64,000 bases of DNA from an uncultured Pelagibacteraceae bacterium (GTDB lineage: Bacteria; Pseudomonadota; Alphaproteobacteria; Pelagibacterales; Pelagibacteraceae). The notes beneath the pieces are model-generated. The model was not told the origin of the DNA, searched no databases, and was given only the letters and a program-made list of their open reading frames with translations. A program made the position numbers and the translations under genes. The DNA lies in NCBI GenBank assembly GCA_902615435.1, contig CACMOZ010000005.1, positions 51,005 to 115,004 of the forward strand. The letters are read 5' to 3'. Positions 1 to 64,000 of the stretch are shown piece by piece (the stretch's first letter is position 1; each line of letters opens with the position of its first letter).

Positions 1-646
1 ATTCTTCTCTTTTTCTAAATAGATCAATTTTTTTCTCCAATTTGATTTGCTCTAAAAATTGCCTTTGTTTTTCAGCTCTTTCTTTTCTGAGCTCAGCCTG
101 TTCTAATTTTATAAATCGTTGTAAATCTAGTTTTCTTTCTTTTTCAAGTTTTTGCTCTTCTTTAAGCTCACTTCTTTTTGCCTCTAAAGCTAATTTTTCT
201 TTTTCTAGCAATCTTTTTTGAGCATCTTTTTTTTCTTGCTCCATAAGCTTTAGTTTTATTTTCTTTTGTTTTTCTCGCTCTTCTAGAATAATTTTTTTGA
301 TTCCTGAAACTTTATTGGAAATACCTGTAAAAAATTTCTGTAATGTTTGATCTAAATTTATATTAAATCTAAATATAGATTTAACTTTATCATTAAGTCT
401 TAATAAGCCTGAAATTATAGCTCTTGTTTTTTGAGGGTTTTTATTTGGTTTCTTTAATTTAAAATTTTTCTTTAATTTTACTTTTTTAGTTCTTCTTATT
501 TTTTTCCTTACTGGTTTTTTTGATTTTTTACTTTTTCGAATTTTCTTATTTTTTATTTTTTTTCTTCTTTTTCTAAGTCTCCGAATTGAGAATTTTTTTT
601 GTTTTTTTTTCTTAACCTTTGTAGGTTTTTTTTTCCTCTTTTTCAT
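1..646 (-). CDS. Lysine/arginine-rich, coiled-coil-like protein (C-terminus runs off window)
   Basis: Hand translation of complement from ATG at 644-646: MKKRKKKPTKVKKKKQKKFSIRRLRKRRKKIKNKKIRKSKKSKKPVRKKIRRTKK...; open to window edge; absent from ORF track because it has no stop in the window. Confidence 0.75.
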   Translation of the reverse strand, partial: MKKRKKKPTKVKKKKQKKFSIRRLRKRRKKIKNKKIRKSKKSKKPVRKKIRRTKKVKLKKNFKLKKPNKNPQKTRAIISGLLRLNDKVKSIFRFNINLDQTLQKFFTGISNKVSGIKKIILEEREKQKKIKLKLMEQEKKDAQKRLLEKEKLALEAKRSELKEEQKLEKERKLDLQRFIKLEQAELRKERAEKQRQFLEQIKLEKKIDLFRKREE

Positions 647-672
647 ACTGACTATTTATTAAATAGCACTTT

Positions 673-1878
673 TTATGAATATATATAGTCTCTTGTACGG
701 TGGGCTGATTGAAAATTCTTGACAATTTGTAATTGAAAAACAACTAGATCTCTATATCTAAAAGCTGCTGCACAACTTGCCATATAAAATTCCCACATTT
801 TTACAAATTTTTCATCAAATAAATCTTTCACTTCTTTTTTTCTTTCTAAAAATCGCTCTAACCAGCTTTCTAATGTTTTGTCGTAATGTCTTATTAACGT
901 TTCAGTGTCTGCAACAATTAAACCAGTTTTTTCAATCGGATTTATTATTTGACTGAAAGAGGGGCAAATACCTCCAGGAAATATATACTTTTGGATAAAT
1001 TTATTAGGAGCTGTTGGTTTATCTACTACTCCTATAGTGTGCAGTAAAAATATCCCGTTATCTTTCAGAAGTTTATTCATTGATTTAAAAAAGGTGTTAT
1101 AAAATTTTCTACCCACATGCTCAAACATTCCTACAGAAACAATTCGATCATATTTCCCCTTTACCTCTCTATAATCGATAAGCTCAAATTTTACTTGATT
1201 ATCTAAATTAATCTCTTTTGCTTTACGTTTACAATATTCTACTTGATTTTTACTTAAAGAAATTCCAGTTACTTCACATCCTTTTTGTCTAGCTATTTCA
1301 AAAGCCATGCCACCCCAGCCACAACCAACTTCTAAAATTTTTTGTCCTTCTTCTATATCTAGTTTTTTTATAATATGATCTATCTTGTTTTGTTGAGCTT
1401 CCTCTAAAGTTTTAGTGCCATTTTTCCAATATGCGCACGAATATAATCTATGAGTTTTGTCTAAAAAAATATCGTAAAGCTTTTCACCTCTAGCTCCACC
1501 AATATCATAATGATGTTCAACATTTTTTTTTGATTTACCTGGTAAATTAAAATTCGTTAATGTTCTCCATGTTTGGTATATTTTTTTTGTAATTAGACTT
1601 GTTGTTGAAATTTCACTTCGACCTAAATTTTTAATAAGTGCCATTAAAAAATCTTTCATCGATGCATTTTCTATTTCAATTTCATTTCTCATATATGCTT
1701 CTGGAAATTCAAGTTCTGGATCTAACAATAATTTCCAATTTAAGTTCTCTTTAAGTAATTTTAAAGTAATTGGTTTTTCAGTTGAAGGGTTTCCGCAAAT
1801 ATATTTTTGACCTTTTGCATCTATTAAAATTATTCCATTTTCTTTAAATATTTTTGTAAATATTCTAGCTAAAATCAT
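673..1878 (-). CDS. cfa: Cyclopropane-fatty-acyl-phospholipid synthase family SAM methyltransferase
   Basis: ILEVGCGWGGMAFEIA, VSVGMFEHVG, HHYDIG motifs of the CFA synthase family. Confidence 0.9.
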   Translation of the reverse strand: MILARIFTKIFKENGIILIDAKGQKYICGNPSTEKPITLKLLKENLNWKLLLDPELEFPEAYMRNEIEIENASMKDFLMALIKNLGRSEISTTSLITKKIYQTWRTLTNFNLPGKSKKNVEHHYDIGGARGEKLYDIFLDKTHRLYSCAYWKNGTKTLEEAQQNKIDHIIKKLDIEEGQKILEVGCGWGGMAFEIARQKGCEVTGISLSKNQVEYCKRKAKEINLDNQVKFELIDYREVKGKYDRIVSVGMFEHVGRKFYNTFFKSMNKLLKDNGIFLLHTIGVVDKPTAPNKFIQKYIFPGGICPSFSQIINPIEKTGLIVADTETLIRHYDKTLESWLERFLERKKEVKDLFDEKFVKMWEFYMASCAAAFRYRDLVVFQLQIVKNFQSAHRTRDYIYS

Positions 1879-1881
1879 AAT

Positions 1882-2766
1882 TTATGCAGCCAAATTTTTC
1901 TCTATCAAAAAATCCAACTTATTTAATTTATCTATTAATTCTTTTTGTTTTTCCTCAGATAATAAAACTAGAGGTGGTAAAATATTCTTAAATTTTTCAT
2001 CTTTTATTGACAAAAAACTGTGAAGAGCTGAAATCAAATTAAATTGATCGAACGTCTCTCTAACTTCAATTAATTTTTTATTTTTAGATTGTGAAACTTT
2101 ACTTTCAAAGTCATCAAATACTTTTCTAGCTAAAGAATGTGTAACATTAGTTACAGCTGATATACAACCAGAACAACCAAGTTCAAGGCCTTTTAAAAGT
2201 TTTGCCTCTGATCCTGGAAACATTAAAAAATTTGGCAACTTCAAACTTTCAAATAAATTATAACTAGAGTCTTTACATCCAATAATATTTTCTGGAAAAT
2301 CATTTACAAGCTTAGTCACTATTTCTGCTGAAAATTTGTAACCGCTTAGCTTTTCAAAATTATAAATTATAATTTTTACTTTAGGAATAGCCGTAATTAA
2401 TCTTGAATAGAAATCATAAACTCCTTCATCCGTATTCCCTTTGTAATATGCTGGTGGCATGATTAAAAACTCTCTAAAATCATATTCTATAGCATACCTA
2501 ATTAAATCAATATTTTCGTGTAAAGAGTTATTTCCGGTTCCTAAAAAAAATTGTTTTCTTAATTTATGGCTCGCAATTTTAGCTATGAGTTCTCTCTTTT
2601 CATTTGTTGAAATTAATTGGCTTTGACCTGTTGAGCCAAAAAAGAAAACTCCATGTAAGCCGCTTTGAATAGCTTCACTTGCATGATTAATTGTTGCATC
2701 AATATTGAGTGTCCTATCAGCATTTAGAATGCTTAATCCAGCTGCGTACACTCCTTTTTTAATCAT
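1882..2766 (-). CDS. Dihydrodipicolinate synthase / N-acetylneuraminate lyase family protein
   Basis: DapA-type TIM barrel motifs GSTGQSQLIS, IIYNF, IGCKDSS. Confidence 0.85.
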   Translation of the reverse strand: MIKKGVYAAGLSILNADRTLNIDATINHASEAIQSGLHGVFFFGSTGQSQLISTNEKRELIAKIASHKLRKQFFLGTGNNSLHENIDLIRYAIEYDFREFLIMPPAYYKGNTDEGVYDFYSRLITAIPKVKIIIYNFEKLSGYKFSAEIVTKLVNDFPENIIGCKDSSYNLFESLKLPNFLMFPGSEAKLLKGLELGCSGCISAVTNVTHSLARKVFDDFESKVSQSKNKKLIEVRETFDQFNLISALHSFLSIKDEKFKNILPPLVLLSEEKQKELIDKLNKLDFLIEKNLAA

Positions 2767-2813
2767 AATCTTACCTAAATTATTCTATTTAAGTTATATT
2801 ATTAAATTTAAAA

Positions 2814-3770
2814 ATGAAAGTTTTAGTAATTCAACCAAAAATTGGAATGGGAGATATGGTTATTTATTTGCCATATATTCATGCAATTTCAAAAAAATAT
2901 CAAAAACCTGTGTCAATTTTAGTGAAAGAAAATTCCCGAGCCAGTCAACTTTTAGCTGAAGATAAACATATTAAAGAAATTATAAAATTAGATCGAACTA
3001 ATGACAATTCTGGATCACACGACGGTCTTTCAGGATTCTTAAAATTAAGCGGAGATCTTAAATTAAAAAAGTTTGATAAAGTTTTTATTTTTAATAGCTC
3101 TTTGAGATATTTATTAATTTCTAAAATAGCTGGAATAAAAAATATCTCTCAATACCCATTATTTAGAAAAAAAGATAATATTGTTACATCTGCTAAAATT
3201 TTTACAGAAAATGAATTAGGAGAAATTGTCTCTACACAACCAGAGCTTATAGTTAACGATAATAAAGTAAATGAAGCTAAACAAAAATTTTCTAATGAAT
3301 TCAAACACATCTGTTTGGGTATATCCGCTAGCGGCCCAACAAAAAGATGGGATATTAAAAACTTTATAAAGCTTTGTATTAAAATAAATGCAAAAACTCC
3401 TTCAAAATTTTATTTAGCCGCGGGTAAAAATGATAATGGCTTAATTAATCAATTCCTTAACTCTGAACTTTCAAATAACTGTATTTCATTTAAGGACTTA
3501 AAAATAAGTGAAACGTTACCCATTATCAAAAATTGTAACCTTTATATTGGTAATGATACTGGCTGGTTACATATTTCATCAGCTTTAGATGTAAAATGTT
3601 TAGCCCTATTTATGGATAGTCCAGTTCAAGCTTATGGAAAATACTCAAAAAATATCAACCTAATAGTGCCTGAAGGTGAAACAGAGGAAACCACAACACA
3701 TAATACTTTAGGAGCGGATAAAATTTCGTTTGAAAAAGTTTTTGATGAGACAATAAAACTTTTAAGTTAA
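2814..3770 (+). CDS. Glycosyltransferase family 9 (heptosyltransferase-like)
   Basis: MKVLVIQPKIGMGDMVIYLP N-terminus; YIGNDTGWLHISSAL motif. Confidence 0.85.
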   Translation: MKVLVIQPKIGMGDMVIYLPYIHAISKKYQKPVSILVKENSRASQLLAEDKHIKEIIKLDRTNDNSGSHDGLSGFLKLSGDLKLKKFDKVFIFNSSLRYLLISKIAGIKNISQYPLFRKKDNIVTSAKIFTENELGEIVSTQPELIVNDNKVNEAKQKFSNEFKHICLGISASGPTKRWDIKNFIKLCIKINAKTPSKFYLAAGKNDNGLINQFLNSELSNNCISFKDLKISETLPIIKNCNLYIGNDTGWLHISSALDVKCLALFMDSPVQAYGKYSKNINLIVPEGETEETTTHNTLGADKISFEKVFDETIKLLS

Positions 3771-4276
3771 CTAAAATCAGTTTTAATTATTTTCTCTTTT
3801 GCTTCATTTACAAGTTGACTTAATCTTTCAGTTTTAACATCTCTATTCATATCCGGGTGAATCTTTTTTTGAAGTTGATTTGCAGCTTTAAGTACATCTT
3901 CTTTGGTGCAACCTCTCTTCAAGCCAAGAAGTTTATAAGCTTCATCGTTTGTTACACTTGATGATCCTTGAGTTTGGCCGAATTGTCCCTGAGAAAATCT
4001 TCCAGAATTTTTTAAAAATTGAATTAATCGCCACAGCTGAAACATTTGTAAGGCTGTAAAACCTTTTATCTTCAGTCCACTTAAAATTACAAATAGAAAA
4101 GGAAGCGAAAAGATATATTTTCCACCTATAGCTAAAAGTAAAGCTAAGATTAATGAAAAATAAACTGCAATTTTTTTAATAGTAGTTGCTATTTTTTTGG
4201 AACTAGTTCTAGCAAACCAATTCAAAAACAAATAAACAATGACAAAGATGATAATTCCTATTAGAAACAAATTCAT
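3767..4276 (-). CDS. Membrane-anchored protein with C-terminal J domain
   Basis: N-terminal TM segments; EAYKLLGLKRGCTKEDVLKAANQLQKKIHPDMN (J domain with HPD). Confidence 0.8.
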   Translation of the reverse strand: MNLFLIGIIIFVIVYLFLNWFARTSSKKIATTIKKIAVYFSLILALLLAIGGKYIFSLPFLFVILSGLKIKGFTALQMFQLWRLIQFLKNSGRFSQGQFGQTQGSSSVTNDEAYKLLGLKRGCTKEDVLKAANQLQKKIHPDMNRDVKTERLSQLVNEAKEKIIKTDFS

Positions 4277-4289
4277 ATAATTTTCAAAT

Positions 4290-6374
4290 ATGAGTATACC
4301 AAAACTTAAAAAAATTAAGAGTGAGAAAAAGTATCACGATCTAACCTTATCTGATGAATATGCTTGGGTTGATCAGCCCGATATCCTTGAGGTGTTAAAA
4401 GATGCTAATAAACTTAATCCTGAAGTAAAAGACTACATTAATGCTAATAATAAGATTACAGAAGATTATTTTAAAGGCATAAAAGATTTACAAAAAAACT
4501 TATTTCAAGAGATAAAATCTAAAATTAAATTAGACGACACCTCTCTTAAGTATAAAGATAAAAAATATTATTATTGGTCAAAGACTGAGGCCAAGGGAAA
4601 TTACGGTAAAAGAATAAGACAGTTAATTGACGGATCAAAACCAGAAGAAATTTATTTTGACGGTGACCTTGAAAAAAAGAATTATAGTTCTGAATATTTT
4701 GGTGTTGGTTCTGTAAGTATATCCCACTGTGATAATTTCATGGCTTACTCGCTGGATTTAAAAGGCTCTGAATACTATACAATTTATCTTAGAGATCTAA
4801 GATCTGGAAAAAATAAACCTGATGTAATTGAAAATACTAGTGGAGGAATAACATGGTCTTTAGATAGTAAAAGTTTTTTTTATTCTAAACTAGATAAATT
4901 TCACAGACCTAGACAAATTTTTAAACACATAATTGGCACTTCAATTAAAGATGATGAACTTATATTTGAAGAAAAAGATGAGACTTTTACTTGTGGTATT
5001 GGCTTAACATCTGATGAAAAATTTTTCATTATTTCTACCTCAGATCATATAACCACTGAAGATTATTTTTTCCCATCAAATGCTAATGAAATTAAACCCG
5101 TTTTATTTAAACAGCGTAAAAGAGATGTTAGGTATTCAATAGACTCCTGGAAAGGATATTTTTATGTTCATACAAACGAGGATGCTAGGGATTATAAAAT
5201 TCTTAGATGTAAAACAGACTCAATCGATAAATTAGAAGTTTTTATACCCTCAAAAAAAGAGACGGTTATTGGCAGTCTAGATTTTCTAGATAATTACATC
5301 ATACGAGGTGAAAAAACTGATGCAATTCCAAAATTATTGATAAGGAACATTAAAACTAATGAGGAAGAAGAAGTAAATATTTCTAATGAGGCTATAGGTG
5401 TTCCAGGCGCGTCTTTAATGCAGAAAGATACTAATACCACAACAATTAGAGTTCATTGGGAAAGTATGGCTACTCCTGGAAAAATTTATGAATACGATAT
5501 TGTAACAAAAGAAAAAAAATTAGTTAAAGAAACTGAAATTCCTTCGGGTCATGATCCTGATAAATATGTAGTTGAAAGAGTAAAAGCTAAGTCTCATGAC
5601 GGGCGAATGATACCAATAAGCTTGGTAAGATTAAAAGACTCAAAGCAAGATGGAAAATCAAAAATTCTACTCTATGCTTATGGTGCATATAAACATAGCA
5701 TTTCTCCGTCTTTTAGTGCTTCGAGATTTTGTCTTGTTGATAGAGGAATCACTTTTGCTATTGCCCATATAAGAGGTGGAGGCGACTTGGGAGACATTTG
5801 GCATCGAGAGGGGAAAAAAAAATTTAAGAAAAATACTTTTTTGGATTACATCGCCTGCGCTAATCACCTAATTGAACAACGATATACTTATAAAGGGGGT
5901 GTTTGTTTTTATGGAGGAAGTGCTGGAGGACTTACGGGCAGTGCTGTCGCTAATATGGCGCCTGATTTATTTTTTTCTATGTTACTTTTAGTTCCATTTG
6001 TAGATGTTATGACAACAATGCTTAACGAAAAGTTACCTTTAACTCCTGGAGAATGGGAGATGTGGGGAAACCCTATTAAGAGTAAAGAATATTTTGAATA
6101 TATTCTTTCTTACGCGCCATACAATAATCTTGAAAAAAAAGATTACCCTTCAATGTTAATTACAACATCTTTATTCGATAACCGTGTTCTTTATTCTGAG
6201 CCTGTAAAATATATTGCAAAACTTAGAGATGTAAAAACTGATAACAATACTCAATTACTAAAGTGTAAAATGGAAGCTGCAGGTCATGGTGGTATGAGTG
6301 GGAGAGATAATGCAATAACAGAATTAGCCGAAGAGTATTCTTTTATTTTAAAGACTGCAAAAATTTTAAACTAA
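4290..6374 (+). CDS. S9 family peptidase (oligopeptidase B / prolyl oligopeptidase)
   Basis: GGSAGG catalytic serine motif, AHIRGGGDLG, full-length beta-propeller plus hydrolase. Confidence 0.9.
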   Translation: MSIPKLKKIKSEKKYHDLTLSDEYAWVDQPDILEVLKDANKLNPEVKDYINANNKITEDYFKGIKDLQKNLFQEIKSKIKLDDTSLKYKDKKYYYWSKTEAKGNYGKRIRQLIDGSKPEEIYFDGDLEKKNYSSEYFGVGSVSISHCDNFMAYSLDLKGSEYYTIYLRDLRSGKNKPDVIENTSGGITWSLDSKSFFYSKLDKFHRPRQIFKHIIGTSIKDDELIFEEKDETFTCGIGLTSDEKFFIISTSDHITTEDYFFPSNANEIKPVLFKQRKRDVRYSIDSWKGYFYVHTNEDARDYKILRCKTDSIDKLEVFIPSKKETVIGSLDFLDNYIIRGEKTDAIPKLLIRNIKTNEEEEVNISNEAIGVPGASLMQKDTNTTTIRVHWESMATPGKIYEYDIVTKEKKLVKETEIPSGHDPDKYVVERVKAKSHDGRMIPISLVRLKDSKQDGKSKILLYAYGAYKHSISPSFSASRFCLVDRGITFAIAHIRGGGDLGDIWHREGKKKFKKNTFLDYIACANHLIEQRYTYKGGVCFYGGSAGGLTGSAVANMAPDLFFSMLLLVPFVDVMTTMLNEKLPLTPGEWEMWGNPIKSKEYFEYILSYAPYNNLEKKDYPSMLITTSLFDNRVLYSEPVKYIAKLRDVKTDNNTQLLKCKMEAAGHGGMSGRDNAITELAEEYSFILKTAKILN

Positions 6375-6378
6375 AGAC

Positions 6379-6410
6379 CTTGAAAATTTAAAATCAATTA
6401 CCATATCTAA
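6379..6410 (+). promoter_or_regulatory. Candidate sigma32 (RpoH) promoter of hsp20
   Basis: CTTGAAA (6379-6385) - N15 - CCATATCTA (6401-6409), resembling heat-shock promoter consensus. Confidence 0.6.
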
Positions 6411-6460
6411 ATTGTTGGTCGCCGACTGGGGCCAATGATTAACCTTGCTAACAAAGGAGG
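6411..6460 (+). ncRNA. Candidate ROSE-like RNA thermometer in hsp20 5' UTR
   Basis: Hairpin 1 ATTGTTGG (6411-6418)/CCAATGAT (6432-6439); hairpin 2 CCTTGCT-AACAA-AGGAGG (6443-6460) pairs a UUGCU anti-SD with the Shine-Dalgarno, leaving a bulged G. Confidence 0.6.
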
Positions 6461-6464
6461 ATAT

Positions 6465-6908
6465 ATGACAAGTAAGGATCTATCGATCTTTAATTCACTT
6501 AGACCTTTTAGCATTGGATTCGACGATATGTTTGATCAATTTGAATCAATGTTAGGTAATGGCAGTCTTGCTGTACATAGCAATTATCCGCCATACAACA
6601 TCCGAAAAGCAGGCAAAGATAAGTATGCTATTGAAGTAGCAGTTGCTGGCTTTAATAAAGACGATGTTGAAGTTGAATATGAAGACAATCTTTTAACAGT
6701 GAAAACAAAAGAAGTTAAAAGATCAGAAGAAAAAGATGGTGACGAAGTTATTCATCGAGGAATTTCGCAAAGATCTTTTGCAAGATCATTTACAATTGCA
6801 GATGATGTAAAAGTAAATGGTGCTGAATTAAAAGATGGTTTGCTTACTATTTCTTGTGAAAAAATCATACCTGAAATAAAGAAAAAAAGACTTATTGAAA
6901 TTAAATAA
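6465..6908 (+). CDS. Small heat shock protein Hsp20 (start revised from ORF track 6435)
   Basis: Alpha-crystallin domain; ATG at 6465 preceded by AGGAGG at 6455-6460; 6435 start lies inside the leader hairpin. Confidence 0.9.
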   Translation: MTSKDLSIFNSLRPFSIGFDDMFDQFESMLGNGSLAVHSNYPPYNIRKAGKDKYAIEVAVAGFNKDDVEVEYEDNLLTVKTKEVKRSEEKDGDEVIHRGISQRSFARSFTIADDVKVNGAELKDGLLTISCEKIIPEIKKKRLIEIK

Positions 6909-6915
6909 GTTTACC

Positions 6916-6945
6916 TTACTTGCGGAGTTTATACTCCGCGAGTAA
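6916..6945. terminator. Hairpin terminator between convergent genes
   Basis: TTACTTGCGGAGT-TTAT-ACTCCGCGAGTAA, 13-bp stem with one G-U. Confidence 0.6.
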
Positions 6946-6946
6946 C

Positions 6947-7255
6947 TTAAAAACAGTTTTTACTGCTAAAACCAACTACAATATTTTTAGAATTTACTTC
7001 AAATTTACGTTCACACTTTATCTTATATTTTTCTGTAAAATAAACATAATTTCTATTTCTGGTTTTTAAAAATTCAACTTTATCAGGTTGTCCATAAAAA
7101 TTTTTGAGTTCTTCCTCTGATTTATTTAACCATTTGCTTAATTCTTTTTTCTCTAACTCTGTTGTTTGATCAATTTTGTCAGTAACCGTTTGACAAGCTG
7201 AAACGATAATAAAAATTACTAATGATGAAATATATATTTTAACTTTTTTTAACAT
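6947..7255 (-). CDS. Small lipoprotein, function unknown
   Basis: Signal peptide with lipobox-like VSAC; YGQPDKVEFLKTRNRNYVYFTEKYKIKCERKF resembles SmpA/OmlA-type small lipoproteins. Confidence 0.65.
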   Translation of the reverse strand: MLKKVKIYISSLVIFIIVSACQTVTDKIDQTTELEKKELSKWLNKSEEELKNFYGQPDKVEFLKTRNRNYVYFTEKYKIKCERKFEVNSKNIVVGFSSKNCF

Positions 7256-7318
7256 TTAAAGATTCTATACCTAAAACTTATAAACAGAAATATTGAGTAT
7301 AGGTTGTATAATTGTCAA

Positions 7319-7390
7319 ATGGCCCAAATTAATCAAGATTTTGAAATAGATATAGAGTATTTAACATCAACAGGAGGTTTTAGATGTTGA
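7319..7390 (+). CDS. Short upstream ORF (23 aa) overlapping the permease start
   Basis: ATG..TGA MAQINQDFEIDIEYLTSTGGFRC*; its TGA (7388-7390) lies just inside the permease start region (ATG 7384-7386). Confidence 0.3.
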   Translation: MAQINQDFEIDIEYLTSTGGFRC

Positions 7391-8694
7391 ATAAATATTT
7401 TGAATATAAAAAACACAAAACAAATTTTAGAACTGAAGTAATCGCTGGAGTAACAACTTTCCTTACAATGGCTTACATTATGTTCTTAAATCCTTTTATT
7501 CTTTCTGGTGAATTCGCTGGAACAGAAAAAGGTTTTTTTGACTTTGGAGCGGTATTCACTGCAACAATTTTAGCGACCGCCGTAGCTTGTTTTATCATGG
7601 CATTTCATGGAAAAACTTGGCCGGTAGGATTAGCGCCAGGAATGGGTATCAACGCATTTGTTGCCTATGGCGTTGTTGCTGGACAAGGTTATACACCCCA
7701 AGCAGCATTAGGTGCTGTTCTTGTTGCTGGAGTAATCTTCTTAGCAATTTCATTAACACCGATCAGGGCGTGGTTAATAAACTCTATTCCAAAAAGTTTA
7801 AAACTTGGAATTGGAGCTGGTATTGGATTATTCTTAGCAATTATCGGTTTGGAGATTATGGGAGTAGTTGGTGATCATCCTGTAACATTAGTTACATTAG
7901 GTGATATTAAAAATCCTTTAGTGCTTCTAGCATGTGCAACTTTCGTTTTCATGATTGTTCTAGAGAAAATGAAAGTAAAAGGAAATATTATAATAGGTAT
8001 TTTACTTTTTAGTATCATTGCATGGGCAACAGGTTTAGCTAAATTTAATGGGGTGGTGGGATCAATTCCTCCAATGACTTACTTATTTGAGTTTGATCTT
8101 AAAGCTGCATTCACTGCTGGTATGGCTTCAATTGTTTTCACTTTATTATTTATCGACTTTTTTGATACAGCTGGAACATTAACTTCAGTAGCTAATGTTG
8201 CAGGAAAAGTTGATAGAAAAGGTAAAGTGCAAGACATAGATAAGGCAATGCTATCAGACAGTGTTGGAACAGTTGCAGGAGCTATGATGGGTACAACGAC
8301 TGTAACAAGTTATGTAGAGTCTGGTTCAGGTGTAAAAGCTGGCGGAAGAACAGGAATGACTTCTTTAGTTATTGGTGTTTTATTCTTAGCTTGTTTATTC
8401 TTTGCTCCTTTAGCAACAAGCTTACCAAAAGAAATAGATGGAGCGGCCTTATTATACGTGGCTATTTTATTCGTAAGAAATATTACCGATATAGAATGGA
8501 ACGATATAGCTGAGTCTGGTCCTGCTGTGCTTGCTATGATTGTTATGCCACTTACTTATAGTATTAGTAATGGTATTGCTTTAGCTTTCATCGCTTATGC
8601 ATTAATTAGAATTTTTACTGGTAAATTTGGAAAAACTTCTCCTGCAATTTGGGTAATTGCAGCAGCTAGTGTTTTAAGCTTTTACGTAGGTTAA
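7384..8694 (+). CDS. NCS2/AzgA-type purine (hypoxanthine/guanine) permease
   Basis: RTEVIAGVTTFLTMAYIMFLNP, GMGINAFVAYGVV, GTTTVTSYVESGSGVKAGGRTGMTS. Confidence 0.92.
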   Translation: MLNKYFEYKKHKTNFRTEVIAGVTTFLTMAYIMFLNPFILSGEFAGTEKGFFDFGAVFTATILATAVACFIMAFHGKTWPVGLAPGMGINAFVAYGVVAGQGYTPQAALGAVLVAGVIFLAISLTPIRAWLINSIPKSLKLGIGAGIGLFLAIIGLEIMGVVGDHPVTLVTLGDIKNPLVLLACATFVFMIVLEKMKVKGNIIIGILLFSIIAWATGLAKFNGVVGSIPPMTYLFEFDLKAAFTAGMASIVFTLLFIDFFDTAGTLTSVANVAGKVDRKGKVQDIDKAMLSDSVGTVAGAMMGTTTVTSYVESGSGVKAGGRTGMTSLVIGVLFLACLFFAPLATSLPKEIDGAALLYVAILFVRNITDIEWNDIAESGPAVLAMIVMPLTYSISNGIALAFIAYALIRIFTGKFGKTSPAIWVIAAASVLSFYVG

Positions 8695-8701
8695 TGATTT
8701 T

Positions 8702-8723
8702 AGGGCCGGTTAAAACTGGCCCT
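8702..8723. terminator. Bidirectional hairpin terminator
   Basis: AGGGCCGGT-TAAA-ACTGGCCCT between convergent genes. Confidence 0.6.
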
Positions 8724-9251
8724 TTAACTTCTTCGATGTTTTCTGATTAAATCTTCTACTCTAACTTCTTCATAATGCTCAAATGGTTGGACTATCCAAG
8801 GATTACTATCTAATTTTTGAGCACAATAATCAGGTTCAAATGTAGAGTCTTTCTTTTTCCAAAGTACAGCTGTCTTTATTGACTGAATATTTCCCTGTAA
8901 TGGAGGATATTTTTTAAGCCAATCAATACTTTTATTTAACGTAACTCCTGTGTCAGATAAATCATCACACAATAGAATATTTCCTTTCATTTCTTGGACT
9001 GTCGAACTCATTTCTCGAGAGAAAACTAACTCACCTTGTTGATCTTCGGTTCCTTTTCCCGAATAAGACTCTACAGCTAAATAAGCACATTTAAGTTTAA
9101 ATACTCTGCTTAGCACGTCTATTATAGGAGCTCCCCCTCTCATAATACCGATTAACATGTCAGGTTTAAATCCACTTTGATGAATTTGTATTGCAAGTTT
9201 TTCTACGATTAGATTATACTCTTTCCAATCAATGATAAGTTTATCTGCCAT
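8724..9251 (-). CDS. Purine phosphoribosyltransferase (Gpt/XPRT-like)
   Basis: PRPP-binding motif ILLCDDLSDTGVT; GIMRGGAPI. Confidence 0.85.
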   Translation of the reverse strand: MADKLIIDWKEYNLIVEKLAIQIHQSGFKPDMLIGIMRGGAPIIDVLSRVFKLKCAYLAVESYSGKGTEDQQGELVFSREMSSTVQEMKGNILLCDDLSDTGVTLNKSIDWLKKYPPLQGNIQSIKTAVLWKKKDSTFEPDYCAQKLDSNPWIVQPFEHYEEVRVEDLIRKHRRS

Positions 9252-9284
9252 GAAAAAAGTTAGTTTATTTTTAAGGAGTTGTAA

Positions 9285-9572
9285 ATGAAAGGTTACGTAG
9301 TTTGTGTTTATAAAAATATAACTAATGAGGAAAAGCTTAAAGAATATGCTGTAAAAGCTAAAATCGCAGTTGAGAAATATAAAGGCAAATTTCTAATCCG
9401 AGGTGGAAAAGCTACTGCTAACGAAGGTGAAAGTTCACCAAGAACTGTCGTTATCGAGTTTCCTTCTTATGATGAAGCAAATTTATTTTATAAATCGAAA
9501 GAATATCAAGAAGCACACGAAATATTAAAAGGTCACGCTATTAGACACCATCAAACTATTGAGGGTGCTTAG
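9285..9572 (+). CDS. DUF1330 family protein
   Basis: GKFLIRGG...RTVVIEFPSYDEANLFYKSKEYQ. Confidence 0.85.
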   Translation: MKGYVVCVYKNITNEEKLKEYAVKAKIAVEKYKGKFLIRGGKATANEGESSPRTVVIEFPSYDEANLFYKSKEYQEAHEILKGHAIRHHQTIEGA

Positions 9573-10195
9573 TATTGTATTGGCTCATTATCTATTGATC
9601 GCCATAAATACCAGGTCGCTACTGAACAATAGGGTGTAAATTTTTTATAAAGCTTATCAAGGAATATCTTTGGGGGAAAGTATTTCTTATTATAGTTGTT
9701 TGAGATAGCTCTAAGGAGCCCTATATCCTGCAGAGGCCATATATTTGAGCGGTTAAAAGTAAAAAGCAATATCATTTCTGCTGACCATCTGCCTATTTGT
9801 CTTAGATCAGATAAATATTCTATGGCTTCTTCATCAGTCATTTTTTTTATCAAACCGGGCTTAAAAGTTTTATTTAATGTTCTTTTGGCTAAATCTTTTA
9901 TACCTTTAACCTTTTGTTTGCTTAGACCACAACTCTTTAAACTACTAAATGATAATTTGTTTACAGTTCTTGCGTTTATTTTGTTTTTACATTTCTTTTT
10001 GAATCTTAAAAAAACTGAATTCGCAGCAGCAACACTGATTTGTTGGCCAATTATGCTTTTACATAATGAAAAAAAGACATCATTGCGCGTTACGAGACTT
10101 CCATCTTTATAATTGTTTATTAGCTTTTTCATCACTTTATCTTTCTTCGATAAAATTGTCTTAGCTTTTGCCCAATATTTAGGAGGCTTGCTCAT
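9569..10195 (-). CDS. DNA-3-methyladenine glycosylase II (HhH-GPD family, AlkA-like)
   Basis: SIIGQQISVAAANSVFLRF, LRQIGRWSAEMILLF, WPLQDIGL. Confidence 0.85.
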   Translation of the reverse strand: MSKPPKYWAKAKTILSKKDKVMKKLINNYKDGSLVTRNDVFFSLCKSIIGQQISVAAANSVFLRFKKKCKNKINARTVNKLSFSSLKSCGLSKQKVKGIKDLAKRTLNKTFKPGLIKKMTDEEAIEYLSDLRQIGRWSAEMILLFTFNRSNIWPLQDIGLLRAISNNYNKKYFPPKIFLDKLYKKFTPYCSVATWYLWRSIDNEPIQY

Positions 10196-11073
10196 GTTCT
10201 GGGAGCAATGATTTGTTTTTTTAATTTATTCTCTCTCATAAAAATTATTAAAGAACTAGCGATAACTAAAGAAGCTCCGAGCAATGTTAAAATTTTTGGA
10301 ACTTCGCTCCAGATAAAATATCCAAAAATAATTGCAAAAACTAAACTCAAATATTTAATCGGGGTTACAAGCGAAGCTTCTGCTAATCTATAACTTTGAG
10401 TTAATAATAAATTGGCTACACTTCCACATAAACCAAGAACAAAAAATAAAACAAAATCTATGAAAGTTGGCATTATCCAATCACTAAAGAAAATTGTTCC
10501 TAAACCCAAAAGAGTGCAAAGTAATGTAAAATAAAATGCGATTGTATAATTGGCTTCTGTTTTAGATAAAGATCTAACGCTAATAGCTACACAGGCAAAA
10601 AATATACAAAATACAATTGGCGTAATGTAAAAATAATTTACATCTATAAATGCTGGTTGAACAATTAATAGCATTCCAACAAAACCGAGGAATACAGCCG
10701 ACCATCTTTTTATTCCAACCTTTTCAGATAAAAAAAAGATTGATGCAATTGTAACGAATATTGGCCCACCAAATGTTAATGAAACCACATCGGCTAAAGG
10801 TAATTCTCTTAGTCCCAAAAATAACGCAATTATTGCAAGGGCTCCACTTATAGCTCTGAAAGCATGAAGGCCGGGGCGTGAGGTTTTGTAAAAAGAAAAT
10901 ATTTTATCTTTTGGTATGATAAAAAATATTGGAATAAATCCTATAAAAAATCTTAAAAAAAGAACTTGGCCTACTGGATAATAGTCTAACCATTTTACAC
11001 AGATGTCCATAATGGAGAAGCAGATTACGCTTCCTACCATGTACAATACGCCTATTTGATTTTGTGTTAACAA
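10192..11073 (-). CDS. EamA/DMT family transporter
   Basis: 10-TM drug/metabolite transporter pattern. Confidence 0.85.
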   Translation of the reverse strand: MLTQNQIGVLYMVGSVICFSIMDICVKWLDYYPVGQVLFLRFFIGFIPIFFIIPKDKIFSFYKTSRPGLHAFRAISGALAIIALFLGLRELPLADVVSLTFGGPIFVTIASIFFLSEKVGIKRWSAVFLGFVGMLLIVQPAFIDVNYFYITPIVFCIFFACVAISVRSLSKTEANYTIAFYFTLLCTLLGLGTIFFSDWIMPTFIDFVLFFVLGLCGSVANLLLTQSYRLAEASLVTPIKYLSLVFAIIFGYFIWSEVPKILTLLGASLVIASSLIIFMRENKLKKQIIAPRT

Positions 11074-11112
11074 TTTACTATCCTTTCTTCTTCAAAATAT
11101 ATTAGATAACTT

Positions 11113-11562
11113 ATGCAGAAATGTACACTTGCACTTGGATGTTTTTGGAAACCTGAGGAAAACTTTAAAAGCAAACCAGGTATATTAAAGACCGAAGTAG
11201 GTTACGCAGGAGGAAGTAGCGCGAAAACAACCTACGAAGAAGTATGCACAGGAAACACTGGACATGCAGAAGTTGTAAGGCTTACATTTGATGAAAATAA
11301 AATTTCTTTTAAAAAAATATTAGATTTATTTTTCAAAATGCATGATCCAACACAAAAAGATATGCAATTTCCAGATGTTGGAACTCAATATAGAAGTGAG
11401 ATTTTTTATGAAGATGAAAGGCAGAAGCAAGACGCTTTGGAAGTTTTAAAAGAATTTAACGAAAAATTAGATGGTAAAATTCAGACAAATATCTCAAAAA
11501 TTAAAAACTACAATAAAGCTGAAGAATACCACCAAAAATATATTGAAAAAAACAGACAATGA
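11113..11562 (+). CDS. msrA: Peptide-methionine (S)-S-oxide reductase
   Basis: LGCFWKPEENF, VGYAGG, HAEVVRLTFD, DVGTQYRSEIF. Confidence 0.92.
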   Translation: MQKCTLALGCFWKPEENFKSKPGILKTEVGYAGGSSAKTTYEEVCTGNTGHAEVVRLTFDENKISFKKILDLFFKMHDPTQKDMQFPDVGTQYRSEIFYEDERQKQDALEVLKEFNEKLDGKIQTNISKIKNYNKAEEYHQKYIEKNRQ

Positions 11563-12371
11563 ATCAATTAGTAACTACAGACTGGTTAGATAAGAATATT
11601 GAAAAAGTAAAAATTTTAGATGCAAGCTGGCATCTTCCAAATGCTAATAGAAATTCATTTGAAGAGTACAAAACAGAGCATATCATTAACTCTATATTCT
11701 TTGATATAGATAAAAATTCAAATCAAAAAACTAATCTTCCGCATATGCTTCCGTCTAAAGAGGATTGGGAAATGATTGTATCTAGTTTAGGAATATCTAA
11801 TTCAGATCACATAATCGTCTATGACAACTCAGATGTTTTTAGTTCTTGTAGGGTTTGGTACTCTTTTTTGTATTTTGGCCATGACCCAAAACTTATCTCA
11901 GTATTAGATGGAGGTTTTAAAAAATGGACAAATGAAAAACGTCCTACTACTAAAGAAATAGTTAGCTTTGACAGATCTAAATACATTGCAGTTGAAAATA
12001 CATCTCTTGTAATAAATAAAGATCAAGTAAACAAAAATATTACTAATAATAAATTTCAATTACTAGACGCCAGAGGAGAGCAAAGATTTTTAGGCTTACA
12101 GCCTGAACCTCGAAAAGAACTTAAAAGCGGAAATATTAAAGGATCAATTAACCTACCTTTTCAAAAACTTTTAAGAGAAGATAGAACTTTAAAAAAAAAA
12201 GAGGACTTAATTGAGATTTTCAAATCAAAAAAAGTATCAATTGAAAAAGAAATGGCTTTTACATGTGGTTCTGGAGTTACAGCATGCATTTTAGGTCTAG
12301 CTAATTCTATTATAAGTGGTAAAAAACCTATTATCTACGACGGATCATGGGCAGAGTACGGATTAGATTAA
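11559..12371 (+). CDS. sseA: Thiosulfate/3-mercaptopyruvate sulfurtransferase (rhodanese)
   Basis: LLDARGEQRFLG; active-site loop CGSGVTA. Confidence 0.88.
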   Translation: MNQLVTTDWLDKNIEKVKILDASWHLPNANRNSFEEYKTEHIINSIFFDIDKNSNQKTNLPHMLPSKEDWEMIVSSLGISNSDHIIVYDNSDVFSSCRVWYSFLYFGHDPKLISVLDGGFKKWTNEKRPTTKEIVSFDRSKYIAVENTSLVINKDQVNKNITNNKFQLLDARGEQRFLGLQPEPRKELKSGNIKGSINLPFQKLLREDRTLKKKEDLIEIFKSKKVSIEKEMAFTCGSGVTACILGLANSIISGKKPIIYDGSWAEYGLD

Positions 12372-12378
12372 AAAAAAT

Positions 12379-13251
12379 ATGAAAACTTCATCAAAAATTA
12401 AAACTTTTCTAATAATTTTTTTTATAGCTATTTTTGCAATCATAGCAGCGAGGCACTTTATAGGTCTTCATTTTAAAAAAAAATTTAGCGTGAGACCAGC
12501 TCCAGGTGTAATCGTTTCTACAGTTGAAAAATCGCTTTTTTATAAAAGTATCGAAACTTTTGGTACGGCAATTGCTAAGAATTCAAAAGCCTATAGAGTT
12601 CAAGCAAGCAACATTAACGGAAAACTTAATCTAGAAAATAGATTTGTAAAAAAAGGAGAAAAAATACTTACATTAAAAGATGGAGGAAGCTTAATAGCAG
12701 ATTTTGCTGGCAAGGTAGGAAAGAGGGAAATAGCTCAAGGTGTCTTAGGTTCAGAAAGTTTAATTATTACACTTGATGATCTTAAGAAAATTGTAATTGA
12801 TATTAAAGTTCCTGAAAATTATGTAGGTGTTCTTAAAACAGGGCTAAAAGCTGAGGTTACTAGTTCTGCTTACAAAAAAATTTTTAAGGGTAAAATAGAA
12901 ACAATTAGTTCTCGTATTGACCCTTCTACTAGATCGATTCTTTCAAGAATAATAGTCGATAATTCGAATTTTGAAATTATTCCAGGCCAGCTAATGACTG
13001 TAAAGATTATTTATGATGAAAAAAATCAAATTGGCGTACCGGAAAGCGCTGTAACAATTCAAGGAAGTACAGCATTCGTTTATACTGTAAATGAAGATAC
13101 CGCTGTAAAGAATAATATTGAAATTGGTAAAAGGAATTTTGGTAAAGTTTCTGTTATATCTGGATTAAATGAAGGTGACCTTGTGATCAGTGAAGGTGTT
13201 TCTAAAGTAAGAGATAAAGGTAAAATAAAAATTATTACTTCAACCAAATAA
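12379..13251 (+). CDS. RND efflux membrane fusion protein
   Basis: N-terminal TM, PGQLMTVKI, immediately upstream of RND pump. Confidence 0.85.
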   Translation: MKTSSKIKTFLIIFFIAIFAIIAARHFIGLHFKKKFSVRPAPGVIVSTVEKSLFYKSIETFGTAIAKNSKAYRVQASNINGKLNLENRFVKKGEKILTLKDGGSLIADFAGKVGKREIAQGVLGSESLIITLDDLKKIVIDIKVPENYVGVLKTGLKAEVTSSAYKKIFKGKIETISSRIDPSTRSILSRIIVDNSNFEIIPGQLMTVKIIYDEKNQIGVPESAVTIQGSTAFVYTVNEDTAVKNNIEIGKRNFGKVSVISGLNEGDLVISEGVSKVRDKGKIKIITSTK

Positions 13252-16200
13252 ATGTTTTTAACTGACCTTTCAATTAAAAGACCTGTTGTAGCCTCAGTAA
13301 TGAGTTTGGTTTTAGTAATATTTGGTTTAGTTACTTTTCAAGAAATACCAACAGATGAATTGCCTGATGTGCAGCCACCAGTTGTTACAATTCAAACTGA
13401 ATATAGAGGAGCTTCTGCTGAAATAGTTGATACACAAATTACACAAAAAATTGAAGATTTTGTTGGAGGAACTCCAGGATTAGAGACTATTGACTCTTTC
13501 AGTGAAGATGAAAGTTCAAGAATTACTCTAACTTTTGAAACTGATTTAGATTTAGATGATGTTACCAACGATGTTAGAAGTTCTGTATCTAGAGTTTTAG
13601 ATAACTTACCAGAAGGAGCTGAACAACCAGAAATATTTAAGCAAAGTGCAGGTATGCGTACAACAATGTGGTTATCTTTTAATTCTGAAATTATGTCTGA
13701 CTTGGAGCTAACTGACTACGCAGATAGGTATTTAACGGATACATTTTCTACAGTTGATGGGGTAGGTCGAGTTAGACTAGGTGGCCAAAGAGAATTATCA
13801 CTAAGGATTTGGTTGGACCCTATTGCACTCGCTGCAAGAGATTTAACCACTGAAGAAGTTGAAAATGTACTAAGAAAAGAAAATGTAGAATTTCCAGCAG
13901 GGAGAATAGAATCAAAAGATATTGATCTTACTATTAAGTTAAATAAAGCCTACAGTAATTTAGAAAATTATAAAAATTTACCCCTTAAAAGAGCAACTGA
14001 CGGATCAATCATTACACTTTCTGATGTAGCAAGAGTAGAGCTTGGTGCAGAGTCCACACGTACTTTATTTAAAGGAAACGGGAAGCAAGTAGTAGGAATA
14101 GGAATTTACCAGCAATCAGATGCTAATACTATTGCTGTTGCTGATGGAATTAAAAAGAAAATTAAAGAGCTCAAACCTAGCTTACCCCCGAATACAACTT
14201 TAGAAGTATCATTTGATAGAAGTAATTATATTAAAGCTGCAATTAAAGAAGTTTATAAAACTCTGTTTATTGCTTTAATTCTAGTAACTATAATTATTTA
14301 CCTTTTTTTGGGAAATATAAGAGCCCTGGTGGTTCCTCTGGTAGCTTTACCTGTTTCATTAATTTCAACTTTTTTAGCAATTTATATTTTTGATTTTTCA
14401 ATCAATCTCTTTACTCTTATGGCTTTAGTGTTGGCCATTGGAATTGTTGTAGATGATGCGATTGTAATGTTAGAAAACATTGTAAGAAGAATAGAGTTAG
14501 GGGACACCCCTCTTGTTGCAGCATTTAAAGGAGCTAAGCAAGTTTCATTCGCAATTATCGCTACAACAGTTGTTTTAGTTGCTGTCTTTGTTCCCTTAAT
14601 TTTTATTAAAGGAATTACAGGTGTACTATTTACACAAACTGCAATCACACTTGCAGCCGCTGTCATTATATCAAGTTTTGTGGCTTTATCTTTGAGCCCA
14701 ATGTTGGCGAGTAAATTTCTTAAGCAAAATATGAATAAGTCAAAAATAGTTTTAAAATTTGAGAAATTTTTAAAGAATTTAACTTATTTATATAAAATAT
14801 CTTTGCTTGGTTGGATCAAAAAAAGAACAACGATAACAATCTTTCTATTAACTACATTAGCTTTAACTTTATTTTTTTTCAATTTTACAAAAAAAGAATT
14901 AATTGCTCCTGAAGACAGAGGTGCGTTCTTTGTAATCGTAAAAGCGCCTCAAGGTTCCGGCTTTAATTTTACGAAGGATAGAGCTGAGGAAATTGAAGGT
15001 CTTTTATTGCCTAATGTAGGTAAAGGTGAATACAGAAAATTGATTATGAGAGTGCCAGGGTTTGGTAAATCTGCAAAACAAGTAAATAGTGGTTTTATTA
15101 TTGTACTACTTGAGCCTTGGAAAAAAAGAGATCGTCACGGTGTTCAAATAATGAGAGAGTCTTTTGGGGAAATTTCAAAAGTACCGGGTGTATTAGCTTT
15201 TCCAATTATGCCTCAAGGAATAAGAACAGGAGGAATTGAGAGCCCTGTGCAATTTGTTATTTTAGGAAATACTTACGATCAACTTATTGAATGGAAAGAA
15301 ATCATAAAAAAAGAGGCAAGAAAAAACCCAGGACTCACTTCGATAGAGGATGATTTCGATCTAAACAAACCTCAACTAAATGTAAAAATAGATCAAAAGA
15401 AAGCTGCTGACCTTGGAGTTTCAACGGAGGATATAGGCAAAACCATTGAAACAATTTTCGGATCAAGAAGGGTTACAAATTTTACTAGAGACGGTAAAGA
15501 ATATTCTATTATTCTCCAAGGAGATATTAAAGATAGACAGGAGCCTGATAGCATAAGTAAAGTTTTTGTAAGATCAAAGAATAATAATAAACTCGTGTCG
15601 ATCTCTAATCTAGTTGAATATGATGAGGAAGGTCAGTCACCTTTTCTTGCAAGGTATAATAGGCAAAAGGCTGTAACTATTTCAGCAAGATTGGTTGGTG
15701 ACTATTCACTAGATGAAGCGCTTAAATTTTTAGTCGGAGTAGTTGAACAAAATACTCCTCAAGCCAAAATAGCTTACAAGGGTGAAAGTGAGGAATATAA
15801 AAAGACTAACACTGAATTGTATGTAATTTTTGCACTTGCTTTGATAACTGCTTATCTCGCAATGAGCGCACAGTTTGAAAGTTGGAAACATCCATTTACA
15901 ATTATGTTAACTGTGCCAATGGCTATACTTGGTGGTTTACTGGGTTTACTAGTGGTCGGCTCATCTCTAAACGTTTATAGTCAAATAGCTCTTATAATTC
16001 TTATAGGATTGTCCGCAAAAAATGGAATTCTAATTGTCGAATTCGCAAATCAATTAAGAAAAGAGGGTAAAAATTTAGAAGTTGCTGTATTTGAAGCAGC
16101 AGCAATAAGATTAAGACCTATACTTATGACAAGTTTATCTACAATCATAGGAGTCTTGCCTTTAATCCTTGGAACAGGCCCGGGTGCAGCAAGTAGACTT

Positions 16201-16347
16201 ACGGTAGGGATAACTATTTTTGGTGGAATGCTTTTTTCTACCTTCTTTACACTTTATGTAATTCCCACCATTTATACAATTGTCGGAAAGAATACTAAGA
16301 GAATTGATGCTGTTGAGATTGATCTAAATAAGCAACTTAAAAAATAA
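13252..16347 (+). CDS. RND efflux transporter (AcrB/MexB type)
   Basis: 1031 aa, LALAIGIVVDDAIVMLENI, GPGAASR. Confidence 0.95.
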   Translation: MFLTDLSIKRPVVASVMSLVLVIFGLVTFQEIPTDELPDVQPPVVTIQTEYRGASAEIVDTQITQKIEDFVGGTPGLETIDSFSEDESSRITLTFETDLDLDDVTNDVRSSVSRVLDNLPEGAEQPEIFKQSAGMRTTMWLSFNSEIMSDLELTDYADRYLTDTFSTVDGVGRVRLGGQRELSLRIWLDPIALAARDLTTEEVENVLRKENVEFPAGRIESKDIDLTIKLNKAYSNLENYKNLPLKRATDGSIITLSDVARVELGAESTRTLFKGNGKQVVGIGIYQQSDANTIAVADGIKKKIKELKPSLPPNTTLEVSFDRSNYIKAAIKEVYKTLFIALILVTIIIYLFLGNIRALVVPLVALPVSLISTFLAIYIFDFSINLFTLMALVLAIGIVVDDAIVMLENIVRRIELGDTPLVAAFKGAKQVSFAIIATTVVLVAVFVPLIFIKGITGVLFTQTAITLAAAVIISSFVALSLSPMLASKFLKQNMNKSKIVLKFEKFLKNLTYLYKISLLGWIKKRTTITIFLLTTLALTLFFFNFTKKELIAPEDRGAFFVIVKAPQGSGFNFTKDRAEEIEGLLLPNVGKGEYRKLIMRVPGFGKSAKQVNSGFIIVLLEPWKKRDRHGVQIMRESFGEISKVPGVLAFPIMPQGIRTGGIESPVQFVILGNTYDQLIEWKEIIKKEARKNPGLTSIEDDFDLNKPQLNVKIDQKKAADLGVSTEDIGKTIETIFGSRRVTNFTRDGKEYSIILQGDIKDRQEPDSISKVFVRSKNNNKLVSISNLVEYDEEGQSPFLARYNRQKAVTISARLVGDYSLDEALKFLVGVVEQNTPQAKIAYKGESEEYKKTNTELYVIFALALITAYLAMSAQFESWKHPFTIMLTVPMAILGGLLGLLVVGSSLNVYSQIALIILIGLSAKNGILIVEFANQLRKEGKNLEVAVFEAAAIRLRPILMTSLSTIIGVLPLILGTGPGAASRLTVGITIFGGMLFSTFFTLYVIPTIYTIVGKNTKRIDAVEIDLNKQLKK

Positions 16348-16936
16348 TATACTTATTTTTATCTAAATTTTTCTTACAAAGTGTTAATTGTTTTCTATAT
16401 TTGTTTGCCATATCCTTTACTGACTTTGCATAGATAATGGCCTTCTTGTCCTTTGAATAATTTTTATAATCACCCCAGCCTTTATAATAAGCTAAATACT
16501 GCTTATATGGATCCTTCTTAGAAATTTTTAAAATCTTATTAGTCTTATGAATATACCAACCTATAAAATCAACCGAGTCTTTAAATCTAGCTCTTGTAGC
16601 TAAAGGGCTATTAGTTTCTCTTTTATATTGGTCCCATGTTCCTTTTACTGCTTGTGAGTAGCCAAATGAACTTGAAGGTCTTTTGAAAGGAATAACTTTA
16701 AACAATTTTTTTCGCGGTGGCTTTGCTAGCCAATTGAAATCACTTTCTTTTTTGACAAAGGCTAATTGTAAATGAATAGGTGCTCCCCATCTTTCGTACG
16801 AAGCTTTTGCATGTTTATACCAAAGATATCTTTCTTCAAAAATTGCACAACTATTTTGAGTATTTTTTGGAATCGAAGAGCATGCGCTAAGAATAAATGG
16901 AATTAAAATTAATATAATTTTTTTAAAATGAATCAC
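16337..16936 (-). CDS. Lipoprotein with lytic-transglycosylase (SLT) domain
   Basis: Lipobox LSAC; FVKKESDFNW...SFGYSQAVKGTWDQY. Confidence 0.75.
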   Translation of the reverse strand: MIHFKKIILILIPFILSACSSIPKNTQNSCAIFEERYLWYKHAKASYERWGAPIHLQLAFVKKESDFNWLAKPPRKKLFKVIPFKRPSSSFGYSQAVKGTWDQYKRETNSPLATRARFKDSVDFIGWYIHKTNKILKISKKDPYKQYLAYYKGWGDYKNYSKDKKAIIYAKSVKDMANKYRKQLTLCKKNLDKNKYIIF

Positions 16937-16956
16937 TTGCTCATTTATACTAGAAA

Positions 16957-17460
16957 TTAATTAAGCTTTCTCCACTTTTCTGGCATCATAAAAGATCCTT
17001 CCCACATGCCGAGCTTATTTTCTTTTGCATAAGCTTCATCTCTCACATAATCTTTTGAATATCTTTTGTATGCTACCGCATTACCTTTCCTTACCATCCA
17101 TTTATTAAGATTAATTTTATTCTTAAAACAAGTAGCTAAAAATCGTTTGTACCTATCTTTTGATGACGAGATGCATTTTATTTTTGAATTATTAATTTTA
17201 TCTATTAATTTTTTTTTTGCTATGACACCACATGGATAATTTTTATTAAATTCAAAACCGATTATTGCCGAAATTTTTAAAAATGGTTTTTTACATTGTT
17301 GTTTAATTTCAGGAGCATCAATTCCTTCTAGTCTTATTTTTTTATTATTAATATGCACAGTATCGCCATCAATTATTTTTGGCACTCCATAAATTTCTGT
17401 GCTGTTTAACGTTTGGGATAAAAAAAACGTTACGATTAATATTAAAGATGTTTTCGCCAT
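16957..17460 (-). CDS. Thermonuclease/SNase-like secreted nuclease
   Basis: IIDGDTVHINNKKIRLEGIDAPE. Confidence 0.88.
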   Translation of the reverse strand: MAKTSLILIVTFFLSQTLNSTEIYGVPKIIDGDTVHINNKKIRLEGIDAPEIKQQCKKPFLKISAIIGFEFNKNYPCGVIAKKKLIDKINNSKIKCISSSKDRYKRFLATCFKNKINLNKWMVRKGNAVAYKRYSKDYVRDEAYAKENKLGMWEGSFMMPEKWRKLN

Positions 17461-17837
17461 TTTATAAAACTATAAATTAATAAAATTATAACTGCTCCAG
17501 TGAAATTAGCTAATAAATCGTACAGTTCAAAAGCTCTGTTAGGAACTATTAAGTGGAAAATTTCTAATACGCAGGAAATAAATAAAATAAATCGATAATT
17601 AGTTAAAATATTTTTAGCTCTTAATCTTACTGTCATGGCTAATATAGTAATATAAGAAAAAAAAACTAAATGATTTATAGATGTCCCAATTGGATTGGTG
17701 ATTAAATTTGGTTGTTGGCCTAAGTTGCCATATAAAAAATACCCTATTAAACTTCCAGGAAATAAATACAGAATAAGTAAAACTAGTAAAGAAAAATAGT
17801 AAACATACTCCACTAATTTAAATATAGTATTTTTCAT
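17442..17837 (-). CDS. VanZ-like membrane protein (start revised from 17897)
   Basis: NHLVFFSYITILAM...ELYDLLANFTGAVI; ATG at 17837 avoids overlap with divergent gpmA. Confidence 0.6.
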   Translation of the reverse strand: MKNTIFKLVEYVYYFSLLVLLILYLFPGSLIGYFLYGNLGQQPNLITNPIGTSINHLVFFSYITILAMTVRLRAKNILTNYRFILFISCVLEIFHLIVPNRAFELYDLLANFTGAVIILLIYSFIKWRKHL

Positions 17838-17877
17838 TATCAATTTAATATAGTACATAATAGCTAATTTAACTATT

Positions 17878-18597
17878 ATGACTAAACTTATTCTCACAAG
17901 ACATGGCCAAAGTGTTTGGAATGCAGAAAATAGGTTTACTGGTTGGGTAGATGTAGATCTTTCAGATAAAGGAGTCTTGGAAGCAGAAAAATCAGGTCAG
18001 ATTATTAAAGATTTAAATATTAAAATAGATATCTCTTACACATCATATTTAAAGAGAGCGATTAAAACTCTTACAGCTATTCTTAAAAAAAATAACCTAG
18101 AACTTAAATTCAATACTGCTTGGCAACTTAATGAAAGACACTATGGATCTTTAACGGGTTTAAACAAAGAAGAAACAAAGAATAAAATTGGTGAAGAACA
18201 ATTCAAAAAGTACAGAAGATCATGGGATATAGCTCCTCCTCCCATGGAGGAAAAAAGTGAATACCTAAATTTATTCAGTCCACTGAATGCTAGTATACCT
18301 GTGGGAATGACCCCATTTACTGAGTCCTTAAAAAGTACATATGACAGGGTGGTACCTTTTTATGAAGATGAAATTAAGAAAAATCTTTTAGAAAATAAGA
18401 ATATTTTAATTTCAGCTCATGGAAACTCTCTAAGAGCTTTATGTAAATATTTATTTAATATTTCGGATACAAAAATAAATGAATTGGAAATACCAACAGG
18501 TAATCCGCTATTAATTGAATTTGTTGATAATTTAAAAATTGAAAAATATTATTATTTAGACAAGTCCAGAGCTAAGGATATAATTTTTAATCAATAA
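17878..18597 (+). CDS. gpmA: 2,3-bisphosphoglycerate-dependent phosphoglycerate mutase
   Basis: LTRHGQSVWNAENRFTGWVDVDLSDKG. Confidence 0.95.
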   Translation: MTKLILTRHGQSVWNAENRFTGWVDVDLSDKGVLEAEKSGQIIKDLNIKIDISYTSYLKRAIKTLTAILKKNNLELKFNTAWQLNERHYGSLTGLNKEETKNKIGEEQFKKYRRSWDIAPPPMEEKSEYLNLFSPLNASIPVGMTPFTESLKSTYDRVVPFYEDEIKKNLLENKNILISAHGNSLRALCKYLFNISDTKINELEIPTGNPLLIEFVDNLKIEKYYYLDKSRAKDIIFNQ

Positions 18598-19285
18598 TAT
18601 TAAGACTTTGAATTTTCCTATACATATCAGAAGTGTTTAAGTGGTAAAATTTTTGATTACTTTCTAAGCCCAGTAAGTTTTTATCTTTTATTAATTTATT
18701 CCATACTTTATTCAGGGAAAAAACTTCTGATTTTTCATTCGTGAAAACACTTCTGTTAATAATTTGCAATCCAGTAAAAATAAATTGATTTTCGCTATCC
18801 TTAGAAATTTTTTCATTATTTAGATTAAAATCTCCCTTAAAGGAAGGATCAACGGATAATTTCTTGTTTACTAAAAGTAAAGTCGGTTTATTATTCTTTA
18901 AATAAATAGCCTCTAGACTCTTTAATTCTGCTAGATAATGCTTACTCCAAACAGTATCTGGATTAATTACAAAAAAAGGATTATCACCAAAATTTTGTGT
19001 GCCTTTAAGTACACCTCCGCCTGTGTCTAATAATAAATTTTCTTCATTAGAAATTGTAATCTTAATTTTAAATTTCTTTCTATTAACAAATGATTTAATT
19101 TGATCAGGAAGATAATGAACATTAATACTTATTTCTTGCACACCATGACTGATCAATAAATTTATCGCTCTTTCTAATAATGTGTAATTATTTATTTCTA
19201 ATAATGGTTTAGGAGTTTTTAGTGTCAAAGGCTGCATTCTTTTTCCTAACCCTGCTGCTAAAATCATTCCATATTTGATATTCAT
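18587..19285 (-). CDS. Sugar-phosphate nucleotidyltransferase (MurU-like)
   Basis: MILAAGLGKRMQPLTLKTPKPLLEI; adjacent AmgK-like kinase. Confidence 0.82.
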   Translation of the reverse strand: MNIKYGMILAAGLGKRMQPLTLKTPKPLLEINNYTLLERAINLLISHGVQEISINVHYLPDQIKSFVNRKKFKIKITISNEENLLLDTGGGVLKGTQNFGDNPFFVINPDTVWSKHYLAELKSLEAIYLKNNKPTLLLVNKKLSVDPSFKGDFNLNNEKISKDSENQFIFTGLQIINRSVFTNEKSEVFSLNKVWNKLIKDKNLLGLESNQKFYHLNTSDMYRKIQSLNIID

Positions 19286-20274
19286 ATTTTATTTAATTTT
19301 TTAAGTTTTTTAATAGACAAGTGTTTATGAAATAAAAATTTTAAATTTTTGAGTACTGGGTTTTGTAATCTTTTTTCTATGAGCGTCCATGTGTAAGGTA
19401 AAAATTTAAGATAATTATCTTTGTTGTCTCTTTTATATAGACGTACAAATATACCCAATATTTTTAAATTTCTTTGGATCGATAAAATATCAAAGTCATT
19501 TTTTAATCTTTGAATTTGATCTTTTTTAAGTTTTGAATTTTTATGATAAAAATCTAATAGTTTATTTTGTAATTGACTCGGTAATTTTATTCTTACGTCG
19601 TCAATTAAAGATGTTACATCATACAAAGGATTTCCGATAATAGCATCTTGATTGTCAATTATTCCTAATTTGTTTTTATTAATCATTATATTTGAAATAT
19701 GAAAATCTCTATGCACGAAAGTATTATTTTTGTAATTTAATTTTTTATACACTTTACTTAACTCAGATTTAAGAATTTTTTTAATCTTACTAATTTTTTT
19801 GTTTTTGAGAGCATAGTTTAAGTACCAATCAAAAAACAAATCGGATTCTTTATGAAGATTAGATAATGTGTAATTTGGTATTTTAATTTTTAACTTTTCA
19901 AATTTATAAAGTTTTTTTACTTTTATTTTTTGTATCTTAATTAAGAATTTTATTAATGATTTATAGCTATTAAGTTTATTTTTTTTTGAAATTACGTGAT
20001 CGTAGAAGGATTTTTCACCTAAATCAGATATTTCGATCATATCGTTTTTATAATGATTGCTTAATAATTTTGGAGCATTAATCCTGTTTTGATTAAGAAT
20101 ATTATTTATCACCACATATACTGCAAGATTTTTAAATTTTTCTTTTTTAGCAGAGACAATGATTGAGGTTTTGTTGTTTTTTTTTAATCTATAAAATTCT
20201 CTGAAGGAGGCATCTCCTGAAATTTTTTTCAGTTTATATTTCATTTTCAAAGTCTTTCCATTTGTTTGCCCCAT
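19282..20274 (-). CDS. Aminoglycoside-phosphotransferase-fold sugar kinase (AmgK-like)
   Basis: FVHRDFHISNIMI...GIIDNQDAIIGNPLYDVTSL; start may be the internal Met at 20244. Confidence 0.8.
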   Translation of the reverse strand: MGQTNGKTLKMKYKLKKISGDASFREFYRLKKNNKTSIIVSAKKEKFKNLAVYVVINNILNQNRINAPKLLSNHYKNDMIEISDLGEKSFYDHVISKKNKLNSYKSLIKFLIKIQKIKVKKLYKFEKLKIKIPNYTLSNLHKESDLFFDWYLNYALKNKKISKIKKILKSELSKVYKKLNYKNNTFVHRDFHISNIMINKNKLGIIDNQDAIIGNPLYDVTSLIDDVRIKLPSQLQNKLLDFYHKNSKLKKDQIQRLKNDFDILSIQRNLKILGIFVRLYKRDNKDNYLKFLPYTWTLIEKRLQNPVLKNLKFLFHKHLSIKKLKKLNKI

Positions 20275-20686
20275 TTATTTTCATTTTTCTTTCCTTATCA
20301 TTTTCTCCGTACTCTAAATGGATTTCTAATTTATTTGTCAATGGTGTTTTAATTAAGTCTGGCCATTCTATAATTTTAATTGTTTTTTCATTTTCTGAAA
20401 AAATACCAAGATGATCTAATTCATTGGCTTTTTTAATTCGATAAAGATCATAATGCATAATCTTAATATCTTTAATTTCATATTCATAAAGTAAATTAAA
20501 TGTGGGACTCAACACTTCTGTTTCTTTAAGTCCTTTTTGATTTTGTAAATTATTAATTAAAAATCTTGTGAATGTAGTCTTCCCTACACCGATTTCACCA
20601 ATTAGGAAAATGCAATCTCCATTTTCTAACTTTTTTGAAATTGTTTTAGATATTAGATTTAAATGGTCTAAAGATTTAACAATCAT
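20234..20686 (-). CDS. tsaE: tRNA threonylcarbamoyladenosine biosynthesis ATPase TsaE
   Basis: LIGEIGVGKTTFTRFLI, SPTFNLLYEY, MHYDLYR. Confidence 0.92.
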   Translation of the reverse strand: MIVKSLDHLNLISKTISKKLENGDCIFLIGEIGVGKTTFTRFLINNLQNQKGLKETEVLSPTFNLLYEYEIKDIKIMHYDLYRIKKANELDHLGIFSENEKTIKIIEWPDLIKTPLTNKLEIHLEYGENDKERKMKINGANKWKDFENEI

Positions 20687-20695
20687 TAGCTACTG

Positions 20696-21985
20696 TTAGT
20701 AGCGATAAGTATCTGGTTTAAATGGTCCTGATGGTTTAACGCTAATATAATCGGCTTGCTCTTTTGACATTTTTGTCAATTTAGCTCCCACTTTTTCTAA
20801 ATGAAGCATTGCAACTTTTTCATCAAGATGTTTGGGAAGTACATAAACTTTCTTCTCATATTTATTTGAATTATTCCATAATTCAATTTGAGCAATAACT
20901 TGATTTGTGAATGAAGCACTCATCACAAAACTAGGGTGACCCGTTGCACATCCTAAGTTGACTAGTCTTCCTTCGGCTAAAAGTATAATCCTTTTTTTAC
21001 TAGGCAGTTCAATTTCATGAACTTGGGGTTTTATCTCGTCCCACTTATAATTTTTCAATGCTTCGACTTGAATTTCGTTGTCAAAGTGACCAATGTTACA
21101 AAGTATTGCTCTGTCTTTCATGTTTCTCATATGATCTGCTGTGACTATATCTTTGTTTCCTGTAGCGGTTACAACTATATCAGCGTCTTTAATAGCTTCA
21201 TCCATAACAACAACTTCGTAGCCTTCCATAGCTGCTTGAAGAGCACATATTGGATCTGTTTCTGTAACCATAACTCTTGCACCTGCTTGACGTAATGAAG
21301 CTGCACTTCCTTTGCCAACATCCCCAAATCCAGCTACGATGGCTACTTTACCTGACATCATAACATCAGTAGCTCTTTTTATACCGTCTACTAAACTTTC
21401 TCTACAACCATAGAGGTTGTCGAATTTAGATTTCGTAACTGAGTCATTTACATTTATAGCAGGGATTAATAATTCTTTATTAGACTCCATTTTTTTAAGT
21501 GCTAAAACTCCTGTTGTTGTCTCTTCTGAAACTCCCTTAATATCTTTTAAAAGATCTTTGTATTCCTTGTGCATCAAAGCAGTAAGATCACCACCATCAT
21601 CTAAAATCATATTTGGTTTCCAATCTTTCTTTCCTTCAATAGTTTGTTTAACACACCACCAGTACTCTTCTTCGGTCTCACCTTTCCAAGCAAATACAGG
21701 AATACCCGCTTTCGCTATTGCTGCTGCAGCGTGATCTTGCGTTGAAAAAATATTGCATGAAGACCATCTCACTTCTGCTCCGAGCTCTACTAAAGTTTCA
21801 ATTAAAACTGCAGTTTGTATTGTCATGTGAAGACAACCTAGAATTTTTGCTCCATTTAGAGGTTTTTTTCCTTTGTATTCTTTACGAAGAGCCATAAGAC
21901 CTGGCATCTCTGTCTCGGCAAGTGAAATTTCTTTTCTTCCAAAGTCTGCTTGGGAAATGTCTTTTACTTTATAATCTTGTGCCAT
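20696..21985 (-). CDS. ahcY: Adenosylhomocysteinase (start revised from 22024)
   Basis: [20 protein letters not shown]..., [26 protein letters not shown]. Confidence 0.95.
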
Positions 21986-22033
21986 AATGAAGGAGTTATT
22001 ATCAACATAAATAAACCATAGCAAGAAATAATG

Positions 22034-23554
22034 TTAGGGCAATTTTGGAAGTAAAACCTCAACCTGTGCTCCTTTTGAATTTAGCCTATTTGAAGCTGCT
22101 ATTGTACCTTTATGTAATTGAACAATATTTTTAACAATATTTAAGCCTAAGCCGGAGTGTTTTCCAAAACTTGAGGGTCTGTTGCTGTAAAAACGTTTAA
22201 AAATTTTCTGAGGTGATGTTTCAGAGAAACCAGGCCCTTCATCTTTTACTGAAATTAATAAATTGCTTGAAGTTTCTTCAAGGCTAATTTCAATTTTTTG
22301 ATTATCTTGACTGAAGGAAATTGAATTATCCAATAAGTTTGCAATTACTTGTTCTAATCTATTGCTAATACCGAATATGATGTGTCCATTTTTACTTTTA
22401 ATTTTATTTTTAACGTTTATCTCAATTTTTTTATTTTGATTTATAAGATCTTGGTTAAAATCCTCTACAACACCATTAATAATTTCAACTAAGTTAATTT
22501 TGCTCATTTTCTCACGAGATAAAGATGCTTCATCTTTAAGCATTTGAGTATAATCAGTTATCAACCTTTCAATTCTTTCTGCATCGTGATTTATTATTTT
22601 TAAAAGTTTTTCCCCCTCGTTTTTTTCAGTAGTTTTATCTAAAAGTTCTGAAGCACTCTTTAAAGATGCGAGTGGATTTCTTATTTCGTGGGCTAAATCA
22701 TTTGAGAATGTTTCTGCTCTATTCGTTCTTTGTTGCAGTTCTTTAGTCATTTCGTCAATCGACTGAGTTAATTTTCCAATTTCATCGTCTCTTACAAAAA
22801 ATTTATTAATATCAATTGCTTGATTAGATTTTTTTTTAATTCCATCACTAAATTTAACTAAAAGACCAATTGGTTTAAGAATATATTTATTCAAAAATAG
22901 CGAGAAGATTAAAATTACTATTACAACAGCAATCATAGTTCTTATTATAAATGCTTTTCTCTCTTTTACAGCAGTAGTGATATCGTTCGCCTGCTCTGAT
23001 ACTACAATATATCCGATGTCATTGTTTTGAAATTTAATCTTACTTAATGTACTTACAAAAAAGTTATTTTTTTCATCATTAGTAAGAGTCATAATTTCAT
23101 CATTGTATTTATTTATAATTATATCCTTAATTTCATCTTTTTGTTCCTCTTCAAGTCTTTCTTCAATCTCTGGTGTAATTTTTTCACCTCCTAAAGCCTC
23201 CTCAAAAATTATATCTGATCCTGTAAAAACACTTTGATCCAAATCTAATACGTTTGTATCTCCAATAAGATTTCCAGATAAATCATAAAATTGAACTCGG
23301 TCTAAATTTTGAAATAAAAATCTTGTAGAAAGTAGAAAATCTCTTATTCCTTCTTTAGTATATTCTACATTTAGTCTTTCAAGATTATCTTTGGTATTAT
23401 TAATTATTATTTTGTGATTATCAGATCTTTCCTTTACTAAGGTCGGCTGGATTGCTTCTAGATATATAATTGTAAAAAGTCCTAAAACAGAAAAGACTGT
23501 AAGATTAATTATTAAAAACTTCTTTAGAATAGAAGCTGATTTTTTTTGTTTCAT
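22034..23554 (-). CDS. chvG: Sensor histidine kinase, ChvG/ExoS-like
   Basis: HAMP, SNDLAHEIRNPLASLKSA H-box, HSGLGLNIVKNIV; paired with ChvI-like regulator. Confidence 0.85.
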   Translation of the reverse strand: MKQKKSASILKKFLIINLTVFSVLGLFTIIYLEAIQPTLVKERSDNHKIIINNTKDNLERLNVEYTKEGIRDFLLSTRFLFQNLDRVQFYDLSGNLIGDTNVLDLDQSVFTGSDIIFEEALGGEKITPEIEERLEEEQKDEIKDIIINKYNDEIMTLTNDEKNNFFVSTLSKIKFQNNDIGYIVVSEQANDITTAVKERKAFIIRTMIAVVIVILIFSLFLNKYILKPIGLLVKFSDGIKKKSNQAIDINKFFVRDDEIGKLTQSIDEMTKELQQRTNRAETFSNDLAHEIRNPLASLKSASELLDKTTEKNEGEKLLKIINHDAERIERLITDYTQMLKDEASLSREKMSKINLVEIINGVVEDFNQDLINQNKKIEINVKNKIKSKNGHIIFGISNRLEQVIANLLDNSISFSQDNQKIEISLEETSSNLLISVKDEGPGFSETSPQKIFKRFYSNRPSSFGKHSGLGLNIVKNIVQLHKGTIAASNRLNSKGAQVEVLLPKLP

Positions 23555-24252
23555 TAGCTAACATTCCATCTATACCCACTTCCATATCTAGTTTCAATTG
23601 CAGAAAACTTTTCATCTACCTTTTTGAACTTTTTTCTTATTCTTTTTACGTGACTATCAATAGTTCTATCTTCAATTTCTGTATTTTCCTTATAGGCAAT
23701 ATCCATTAAATGCGCTCTTTCTTTTATCACTCCTGGTCTTTTGGCTAATTCTTTAACAATTAAAAATTCAGTGGTTGTCAATTTATCTGGTAAAGCTTTT
23801 CCATTCCACTCGCACTCTAATTGAGCAGGGTCTAATTTCAATTTACCGTGACTTATTATATTTTTTGTGTCATCGACAGTGTTAGTTTTTTTTCTTAATT
23901 GAACTCTTATTCTCTCAATTAAAACTTTGGTTGAAAATCCACCAGATTTTTTAACAAAATCGTCAGCACCCAACTTTAAACCAAGCAGTTCATCAACTTC
24001 GTCATCCTTTGATGTTAAAAAGATTATTGGAATTGACATTTTTTTTTTAAGTTTTTTTAGCAACTCTTCTCCATCCATTCTCGGCATTTTGATATCTAAA
24101 ATTGCTAGGTCAGGTGGATTTCTAGTTAATCCAATTAAAGCAGATTCTCCGTCAATATAAGTTTGAACTTTAAATCCCTCTCTTTCTAAGGCCATGCTTA
24201 TACTTGTTAGTATATTTCTATCATCATCTACTAAAGCAATTGTTTGAGTCAT
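23554..24252 (-). CDS. chvI: Response regulator, ChvI-like (OmpR family)
   Basis: IALVDDDRNILTSISMALEREGF, LDIKMPRMDGEELL, winged helix. Confidence 0.88.
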   Translation of the reverse strand: MTQTIALVDDDRNILTSISMALEREGFKVQTYIDGESALIGLTRNPPDLAILDIKMPRMDGEELLKKLKKKMSIPIIFLTSKDDEVDELLGLKLGADDFVKKSGGFSTKVLIERIRVQLRKKTNTVDDTKNIISHGKLKLDPAQLECEWNGKALPDKLTTTEFLIVKELAKRPGVIKERAHLMDIAYKENTEIEDRTIDSHVKRIRKKFKKVDEKFSAIETRYGSGYRWNVS

Positions 24253-24291
24253 ATTTTTATTCTCTTGATTATGATGTCAAAATTTAGGCGT

Positions 24292-27057
24292 TTAATGGGC
24301 TTCTCCCCAATTGTTTCCAGAGTTAATACTTACTTCTAAAGGTATAGAAAACATGTGATGATCAGAACTTGAAACTGAAGTCATTGCTTCTTTAACAATC
24401 TTTTTTACTTCATTCTCGTCTTTTTTTAAACACTCAAAAATAAGTTCATCATGAATTTGTAAAAGCATTTTGGCTTTCTTTTTTTCTTCAAGAATTTTAT
24501 CGATCTTAATCATAGCCAACCTTATAATATCTGCAGCAGAACCTTGGATTGGGGCATTAATCGCTGCTCTTTCTTGAAATGCTCGAACACTAAAATTTTT
24601 ATCATTAATTCCTCTTAAATGAATTCTCCTCCCAAAAATATTTGTGACAAAACCCTGATTCCTACAAGTTTTAATTGTTTTATTCATGTAATCTTTTATT
24701 TCAGGGAATTTTTTAAAATAAGAATTAATAAAACTTAATGCTTCTTCATTTGAGACTGATATTTGCTTTGCTAATCCGTATTGAGTAATTCCGTAAATAA
24801 TTCCAAAGTTAATTGCCTTTGCTTTTCTTCTAAAATCATCTGTCACTTTTGTAATGGGAACATCAAATACTTGGCTCGCAGTTAAAGAGTGAATATCTTG
24901 ATTGTTTTTAAAAGCTTTTTTTAATTCTTTGACATCTGCCATATCAGCTAGAATTCTCATTTCAATTTGATTATAGTCAGCTGAAATCAGTAAATTATTG
25001 TCATCTGCGATAAAGGCTTTTCTTATCTCTTTGCCATCTGAAGTTTTTATAGGAATATTTTGTAAATTAGGATCACTTGACGCAAGTCTTCCGGTATTTG
25101 TCGCTGCTAGTAAGAAAGAGGTGTGAACTCTCTTTGTTTTTTTGTTAATATGATCCTGTAAAGCATCAGTATATGTACTTTTCAATTTTGAGACTTGCCG
25201 CCATTCCAAGACTAGGTTTGGAAATTTATGCCCAGTTAGCGCTAGATCTTCTAAAATTTTAGCACTGGTAGCTAAACTACCTTTCTTCGTTTTTTTTAAT
25301 TTTGTTATTTTTAGATCGTTATAGATTATTTCTCCTAATTGTTTTGGTGAACCAATGTTGAATTTTTTACCTGATATTTTAAAAATTTCCTTTTCAATTT
25401 TATTTAATCTTTCCTCAAATTTTTTTGAAAGCTTTTTAAGATATTTGTCGTCAACTTTGATACCGTTAGTTTCAATCTTAGAAAGAATTTTGATCATTGG
25501 TTTCTCAAATACTTCATAAACTTTTTCTAATTTTTCCTCGGATACCCGCTCAGATAAAATTTGGTATAATCTTAATGTTACATCTGCATCTTCAGCAGCA
25601 TATTCTGTGGCTGATTTAAGATCTACTTCTGAAAAATTTAATTGCTTTTTTCCAGTTCCTACTAAATCTTTATACGAAATAGTTTTATGACCGAGGTGTA
25701 GCTCAGATAGAGTATCCATATTATGTCTATTGTTTCCAGCATCTAAAGTGTATGAAAGTAACATTGTATCTTCTGTAGAATTTAGTTCGATGCCGTGATT
25801 TTTAAATATTATAAAATCATATTTTATATTTTGGCCAACTTTTTTTATACTTGGGTCTTCTAAAATCGGTTTAAGTTTCTTTAAAACTACATCCTTTTTT
25901 AGTTCCGTTGTTTCTTTATGACCCACAGGAATATAAAAAGCTTCATTTGTATCATAACATAATGATACACCAACAAGGTCTGCTTCCTGTGGATTTAGAG
26001 ATGAAGTTTCAGTATCAACTGCTATAACTGATTTTTCATCTAATTTTTTAATTAGTTCATCCAGTTGTTTTTCTTTAAAGATAGTTTTGTATGTCTTGGT
26101 ATTTATCTTGTTGTTTTTTTTTATTAAAATTTTTTCATTTAAATCTTTACTTCCAGGTTCGCCATAAAAACTAATTGCCTGGCTCAATAATCTATTAAAT
26201 TCCATATCTCTTAAAAATTCGTATAGTTTGTCTTTATTAATATCTTTAATAATAAAATCTGCAGCATCATCTTTAAGTGGAACATCATTTTTTAGAGTCA
26301 CTAATTGCTTGCTGATCATTGCTTTATCTTTATTAGATAGTAATGTTTCTCGCCTTTTATTTTGAGGTATTTCAGATGCCTTCTTTAATAAATTTTCTAA
26401 TGTTTTATATTTATTTATAAGTTCTGCTGCTGTTTTAATACCAATACCAGGAACTCCTGGTACATTATCTGAACTATCCCCAGCGAGCGATTGTACGTCT
26501 ATTACTTGACTTGGTTTAACTCCAAATTTTTCAATTACCTCTTTTTCACCTATTACTTTACTTTTCATAGGATCAAACAGTCTTACTTTATTTGAAACTA
26601 ATTGCATCAAATCTTTGTCCGATGATATTACTGTAACCTTTGCACCAACTTCTGTAATTTTTTTTGCATAAGTTGCTATGAGATCATCTGCTTCATAATT
26701 CAATAGTTCAACAGATGGTAAATTAAAAGCCTCAACAGACTTTCTTATATATTCGAACTGAGGAGCTAAATCATCTGGTGCCTCTGCCCTGTTTGCTTTA
26801 TATTCACTGTAAATTTCATTTCTGAAATTTTTTCTAGCTGAGTCAAATATAACAGCAAAATGAGTTGGTTTATTTTTTGAGTCATCAGATCTAGCGTCCT
26901 CTAAAAGTTTGAATAACATTGAACAAAAACCACTTACGGCTCCTGTAGGTAGTCCATCACTTTTTCTAGATAAGGGTGGTAACGCATAGTAAGCTCTGAA
27001 AATGTAACCTGATCCATCTATAAGATAAAAATGATCTGTTTTTTTTATAGAACTCAT
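24292..27057 (-). CDS. polA: DNA polymerase I
   Basis: 921 aa; DGSGYIFRAYYALPPL, DTETSSL exonuclease motif, SADYNQIEMRILA, QIHDELIFE. Confidence 0.97.
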   Translation of the reverse strand: MSSIKKTDHFYLIDGSGYIFRAYYALPPLSRKSDGLPTGAVSGFCSMLFKLLEDARSDDSKNKPTHFAVIFDSARKNFRNEIYSEYKANRAEAPDDLAPQFEYIRKSVEAFNLPSVELLNYEADDLIATYAKKITEVGAKVTVISSDKDLMQLVSNKVRLFDPMKSKVIGEKEVIEKFGVKPSQVIDVQSLAGDSSDNVPGVPGIGIKTAAELINKYKTLENLLKKASEIPQNKRRETLLSNKDKAMISKQLVTLKNDVPLKDDAADFIIKDINKDKLYEFLRDMEFNRLLSQAISFYGEPGSKDLNEKILIKKNNKINTKTYKTIFKEKQLDELIKKLDEKSVIAVDTETSSLNPQEADLVGVSLCYDTNEAFYIPVGHKETTELKKDVVLKKLKPILEDPSIKKVGQNIKYDFIIFKNHGIELNSTEDTMLLSYTLDAGNNRHNMDTLSELHLGHKTISYKDLVGTGKKQLNFSEVDLKSATEYAAEDADVTLRLYQILSERVSEEKLEKVYEVFEKPMIKILSKIETNGIKVDDKYLKKLSKKFEERLNKIEKEIFKISGKKFNIGSPKQLGEIIYNDLKITKLKKTKKGSLATSAKILEDLALTGHKFPNLVLEWRQVSKLKSTYTDALQDHINKKTKRVHTSFLLAATNTGRLASSDPNLQNIPIKTSDGKEIRKAFIADDNNLLISADYNQIEMRILADMADVKELKKAFKNNQDIHSLTASQVFDVPITKVTDDFRRKAKAINFGIIYGITQYGLAKQISVSNEEALSFINSYFKKFPEIKDYMNKTIKTCRNQGFVTNIFGRRIHLRGINDKNFSVRAFQERAAINAPIQGSAADIIRLAMIKIDKILEEKKKAKMLLQIHDELIFECLKKDENEVKKIVKEAMTSVSSSDHHMFSIPLEVSINSGNNWGEAH

Positions 27058-27099
27058 ATATACATATTACATTGAATTCTAAGGTAAGATAAAAAAATT

Positions 27100-28029
27100 A
27101 TGTCTAATAATGCTTTAACTGTTGAAAATCTTAGTAAAGTCTATTCGAATTCCAAAACAAAAAAAGAAACTAAAGCTATTACAAATTTAACTTTTGAAGT
27201 TAAAGAAGGAGAAGTTTTTGGATTACTTGGACCAAATGGAGCTGGCAAAACAACTTTTTTAAGTATTTTAGGAGGAACTGTATCCAAAACGTCTGGACTT
27301 GTTAATGTATGGGGCTTTGATTTAGATAAAAATCCAAGACAAGTTAAAGCCTCATTAGGAATAGTGCCTCAAGAAGTCAATTTAGATGCTTTTTTTAGCC
27401 CTAAACAATTACTAGAACTACAGGCTGGCCTTTACGGTATAGCGAAAAAAGATAGGATCACAAACTTAATACTTAAAATGGTTGCATTAGAGGATAAGGC
27501 AAATGCATATTCAAGAAGTTTGTCCGGTGGAATGAAAAGAAGACTATTAATTGCTAAAGCAATGGTTCATCAACCACCTATATTAATTTTAGATGAGCCA
27601 ACTGCAGGAGTAGATGTAGATCTTAGAAATAACCTTTGGGATAATGTAAAAAAACTTAACAATGAGGGAGTTACCATAATTTTAACTACTCATTATCTCT
27701 TAGAGGCCCAAGAAATGTGCGATCGTATTGCTATCATTGATAAAGGTAATTTGGTTGCTTTAGATACAACTGAAAAACTTTTAGAGAGAATAAAAAACAA
27801 AAAAATAAACTTTAAAGTAAAAAAGGTAGATTTAAAATTTCCTTTACGCATGAATGGAATAAAATTTAAAATAATTTCTGAAAATCAAATTATTGCAACA
27901 TATGAAAAAAATTCATTAAATTTTGGTGAAATAATTAATTATTTTAATCAAAATAACTTGAAAATTGAGGATATTTCCACTGATGATGGCGACTTAGAAG
28001 ATGTGTTTGTTCAATTAACAAAGCACTAG
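27100..28029 (+). CDS. ABC-2-type transporter ATP-binding protein
   Basis: LGPNGAGKTTFLSIL, SLSGGMKRRLLIAKA, LILDEPTAGVD. Confidence 0.92.
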   Translation: MSNNALTVENLSKVYSNSKTKKETKAITNLTFEVKEGEVFGLLGPNGAGKTTFLSILGGTVSKTSGLVNVWGFDLDKNPRQVKASLGIVPQEVNLDAFFSPKQLLELQAGLYGIAKKDRITNLILKMVALEDKANAYSRSLSGGMKRRLLIAKAMVHQPPILILDEPTAGVDVDLRNNLWDNVKKLNNEGVTIILTTHYLLEAQEMCDRIAIIDKGNLVALDTTEKLLERIKNKKINFKVKKVDLKFPLRMNGIKFKIISENQIIATYEKNSLNFGEIINYFNQNNLKIEDISTDDGDLEDVFVQLTKH

Positions 28030-28060
28030 ATTTTAATGAAAAAAATGTTTATTTAATCTT

Positions 28061-28627
28061 ATGGAATTAGTTAAAAGTTTAAAACAATCAAAATTAATAA
28101 AGTACGTTTTTTTGGCCCTTCTGGGTAGCGTAGCTTTAGCCATTTCTTCGAAAATTAAAATTCCTTTCTACCCTGTTCCAATGACAATGCAAACTTTAAT
28201 AGTTTTAGTTGTGGGAATTGGTTTTGGTTGGAAATTAGGTCTTGCTACAGTTTCTTTATATTTATTTGAAGGCATTATTGGAATACCTGTTTTTTCAGGA
28301 ACTCCTGAAAAAGGGATAGGATTAGTTTACTTTACTGGACCAACCATGGGTTACTTAATAGGTTTTTTAGTTACTGTTTATCTTTCTGGTAAATTTAATT
28401 ACGATAATAATTTTAATTTAATTAATATAATTAAGAATTTTTTAAAACTTTTATTAGCTACAAGTTTTATTTATATTTTGGGTATGATTTGGCTAGGAAA
28501 TTTAATTGGTTGGGAGAAGCCTATTTTTCAATTAGGTGCGCAGCCATTTTTAATTGCAGAACTTTTAAAAATTCTAATTGCAACCTTTGCAATTAATCAA
28601 ATCAAAAAAATTAAGAAATTAATATAA
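28061..28627 (+). CDS. bioY: Biotin transporter BioY
   Basis: IPFYPVPMTMQTLIVLVVG, TGPTMGYLIGF. Confidence 0.92.
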   Translation: MELVKSLKQSKLIKYVFLALLGSVALAISSKIKIPFYPVPMTMQTLIVLVVGIGFGWKLGLATVSLYLFEGIIGIPVFSGTPEKGIGLVYFTGPTMGYLIGFLVTVYLSGKFNYDNNFNLINIIKNFLKLLLATSFIYILGMIWLGNLIGWEKPIFQLGAQPFLIAELLKILIATFAINQIKKIKKLI

Positions 28628-28629
28628 TT

Positions 28630-29229
28630 TTATCTTGGAGATCTTTTAGAGAGAATTCTTTGAAGAGTTCTTCTGTGCATTTTTAACCTTCTAGCCGTTT
28701 CAGAAACATTTCTGTTACATAGCTCAAATACACGATGAATATGTTCCCATTTCACTCTATCTGCAGACATTGGATTTTCTGGTGGTCTTGCTTTTGACTC
28801 TGGTGAAGCAAGTAATGCTGATTCTACGTCGTCAGCATCTACTGGTTTAGCTATATAATCTATAGCACCAGCCTTGACGGCTGCTACAGCCGTAGGAAGA
28901 TTCCCGTATCCCGTTAACATCACTATTCTTGATTCTTTTTTGTTTTTTGCGAGCTCTTTAACAACATCTAGTCCATTACCATCCTCAAGCCTCAAATCCA
29001 CGCAAGCAAAACCTGGAGGCGAAGTTTTAACGATATTAAGTCCCTCGGCTACTGTTTTAGCCTCTTTTACCTTAAAACCCTTCTTTTCCATGGCTCTTGC
29101 TAGCCTACTTCTTAAAGGATCGTCGTCATCCAAAATAAGTAAAGATTTGTCAGCAAAATCAGACAATTTTAGCTGTTCCGGTATATTTCTTTGAGCTCTC
29201 ATACCATCCAATATAAGCACTGTGGACAT
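28630..29229 (-). CDS. regA: Redox response regulator RegA/ActR/PrrA
   Basis: LLILDDDDPLRSRLARAMEKKGF, DLRLEDGNGLDVV, Fis-type HTH KMHRRTLQRILSKRSPR. Confidence 0.9.
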   Translation of the reverse strand: MSTVLILDGMRAQRNIPEQLKLSDFADKSLLILDDDDPLRSRLARAMEKKGFKVKEAKTVAEGLNIVKTSPPGFACVDLRLEDGNGLDVVKELAKNKKESRIVMLTGYGNLPTAVAAVKAGAIDYIAKPVDADDVESALLASPESKARPPENPMSADRVKWEHIHRVFELCNRNVSETARRLKMHRRTLQRILSKRSPR

Positions 29230-29273
29230 AATTACAACGTCTCAAAATGGCTTTTTTTTCTTTACATAAAGTC

Positions 29274-29333
29274 AAAAAAACCTTAAACGCGGAATTATTA
29301 AGGTTTTTTTTATTAAATTTTTTAAAAAACCTT
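29274..29333. promoter_or_regulatory. Overlapping terminator-like hairpins in the regA/odc divergent region (candidate RNA switch)
   Basis: AAAAAACCTTAA (29275-29286), TTAAGGTTTTTTTT (29298-29311), AAAAAACCTT (29324-29333): middle segment complements both flanks. Confidence 0.55.
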
Positions 29334-29364
29334 TGTGTAAACTAACTAACGAGGGACACATGAG

Positions 29365-30546
29365 ATGGGAAAATTTAAAACAGTTAACGAATTAGTTAAC
29401 TCATTAAAACCAGATTACCCCGTATATTGCATACGGCCTAAAGAGATTAAAAAATCCGTAAATTTTTTTAAAGAAAATTTTCCAGGGAAAATTCTTTATG
29501 CCGTAAAAACAAATCCTAACGAAAAAATAATTAAACAGATAATCTCAAATGGTATCAATGAATTTGATGTTGCTTCTTTAAATGAAGTAAAATTGATTAA
29601 TAAAATTTTTCCTGAAGCAAAACTGCATTTCATGCATACTGTAAAGAGTAAAGAGAGTATTACATCTGCTTATAATGATTACAATATAAAAAGTTTTTCA
29701 TTAGATAGTAAAGATGAATTAAGGAAAATTTTGGATGCTACTAATCAAGCAAAAGATTTAGAACTTTTTGTAAGAATAGCTATTTCTAATGAGCATGCAG
29801 AAATTGATTTATCAAGAAAGTTTGGCGCTCTTCCTTCAGAAGCTTTAGGACTAGTAAGACTTTGTAAACAACACGCTAAAAAATTAGGAATAAGTTTTCA
29901 TGTAGGATCTCAATGTATGCATAAAATTTCTTATTCGAAAGGTATAAAAGAAATAGGAGTCATAATTAAAAAAACTAAAATAATTCCAGATATAATTAAT
30001 GTTGGTGGTGGTTTTCCATCCATTTACCCAGATTTAAATCCAGAACCTTTATCAAACTACATAATAGAGATTAAAAAAGAACTTAATAATTTAAAATTAG
30101 ATAGATTGCCTGAAATTATATGTGAGCCAGGAAGAGCAATAGTAGCTGAAAGTGGTTCTACCATTGTTAAAGTAATTTTGAGAAAGAAAAATAATCTTTA
30201 CATTAATGACGGAACTTATGGATCGCTTTTTGATGCTGGTGCACCAAACTTTGTGCTTCCTTCAAAAATGATTACGGAAGGAAGAGCTCAATCAAAAAAA
30301 CTTACTGCATTTAGTTTTTTTGGGCCAACTTGTGATGGCTTAGATTATATGAAAGGACCTTTCTTGCTGCCAAATAATATTAAAGAGGGTGATTACATAG
30401 AGTTAGGTCAGTTAGGAGCTTACAGCTTAACATTTAGAACTAACTTTAATGGATTTTACTCTAATGAAATTCATGAATTAAGTGACAAACCAATTATGTC
30501 CATGTACGATGATCTTGATAAAAAAGTTGGATCATTAGTAGCTTAA
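29365..30546 (+). CDS. Ornithine (or lysine/ornithine) decarboxylase, PLP fold III
   Basis: YAVKTNPNEKIIKQI, SFHVGSQC, DIINVGGGFPS, CEPGRAIVAESG, FFGPTCDGLD. Confidence 0.92.
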   Translation: MGKFKTVNELVNSLKPDYPVYCIRPKEIKKSVNFFKENFPGKILYAVKTNPNEKIIKQIISNGINEFDVASLNEVKLINKIFPEAKLHFMHTVKSKESITSAYNDYNIKSFSLDSKDELRKILDATNQAKDLELFVRIAISNEHAEIDLSRKFGALPSEALGLVRLCKQHAKKLGISFHVGSQCMHKISYSKGIKEIGVIIKKTKIIPDIINVGGGFPSIYPDLNPEPLSNYIIEIKKELNNLKLDRLPEIICEPGRAIVAESGSTIVKVILRKKNNLYINDGTYGSLFDAGAPNFVLPSKMITEGRAQSKKLTAFSFFGPTCDGLDYMKGPFLLPNNIKEGDYIELGQLGAYSLTFRTNFNGFYSNEIHELSDKPIMSMYDDLDKKVGSLVA

Positions 30547-31595
30547 TGGAAAAAAAAGACAGTCCAAATATTGGACATAATAAAAAATCTCTTCTCAACT
30601 CTCCGGTAGAGCACATCGACATCAAATCGTTTGACGCACGTAAAATTATTGAAAGTATGGGTAAAATGTCTTTTACTTCAAGAGATACTGCTAGAGCAGC
30701 AGAAATTTATAATGAAATGTTAGCTGATAATGATTGCTCAATATTTCTCACTTTAGCCGGTTCTACCTCAGCAGGTGGGTGTATGGATCTTTACACTGAT
30801 TTGGTAAAACATAATATGGTTGATGCTATAGTGGCTACAGGAGCGTCCATAATTGATATGGATTTTTTTGAAGCATTGGGTTTTAAGCATTATCAAGGGT
30901 CTCAATTTGAAGATGACACAAAGCTTCGTAAAAACTATATTGATAGGATTTACGATACATATATTGACGAGGAAGAGTTACAAGCATGCGATCAAACAAT
31001 TTGTGATGTAGCTAATTCACTAAAACCAAAAACTTACACTTCAAGAGAGTTTATTAAAGAGTTAGGCAAATTCTTAAAAACTAATTCGAAAAAAAAAGGT
31101 TCGTTAATAGAAACAGCGTATGAAAATAACGTTCCAATTTTTTGTCCCGCATTTACTGATAGTTCTGCCGGATTTGGTTTGGTAATGCATCAAGAACAAA
31201 ACCCTGACATGCATATTACAATTGACTCTATTAGAGAATTTAGAGAATTAACAGAAATTAAACTACGAACTAAACAATCAGGTTTATTAATGATAGGTGG
31301 TGGAGTCCCAAAAAATTTTATTCAAGACACTGTAGTATGTGCCGAACTTTTAGGAAAAAAAGTTGATATGCATAAATATGCAATTCAAATTACTGTTGCA
31401 GATACACGTGATGGAGCCTGCAGCAGTTCTACTCTTAAAGAAGCAAGCTCATGGGGCAAAGTAGATATTACTAAGGAACAAATGGTTTTTGCAGAAGCTA
31501 CAAGTGTTTTACCTTTGATTGCTAGTGATGCTTATCACCGAGAAAATTGGAAAAAAAGAGATAAAAGAAATTTCTCTAATATTTTTAAATCATAG
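30546..31595 (+). CDS. Deoxyhypusine synthase family protein (polyamine aminobutyltransferase-like)
   Basis: LTLAGSTSAGGCMDLYTDLV, DAIVATGASIIDMD, SSWGKV catalytic-lysine region. Confidence 0.88.
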   Translation: MEKKDSPNIGHNKKSLLNSPVEHIDIKSFDARKIIESMGKMSFTSRDTARAAEIYNEMLADNDCSIFLTLAGSTSAGGCMDLYTDLVKHNMVDAIVATGASIIDMDFFEALGFKHYQGSQFEDDTKLRKNYIDRIYDTYIDEEELQACDQTICDVANSLKPKTYTSREFIKELGKFLKTNSKKKGSLIETAYENNVPIFCPAFTDSSAGFGLVMHQEQNPDMHITIDSIREFRELTEIKLRTKQSGLLMIGGGVPKNFIQDTVVCAELLGKKVDMHKYAIQITVADTRDGACSSSTLKEASSWGKVDITKEQMVFAEATSVLPLIASDAYHRENWKKRDKRNFSNIFKS

Positions 31596-32477
31596 ATGAA
31601 ATACCTCAGTCCAAAAAAAGGTTTCTTAGGTATTGATGCTGATCAAAAAATAACTCCTCAAGTAATCGTAGTTCCTTTTGGTTTGGAAAAAACAGTAAGC
31701 TATGGCGGAGGTACAAAAAATGGACCTAAAGAAATTATCAAAGCATCTCATCAAGTAGAGTTATTTGATGAAGAACTTAATAAAGAACCGTATAAAGAAA
31801 TAGGGGTTAAAACTTTAAAACCTTTTCCTATAAAACATAAAATTAAAAGTGCTCTAGACCAATTATCAAAAATTAATGACGATATTATCTCTAGTGGAAA
31901 ATTTCCTCTAGTTTTTGGCGGTGAACACTCAATTACACCTGGTTCGATCAAGCCCTTTGTCAAAAAATTCAATGAAATAACTCTATTACATTTTGACGCT
32001 CATGCTGATTTAAGAGAGAGTTACCTAGGTGAAAAATTTTCCCATGCTTCAGCTATTAAGAGATGTTTAGATAACAAAAATTTAAAAGTAGTTTCGTTTG
32101 GTATTAGAAATTTATCCAAAGAAGAAATGGATTTTTATAATAATAATAGAGACAGAATTGAAATATTTTGGGGAAAAGATAAACAAACGTGGGATTTGTC
32201 TTTAATAGAAAAATTTTTTAAAGATAAAAATGTTTATATTACTTTTGATGTAGATGGTTTTGACTCAAGTATTATGCCTGCAACTGGCACACCTGAACCT
32301 GGCGGTATGCTTTGGGAAGATGTTTTGCCTATAATAAAAAAGGTTTGTCAGATTTCAAATATTGTTGGTGCTGATATCAATGAGCTAGCGCCTATAAAAA
32401 ATTTTGACTCTTATAATTTTCTTGTTGCTAAGTTAGCTTATAAAATTATTTCATACTCTTTTGAATTTAAGAATTAA
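31596..32477 (+). CDS. speB: Agmatinase/arginase family ureohydrolase
   Basis: GGEHSIT, LLHFDAHADLRESYLG, ITFDVDGFDSSIMPATGTPEPGG. Confidence 0.92.
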   Translation: MKYLSPKKGFLGIDADQKITPQVIVVPFGLEKTVSYGGGTKNGPKEIIKASHQVELFDEELNKEPYKEIGVKTLKPFPIKHKIKSALDQLSKINDDIISSGKFPLVFGGEHSITPGSIKPFVKKFNEITLLHFDAHADLRESYLGEKFSHASAIKRCLDNKNLKVVSFGIRNLSKEEMDFYNNNRDRIEIFWGKDKQTWDLSLIEKFFKDKNVYITFDVDGFDSSIMPATGTPEPGGMLWEDVLPIIKKVCQISNIVGADINELAPIKNFDSYNFLVAKLAYKIISYSFEFKN

Positions 32478-33753
32478 TTAATTTTTTTGGTTCCCAAGAG
32501 ATAGTTACCAGGGCACCTCCTAGATCATTATTTCTTTTAAAGGACAGTTGTGCACCTTGTCTTTCTAATAATGTTTTTCCCAAAAATGTTCCTAGACCTA
32601 GTCCTGAATTTAAATTCAATTCTTCAGATTTAGATTTTATATAAGGTTCACCAATTTTTTTTATTACATCATCTGGTATGCCGGGCCCATCGTCATTAAC
32701 TTTAATTTCTATCTTTTTTGAATCACTTTTTAAAGTAATTCTTACTTTACTTTTTGAAAATTTTACAGCATTTCCAATAAAATTTCTTAATCCATAAATA
32801 ATTTCGGGAGTTCTCTCAATATTTATTTTATTATTATCTTCATCTGAAACTAATTCTATTTCTTTAGAAGATGTTTCTTTAAAAGAATTGATTATTTCTT
32901 CAAGCAAGTCTTCCAACTTTATTGAACTTAAAAATATATCTTCTTTAATTTGTTTTTTTGATATTTGCTTTAGTATTTCACTACATCTTTTTGTTTGACT
33001 AATAAGTAGATCAATATCTTTTGATAGCTCTTTATTATTTCCAATGTCTTTTTTTAGTTCCTTTGCAACCACGCTTATAGTAGCTAATGGTGTTCCTAAT
33101 GAATGGGCTGCTGCTGCAGCCTGGCCGCCTAAAGACTCTAGTTCGTACTCTTTAGATATTACCTCCTGTAATTTATTGAGTGCTTCTGATCTTTTTTTTG
33201 TTTCGCCAGCAAATCTGATGCCAAAATAGCTTAAAAATATTAAACCAATTAAAATAGAAATTATAATACCTATTTTATAAAAATCTGGGAAATGAAGTAA
33301 ATTCATATCTTCACCTGGTAATGGAAAATGAAAAAATGAAATCGTTAATAAAAGTGAGGAAGTAATAAATCCTAATATTATAGTTGTACCCATGCTCAAG
33401 AATGTGGAAGAAACAATTGCTGGGATTATAAGTAGATAGCAGAACGGATTGAAAATTCCCCCAGTCAAATAAAGTAAAATACTTAGTTGTATAAGATCAT
33501 AGACCAAAAAAATTGAGGCGTACAAATCCTTAAGTTGATTTTTTTTAATTCCAAACTGGAGGTAAAGATTAGTTAATAAACCTACTAAAATTACAATGTA
33601 ACTTAATTCAATTGGAAAAGGTAAAGATAGGTAAAAATAAACTATATTTAACGCTAAAAATTGACCAAAAATGGCTATATATCTTAAAATTGTGAGGGTA
33701 TTTTTGTCTAAATTTAGGTTCTCTTTTGTTCGAAAGAGAGTTGAAAAATCCAT
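32467..33753 (-). CDS. regB: Redox sensor histidine kinase RegB/PrrB/ActS
   Basis: 6 TM, GGIFNPFCYLLIIPA motif, AAAHSLGTPLATISVV H-box. Confidence 0.9.
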   Translation of the reverse strand: MDFSTLFRTKENLNLDKNTLTILRYIAIFGQFLALNIVYFYLSLPFPIELSYIVILVGLLTNLYLQFGIKKNQLKDLYASIFLVYDLIQLSILLYLTGGIFNPFCYLLIIPAIVSSTFLSMGTTIILGFITSSLLLTISFFHFPLPGEDMNLLHFPDFYKIGIIISILIGLIFLSYFGIRFAGETKKRSEALNKLQEVISKEYELESLGGQAAAAAHSLGTPLATISVVAKELKKDIGNNKELSKDIDLLISQTKRCSEILKQISKKQIKEDIFLSSIKLEDLLEEIINSFKETSSKEIELVSDEDNNKINIERTPEIIYGLRNFIGNAVKFSKSKVRITLKSDSKKIEIKVNDDGPGIPDDVIKKIGEPYIKSKSEELNLNSGLGLGTFLGKTLLERQGAQLSFKRNNDLGGALVTISWEPKKLINS

Positions 33754-33760
33754 AGTCTAA

Positions 33761-35848
<2,088 letters not shown>

Positions 35849-35949
35849 TTATAAGAAATTAAAATGACCTGTGATCAAAGTGACTTAAAACTATTTAGTA
35901 TCAACAATTATAGAGCTAAAAATAAAAAAAATTTTAAAATCCAATAAAT

Positions 35950-37065
35950 CTAGATTTTCATAGGCATTATAACATAATAGCTATTTTTATCAGAAATATC
36001 CTCTATTAGGACAGGTGATACGGAGTCTTTAAGACTCATCTTTAAATTTTTATCTTCTACTTCTGAGGCGATATCAATCAGATATTTTGAATTAAAACTT
36101 ATATTTAAATTCTCAGAATTAAATTCCGCCTTAATCTTTTCATTACCCTCGCCAGAATTAGCACTATTCACTGAAAGTTGTACATTATCTTTATTAATTA
36201 ATAATTTAACCCCCTCTTTTCTGTCAAGAGAAACACTGGCAACTCGTTCGATAGAATTTATAAAATCTTTTGAAGATACAACTAAAGTTTTATCGTTTAC
36301 AGTAGGAACAACTTTCTTATAATCAGGAAATTTTCCATCTATAACCTTTGAGATTAATTTAATATTTCCTAAGGTGAATTTAATTTTATTTTCGCTTGTT
36401 TGCATTAAAAGTTGATCAGATATATCTGCAAGCAAAGAACATAACTGAAATACTGTTTTTCTTGGTAAAATTAATGAAGTAAAGTTTGTTACATCTTCTA
36501 TTTCTAAGCTACTAGATGACAATCTATGACTATCAGTAGCAACACCAGTTAAAAAATTTCTACCATGGGCTTCTGTAAGATGAAGATATATTCCGTTTAA
36601 ATAATGCCTAGTGTCATCATTTGAGATTGAAATTCTAGTCTTGTTCAAAAGTTTTAAAAACCTTGAATTATTAAGGGAAATCTCTTGACCTTCAAATTCA
36701 TCTGCGAAAGTTGGAAAATTATCAGTAGGCAAACAAAGAAGATTAAAATCAGCATTTTCGCTCCTTAAACTGAGTTTGTTTTCAGATTTTAATTGAAAAT
36801 TTAATTCTGAATCGGAAGAGATTTTTCTCAATATATCGTAAAGTATCGCTGCAGAGGTTGTCGTGCTGCCTTCATTAATTATTTTAACATCAACAATTTC
36901 ATCATAGAATATGATGTCAAGATCTGTTGCTACAATTGACAATTTTTTATTTTTAAGTTGTAATAAAACGTTTGATAAGATTGGAAGGGTATTTTTTTTT
37001 TCCACTACACCTTGAACATAATTTAAAGATTTTAATAAAATATCTCTTTTAACAACAAATTGCAT
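35950..37065 (-). CDS. dnaN: DNA polymerase III beta subunit
   Basis: 371 aa, sliding clamp ending in YYVIMPMKI. Confidence 0.95.
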   Translation of the reverse strand: MQFVVKRDILLKSLNYVQGVVEKKNTLPILSNVLLQLKNKKLSIVATDLDIIFYDEIVDVKIINEGSTTTSAAILYDILRKISSDSELNFQLKSENKLSLRSENADFNLLCLPTDNFPTFADEFEGQEISLNNSRFLKLLNKTRISISNDDTRHYLNGIYLHLTEAHGRNFLTGVATDSHRLSSSSLEIEDVTNFTSLILPRKTVFQLCSLLADISDQLLMQTSENKIKFTLGNIKLISKVIDGKFPDYKKVVPTVNDKTLVVSSKDFINSIERVASVSLDRKEGVKLLINKDNVQLSVNSANSGEGNEKIKAEFNSENLNISFNSKYLIDIASEVEDKNLKMSLKDSVSPVLIEDISDKNSYYVIMPMKI

Positions 37066-37069
37066 TTAG

Positions 37070-38461
37070 TTACTGTTCTAATAATAAACTTTTTATCTGA
37101 ATAATATTTTTTTTCATTTCATCGTCTTGTTCAGATAATCTAGTAATTGTTTTTACTGCGTGTATAACTGTTGTATGGTCTCGATTAGCGAATCTTCTTC
37201 CAATTTCTGGTAGAGATCGTGTAGTCATCTTTTTTGCTAAATACATTGCTATCTGCCTAGGTCTAGCTAATGGCCTTGACCTTCTTTGCGAAAGCATTTC
37301 ACTTAAAGCAATATTAAAGTAATTAGATACAATATTTTGTATTTTATCGACTGTTATTACTCTTATTTGATTAAAAACATCTTTTAAAATATTTTTACAA
37401 TCACTTATTGTTAAATTTTTATTATGCACTCTGCTAAATGCTATTACCCTGTTAAGAACTCCTATTAGCTCTCTTATATTAGTTTTACTTTCACTAGCTA
37501 AAAAAGAAATCACTTCATCACTCAAAATAATATTTTCTTTAAACTGATTTTGAATTTCCTCAATTTTCTTTTTAATGATTTTTATTTTAAGTTCTAAGTC
37601 AGGTGCATCTATATCAACGACTAATCCGCCTGCTAATCTTGATTTTATCCTATCTTGAACTCTATCTAATTTCATTGGTGAACGATCCGCAGATATAATT
37701 ATCTGTGATCCCTTATCTATAAGACTATTAAATGTGTGAAAAAATTCTTCCTGTAAGCTCTCTTTACCACTTATAAACTGTATATCATCTATTATAAAAA
37801 CAGATGATTTTCGAAAAAAATCTTTAAAATTGACCATATCGTTTTTTTTAATAGATTTAATGAAATGGTACATAAATCGCTCTGCAGAAATAAACATAAC
37901 GTTATTGTTATCTTGTAATTCTAGTCCAATAGCATTTAATAAGTGAGTTTTTCCTAAACCAACTCCACCGCATATATACAGAGGATTATACCTTGAAATA
38001 TGTTCGCAAACCTTTTTGGAGTAAGATAATGCTATATCATTGCTTTTCCCTTGGATAAAGCTATCAAAACTCAAATTAGGGTTAAGTCTATTATAATTAA
38101 GAATTGAATCTTTTATTTCTGTTACTTTGCTAATTTCATCTATCTTAATAAATTCCTGATTTTGTTTATTTTCCTCAATAATTTTAAACTCAATTCGATT
38201 TAAACTAAGTTTAAAGCTTTTTACCTGTTCAAGAATTTTATCTAAATATCTTGATACGATCCAATCTCTAAAAAAACGTGTTGGAACGCCGAGAATTAAA
38301 TAATCATTATACTCTTTTACAAGAGAAATTTTCTGTAGCCAGCTATTATAAATCTCACTGCCAAAAGTTTTTTTAAATGAAGCTTGTATCTCTTCCCAAT
38401 TCAGTGTCTTTTCTTCTTCAGAAATAAAAGGGTTGTGTTTTTTAGTATTATTATTTTCCAT
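37070..38461 (-). CDS. dnaA: Chromosomal replication initiator DnaA
   Basis: GGVGLGKTHLLNAIG, FIIDDIQFISGKE, RPRQIAMYLAKKMTTRSLPEIGRRFANRDHTTVIHA. Confidence 0.98.
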   Translation of the reverse strand: MENNNTKKHNPFISEEEKTLNWEEIQASFKKTFGSEIYNSWLQKISLVKEYNDYLILGVPTRFFRDWIVSRYLDKILEQVKSFKLSLNRIEFKIIEENKQNQEFIKIDEISKVTEIKDSILNYNRLNPNLSFDSFIQGKSNDIALSYSKKVCEHISRYNPLYICGGVGLGKTHLLNAIGLELQDNNNVMFISAERFMYHFIKSIKKNDMVNFKDFFRKSSVFIIDDIQFISGKESLQEEFFHTFNSLIDKGSQIIISADRSPMKLDRVQDRIKSRLAGGLVVDIDAPDLELKIKIIKKKIEEIQNQFKENIILSDEVISFLASESKTNIRELIGVLNRVIAFSRVHNKNLTISDCKNILKDVFNQIRVITVDKIQNIVSNYFNIALSEMLSQRRSRPLARPRQIAMYLAKKMTTRSLPEIGRRFANRDHTTVIHAVKTITRLSEQDDEMKKNIIQIKSLLLEQ

Positions 38462-38611
38462 GTAGATTTTTCTAAAAGAGAATCCTTTTAACGACTTTTG
38501 TAAATTATTTGCAACTACGTGTAGGTTGTAATCAAAAATAAAATTACAAATTGGTTGTACAATTATCGTTCAGATAGAATTAAAAAAAAATTCAACTCAA
38601 TGAATTAAGTT

Positions 38612-38643
38612 TCTACATTTGGTTAAATGAAACTAAATGTAGA
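38612..38643. terminator. Hairpin between rpsT and dnaA
   Basis: TCTACATTTGGTT-AAATGA-AACTAAATGTAGA, 13-bp stem; on + strand followed by a T8 run. Confidence 0.4.
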
Positions 38644-38676
38644 CAAAATTTTTTTTGATGATCAGCTCTAAATTGA

Positions 38677-38940
38677 TTATTTAGAGGAAATTCTTTTTGA
38701 AATTCTAGAAACTTTTCTTGCGGCAGTGTTTCTGCTTATTATTCCAGATTTGGCAACCTGCATTAGAATTGATTGGAATTTTGGAAAATACTTCTTTGCT
38801 TTTTCCTTTTCTTTAGCTTTTAAATGAAGTTCCATTTGTTTTACAGCAGTCTTATATTTACTTTTTCTGATTCTGTTAACTTGAGTTTGTTTTTTAACCC
38901 TTCTTACTCTTCTGATTGCTGATTTCGTATTTGGCATTTT
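38677..38940 (-). CDS. rpsT: 30S ribosomal protein S20 (start revised from 38961)
   Basis: MPNTKSAIRRVRRVKKQTQVNRIRKSKYKTAVKQ. Confidence 0.93.
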   Translation of the reverse strand, partial: KMPNTKSAIRRVRRVKKQTQVNRIRKSKYKTAVKQMELHLKAKEKEKAKKYFPKFQSILMQVAKSGIISRNTAARKVSRISKRISSK

Positions 38941-38980
38941 TAGGATTGTATATATGCGCATTCAAATGTGGTCAACTTTA

Positions 38981-39850
38981 TTATTTTTGACATTTATCAC
39001 AAAAAAATGATGCTCGATTAGCTATTACAATTTTTTTAATCTTACCCATACACTCTATCTTAGAACAATTTTCACCTTTTTTTCCATAAACGCTGAAATG
39101 TTGCTGAAATGAACCTTTTTTTCCACTAATGCTAGAAAAATCTCTTATAGATGAACCTCCAAACTTAATTGCTCTTGAAATTATTTTTTTAGAAAATTTT
39201 ATAATTTTTTGGATTTCAAAATTCGAAAGTTTTTTGATTTTTTTTAAAGGTCTTATCCCACTAAAAAAAAGAATTTCGTTTACATAAATATTACCAAGTC
39301 CAGATACAAATTTTTGATCCATTAATAGATCTTTTATAGTCCTTTTTTTTCCTTTTATATAGTTTTTAAAGTATACAATATTAAATTTAGTGCTTAGAGG
39401 TTCCGGCCCTAAATGTTTGAGATGGGAACTATGCTCTAAATTTTTTCGTTTTATAATTTTTATAAAACCAAATTTTCTTATATCGTTGTAAATTAGTTTT
39501 TGATTATTTGATAACTGAAAAATTATACGGTCGTGTTTTTTGTCTTTATCTTCATTAATATCATAGTAAAAACTTGTCTTATATTTTATTCTTTTTCGAT
39601 TAATGAAAAAAAATTTTCCAGTCATACCTAAATGTACTAACATTACAATATCTGTATTAAAGAAAAATATTAGATATTTGGATCTTCTAGAAATTTTTTT
39701 AAACTTTAGCCCAATAATTTTTTTGATTTTATTTATGTCAATTTTGTACCTTAATCTGCCATCATTTATTTTGACACTTTTTACAATTAAATTTTGCATT
39801 TTATTTATTAAAGACCTTTTAACAACTTCAACTTCTGGTAATTCTGGCAT
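38981..39850 (-). CDS. mutM: Formamidopyrimidine-DNA glycosylase
   Basis: PELPEVEVVKRSL; LGNIYVNEILF; C-terminal zinc finger CSKIECMGKIKKIVIANRASFFCDKCQ. Confidence 0.95.
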   Translation of the reverse strand: MPELPEVEVVKRSLINKMQNLIVKSVKINDGRLRYKIDINKIKKIIGLKFKKISRRSKYLIFFFNTDIVMLVHLGMTGKFFFINRKRIKYKTSFYYDINEDKDKKHDRIIFQLSNNQKLIYNDIRKFGFIKIIKRKNLEHSSHLKHLGPEPLSTKFNIVYFKNYIKGKKRTIKDLLMDQKFVSGLGNIYVNEILFFSGIRPLKKIKKLSNFEIQKIIKFSKKIISRAIKFGGSSIRDFSSISGKKGSFQQHFSVYGKKGENCSKIECMGKIKKIVIANRASFFCDKCQK

Positions 39851-39861
39851 ATAATTAGATT

Positions 39862-40566
39862 ATGAAAACCACTATTCAAGATAAAGCTAAATTAGTCAAT
39901 TCTGTATTTTCGGAAGTTTATAATAAATATGACTTGATGAATGATATTCTGTCCTTGGGAATACATCGTATTTGGAAGGATAAATTTATTGACTGGATGA
40001 ATCCTTCTCGTGACTCATCGTTGATTGATGTCGCATCAGGAACTGGAGATATAGCAAAAAAATTTGCTTTACGTAACAAAAATTTATCAATAGTTACTTG
40101 TATAGAACCTAACGAGGATATGTTTAAGATAGGAAAGAAAAATCTTGTTAATTTCAAAAATATTAAATGGATCAAGTCAAGAGCTGAGTCTTTACCCGTT
40201 GAAGATAGTATGTACGACTTTTATTCGATTAGTTATGGCATACGAAATGTTTCTGATATTAACAAAACTCTTAAGGAAGCTTACAGAGTTTTAAAACCAG
40301 GCGGACGTTTTATGTGTTTAGAATTTTCTAAAATAGATAATGAATTATTAAATTTTTTATATAAAAATTACTCAAAAGCTATTCCTACTTTAGGAAAATA
40401 TATTGCAGGATCGTCAAAACCTTACGAATATTTGATTAACAGTATTGACTCTTTTTATAATCAAGAACAGTTATTAGAACTAATAAGAAAAAATGGTTTT
40501 ACCAATGTAGAATACAGAAATCTTTCAAATGGTATCTCGGCTATACATTCTGGATGGAAAATTTAA
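39862..40566 (+). CDS. ubiE: Ubiquinone/menaquinone biosynthesis C-methyltransferase
   Basis: VFSEVYNKYDLMNDILSLGIHRIWK, DVASGTGDIA. Confidence 0.95.
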   Translation: MKTTIQDKAKLVNSVFSEVYNKYDLMNDILSLGIHRIWKDKFIDWMNPSRDSSLIDVASGTGDIAKKFALRNKNLSIVTCIEPNEDMFKIGKKNLVNFKNIKWIKSRAESLPVEDSMYDFYSISYGIRNVSDINKTLKEAYRVLKPGGRFMCLEFSKIDNELLNFLYKNYSKAIPTLGKYIAGSSKPYEYLINSIDSFYNQEQLLELIRKNGFTNVEYRNLSNGISAIHSGWKI

Positions 40567-42126
40567 ATGTTAAAAAGAGTTTTTAAATTATTTCAAATTG
40601 CCAGGAAACTATCTACGTCGGGAGCAATTGAAACAATAAATAGTATTCATCAAATACCTGCATCCATAAACTTGTTTTTTAGTCTGATTTCTATCGGTTC
40701 AAAAAATACTTATATAAAAAATAATAATCCAGGCCGAGATCTCTGTGAAGCGCTACAAGGAATGGGTACTACATTTATAAAACTTGGACAATTTTTAGCT
40801 ACTAGACCAGATATTATTGGTGAGGAGATGGCAAAAGATTTAGAAAAACTTCAAGATAAAGTTCCTGCGTTTGAGCTATATGAAGCAAAAAAAGTTATTA
40901 AAAAAGAAATTGGTGAGAAACAATACCAAAATATTATTGAAATAGGTGAACCGATTGCGGCAGCATCTATTGCTCAGGTTCATTTTGCAAAAATTAAGAA
41001 TGAAAATCAGGAAAAACAGGTAGCAATAAAAATTTTAAGACCAGATATAGAACAATTATTTAATGAAGAATTGGATGCTCTTATGTTATTTGCATATATT
41101 GTTGAAAATACAATTTCAAAAGCTAAGAGACTAAAGCTAGTAGAGGTGGTGCATCTTTTAAGAGAAATTACCAATATTGAAATGGATTTGAGATTCGAAG
41201 CTGCTGCTGCCAACGAATTATACGAGAATACTAAACTAGATAAAGGATTTAATGTTCCGAAAATTTATTGGAATTATACAACAAAAAAAATTCTTACTTT
41301 AGATAAAGTTGATGGGGTTTCAATTAGAGAACAAAGTAAATTAGAAGAACAAGGTGTAAATTTAAAACATTTAGCTGAAAATCTAATTCAACATTTTTTA
41401 AAACAGGCTGTTAGGGATGGTTTCTTTCACGGCGATATGCACCAAGGTAATCTATTTGTAGACCCGAAAGGTAATATTGTTCCTGTTGATTTTGGAATTA
41501 TGGGTAGACTAGATAAAAATAACAGAAAATTCTTAGCTGAAATTTTATATGGGTTCATACAAAGAGACTATGTTAAAGTTGCAGAAGTTCATTTTCAAGC
41601 TGGATTAGTGCCTCAAAACGCATCTAAAGATGAATTTGCTCAAGCTTTACGTTCTGTAGGAGAGCCAATCTTCGGTCAATCTATTAAAGACATTTCTGGT
41701 GGAAATTTACTCGCTCAATTATTTGAAATTACAGAAAAATTCAATATGGCTACTCAACCTCCATTATTATTACTTCAAAAAACAATGGTTGTTGTGGAGG
41801 GTGTTGCAAGAAAACTATATCCAGAGACAAATATTTGGGAAGTATCTAAACCTGTTTTGGAGGATTGGCTAAAAAACTTAAAAAGTCCAAAATCAACAAT
41901 TGATACAGCTATAAATACCTCTGCTGAAATAATAAAAAGAATACCTGATTTTCCTGGTTTGATGGATAAGGCAGAATATGCATTAAAACTAGTGGCTGAG
42001 GGAAAATTGAATTTAGGCATAAACAATAAAAACCTAGAAATTGAACAGATGAAATTAAAAAATTTTAGAAACAATGTAGTTATAAGTTTTTTTGGTATTG
42101 TAATTGTTGTCTTGTTAGTATTTTAA
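40567..42126 (+). CDS. ubiB: Ubiquinone biosynthesis protein UbiB (ABC1 kinase-like)
   Basis: GTTFIKLGQFLATRPDIIG, AAASIAQVHFAKI, FFHGDMHQGNLF. Confidence 0.95.
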   Translation: MLKRVFKLFQIARKLSTSGAIETINSIHQIPASINLFFSLISIGSKNTYIKNNNPGRDLCEALQGMGTTFIKLGQFLATRPDIIGEEMAKDLEKLQDKVPAFELYEAKKVIKKEIGEKQYQNIIEIGEPIAAASIAQVHFAKIKNENQEKQVAIKILRPDIEQLFNEELDALMLFAYIVENTISKAKRLKLVEVVHLLREITNIEMDLRFEAAAANELYENTKLDKGFNVPKIYWNYTTKKILTLDKVDGVSIREQSKLEEQGVNLKHLAENLIQHFLKQAVRDGFFHGDMHQGNLFVDPKGNIVPVDFGIMGRLDKNNRKFLAEILYGFIQRDYVKVAEVHFQAGLVPQNASKDEFAQALRSVGEPIFGQSIKDISGGNLLAQLFEITEKFNMATQPPLLLLQKTMVVVEGVARKLYPETNIWEVSKPVLEDWLKNLKSPKSTIDTAINTSAEIIKRIPDFPGLMDKAEYALKLVAEGKLNLGINNKNLEIEQMKLKNFRNNVVISFFGIVIVVLLVF

Positions 42127-42135
42127 TCTTAAATA

Positions 42136-43362
42136 ATGACGATAAAAAATAAAAAAGTTTTGATAATTATAGGGGGTGGTATTGCCGCCTACAAATCCCT
42201 AGATTTAATTAGAATATTAAGAAAAAATGATGTGGAGATAAAAACTATTCTTACAAAAAGTGGAAAAGAATTTGTTACGCCTTTGTCCCTTTCAACGTTA
42301 ACAAAATCAAAAACATTTGAGAATATATTTGATAGTGACGCTGAAGCAGGAATAGATCACATAGCACTTTCTAGATGGGCCGATATTATTTTAGTAATGC
42401 CCACTACTGCCAATTTTATGAGCAAACTATCAATAGGAAAAGCTGAAGACTTAGCTACAACTGTTTTATTAGCTGCAGATAAAGATATTATTTTAGTTCC
42501 AGCTATGAATGTCAGAATGTGGTTGCATAAGGCCACTCAGTCAAATCTTAAAACTTTACAAGACTATGGTTATCTATTTATAGGACCTGAAAAGGGTGAA
42601 ATGGCTTGTGGAGAGTTTGGTGAGGGTAAAATGTCAAGTCCAAGACAAATTTTTGCATATTTAAAAAATTATTTTGATCAAAGAAATATTGTTAAGGAGA
42701 GAAATCTAAAAGCCTTAGTAACTGCAGGACCTACAAGGGAATACATCGACCCGATTAGATATATTTCTAATGAGTCAAGCGGAAAACAAGGTTATGAAAT
42801 AGCAATAGCACTCAATAAACTGGGAATAAAAACAACATTAATAACTGGCCCTTCTAAATTGGTCTCTCCCAAAGACATTAAAATAAAAAAAATAATATCC
42901 GCAGATGAAATGTTTAAAGAGGTAAAAAATACTTTGCCTGTAGATTTAGCTGTGTGTACAGCAGCGGTAACTGATTTAAAACCTGCTAAAATAAATAAAA
43001 ATAAAATTAAAAAAAGTGAATTAAGTTTTAAGTCAATAAATTTTATTAAAAATAACGATATACTAGATTTTTTATCAAAAAATAATAAAAATAGACCACA
43101 AATCGTTGCTGGTTTTTCAGCAGAAACAAAAGATGTTATTAAAAATTCTATACTTAAAATGAAAAGTAAAAATTGTGATCTAATTTTTGCTAATGATGTT
43201 TCTAAAAAAGAGATTGGTTTTAATTCTGATTTCAATAAAGTATCAGTGATAGATAAAAAGGGAAATATAAAAATAATACAAAAAAATAAAAAAAGTTTTG
43301 TTGCTAATAAAATTGCTCAAATTTTATTAGACAAGTTAATTGATGACAGAAATATTAATTAA
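42136..43362 (+). CDS. coaBC: Bifunctional phosphopantothenoylcysteine decarboxylase/ligase
   Basis: IGGGIAAYKSLDLIR, PTTANFMSKLSIGKAEDL, TAGPTREYIDPIRYISNESSGKQG. Confidence 0.95.
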   Translation: MTIKNKKVLIIIGGGIAAYKSLDLIRILRKNDVEIKTILTKSGKEFVTPLSLSTLTKSKTFENIFDSDAEAGIDHIALSRWADIILVMPTTANFMSKLSIGKAEDLATTVLLAADKDIILVPAMNVRMWLHKATQSNLKTLQDYGYLFIGPEKGEMACGEFGEGKMSSPRQIFAYLKNYFDQRNIVKERNLKALVTAGPTREYIDPIRYISNESSGKQGYEIAIALNKLGIKTTLITGPSKLVSPKDIKIKKIISADEMFKEVKNTLPVDLAVCTAAVTDLKPAKINKNKIKKSELSFKSINFIKNNDILDFLSKNNKNRPQIVAGFSAETKDVIKNSILKMKSKNCDLIFANDVSKKEIGFNSDFNKVSVIDKKGNIKIIQKNKKSFVANKIAQILLDKLIDDRNIN

Positions 43363-43783
43363 AAGGTTGTCAAAAAAGATTAATTTACCAAAATACGAAA
43401 CTGATGGATCCTCAGGGTTGGATTTAGCGGCATGTATCGATAAAACGATTGAGATAAAGCCTGGTAAATCTGAAATAATCCCCACTGGATTAGCTGTTTC
43501 AATACCAAAAAATTTCGAAATACAAATTAGACCAAGATCTGGTTTAGCTGCTAAAAATCAAATTAGTGTATTAAACACACCTGGTACAATTGATTCTGAT
43601 TACAGAGGGGAAATTAAAGTAATTTTAATCAATCTGAGTAATAAAAGTTTTATAGTAGAAAATGGACTACGGATAGCTCAAATGGTCTTATGCCCAATAG
43701 TAAAGGCAAAGTTAAAAGAAGTAGAGTCACTTGAAAATACAAAAAGAGGATCAAGTGGATTTGGATCAACTGGAGTAAAATAA
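43340..43783 (+). CDS. dut: dUTP diphosphatase
   Basis: RPRSGLAAKNQISVLNTPGTIDSDYRGE; RGSSGFGSTG. Confidence 0.95.
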   Translation: MMTEILIKRLSKKINLPKYETDGSSGLDLAACIDKTIEIKPGKSEIIPTGLAVSIPKNFEIQIRPRSGLAAKNQISVLNTPGTIDSDYRGEIKVILINLSNKSFIVENGLRIAQMVLCPIVKAKLKEVESLENTKRGSSGFGSTGVK

Positions 43784-43786
43784 TTT

Positions 43787-44536
43787 ATGAAACTTGATTT
43801 AAGAGACTATGAAAGATTCGAAAAACAAATTATTTTAAAAAAAATTGGAATAACTGGTCAAAAGAAAATTAAAAACGCAAGAGTTTTAATCATTGGGATG
43901 GGCGGCTTAGGCTGTCCACTGCTTACTTATCTTGCATCATCAGGGGTATGTAATATTGGAATAGTAGACTACGACAAGGTTGAGTTGAGTAACTTAAATA
44001 GACAGACTTTATTTAACGCCTCGGATGTAGGAAAATATAAAGTTAACCAAGCAAAATTAAAAATTAATAAAATTTATAAAAGAATAAAAATTAAAACTTT
44101 AAAAATTAAAATTTCTAAGAAAAATATTGATTCTATTATTAAAAATTTTGATATAATTTGCGACGGAACTGATAACTTTAAAACTAGGTATTTAATAAAT
44201 GATTATTGTAAAAAAAATAAAAAAATTCTCATTTCGGCTGCTATAAGTAAGTTTAATGGTCATTTATTTAAATATGATTTTAAAAAAAGGGGACCATGTT
44301 TAAGATGTTTTATGCCAGATCAACCGGTTTTAGAAAATAATTGCGAAACTCATGGAATTTTTCCTCCGGTCGCTGGTTTAATGGGCTCACTACAAGCCAA
44401 CGAAGTGTTAAAAACAATAATAAATTTAAAACAAGACTTAAATAATAGTATGTTAATATTTGATGCTCTCAAAATGTCGTTAAGAAAAGTAAAAATTAAC
44501 GTAAATAGAAATTGTATTAACGCATGCAAAAACTAA
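43787..44536 (+). CDS. ThiF/MoeB family adenylyltransferase
   Basis: IIGMGGLGCPLLTYLASSG, DKVELSNLNRQ, CDGTDNFKTRYLIND. Confidence 0.9.
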   Translation: MKLDLRDYERFEKQIILKKIGITGQKKIKNARVLIIGMGGLGCPLLTYLASSGVCNIGIVDYDKVELSNLNRQTLFNASDVGKYKVNQAKLKINKIYKRIKIKTLKIKISKKNIDSIIKNFDIICDGTDNFKTRYLINDYCKKNKKILISAAISKFNGHLFKYDFKKRGPCLRCFMPDQPVLENNCETHGIFPPVAGLMGSLQANEVLKTIINLKQDLNNSMLIFDALKMSLRKVKINVNRNCINACKN

Positions 44537-44967
44537 TCATATTTTTAATAATTTTTTTTTCTTTTTATGATTTAAACGCTCAGGAAGAATTTTTTCTTAC
44601 TTTAAGAAATGAAAAGGTAAATTTGCGACAAGGGCCATCATTTGATTACCCTGTAAAAATTTTCTATAAAAAGAAATTTTTACCAGTTCTGATTCAAGAT
44701 AAATCAGATAATTTCAGAAAAGTAAGAGATCATGAAAATAATACTGGCTGGGTACATATTTCACAATTGTCAAAGAAGAAAGCAGCCATAACAATTGATG
44801 AGGATGTTTTAGTATTTAATAAACCGTCTATTTATTCTACTCCAAAAGTAATACTTAAGAAAGGTCGTCTCTGTATGATTAAAAAATGTAGAGATGAGTG
44901 GTGCAAAATAAATGTAGACAAATTTAAAGGTTGGATAAAAAAAGAGAGCTTATGGGGATTATTATAA
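44524..44967 (+). CDS. Secreted SH3-domain protein
   Basis: Signal peptide; VNLRQGPSFDYPVKIFYKKKFLPV...GWVHISQLS. Confidence 0.8.
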   Translation: MQKLIIFLIIFFSFYDLNAQEEFFLTLRNEKVNLRQGPSFDYPVKIFYKKKFLPVLIQDKSDNFRKVRDHENNTGWVHISQLSKKKAAITIDEDVLVFNKPSIYSTPKVILKKGRLCMIKKCRDEWCKINVDKFKGWIKKESLWGLL

Positions 44968-44972
44968 AAAAT

Positions 44973-45194
44973 TTATTTTATGTATTTTGACCATATCTTA
45001 TCCAATAAATAATACCAAAATCCGTTAATTGTAGGCTCTACTAGAGCTACTAATCCTGCTTCCCACAAACTAGCGCCAGTAAGAACTGAAACAACTGTCA
45101 TAGCTATACAGACGTGCCCGATTGTGTAAACTAATGCTCTTCCTGCACTTGTGCTCGCTATTACTTTAAATATTCCTCTACTAAATTCTGTCAT
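44973..45194 (-). CDS. DUF2061 membrane protein
   Basis: ALVYTIGHVCIAMTVVSVLTGASLWEAGLVALVEPTINGFWYYLLDKIW. Confidence 0.75.
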   Translation of the reverse strand: MTEFSRGIFKVIASTSAGRALVYTIGHVCIAMTVVSVLTGASLWEAGLVALVEPTINGFWYYLLDKIWSKYIK

Positions 45195-45210
45195 AAATTA
45201 ATTAATATAA

Positions 45211-45809
45211 TTATTTTTTTCTAAAAGGACTTTCTAAAACGCAAGCTACTAAATGGATCCTATTTTGCTCACCTCCATTAAAAAAATTATGGTATTTCGT
45301 GTTGTTAGTAATAGTTACAGATCCATCTGCCGGCAAATGTCTTGCCACATCTTCTATGACCATTTTACACCCGAGATTTGTAATTATTGGAATATGGAGT
45401 CTTGGTTCTGGGTCTCTGTGCCAACTTAGTGTTGATCTAGGCTCTTTTAATAAAATTCTTACTCTCCCAAGTTTAAATTTTTTTCTCAATACATTATAAA
45501 CTTTTTCAAAATACGTATTTTTAAATTCAGGTACAATTTCTGTATATTTTGACTCATCTATTGATTTGTCTCTTTTGACCTCTTTTCCAGACTCATCAGG
45601 AAATGTCCAGTACTCGCCCCTTACATTGTGGCCTTTTATCGAGTCTACATCTCCTGGAATACTATTGACTGGAATGGCAGCAAAATTTTTAATTCCTAAT
45701 GTATTAAAATTTTTTTTCTTAAGAACTGTATCGAGTTCTGCTCTTAATTTTTGGATATCAAATGTAATGTCTGGAACTTTATAAAAATCTGAAGAGTGTT
45801 GCTCATTCA

Positions 45810-45810
<1 letters not shown>
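45211..45810 (-). CDS. Aspartyl/asparaginyl beta-hydroxylase-like 2OG-Fe(II) oxygenase
   Basis: SWHRDPEPRLHIPIITN (HxD-like) and NNTKYHNFFNGGEQNRIHLVA. Confidence 0.75.
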
Positions 45811-48015
<2,205 letters not shown>

Positions 48016-48037
48016 GTAAAAAACAAGCGACAAACTG

Positions 48038-48445
48038 TCAATTTTTCAAATTTATAAATACCTCTACGTTTTTGATTTTTTTACCGTTTGGTGCTTTTGG
48101 AATTTTTTGAATAACTACCTCACTAGCATCTATGTCAATTAATTCGGAAGTTTCGTTATCATAAAAATGATGATGATTACTAATATTTGTATCAAAATAA
48201 GTTTTTTTTCCTCTTACATCTACTTCGCTTAAATGTCCGGCTTTCTTAAAAGCGTGAACAGTATTATAAATCGTGGCTAGAGCAAATCTAGATGTTGTTT
48301 TTTTTGCTAAAAGCTTATCTAAGCTTTCAATTGTAAAATGAAATGTTTTGTCTCTCTCAAATAAAAATTTGGCTATTTCTACTCTCTGTTTAGTCGGTCT
48401 TAAACCTGATGATCTTAATTTCTTAAAAATGTCTATTTTTTTCAC
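48038..48445 (-). CDS. irr: Fur-family regulator, Irr-like
   Basis: LRSSGLRPTKQRVEIAKFLF, RFALATIYNTVHAF, SNHHHFYD Irr-type histidine motif; divergent to fabAB. Confidence 0.88.
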   Translation of the reverse strand: MKKIDIFKKLRSSGLRPTKQRVEIAKFLFERDKTFHFTIESLDKLLAKKTTSRFALATIYNTVHAFKKAGHLSEVDVRGKKTYFDTNISNHHHFYDNETSELIDIDASEVVIQKIPKAPNGKKIKNVEVFINLKN

Positions 48446-48463
48446 TTTTTTTTATGTTTTTGT

Positions 48464-48484
48464 CTAGTTTATAATAATTCTAAA
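48464..48484. promoter_or_regulatory. Irr/ICE-like operator upstream of irr (irr/fabA intergenic)
   Basis: Identical 21-mer to 47995-48015. Confidence 0.6.
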
Positions 48485-48535
48485 CACAAATATATATGAA
48501 ACTTTTGCTAAATCAAGTAAAACTGTTTTTAAATC

Positions 48536-49039
48536 ATGCAAAAAAATAACTACAACTATGATGAGCTAATTTCGTGTGGAGAGGGAAAGTTATTCGGCGA
48601 AGGAAATGCTAAACTTCCGTTACCTCCAATGTTAATGTTTGATAGGATTACAGAAATTAAACAGAATTCTGGAGAATTTAAAAAAGGGTTAATAAAAGCT
48701 GAGCTTGATATCAAAGATAATTTATGGTTTTTTGATTGTCATTTTCAAAAAGATCCAGTCATGCCAGGATGTCTTGGATTAGACGCAATGTGGCAATTAG
48801 TTGGATTTTATCTGGGGTGGATTGGCGAGCCAGGAAAAGGAAGAGCTTTGGGTGTTAATTCTGTTAAATTCACCGGTGAAGTTTTAAAAAATATAAAAAT
48901 AGCTACTTATGAAATTAATATTAAAAGAATACTTAAAAAAGAAGGCACTGCTGTGGGGTTAGCTAACGGAACACTAAGTGCCGATGGTAAAATTATTTAT
49001 CGTGCTGAAAATTTAAAAGTGGGATTATTTAAGTCATGA
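48536..49039 (+). CDS. fabA: 3-hydroxydecanoyl-ACP dehydratase/isomerase
   Basis: [33 protein letters not shown]. Confidence 0.96.
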
Positions 49040-50247
49040 GAAGAGTAGTAATTACTGGTCTGGGTATAGTTTCATGTCTTGGAAATAATCAAGAAGAAGT
49101 ACATCAATCGTTATTAAATTCAAAATCTGGAATTACATATGCAGAAGAATATAAAGAACACAATCTCAAAAGTCATGTACATGGTAAACCTAATATTAAG
49201 CTTTCAGATTTTGTAGATAGAAAGACTATTAGATTTATGGGATCTGGGTCTGCTTATAATTATATTGCTATGAAGGAGGCTATTAAAGATTCTGGTTTAG
49301 AAGATAAAGAAGTAAGTAATTTTAAAACCGGAATCATTATGGGCTCAGGTGGACCTTCGATTGAAAATGTAATTCTTGCTGCTGACAAAACAAGAGCAAA
49401 AACTCCGAAGTTAATGGGGCCTTTTATCGTTCCAAGAACAATGGCTAGTACTGCTTCAGCAACACTAGCTGTTCCATTCAAAATTAAAGGCACTAATTAT
49501 ACTATGAGTTCTGCTTGTGCAACGAGTGGCCATTGCATTGGAAATTCAATGGAACTAATTCAAATGGGCAAACAAGATGTTGTTTTTGCAGGAGGTAGTG
49601 AAGAAATACATTGGGCGATGACTGCAATGTTTGATGCGATGACAGCATTATCTTCTAAATATAATAATAAGCCAGAGACTGCTTCTAGAGCTTACGATAA
49701 AACTAGAGATGGTTTTGTTATTGCCGGAGGAGCTGGCGTCTTAGTTCTTGAAGAATACGAACACGCAAAAGCTCGTGGTGCTAAAATTTATGCTGAGCTT
49801 ACTGGTTACGGGGCAACTTCTGATGGTTATGACATGGTGGCACCTTCGGGTGAAGGAGCAGTTAGATGTATGAAAATGGCTATGGCGACATCAAAAAATA
49901 AAATTGACTATATAAATACTCACGGAACATCTACACCGGTAGGAGATATTACTGAGTTAAAAGCAGTTAAAGATACATTTGGAGATAATATTCCTAAAAT
50001 AAGTTCTACTAAATCACTGTCAGGACATCCACTAGGTGCAGCTTCAGTGCATGAGGCTATTTATTGTTTAATAATGATGAAAAATAATTTTATTGCAGGC
50101 TCAGCAAATATAAACGAAATGGATGATGAGGCTAAAAAATTTCCGATAGTTACTAAAACTGAACAAAAAGCAACTATTAACACTGTTATGTCTAATAGTT
50201 TCGGTTTTGGTGGAACCAATGCTGCATTAGTTTTTGAAAAGGTATAG
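49036..50247 (+). CDS. fabB: 3-oxoacyl-ACP synthase I
   Basis: [49 protein letters not shown]. Confidence 0.96.
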
Positions 50248-50249
50248 CT

Positions 50250-51035
50250 ATGAGTTTAATGAAGGGTAAAAAGGGATTAATCATGGGAGTAGCCAACGAA
50301 AGATCTATTGCCTGGGGGATTTCCCAAAAACTTGCTGAAGCTGGTGCTGAATTAGCTTTTACTTACCTCGGTGATGCTTTGAAAAAAAGGGTAATTCCCT
50401 TAGCAGAAAAATTAAATTCAAAGATTACTTTTAGTTGTGATGTAGAAAAAAAGGAGGAAATTATAAAACTTTTTGAGGACATTAAAACAAAATGGGGTGA
50501 AATTGATTTTGTAGTCCACGCAGTCGCTTTCTCCGATAAATCAGAATTAACAGGCGAATACTTGAATACCACTAGGGAAAATTTTCTTAGAAGTATGCTT
50601 ATATCGTGTTTTTCATTCACAGAAGTTTCTAAAGAGGCATCTAAAGTGATGAAAGAAGGTGGGAGTTTGTTAACTCTTACTTACGAATCTACAAAGGCGA
50701 TTCCTAACTACAATGTTATGGGTGTTTGTAAATCTGCATTAGAAGCTAGTGTTAAATATTTAGCAAGAGATCTAGGTCAAAAAAAAATAAGAGTAAATGC
50801 TATAAGCGCAGGTCCAATTAAAACTTTAGCTGCATCAGCAATTGGAGATGCTAAATTTTTGTACAAATGGAATGAGGATCACTCCTTTCTAAAAAGAAAC
50901 GTAGATATTCATGATGTTGGAAATTCTGCTTTATACTTGCTTAGTAATCTTGCTGCTGGTGTAACTGGTGAAATTCACTACGTTGATGCTGGATATAATA
51001 AAGTTGGGATGCCTGATCCTAAAAATATGGCTTAA
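50250..51035 (+). CDS. fabI: Enoyl-ACP reductase (NADH)
   Basis: [47 protein letters not shown]. Confidence 0.96.
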
Positions 51036-53104
51036 GCTGTAGCTTGTTTCATTGATAATTTCACTTTTCCTCTATCAAATCCAACAACTTTAACAGAAAC
51101 CTCATCGCCTTCTTTGACTACATCGCCAACTTTTGCAACACGTTTATCAGCTAATTCGGAAATGTGGACGAGTCCATCTTGTTTTCCTAAAAAATTTACA
51201 AAAGCTCCAAACTCCATAATTTTTACGACTTTACCTTTATAAATTTTTCCCATTTCAGGTTTAGCAATTAAATTTTTAATGAATTCAATAGCTTTATTTC
51301 TTGAGACCTCATCTGGGGCTGCAACAGTAACTTCACCGGTATCTTTAACGTCAACTTTTGCGCCTGATGTTTCAACTATTTCTCTTATAGTTGCTCCCCC
51401 TTTTCCTATAACTGTAGCAATATCTTTTTTGTCAACTTTAATTGTTTCCATTTTAGGAGTATGTTTTGAAAATTCTTTTCTTGAAGTTTTTATAGCTTTA
51501 TTCATTTCATTCAAAATATACTCTCTTCCACCTTTTGCCTGATCCAGTGCTTTTTCCATTATCTCAAATGTTATACCTGTAATTTTAATATCCATTTGAA
51601 GAGATGTAATACCGTTTTTGGTGCCCGCAACTTTAAAGTCCATATCACCCAAATGATCCTCATCTCCTAAAATATCTGATAGAACAGAAAAATCTTCACC
51701 TTCTTTAATTAACCCCATTGCTATACCTGCTACTGGTTCTTTTATAGGTACTCCTGCATCCATAAGTGAAAGTGAAGTCCCACAAACTGTAGCCATGGAT
51801 GAAGACCCGTTTGACTCCGTGATTTCAGAAACTACTCTTAAAGTGTAAGGAAAGTTATCTTTCAAAGGCAAAGAAGAGTTTATTGCTCTCCATGCTAATT
51901 TACCATGTCCGATCTCTCTTCTTCCAGTACCTATTCTTCCACATTCTCCAACTGAGAAAGGAGGAAAATTATAATGCAGCATAAAGTTTGATCTCTGCAT
52001 TCCGTCTAGGCTTTCCAACCTTTGTTCATCATCTGCCATTCCAAGAGTTGTTACGACTAAAGCTTGTGTTTCTCCTCTCGTAAAAAGAGCTGACCCGTGA
52101 GTTCTAGGAAGTACACCCACTTCACATTTAATTTGTCTTACATCAGCTAAACCTCTTCCATCTATTCTTTTTTTATCTTTTAAAATTGCTGTCCTAACGA
52201 TATCTTTTTCAAGAGATTTCAATTGAGCCATTGCTTGGTTTTCTGTAACATTTTCATCCTCTGCAAATATTTCTTTACATTTATTTTCTATTTCAGAAAT
52301 AGCTGTAGACCTTTTTTTCTTATCAATTTCTTTAAAAGCAATTCTCAAATCTTTTTCAAATTTATCAGTTATTTTCTTTTTAACTTTGGAATGATCAATT
52401 TGTTCAACTTCCCATTTTGGTTTACCAGCTTTTTTAACTAGTTTTTCAATCGCATTTATAACCGGTATAAAGTTTTCGTGACCAAATTTTACTGCATCTA
52501 ACATGATCTTTTCTGATAAACCTGACGTTTCAGACTCAACCATTAAAACAGCATCTTTAGTCCCAGCAACAACTAAATCTAATTCTGAATCTTTCAACTC
52601 GTCAATGGACGGATTCAATAAATATTTTCCATCTTTATATCCTACTCTACTTGCAGCTATTGGTCCTTGAAATGGTAGCCCTGATATTGCTAATGCTGCA
52701 GAAGCAGCAATTATAGATAATACATCAGGTTGGTTCTCTCCATCGTATGACAAGACTGTTGGAAGTAATTGAACCTCATTCATAAAACTTGAAGGAAATA
52801 GGGGCCTGATAGGTCTATCTATTAATCTTGAAATTAAAGTTTCAGCTTCTGTAGGTCTTGCTTCTCTTTTAAAATACCCTCCGGGTATTTTTCCTGCAGC
52901 ATAATATTTTTCTTGATAGTTTACCGATAGTGGAAAATAATCTTGTCCCTCATTTATTTTTTTTGCTCCAACTGCAGTAGCAATAACAACTGTTTCTCCT
53001 AGAGTAGCGATTATTGCACCATCAGCCTGGCGAGCGACCTTTCCTGTTTCTAAAGTTAATTTTTTACCATTAACTTCTAATTCTTCTTTATGTATTTTAA
53101 ACAT
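51032..53104 (-). CDS. pnp: Polyribonucleotide nucleotidyltransferase
   Basis: 690 aa, RNase PH repeats, KH ([11 protein letters not shown]) and S1 domains. Confidence 0.97.
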
Positions 53105-53364
53105 TATTTCCTTAAATTTAATTGTTTGATGACCTTTTGATAGGACTCAACATTTTTCTTTTTAAGGTATGTAAGTAATTTCTTTCTCTTATTAACTGAT
53201 TTAGTTAAACCTAAAGTAGAATGTTTATCCTTTTTAAAATTTTTAAAGTGTTCTGCTAACTTTGTAATCTTGTCAGTTAAAAGTCCAATTTGAACTTCTG
53301 TCGAACCAACATCTTTTTCGTGAGTTGCTAATGATTTAATTATATCTTTTTTTTTCTTTATCAT
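53104..53364 (-). CDS. rpsO: 30S ribosomal protein S15
   Basis: [36 protein letters not shown]. Confidence 0.95.
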
Positions 53365-53737
53365 TTTCCTTATTCTTTCTTATAATCTTTTCAATCTTTT
53401 CAGCATATTCAAATGAGTTATCTTCAACAAAAGTGAGTTTAGGAAGAAACTTTATATCTAGCCTTTTAGACAGGGCTTTTCTAACAAGATGTGAGTACTC
53501 CGTCAAGATCCTTACTGTTTCCTTAGTATCTACACCACCTAAAGGAATTACGTAGACTCTAGCTGTTTTTAAATCTGGTGTCATTCTGACTTCTGTAACT
53601 GTAATTAATTTAGAGTTAATTGTTGGTATTTTAGCTTCATTTCGAATAAATAGTTCACCCAAATTTTGTTTAACTAGTTCTCCAACCCTCAACTGTCTTT
53701 GACTAAAGGATTTTTGTGTAGTTTGATTGCTTCTCAT
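53336..53737 (-). CDS. rbfA: Ribosome-binding factor A
   Basis: RQLRVGELVKQNLGELF...VTEVRMTPDLKTARVYV. Confidence 0.92.
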   Translation of the reverse strand: MRSNQTTQKSFSQRQLRVGELVKQNLGELFIRNEAKIPTINSKLITVTEVRMTPDLKTARVYVIPLGGVDTKETVRILTEYSHLVRKALSKRLDIKFLPKLTFVEDNSFEYAEKIEKIIRKNKENDKEKKRYN

Positions 53738-53738
53738 A

Positions 53739-55913
53739 TTAAATAGTCCTTTGAATTTCTTCAGCGAGATAAGACTCGATCACATCCTTTTCCTTAAAAT
53801 CTATAAAATCTTTAATACTTATTCCACACTCAAGTCCTGTTCCTACTTCTTTAACTTGATTTTTTTCTCTGTATAAAGAGAGTATTTCACCGCTGTATAC
53901 AACAACCCCGTCTCTTATAACTCTAGCTTTAGATTTGCTTTTTATTTCCCCACTAATTACTTTTGAGCCGGCAATTTTTCCTGCCGTTGAAACTTTAAAT
54001 ATTTTTTGAATTTCAGCACTTCCTAGAACTGTTTCTTTTATATCTGGTTCTAGAAGACCTGATAAAGACTTTTCAACATGGTCGATTGCCTCATAAATAA
54101 TATTAAAAAACTTAACATCAATTTTTTGTTCTTCAGCTAATTTCTTTGCCTCCCTATTTGGTTTTACGTTAAATCCAATCAAAATCGCATTAGATGCTTT
54201 TGCAAGAGATACATCAGTTTCATTAATCATTCCAATATCTGATAATATTATCTTTGCCTCTACCTCTTTATGTTCGATTTTATTTATAGCCATTTTTAAT
54301 GCTTCGCTTGATCCTTGAACATCAGATTTTATAATTATGTTGAGTTCATCTTTTTCTTTTACGTTTTCGAATAAAGTTGTTTTATCTTTTGCAAGAATTT
54401 TATTTTTTGCAATGTTATTTTTTTTAAATTCTGATAGTTTTTTGGCTTCTTCTTCATCTTCTGTCACCACAAATTCAGCTCCTGCATAAGCAGAACTATT
54501 CATACCAAGAATTTCTACAGGCATTGACGGTAATGCTTCATTAACCATCTTTCCTTCGTGGTTAATCATTGCTCTAATTTTTCCCCAAGTATCGCCACAT
54601 ATAAAGTAATTTCCTCTTATCAATTTTCCATTACTTATCAAAATAGTTGACACTGGACCCTTTCCTTTATCAATTTTTGACTCTATTACCACTCCTCGAG
54701 CTTTATCACTGTAAGACGCTTTAAGATCTAAAATTTCAGATTGTAGAAGAATACTTTCTTTAAGTTTATCTAAATTTAATTTTTTCAATGCTGAAACCTC
54801 TACAAATAAAGTGTCTCCACTTAAATCTTCGGCAATTAATTCATATTGCATCATTTCGTTTTTAATTTTACTTATATTTTTTTCAGGTAAATCACATTTA
54901 TTTATTGCAACAATTATGGGTACTTTCGCAGCCTTGGCATGTTTTATTGCTTCAACTGTTTGAGGCTTTATGCCATCGTCTGCAGCTACAACTAGTACAA
55001 CTATGTCTGTTATTTTCGATCCTCTTGCTCTCATTTCTGTGAACGCGGCATGACCTGGGGTATCGATAAATGTTATTAATTTATTATCATCTGTTTTAAC
55101 TTGATAAGCTCCTATGTGTTGAGTAATACCTCCATGTTCACCTGATACTACATTAGAGTCTCTTAAAGCATCAAGTAAGGAAGTTTTTCCATGATCTACA
55201 TGACCCATTATAGTTACCACTGGAGGTCTATTTTTTACTTCACCTACAAATTCTTTTGTTGATCTGCTTGTTTGAACAGATGGTGACTCTTCAATTATCG
55301 CGATATGCCCGAATTCTTTTACTATGTATTCGGCTGTATCTTTATCGATGTTATGGTTTATTGTAGCTACTACTTTCATATTAAATAAAAATTTAATTAT
55401 ATCGCTTGATTTTTCAGCCATTCGATTCGAAAGTTCTTGTATCGTAATTTGTTCAGGTATTTTTACCTCCCTTATTACTTTTTTAAATTCTTTTTTATCT
55501 TCACCTTCTGGTTTTTTCTTTTCTTTAAGTCTCGCTCGCTTTACTGATGCAAGACTTCTCTGCTTAATCTCAATTTCTTCAACATTTAAGGCTCGTGAAA
55601 CTGTCAGTTTAAAATCACGCTTATCTACAGGTCCTTTAAGTTTTAGCTTGCTTTTACCTGCAGGTTTATTGTCTTTTTTAATAAAATCTTTAGTGGCTTG
55701 CTGTTCTATAAATTTTCTCGCAAAATTTTTTTTTCTCGTATCTTGATTTAAATCATTTACTTGTGGTTGCTTATTAAATGTTTTATTAGGCTTAAAGGGT
55801 TTTTTCTTCTCTACCGAGAAAGATTTTTTACCAGAAGTTGAAATAGAAGTTGTGTCAATTTTCTTTTTTAAATTGGACGAGATTGTAAGTGTTTTTTTCT
55901 TATTTTTTTCCAT
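53739..55913 (-). CDS. infB: Translation initiation factor IF-2
   Basis: VTIMGHVDHGKTSLLDALR, DTPGHAAFTEMRARG, AINKCDLP. Confidence 0.97.
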   Translation of the reverse strand: MEKNKKKTLTISSNLKKKIDTTSISTSGKKSFSVEKKKPFKPNKTFNKQPQVNDLNQDTRKKNFARKFIEQQATKDFIKKDNKPAGKSKLKLKGPVDKRDFKLTVSRALNVEEIEIKQRSLASVKRARLKEKKKPEGEDKKEFKKVIREVKIPEQITIQELSNRMAEKSSDIIKFLFNMKVVATINHNIDKDTAEYIVKEFGHIAIIEESPSVQTSRSTKEFVGEVKNRPPVVTIMGHVDHGKTSLLDALRDSNVVSGEHGGITQHIGAYQVKTDDNKLITFIDTPGHAAFTEMRARGSKITDIVVLVVAADDGIKPQTVEAIKHAKAAKVPIIVAINKCDLPEKNISKIKNEMMQYELIAEDLSGDTLFVEVSALKKLNLDKLKESILLQSEILDLKASYSDKARGVVIESKIDKGKGPVSTILISNGKLIRGNYFICGDTWGKIRAMINHEGKMVNEALPSMPVEILGMNSSAYAGAEFVVTEDEEEAKKLSEFKKNNIAKNKILAKDKTTLFENVKEKDELNIIIKSDVQGSSEALKMAINKIEHKEVEAKIILSDIGMINETDVSLAKASNAILIGFNVKPNREAKKLAEEQKIDVKFFNIIYEAIDHVEKSLSGLLEPDIKETVLGSAEIQKIFKVSTAGKIAGSKVISGEIKSKSKARVIRDGVVVYSGEILSLYREKNQVKEVGTGLECGISIKDFIDFKEKDVIESYLAEEIQRTI

Positions 55914-55917
55914 AACA

Positions 55918-57468
55918 TTATTTGTATGCTATCTCTCTCGCTGCCATTATCAAATCGTCAGCCTCTTTCCTCGACAAAGAAAATTCCTCGAGATAACCAT
56001 CAATTCTGATTTTTTTTCCTTTTACTTCATCATAACCACCAATTAATTCGTCGGACGAGAGGTCTGCAAAATCACTTAATTTTTTTATGTTTTTTTGACC
56101 AAGAATCACAAGCATTCCTTGGGTCATACCTTTAAGATTAATTAAATTTTCCTCTACACCAAGTTCTTTAAGTTTAAGTGCTACTGCTTCTTTTTCTTTT
56201 ACCAATGTTTCTTTAGACCTAGTAATTAATTCCTTTGCAGTTTCTTCATCTATTGCATCAATTTTAGAAATATCTTCTGGAGTTGACTGAGCGATTTCGT
56301 CAATGGACACAAATCCCTCTGATACCAAAAGTTGACCTAACGTTTCATCAACTTCAAGATTTTTTATTAAAGTTTCTGTTCTATCTTTAAATTCTGCTTG
56401 TCTTCTCTCTGAGTCCTCTTTGTCGGTAAGTATATCTATCTCATAATTAGTTAGTTTAGATGCTAATCTTACATTTTGCCCTCTTCTACCAATAGCTTTA
56501 CTAAGATTTTCCTCTGTCAAAATTATATCAATTCTTTTATTGTCTTGATCTATAAGAACTCTCTGAATTTCAGCAGGGGATAGCGACTCAGAGATTAAGG
56601 TTGGAAGATCTTCTGTCCATTTAATAATGTCGATTTTTTCTCCGTGTAATTCGTTTACTATTGTTTGAACTCTACTCCCTCTCATACCCACGCAAGCTCC
56701 TACTGGATCAATTGATGAGTCCTGTGAATGCACACAAATTTTAGCTCTACTGCCTGGGTCTCTTGCTACAGATTTAATCTCAATAGTGCCCTCATAAATT
56801 TCTGGTACTTCTTGAAAAAAAAGTTTAGCTAAAAACTGAGGGTGAGCCCTCGATAAAAATATTTGGTGTCCTTTAAGTTCTTTTCTTACTTCATAACAAT
56901 AGGCTTTTACTCTATCACCCGTTTTTAAAATTTCTCTAGGTATCAACTCATCTTTTTTTATTACTCCTTCTGCTTTTCCTAGATCAACTATTACATTGCC
57001 ATATTCTAATCTCTTAATAATACCACTTAAAATTTGACCTTGCTTATCAATGAAGTCTTCGTACTGTCTATTCTTTTCAGCCTCTCTTACTCTGCTGCTA
57101 ATGACTTGTTTTGCGCTTTGAGCAGCAATACGTCCGAAGTCAATTTGTGGTAACTCTTCAAAAATTTTTTCTCCAATTTTTAAATCTTTTTTATTAGGGT
57201 TGCTTTTTTTAGCTTCCTCTAAAGTAATCTCTCTTGCTGAGTCTTCAACATTTTCGACAATATCTAAAACCTTTTGAATTTTTATGTCACCAGTTTCTCT
57301 ATCAATAATAACTTCAATATTGTTGTCAGTGCCAAACTTTGTTAAAGCTGCTTTTTGTATAGCACTTTCCATTGAACCGATAACAAGCTCTTTATCGATA
57401 GATTTTTCGTTAGCAACTGCCTCTACGATTCGTAAAAGTTCTAATTTATCTAATCCTCTATTCAACAT
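55918..57468 (-). CDS. nusA: Transcription termination/antitermination protein NusA
   Basis: S1 and KH domains; DPVGACVGMRGSRVQTIVNELHGEKIDII. Confidence 0.96.
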   Translation of the reverse strand: MLNRGLDKLELLRIVEAVANEKSIDKELVIGSMESAIQKAALTKFGTDNNIEVIIDRETGDIKIQKVLDIVENVEDSAREITLEEAKKSNPNKKDLKIGEKIFEELPQIDFGRIAAQSAKQVISSRVREAEKNRQYEDFIDKQGQILSGIIKRLEYGNVIVDLGKAEGVIKKDELIPREILKTGDRVKAYCYEVRKELKGHQIFLSRAHPQFLAKLFFQEVPEIYEGTIEIKSVARDPGSRAKICVHSQDSSIDPVGACVGMRGSRVQTIVNELHGEKIDIIKWTEDLPTLISESLSPAEIQRVLIDQDNKRIDIILTEENLSKAIGRRGQNVRLASKLTNYEIDILTDKEDSERRQAEFKDRTETLIKNLEVDETLGQLLVSEGFVSIDEIAQSTPEDISKIDAIDEETAKELITRSKETLVKEKEAVALKLKELGVEENLINLKGMTQGMLVILGQKNIKKLSDFADLSSDELIGGYDEVKGKKIRIDGYLEEFSLSRKEADDLIMAAREIAYK

Positions 57469-57480
57469 TTAATCGCTCCT

Positions 57481-57507
57481 AAAAAAAAATGGGCTAGTGC
57501 CCATTTT
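57481..57507 (-). terminator. Intrinsic terminator between metK and nusA start
   Basis: Minus strand AAAATGGGC-ACTA-GCCCATTTT followed by U-tract (plus strand A9 at 57481-57489). Confidence 0.8.
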
Positions 57508-57529
57508 GAAACTTTTAGCTTTTATTGAC

Positions 57530-57558
57530 TATTTAGAAGAAAAATATGGTTTTTTCAA
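57530..57558 (-). promoter_or_regulatory. Possible promoter for nusA located upstream of the terminator
   Basis: Minus strand TTGAAA - N17 - TAAATA. Confidence 0.3.
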
Positions 57559-57560
57559 GA

Positions 57561-58724
57561 TTACAATTTAAATAATTCTGTTTTATCTGTTTTTTCCCAA
57601 GTAAATTCACCCTTATTTGTGGCCTTTCTACCAAAGTGGCCGTAAGCTGAAGTAACTTCATAAATTGGGTTATTTAACTTTAACATTTCTCTGATACCTC
57701 TTGGTGACAAATTAAAATTGTCTTCTATGATTTTTTTTACCCTACTAATTTTTTCTTCATCTCCATTAGCTAATTTAATAAAAATAGATAAAGGTTTTGA
57801 CACACCTATTGCATATGCTAATTGAATTAGACATTTTTCAGAAATACCTGCGGCAACAATATTTTTAGCTAGGTATCTAGACGCATAAGCTGCTGATCTA
57901 TCAACTTTTGTAGGATCTTTTCCCGAAAACGCGCCTCCACCATGTGGAGCAGCTCCACCATATGTATCAACAATTATCTTTCGACCAGTTAAACCAGTGT
58001 CTCCATCAGGTCCCCCAATTATAAATTGTCCAGTCGGGTTTATATATATTTCTTTTGGATTGAGATCTGTTAAAAAATTAGATGGTATTGATTTTTTAAT
58101 GTACGGAATTATAGATTCTTTTACCTTATCTTGATCAAGATCTTTTGAATGCTGAGTTGATATTACCACCGAAGTTACTTTTACTGGTCTATCATTTTCA
58201 TATAACATTGTTACCTGACTTTTGGAGTCAGGTTCGATACCTTTCAATTTTCCAGATTTTCTATCCTCAGCCATTAATCTTAAAATTTTATGTGAGTAGT
58301 AAATTGGGGCTGGCATTAATTCATCTGTTTCAGTACATGCATATCCAAACATTATACCTTGGTCTCCTGCACCTTCATCCTTATTATCTTTGGAGTCAAC
58401 TCCCATTGCTATGTCTGAGGACTGCTCATGAAGAAAAGTCTCAATACTTGCTGTTTTCCAACTAAATCCATCTTGGTCATACCCAATATCTTTTATACAA
58501 TCTCGCACCTTTGAAATTAGTTCATCCTTTTCAATTTTCGGTCCTCTAGTTTCTCCAGCTAATACGACTTTATTAGTTGTGGTTAATGTTTCGCAAGCTA
58601 CTCTAGAAACTGGATCTTTTGATAAATAAGAATCAACTACCATATCTGAAATTCTATCGCATACTTTGTCGGGATGCCCCTCAGAAACAGATTCACTGGT
58701 GAATAAATAATTACTTTTTTGCAT
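57561..58724 (-). CDS. metK: S-adenosylmethionine synthase
   Basis: [52 protein letters not shown]. Confidence 0.97.
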
Positions 58725-60270
58725 TTTTATTTCTGTAAATTAGAAAGAATAAAAGATATGTAATTAAAACTATATAAAAGATCAAATCATTTTTAATTTT
58801 ATTTGATTTAATCAAGGGTACCTCGAATTCAATATTTCCAGCTTCATTTCGATTCAATTGTTTAATAATATTGCCTTTATTATCAATTATTGCACTTAAT
58901 CCTTTATTAGCTGATCTGAGAAAGAAAGTATTATTTTCTATCGCTCTAAAAATTGATTTTGCGAAGTGTTGGTCGGGTCCAATAGTATCACCAAACCATC
59001 CGTCCTCTGAAATATTTATTATAAGATTACTATTAATATCTGACTTTTGTACTAAGTCTGTGAAAATTACCTCGTAACAAATTAAAGGTAAAATATTTAG
59101 CTGGTCAATTAATATATTACTATCTCTATTTCCTCTTATAAATGATCCATGACCTTCTGTAATTTTTTTAAGGCCAAAATAATTCAATAAACTTTCAAAA
59201 GGAAGAAATTCTCCGAATGGGACGAGCTTTCTTTTGTTATAAATTTTAATTATCTCTAAATTATTATTTGCTGCGATCATACTATTGAAATACTGACCAG
59301 ATTTAGGGTCTAATTTATTCACTCCAAAAACAATTAAGTGATTTTTTGAAAAGTTTTTTGAAATCAGATCTCTAAAAATGAGTATTTCATTATAACTATA
59401 TCCGCTAAAAACTCCCTCTGGCCAAACAAACAGTGTTTTTTTATCTTTATCGGGAGCACTATATCTAATAATTTTTTTAAATCTCTCCTCAATTTCATTA
59501 TTATTCAAACCGTACTTTAAATCAAAATTTGGTGATACGATTTTAACAAACGCTTTGTTATATGAATTAATTTGTATTTTATTTTTATTAATTTTGTAAT
59601 TTCCATAGATATACGAACTCAAAATGATACCGAGTATAAAAAATAAACAAAATATTTTTTTTATTATGTCGATCTTAAAAAAAAAAATTACAGGTAATGT
59701 AAATAAAACTATTATTATAAGGTTAAAGCTGTATAAACCCATTGAGTTTAAAATTTGAAGGTTTTCTGTCGCCCAACTTGCACTATAAGCCCATAAATTC
59801 CAAGGGAAACCTGTTAATATTTTTGCTCTTAAAAAATCAGAGGTAGCTAAACCAACTGAAAAAAAAATCACCGAATTAAAATCTAGTTTTAAATGAGGAC
59901 CAATAAATAAAATTGTAACTGCCACAAACAAACTTAAGAATAATGGTAATAAAATTAATGTAATAGGTATTAAAAATTTAAAACTTTCATCAAAAGTAAG
60001 AGAATTTGTTATCCATGAAGTACCTGTAAGGTAAAACCCAAATCCAAATAACAGTCCAAAAATAAATAGATTTTTTTTATAAGGTTTCTTTCTGTAAATA
60101 GATTTGGACTTTTTGGTAATGTGGACTGTTAAATAAAAAAAAATAGGTAAAAGAAAAAAATTTACAATTGTTAAATTGAAAGGTTGAAAAGACAATGTAG
60201 TAAGTGAGCCAATTATAAATGGAGAAATATACAATATTAAAAATCTGTTATTTAAGTATTTTTCAATCAT
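58711..60270 (-). CDS. lnt: Apolipoprotein N-acyltransferase
   Basis: Multi-TM plus nitrilase domain: [26 protein letters not shown]. Confidence 0.92.
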
Positions 60271-60730
60271 AAATTATTTTAGTATATTTTTTTTCAATTC
60301 TGTTCATTTTATAAAAATCCTGGTCTTTTTTATGATCAAATCCTAATAAATGGACAAGACCGTGGATCCATAACTTGTCGAATTCAATTTTAAAATATTT
60401 TAAAACCTTTTTTCTTTTGATTTGATCTAAACTCACTATAATGTCTCCAAGATAAATCTCTTTATTTTGATTTAAATTTTTCTTTAATTCGTTTTTGTTT
60501 TGAAAGGGAAAAGATAAGACATCCGTAGCTTTATTTTTTTTTCTAAATTTACTATTCAATGATTTAATTTCTTTATCTCCGGAGAGGAGTAAAGTACAAA
60601 AGATCGTTTTTTTAAAAAATTTTTTACTCGATAAATTTAATTTATAAACTTTTCTATCAATATAATTGTTTGGGTTTTTTATATAACGATACCAGTTTGA
60701 ATTGTTGGTTATAACATTAATTTTTATCAT
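60263..60730 (-). CDS. ybeY: Endoribonuclease YbeY
   Basis: ATDVLSFPF, WIHGLVHLLGFDHKKD. Confidence 0.93.
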   Translation of the reverse strand: MIKINVITNNSNWYRYIKNPNNYIDRKVYKLNLSSKKFFKKTIFCTLLLSGDKEIKSLNSKFRKKNKATDVLSFPFQNKNELKKNLNQNKEIYLGDIIVSLDQIKRKKVLKYFKIEFDKLWIHGLVHLLGFDHKKDQDFYKMNRIEKKYTKIIYD

Positions 60731-61721
60731 CAGTGCTTTTATTCTGATAAGCCCTAATAATTTTTGTTACCAAAGGATGCCTTACAACATCGTTATGATC
60801 AAACTCAACTATCTTTATTTCACCTATATGTTTAAGAATATTCTTTGATTTGATTAAACCAGATTGAGTTTTGTTTATTAAGTCTACTTGGCTAGGGTCA
60901 CCATTTACAACTAATTTAGAATTTTCTCCAATACGAGTTAAAAACATTTTTATTTGAGTCTCGGTAGCATTTTGCGCTTCATCTAGAATGGCAAAACAGT
61001 TTTTCAAAGTTCTCCCTCTCATAAAGGCAAGTGGCGCTATTTCAATTTCGCCTGAGGCTATCTTTTTATCAATTTTATCTGCTCCAAAAAGTTCGTATAA
61101 AGCGTCGTATAAAGGTCTTAGATAAGGATCTACTTTTTCTTTCATATCACCAGGCAAAAAACCTAATTTTTCACCTGCTTCAACTGCTGGTCTTGATAAA
61201 ATAACTCTATCTATTTTTTTTTCCATCAGTAGCGTTATAGCTACAGAAACAGCAAGGAAACTTTTTCCAGTACCAGCTGGTCCTAGTGACATTATAATAT
61301 CATTTTCTTTTAACGCTTTTATATATTCTGATTGTTTTTTTGATCTTGCAATTACTGATTTTTTTGGAGTTTTTATTAACTGTTTAAAACTTTTAATATT
61401 AGACTCTTCTGTTTCAAAATTTTTTTTCACAGATAAAACTATATCTTCTTTTTCTATTATATTCGTTAAAAAATATTTGTTTATTAAAAATTTAACAGCC
61501 TCACAAAATAAAGTTATTTTTTCCGTTTCGCCCTTACAAGTAATGGAATTACCCCTAAAATAAACTTCGGTACTGGTCAATTTTGATAAGTTTTTAAGAT
61601 TTTGATCAAACTGACCAACAATAGCCATAAGCATTTCATTATTGGTAATAGAAATATTTACGGTCTTTTTATCAATTTTTTTAATTAAACAGTTTTGTTC
61701 TAATTTACTTAATTCTGACAT
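60717..61721 (-). CDS. PhoH-like ATPase
   Basis: SLGPAGTGKSFLAVSVA, LSRPAVEAGEKLGFLPGDMKEKVDPYLRPLYDAL, ILDEAQNAT. Confidence 0.94.
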   Translation of the reverse strand: MSELSKLEQNCLIKKIDKKTVNISITNNEMLMAIVGQFDQNLKNLSKLTSTEVYFRGNSITCKGETEKITLFCEAVKFLINKYFLTNIIEKEDIVLSVKKNFETEESNIKSFKQLIKTPKKSVIARSKKQSEYIKALKENDIIMSLGPAGTGKSFLAVSVAITLLMEKKIDRVILSRPAVEAGEKLGFLPGDMKEKVDPYLRPLYDALYELFGADKIDKKIASGEIEIAPLAFMRGRTLKNCFAILDEAQNATETQIKMFLTRIGENSKLVVNGDPSQVDLINKTQSGLIKSKNILKHIGEIKIVEFDHNDVVRHPLVTKIIRAYQNKSTDDKN

Positions 61722-61725
61722 TTAT

Positions 61726-63060
61726 CTAAGCTGCAAAATTTTCATAATTTAATTTTGAAATAAATTTTCCATACAAGGTATTTTGATTACTTTTTAAAAT
61801 TCTAACATTTATGATCTTTCCTGATAAGTTATTATCACTTTGAACAACAACTGAGTTAAAATACTCATCCCTTCCAAAATATTTATTTTCATTTTTAATT
61901 TTGTTTTCAAATAACACTGGTATTATTTTATTTATCAAGGTTTTTCTATAATTTGTTTTAATTCTTTCTGCAATAGATTGAAAATTAATTAAACGTTCTT
62001 TTGAAATTTTCTGATCAACTTTTTTAAGTCCAAATGCTGGTGTTCCTGGTCTTGCGCTAAATATAAATGAGTAAGAATGAATAAATTCGATGTTCTTCAT
62101 TAATTTCACAGTTTGTTGATAATCTTCATCAGTTTCCCCAGGATAACCAATGATAAAATCACTTGAAAATTTTATATTAGGCTTAGCATTTTTTAATTTT
62201 TCTATTAGTTCGAGATATTCATTTATTGTGTGTTTTCTATTCATTGCATCCAAAATTTTGTTTGAGCCACTTTGAACTGGTAAGTGAATTACAGGCATCA
62301 ATTTTTTAAAATTTTTATGTGCTTCAATTAAATCTTCAGAAAAGTCTAACGGATGTGAGGTAGAATAACGTATCCTTTTCAAATTCTTAATTTTGGAAAT
62401 TTCAAAAATTAAATCTGAAAGTCTTTTTTTTTTATTATTATAAGCATTAACATTTTGTCCAAGCAAAATTATTTCTTTTGCGCCGTTCTCTGCTAGTTGA
62501 TTTGCTTCTTTTGTTAATTCTTTTATAGTCCGAGAAAATTCAGGGCCCCTAGTATAAGGGACAACACAAAATTTACAAAATTTATCACATCCTTCTTGAA
62601 CAGTTAAAAAAGATGAAATATTTGAGTCAGAATTTTTTAACGAATTTAAGGTATCAAATTTTTCTATCACATCGAACTCTGTAAAATTTTCTGATTTTGA
62701 TTTTTTTTCTAAATTTAAAATCATCTCATTAATCTTATGATACGATTGAGGGCCAATTACAGCGTCTATATATTTTTCTTTTTTAAGTAAAATCTCACCT
62801 TCGGCTTGAGCAACACAACCAGCTACTAAAATAATTGGTTTTATCTTATTTCTAAAATTTTTTTTAATTCTCCCTATGTCATGATAAACTTTATCTGTTG
62901 CTTTTTCTCTTATATGACAAGTATTTAAAATATAACAATTTGCTTCACTTAAATTTGTTGTAGGTACATAATTTATTTTTTTTGTTAAATCTAGAATACG
63001 CGTGCTATCATACTCATTCATTTGGCAACCTAGTGTTTTAATGAAGATTTTTTTTTGCAA
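61726..63060 (-). CDS. miaB: tRNA-2-methylthio-N6-dimethylallyladenosine synthase
   Basis: FIKTLGCQMNEYDS, EGCDKFCKFCVVPYTRG. Confidence 0.96.
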   Translation of the reverse strand: MQKKIFIKTLGCQMNEYDSTRILDLTKKINYVPTTNLSEANCYILNTCHIREKATDKVYHDIGRIKKNFRNKIKPIILVAGCVAQAEGEILLKKEKYIDAVIGPQSYHKINEMILNLEKKSKSENFTEFDVIEKFDTLNSLKNSDSNISSFLTVQEGCDKFCKFCVVPYTRGPEFSRTIKELTKEANQLAENGAKEIILLGQNVNAYNNKKKRLSDLIFEISKIKNLKRIRYSTSHPLDFSEDLIEAHKNFKKLMPVIHLPVQSGSNKILDAMNRKHTINEYLELIEKLKNAKPNIKFSSDFIIGYPGETDEDYQQTVKLMKNIEFIHSYSFIFSARPGTPAFGLKKVDQKISKERLINFQSIAERIKTNYRKTLINKIIPVLFENKIKNENKYFGRDEYFNSVVVQSDNNLSGKIINVRILKSNQNTLYGKFISKLNYENFAA

Positions 63061-63061
63061 A

Positions 63062-63487
63062 TTATTTTTTTATTTTTGAACCGTATAGTTCTAATTTATG
63101 ATCAACTAATTTGTAACCTAGTTTTTTTGCAACTTCTTTTTGAAGTTTTTCTATTTCATTATCAACAAATTCTATTATTTCCCCACTATTAATATCGATT
63201 AAGTGGTCGTGATGCTCTTCTAGAGACGGTTCGTATCTTGCTTTACCGCCCTTGAAATCATGTTTTTCTAAAATTCCTGACTCCTCAAACAGTTTTACAG
63301 TTCTATAAACTGTCGCAATACTAATTTTTTTATCTATTTGCAGTACTCTCTTATGAAGTTCATCTACATCTGGGTGATCTTTAGAACCATATACTTCTTT
63401 GGACTCTGATAGAACTTTAGCTATAGTCCTTCTCTGGTCAGTAAGTCTAACACCTTTGGCTTGGCATTTTTCCTCAATTGCATTCAT
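63062..63487 (-). CDS. fur: Fur-family regulator
   Basis: GVRLTDQRRTIAKVL, ISIATVYRTVKLFEESGI, EEHHDHLIDI. Confidence 0.88.
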   Translation of the reverse strand: MNAIEEKCQAKGVRLTDQRRTIAKVLSESKEVYGSKDHPDVDELHKRVLQIDKKISIATVYRTVKLFEESGILEKHDFKGGKARYEPSLEEHHDHLIDINSGEIIEFVDNEIEKLQKEVAKKLGYKLVDHKLELYGSKIKK

Positions 63488-63497
63488 ATTGATTAAT

Positions 63498-63878
63498 TTA
63501 ACTTAAATATATTAGTTTAATCAAATTTTTTTGTAATAATTTTTTTTTAATCAAAAGCTCAATGTTAGCAAGGTTAAATTGCTCTAAATCAGAATTGGTG
63601 TAACCGTATAAGTTAATTTTATTGGATATTTTTATTCCCTTAGCCACAGCTAAAGAAGCTCTCAAAGAAGAGAAGCTGCCTGGACCACTATTAACTAATA
63701 TAGAAAATTTTCTGTCAATATTTACTTTGTATTTTTTAACCATATTTAATACACTATGTACTAATTGATCGTTATCAGTTTTTTTGTCAAAATCATGAAT
63801 ATAAAAATTACCATTAATTCTCAAACCAATTTTATTTTCTTTACCTATGAAGTTTAAAATTAAGAAATCTTTGATCAT
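63498..63878 (-). CDS. tsaB: TsaB-like protein, very short (126 aa)
   Basis: GPGSFSSLRASLAVAKGI motif of TsaB/YeaZ family. Confidence 0.8.
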   Translation of the reverse strand: MIKDFLILNFIGKENKIGLRINGNFYIHDFDKKTDNDQLVHSVLNMVKKYKVNIDRKFSILVNSGPGSFSSLRASLAVAKGIKISNKINLYGYTNSDLEQFNLANIELLIKKKLLQKNLIKLIYLS

Positions 63879-64000
63879 TTTTTTATTTATATTTTCTATA
63901 TCTTTTCAAAATAACTTATATCCAAATAATAAAAATAGTGAAATTGATGATTTTGGCATAATTTCACTAATGTATCATAGATTTGAAGAAAATAAATATC
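63847..64000 (+). CDS. Secreted polysaccharide-deacetylase-like protein (partial, runs off window)
   Basis: Hand translation from ATG 63847: MKFKIKKSLIIFLFIFSISFQNNLYPNNKNSEIDDFGIISLMYHRFEENKY; signal peptide and YHRF motif. Confidence 0.6.
   Translation, partial: MKFKIKKSLIIFLFIFSISFQNNLYPNNKNSEIDDFGIISLMYHRFEENKY

Follow-up and report, generated by a model that had tools for sequence, protein, structure and literature searches.

We believe that the gap between regA and odc in this SAR11 genome is best explained as holding two promoters placed back to back, together with the 5' leader (about 69 nt) of the odc operon mRNA. We give this explanation as a whole a probability of roughly 0.6. The leader would be a SAR11-specific, diverged counterpart of the published odc1 motif that acts on translation initiation and is not an attenuator. 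SAR11 bacteria rank among the most numerous in the sea and possess few transcription factors, and an RNA leader conserved on their putrescine operon would be a plausible site of post-transcriptional control. All statements about structure made here are comparative or computed.

The window is the whole stretch of DNA analysed, 64,000 nucleotides from a SAR11 member of the Pelagibacteraceae with HIMB058 and many single-cell genomes among its named relatives. We compared the region upstream of odc from 208 loci of Pelagibacteraceae. Genera carry the working labels g1, g2 and so on, and the window belongs to g1. The genes concerned are:

28630-29229, minus strand: regA, a redox response regulator of the ActR/PrrA/RegA type, the divergent neighbour of odc (NF033791 above cut-off)
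29365-30546, plus strand: odc, a PLP-dependent decarboxylase of the ornithine/DAP type (Pfam PF02784 and PF00278)
30546-31595, plus strand: a deoxyhypusine-synthase-family protein (PF01916; NCBIfam NF002699 above cut-off)
31596-32477, plus strand: agmatinase (TIGR01230 above cut-off)

The operon has the order odc, deoxyhypusine-synthase-family gene, agmatinase, and the regB kinase is located past it. regA and odc are divergent in 207 of the 208 loci. The initial annotation was right that the hairpin between them is not an end-of-gene terminator. The length of the gap is nearly constant within the genus, mostly 130-135 bp. Of 200 dinucleotide shuffles, 198 fold less well than its plus strand (z -2.8); folding of the minus strand is unremarkable by the same comparison (z -1.4). 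The leader element is single-copy in its own genome, where the SAR11 leader model gives one strong match and the next at E 2.3. The sole other copy of a 21-bp piece of the element lies in what is apparently coding sequence (G000:C1:8167-8187), and we take it as a chance match since its surroundings read as coding. A search for odc in the sister family f2, run without a positive control, returned none at E 1e-30.

We assign the odc promoter as follows:

29260-29266, plus strand: -35 element CTTTACA, identical in 193 of 208 SAR11 loci and a near variant in the others
29283-29292, plus strand: -10 region TTAAAC and then a GC-containing discriminator (CGCGG), with TAAA, TATT or ATA found in every clade at a constant distance from CTTTACA
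29294-29298, plus strand: predicted odc transcription start, about 29296, set 7 nt past the -10

The -10-like site (TAAA, TATT or similar) stands 17 nt after CTTTACA at invariant spacing and is often followed by YGC. The strict pattern of CTTTACA with TANAAT is not enriched in the genome itself, at 2 against 9 in controls, so we base the promoter call on how well the pair is conserved and spaced. Outside SAR11, four alphaproteobacteria (L312, L313, L338 and Sphingomonas L353) have this element before odc too, with the 17-nt spacing unchanged. Sphingomonas parapaucimobilis has CTTTACA-17-TATTTCGCG, to be compared with CTTTACT-17-TATTTG at the SAR11 locus L155. We infer that transcription of odc starts near 29296. 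The same rule, applied to the Sphingomonas leader of odc1 type, puts its twin start codons at about 74-76 and 79-81, as against the published 75-77 and 80-82. The discriminator at 29287-29292 is CGCGG-like and contains G and C, as does that of the Sphingomonas promoter; a GC-rich discriminator can be a sign of stringent control.

Downstream of this start we place the following elements of the leader:

29300-29333, plus strand: hairpin H1, 29300-29309 paired with 29324-29333 across a U-rich loop
29304-29323, plus strand: a T8-ATTAAA-T6 tract, conserved in the alignment of several genera, the core of which has one exact match in its own genome
29334-29360, plus strand: hairpin H2 (UGUGU:ACACA), 29334-29338 paired with 29356-29360, with the Shine-Dalgarno sequence in its loop
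29351-29355, plus strand: Shine-Dalgarno sequence (SD) GAGGG, a conserved G-rich block
29330-29355, plus strand: an alternative and exclusive fold, CCUUUGU (29330-29336) with ACGAGGG (29349-29355), that would mask the SD and is present in the plus-strand fold of the whole gap
29360-29395, plus strand: an upstream out-of-frame ATG at -5 and its 11-codon uORF, MRWENLKQLTN*, from counts of ATG offsets and frame lengths

The initial annotation described three segments, AAAAAACCTTAA (29275-29286), TTAAGGTTTTTTTT (29298-29311) and AAAAAACCTT (29324-29333), which are present letter for letter, and proposed that segment 2 pairs either with segment 1 as a terminator or with segment 3. The pairing of segments 2 and 3 is H1. 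All 10 of its pairs show changes on both sides among 87 distinct sequences, and its covariation is 0.515, against 0.073 in a tree-aware null in which substitutions are redistributed on the odc tree (0 of 300 reach it). A mix-and-match comparison that uses no alignment agrees: segment 2 pairs with its own segment 3 at -7.2 kcal/mol and with those of other clades at -4.9, most clearly in AAGAG:CUCUU, AAGC:GCUU, AGGG:CCCU and AAGA:UCUU. Many g1 loci pair AAGG with UCUU, and such G-U pairs point to RNA rather than to a DNA palindrome. On this comparative evidence we regard segments 2 and 3 as a genuine RNA hairpin at the 5' end of the odc leader. The stem is AU-rich. Triple-helix and kissing-loop roles for the U-rich loop were considered and dropped, there being no evidence for them. 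The T8-ATTAAA-T6 tract is conserved although its distance to the transcription start and to the SD varies; binding of ribosomes or of an RNase would be our guess at its role.

H2 begins one nucleotide past the end of H1, so the two can stack. Its covariation is 0.158 against 0.025 in the tree-aware null (2 of 300), which is weaker than that of H1. In g3, g8 and g10 the letters of the stem differ and pairing is kept (UUUGUU:GACAAA, UGUUU:AAACA and UAUAU:AUAUA), with compensated changes in g3 and g10 at L183, L188, L190, L193 and L109. Mix-and-match across genera gives 1 of 5000, uncorrected for relatedness, and in g9 and g12 little H2 is formed by energy. A covariance model built from 17 leaders was run on 96 chosen loci and recovered the leader in 90 of them (E below 0.045). 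In its alignment, which leans towards the model structure, 94.6% of the H1 and H2 cells are paired; 14 of the 15 pairs are altered on both sides, and double-change cells number 192 against 49 when shuffled. That H1 and H2 both covary sustains the earlier proposal that the leader of this polyamine operon contains a conserved cis-acting RNA structure. We also considered TGTGTAA/ATTAAA as a minus-strand promoter, and this is disfavoured: the H2 pairing is kept in g3 and g10 despite sequence change, and g4 is without the -35 part.

The second feature of the leader is its twin start. The window reads ATG-AG-ATG at 29360-29367, and an ATG exactly at -5 of the odc ATG is found in 100 of 149 distinct leaders, while other offsets, from -3 to -21, occur at most 5 times each. 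All 143 SAR11 loci with a twin start use ATG. Their uORF has 11 codons in 107 and 18 codons in 30, the longer form being the usual one in g3, g9 and g12. The stop of the 11-codon frame may be a by-product of conserved odc codons.

This arrangement resembles odc1 (uORF-25-1) of alphaproteobacteria, whose two UUG starts are separated by 2 nt and which has an 11-aa uORF in all representatives, an RBS within the right arm of a single long P1 and a pseudoknot between the 5' end and a loop (PMC8632094). A reporter in E. coli showed use of both starts, that of the uORF giving about three times as much as the other (PMC8632094). Like odc1, the SAR11 leader is promoter-proximal, lies upstream of odc, has about the same length, carries an additional start codon with exactly 2 nt between it and the main one (offset 5) and ties the SD into its structure; the uORF that overlaps odc in the window has 11 codons, a length that may simply follow from conserved odc codons. 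The odc1-type Sphingomonas locus L353 further shares with SAR11 the CTTTACA-17-TAnnnn promoter and a deoxyhypusine synthase gene downstream of odc. There are also differences. SAR11 starts with ATG and odc1 with the noncanonical UUG; the SD of SAR11 sits in the H2 loop, whereas the RBS of odc1 is in the P1 stem; and SAR11 has the separate 5' hairpin H1. No counterpart of the odc1 pseudoknot was recognised in the SAR11 leader. L353 and L313 fit the odc1 description, with the SD in the P1 arm (a long stem), TTGNNTTG and an 11-aa uORF. Their start regions are TTGAGTTG and TTGAATTG, and their uORFs, LSCTRIIARWG and LNWPSTIARWG, both end in IARWG, unlike the MRWENLKQLTN of SAR11.

The SAR11 leader is thus a probable diverged counterpart of odc1 and not a member, because the promoter, approximate length, start offset and odc-dhs order are shared and the fold, start codon and peptide differ. 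Common descent of the promoter and the twin start is likely. Judging from this comparison, the twin-start leader of odc may well be older, and more widely distributed, than odc1 as published, with its RNA fold rebuilt in SAR11. Another alphaproteobacterium outside SAR11, L351, has ATGAGATG at 1481-1488, a twin ATG, an 11-aa uORF (MRCPTCHGFGL) and an SD within a short hairpin. A search with the L351 ODC for further odc1-type leaders returned nothing at a threshold that was too strict. The odc1-type leader of L313 has no Rfam match, so odc1 may be absent from Rfam 15.

Other known leaders are more distant. The initial annotation had pointed to the alphaproteobacterial speF motif. This element, Rfam RF00518, has a long bulged stem and sits in an ornithine decarboxylase leader some 400 nt in length (PMC1273637). 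The SAR11 leader likewise belongs to an ornithine decarboxylase gene and is conserved from near the transcription start, but a cmscan of all Rfam families, speF included, gave no match at the gathering score or up to E 10. For speFL and the Salmonella speF leader, in gammaproteobacteria, control is reported at several levels, the mRNA taking one conformation at low arginine and another at high arginine (PMC6386406). Leader control of an inducible ODC gene is what they have in common with the SAR11 leader; no comparable ORF or structure was found in the latter. The SAR11 leader motifs of Meyer 2009 and Stav 2019 are similar in being short structured SAR11 leaders found by comparison, and the main texts of those papers mention neither odc nor ornithine decarboxylase (PMC2704228, PMC6429828).

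If the leader works on initiation, H1 would cap the odc mRNA and stack on H2. The SD would become accessible to ribosomes only once H2 opens or, in g1, once segment 3 releases it from the alternative pairing. Ribosomes would then select either the upstream ATG, making an 11-codon peptide, or the odc ATG, and the leader would in this way set ODC output at translation initiation. Regulation through the leader is an inference, and so is any ligand, such as a polyamine, that would shift the balance.

The alternative that survives best is a passive leader. H1 would protect the 5' end of the mRNA, H2 and the U-rich stretches would fix a constant translation rate, nothing would be sensed and the upstream ATG would be tolerated noise. 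The AU-rich H1 with its U-rich loop suits this idea, and so do the report that SAR11 lacks transcriptional regulation of many carbon oxidation functions (PMC8437039) and the behaviour of g4, most genomes of which have dropped both H2 and the upstream ATG and retain a 5' hairpin of other sequence. Scattered losses occur in other groups as well. However, the deep lineages g1, g2, g3, g7, g9 and g12 keep the upstream ATG at a single offset, which is hard to see as noise, and the odc1 counterpart has start-codon-specific effects in reporters (PMC8632094). We therefore regard a passive leader as possible but distinctly less probable than control of initiation. The lineages themselves make the function of the twin start testable, by comparing those that retain it (g1, g3, g9, g12) with most g4 genomes, where it was lost with H2.

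A more elaborate form of control at initiation may apply within g1. The initial annotation had proposed an exclusive switch in which segment 2 chooses between segments 1 and 3. Pairing 2:3 co-evolves and 1:2 fails in clades C and g2, so the switch is not supported in that form in this genus, but the idea of competing folds survives in g1 if the SD, and not segment 1, is taken as the third partner. The g1 partition function is split, with a mean P(H1) of 0.40 and the SD paired upstream with a mean probability of 0.63. Segment 3 would pick segment 2, giving H1 with the SD exposed in the H2 loop, or the SD, which is then masked, at nearly equal energies. A polyamine or ornithine signal that shifted this balance, and with it the choice of start codon, would make this a minimal start-codon-selecting riboswitch; we think that doubtful. 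We rejected a conserved switch in which segment 3 masks the SD, since it fits g1 yet the covariation of the segment 3:SD helix is not above the tree-aware null.

The g4 leaders raise the question of early intrinsic termination. These genomes (L112-L142, L216, L217) have 5' hairpins of other sequence, each directly before T8-RTTAAA-T8 and the SD, with a mix-and-match energy of -8.0 for own arms against -4.9 across leaders (0 of 5000). They look terminator-like and are maintained through compensatory change in 25 distinct g4 leaders. A hairpin so kept directly before T6-10 could stop part of the transcripts some 30-40 nt after the start, a device that g1 would have lost or altered. But several g4 stems are almost pure A-U (-3.4 to -7 kcal/mol), the predicted g1 transcript has no hairpin directly before T8, and the T8-RTTAAA-T8 tract is conserved in both the g1 and the g4 settings. 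We consider this explanation improbable.

Transcription attenuation, in which a 1:2 terminator hairpin alternates with a 2:3 antiterminator, fares worse still. Segments 1 and 2 form a perfect 12-bp inverted repeat followed by T8, and theirs is the stronger hairpin when the whole gap is folded. The position of segment 1 relative to the promoter tells against it:

29275-29286, plus strand: segment 1, spacer and -10 region of the odc promoter, a DNA element whose 3' end overlaps the -10

Segment 1 thus falls inside the invariantly spaced -10 region, and with a start near 29296 it is predicted to be untranscribed, so the 1:2 terminator would be unable to form in the odc mRNA. The initial annotation had held that a start downstream of 29310 would count against it. 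The predicted start does not quite reach that point, yet it is already past segment 1. The 1:2 pairing collapses in clades C and g2; in clade C segment 2 pairs with its own segment 1 at -3.5 kcal/mol and with those of other clades at up to -7.4. No conserved plus-strand promoter further upstream is seen in the gap alignment. The covariation across SAR11 loci that the annotation had called for is there for 2:3; for 1:2 it amounts to a slight excess in fixed register (0.107 against 0.055 in the tree null, 4 of 200), which we read as composition and the TTAA core, not function. Attenuation is very unlikely to be the answer, and the 1:2 terminator is rejected on either strand, toward regA as well.

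Equally unlikely is a DNA-level operator, with palindromic A/T tracts binding a regulator such as RegA between the divergent promoters: the gap is indeed shared with regA in 207 of 208 loci at nearly constant length within the genus, but the arms co-change by complementary and G-U substitutions, the sequence differs per clade and the two strands do not fold alike (z -2.8 against -1.4).

The regA side completes the pair of promoters:

29200-29202, minus strand: conserved regA start codon, Met10 of the longest ORF, a conserved CAT column in the gap alignment
29210-29237, minus strand: probable regA promoter TTGTAA-16-TATATT, from a consensus scan, both halves conserved in the alignment

Homology to regA starts only at residue 9-19 in many relatives. 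The ORF called from the first ATG is probably 9 residues too long, with the conserved start at Met10 (29202), so the 135-bp gap of the initial annotation is right by longest ORFs and not by the conserved start. Minus-strand sites resembling the regA promoter, by a loose pattern, occur in 159 of 208 loci. The promoter probably gives a near-leaderless mRNA that begins at Met10. In its predicted position it overlaps the N-terminus of the regA ORF as called (window 29200-29229).
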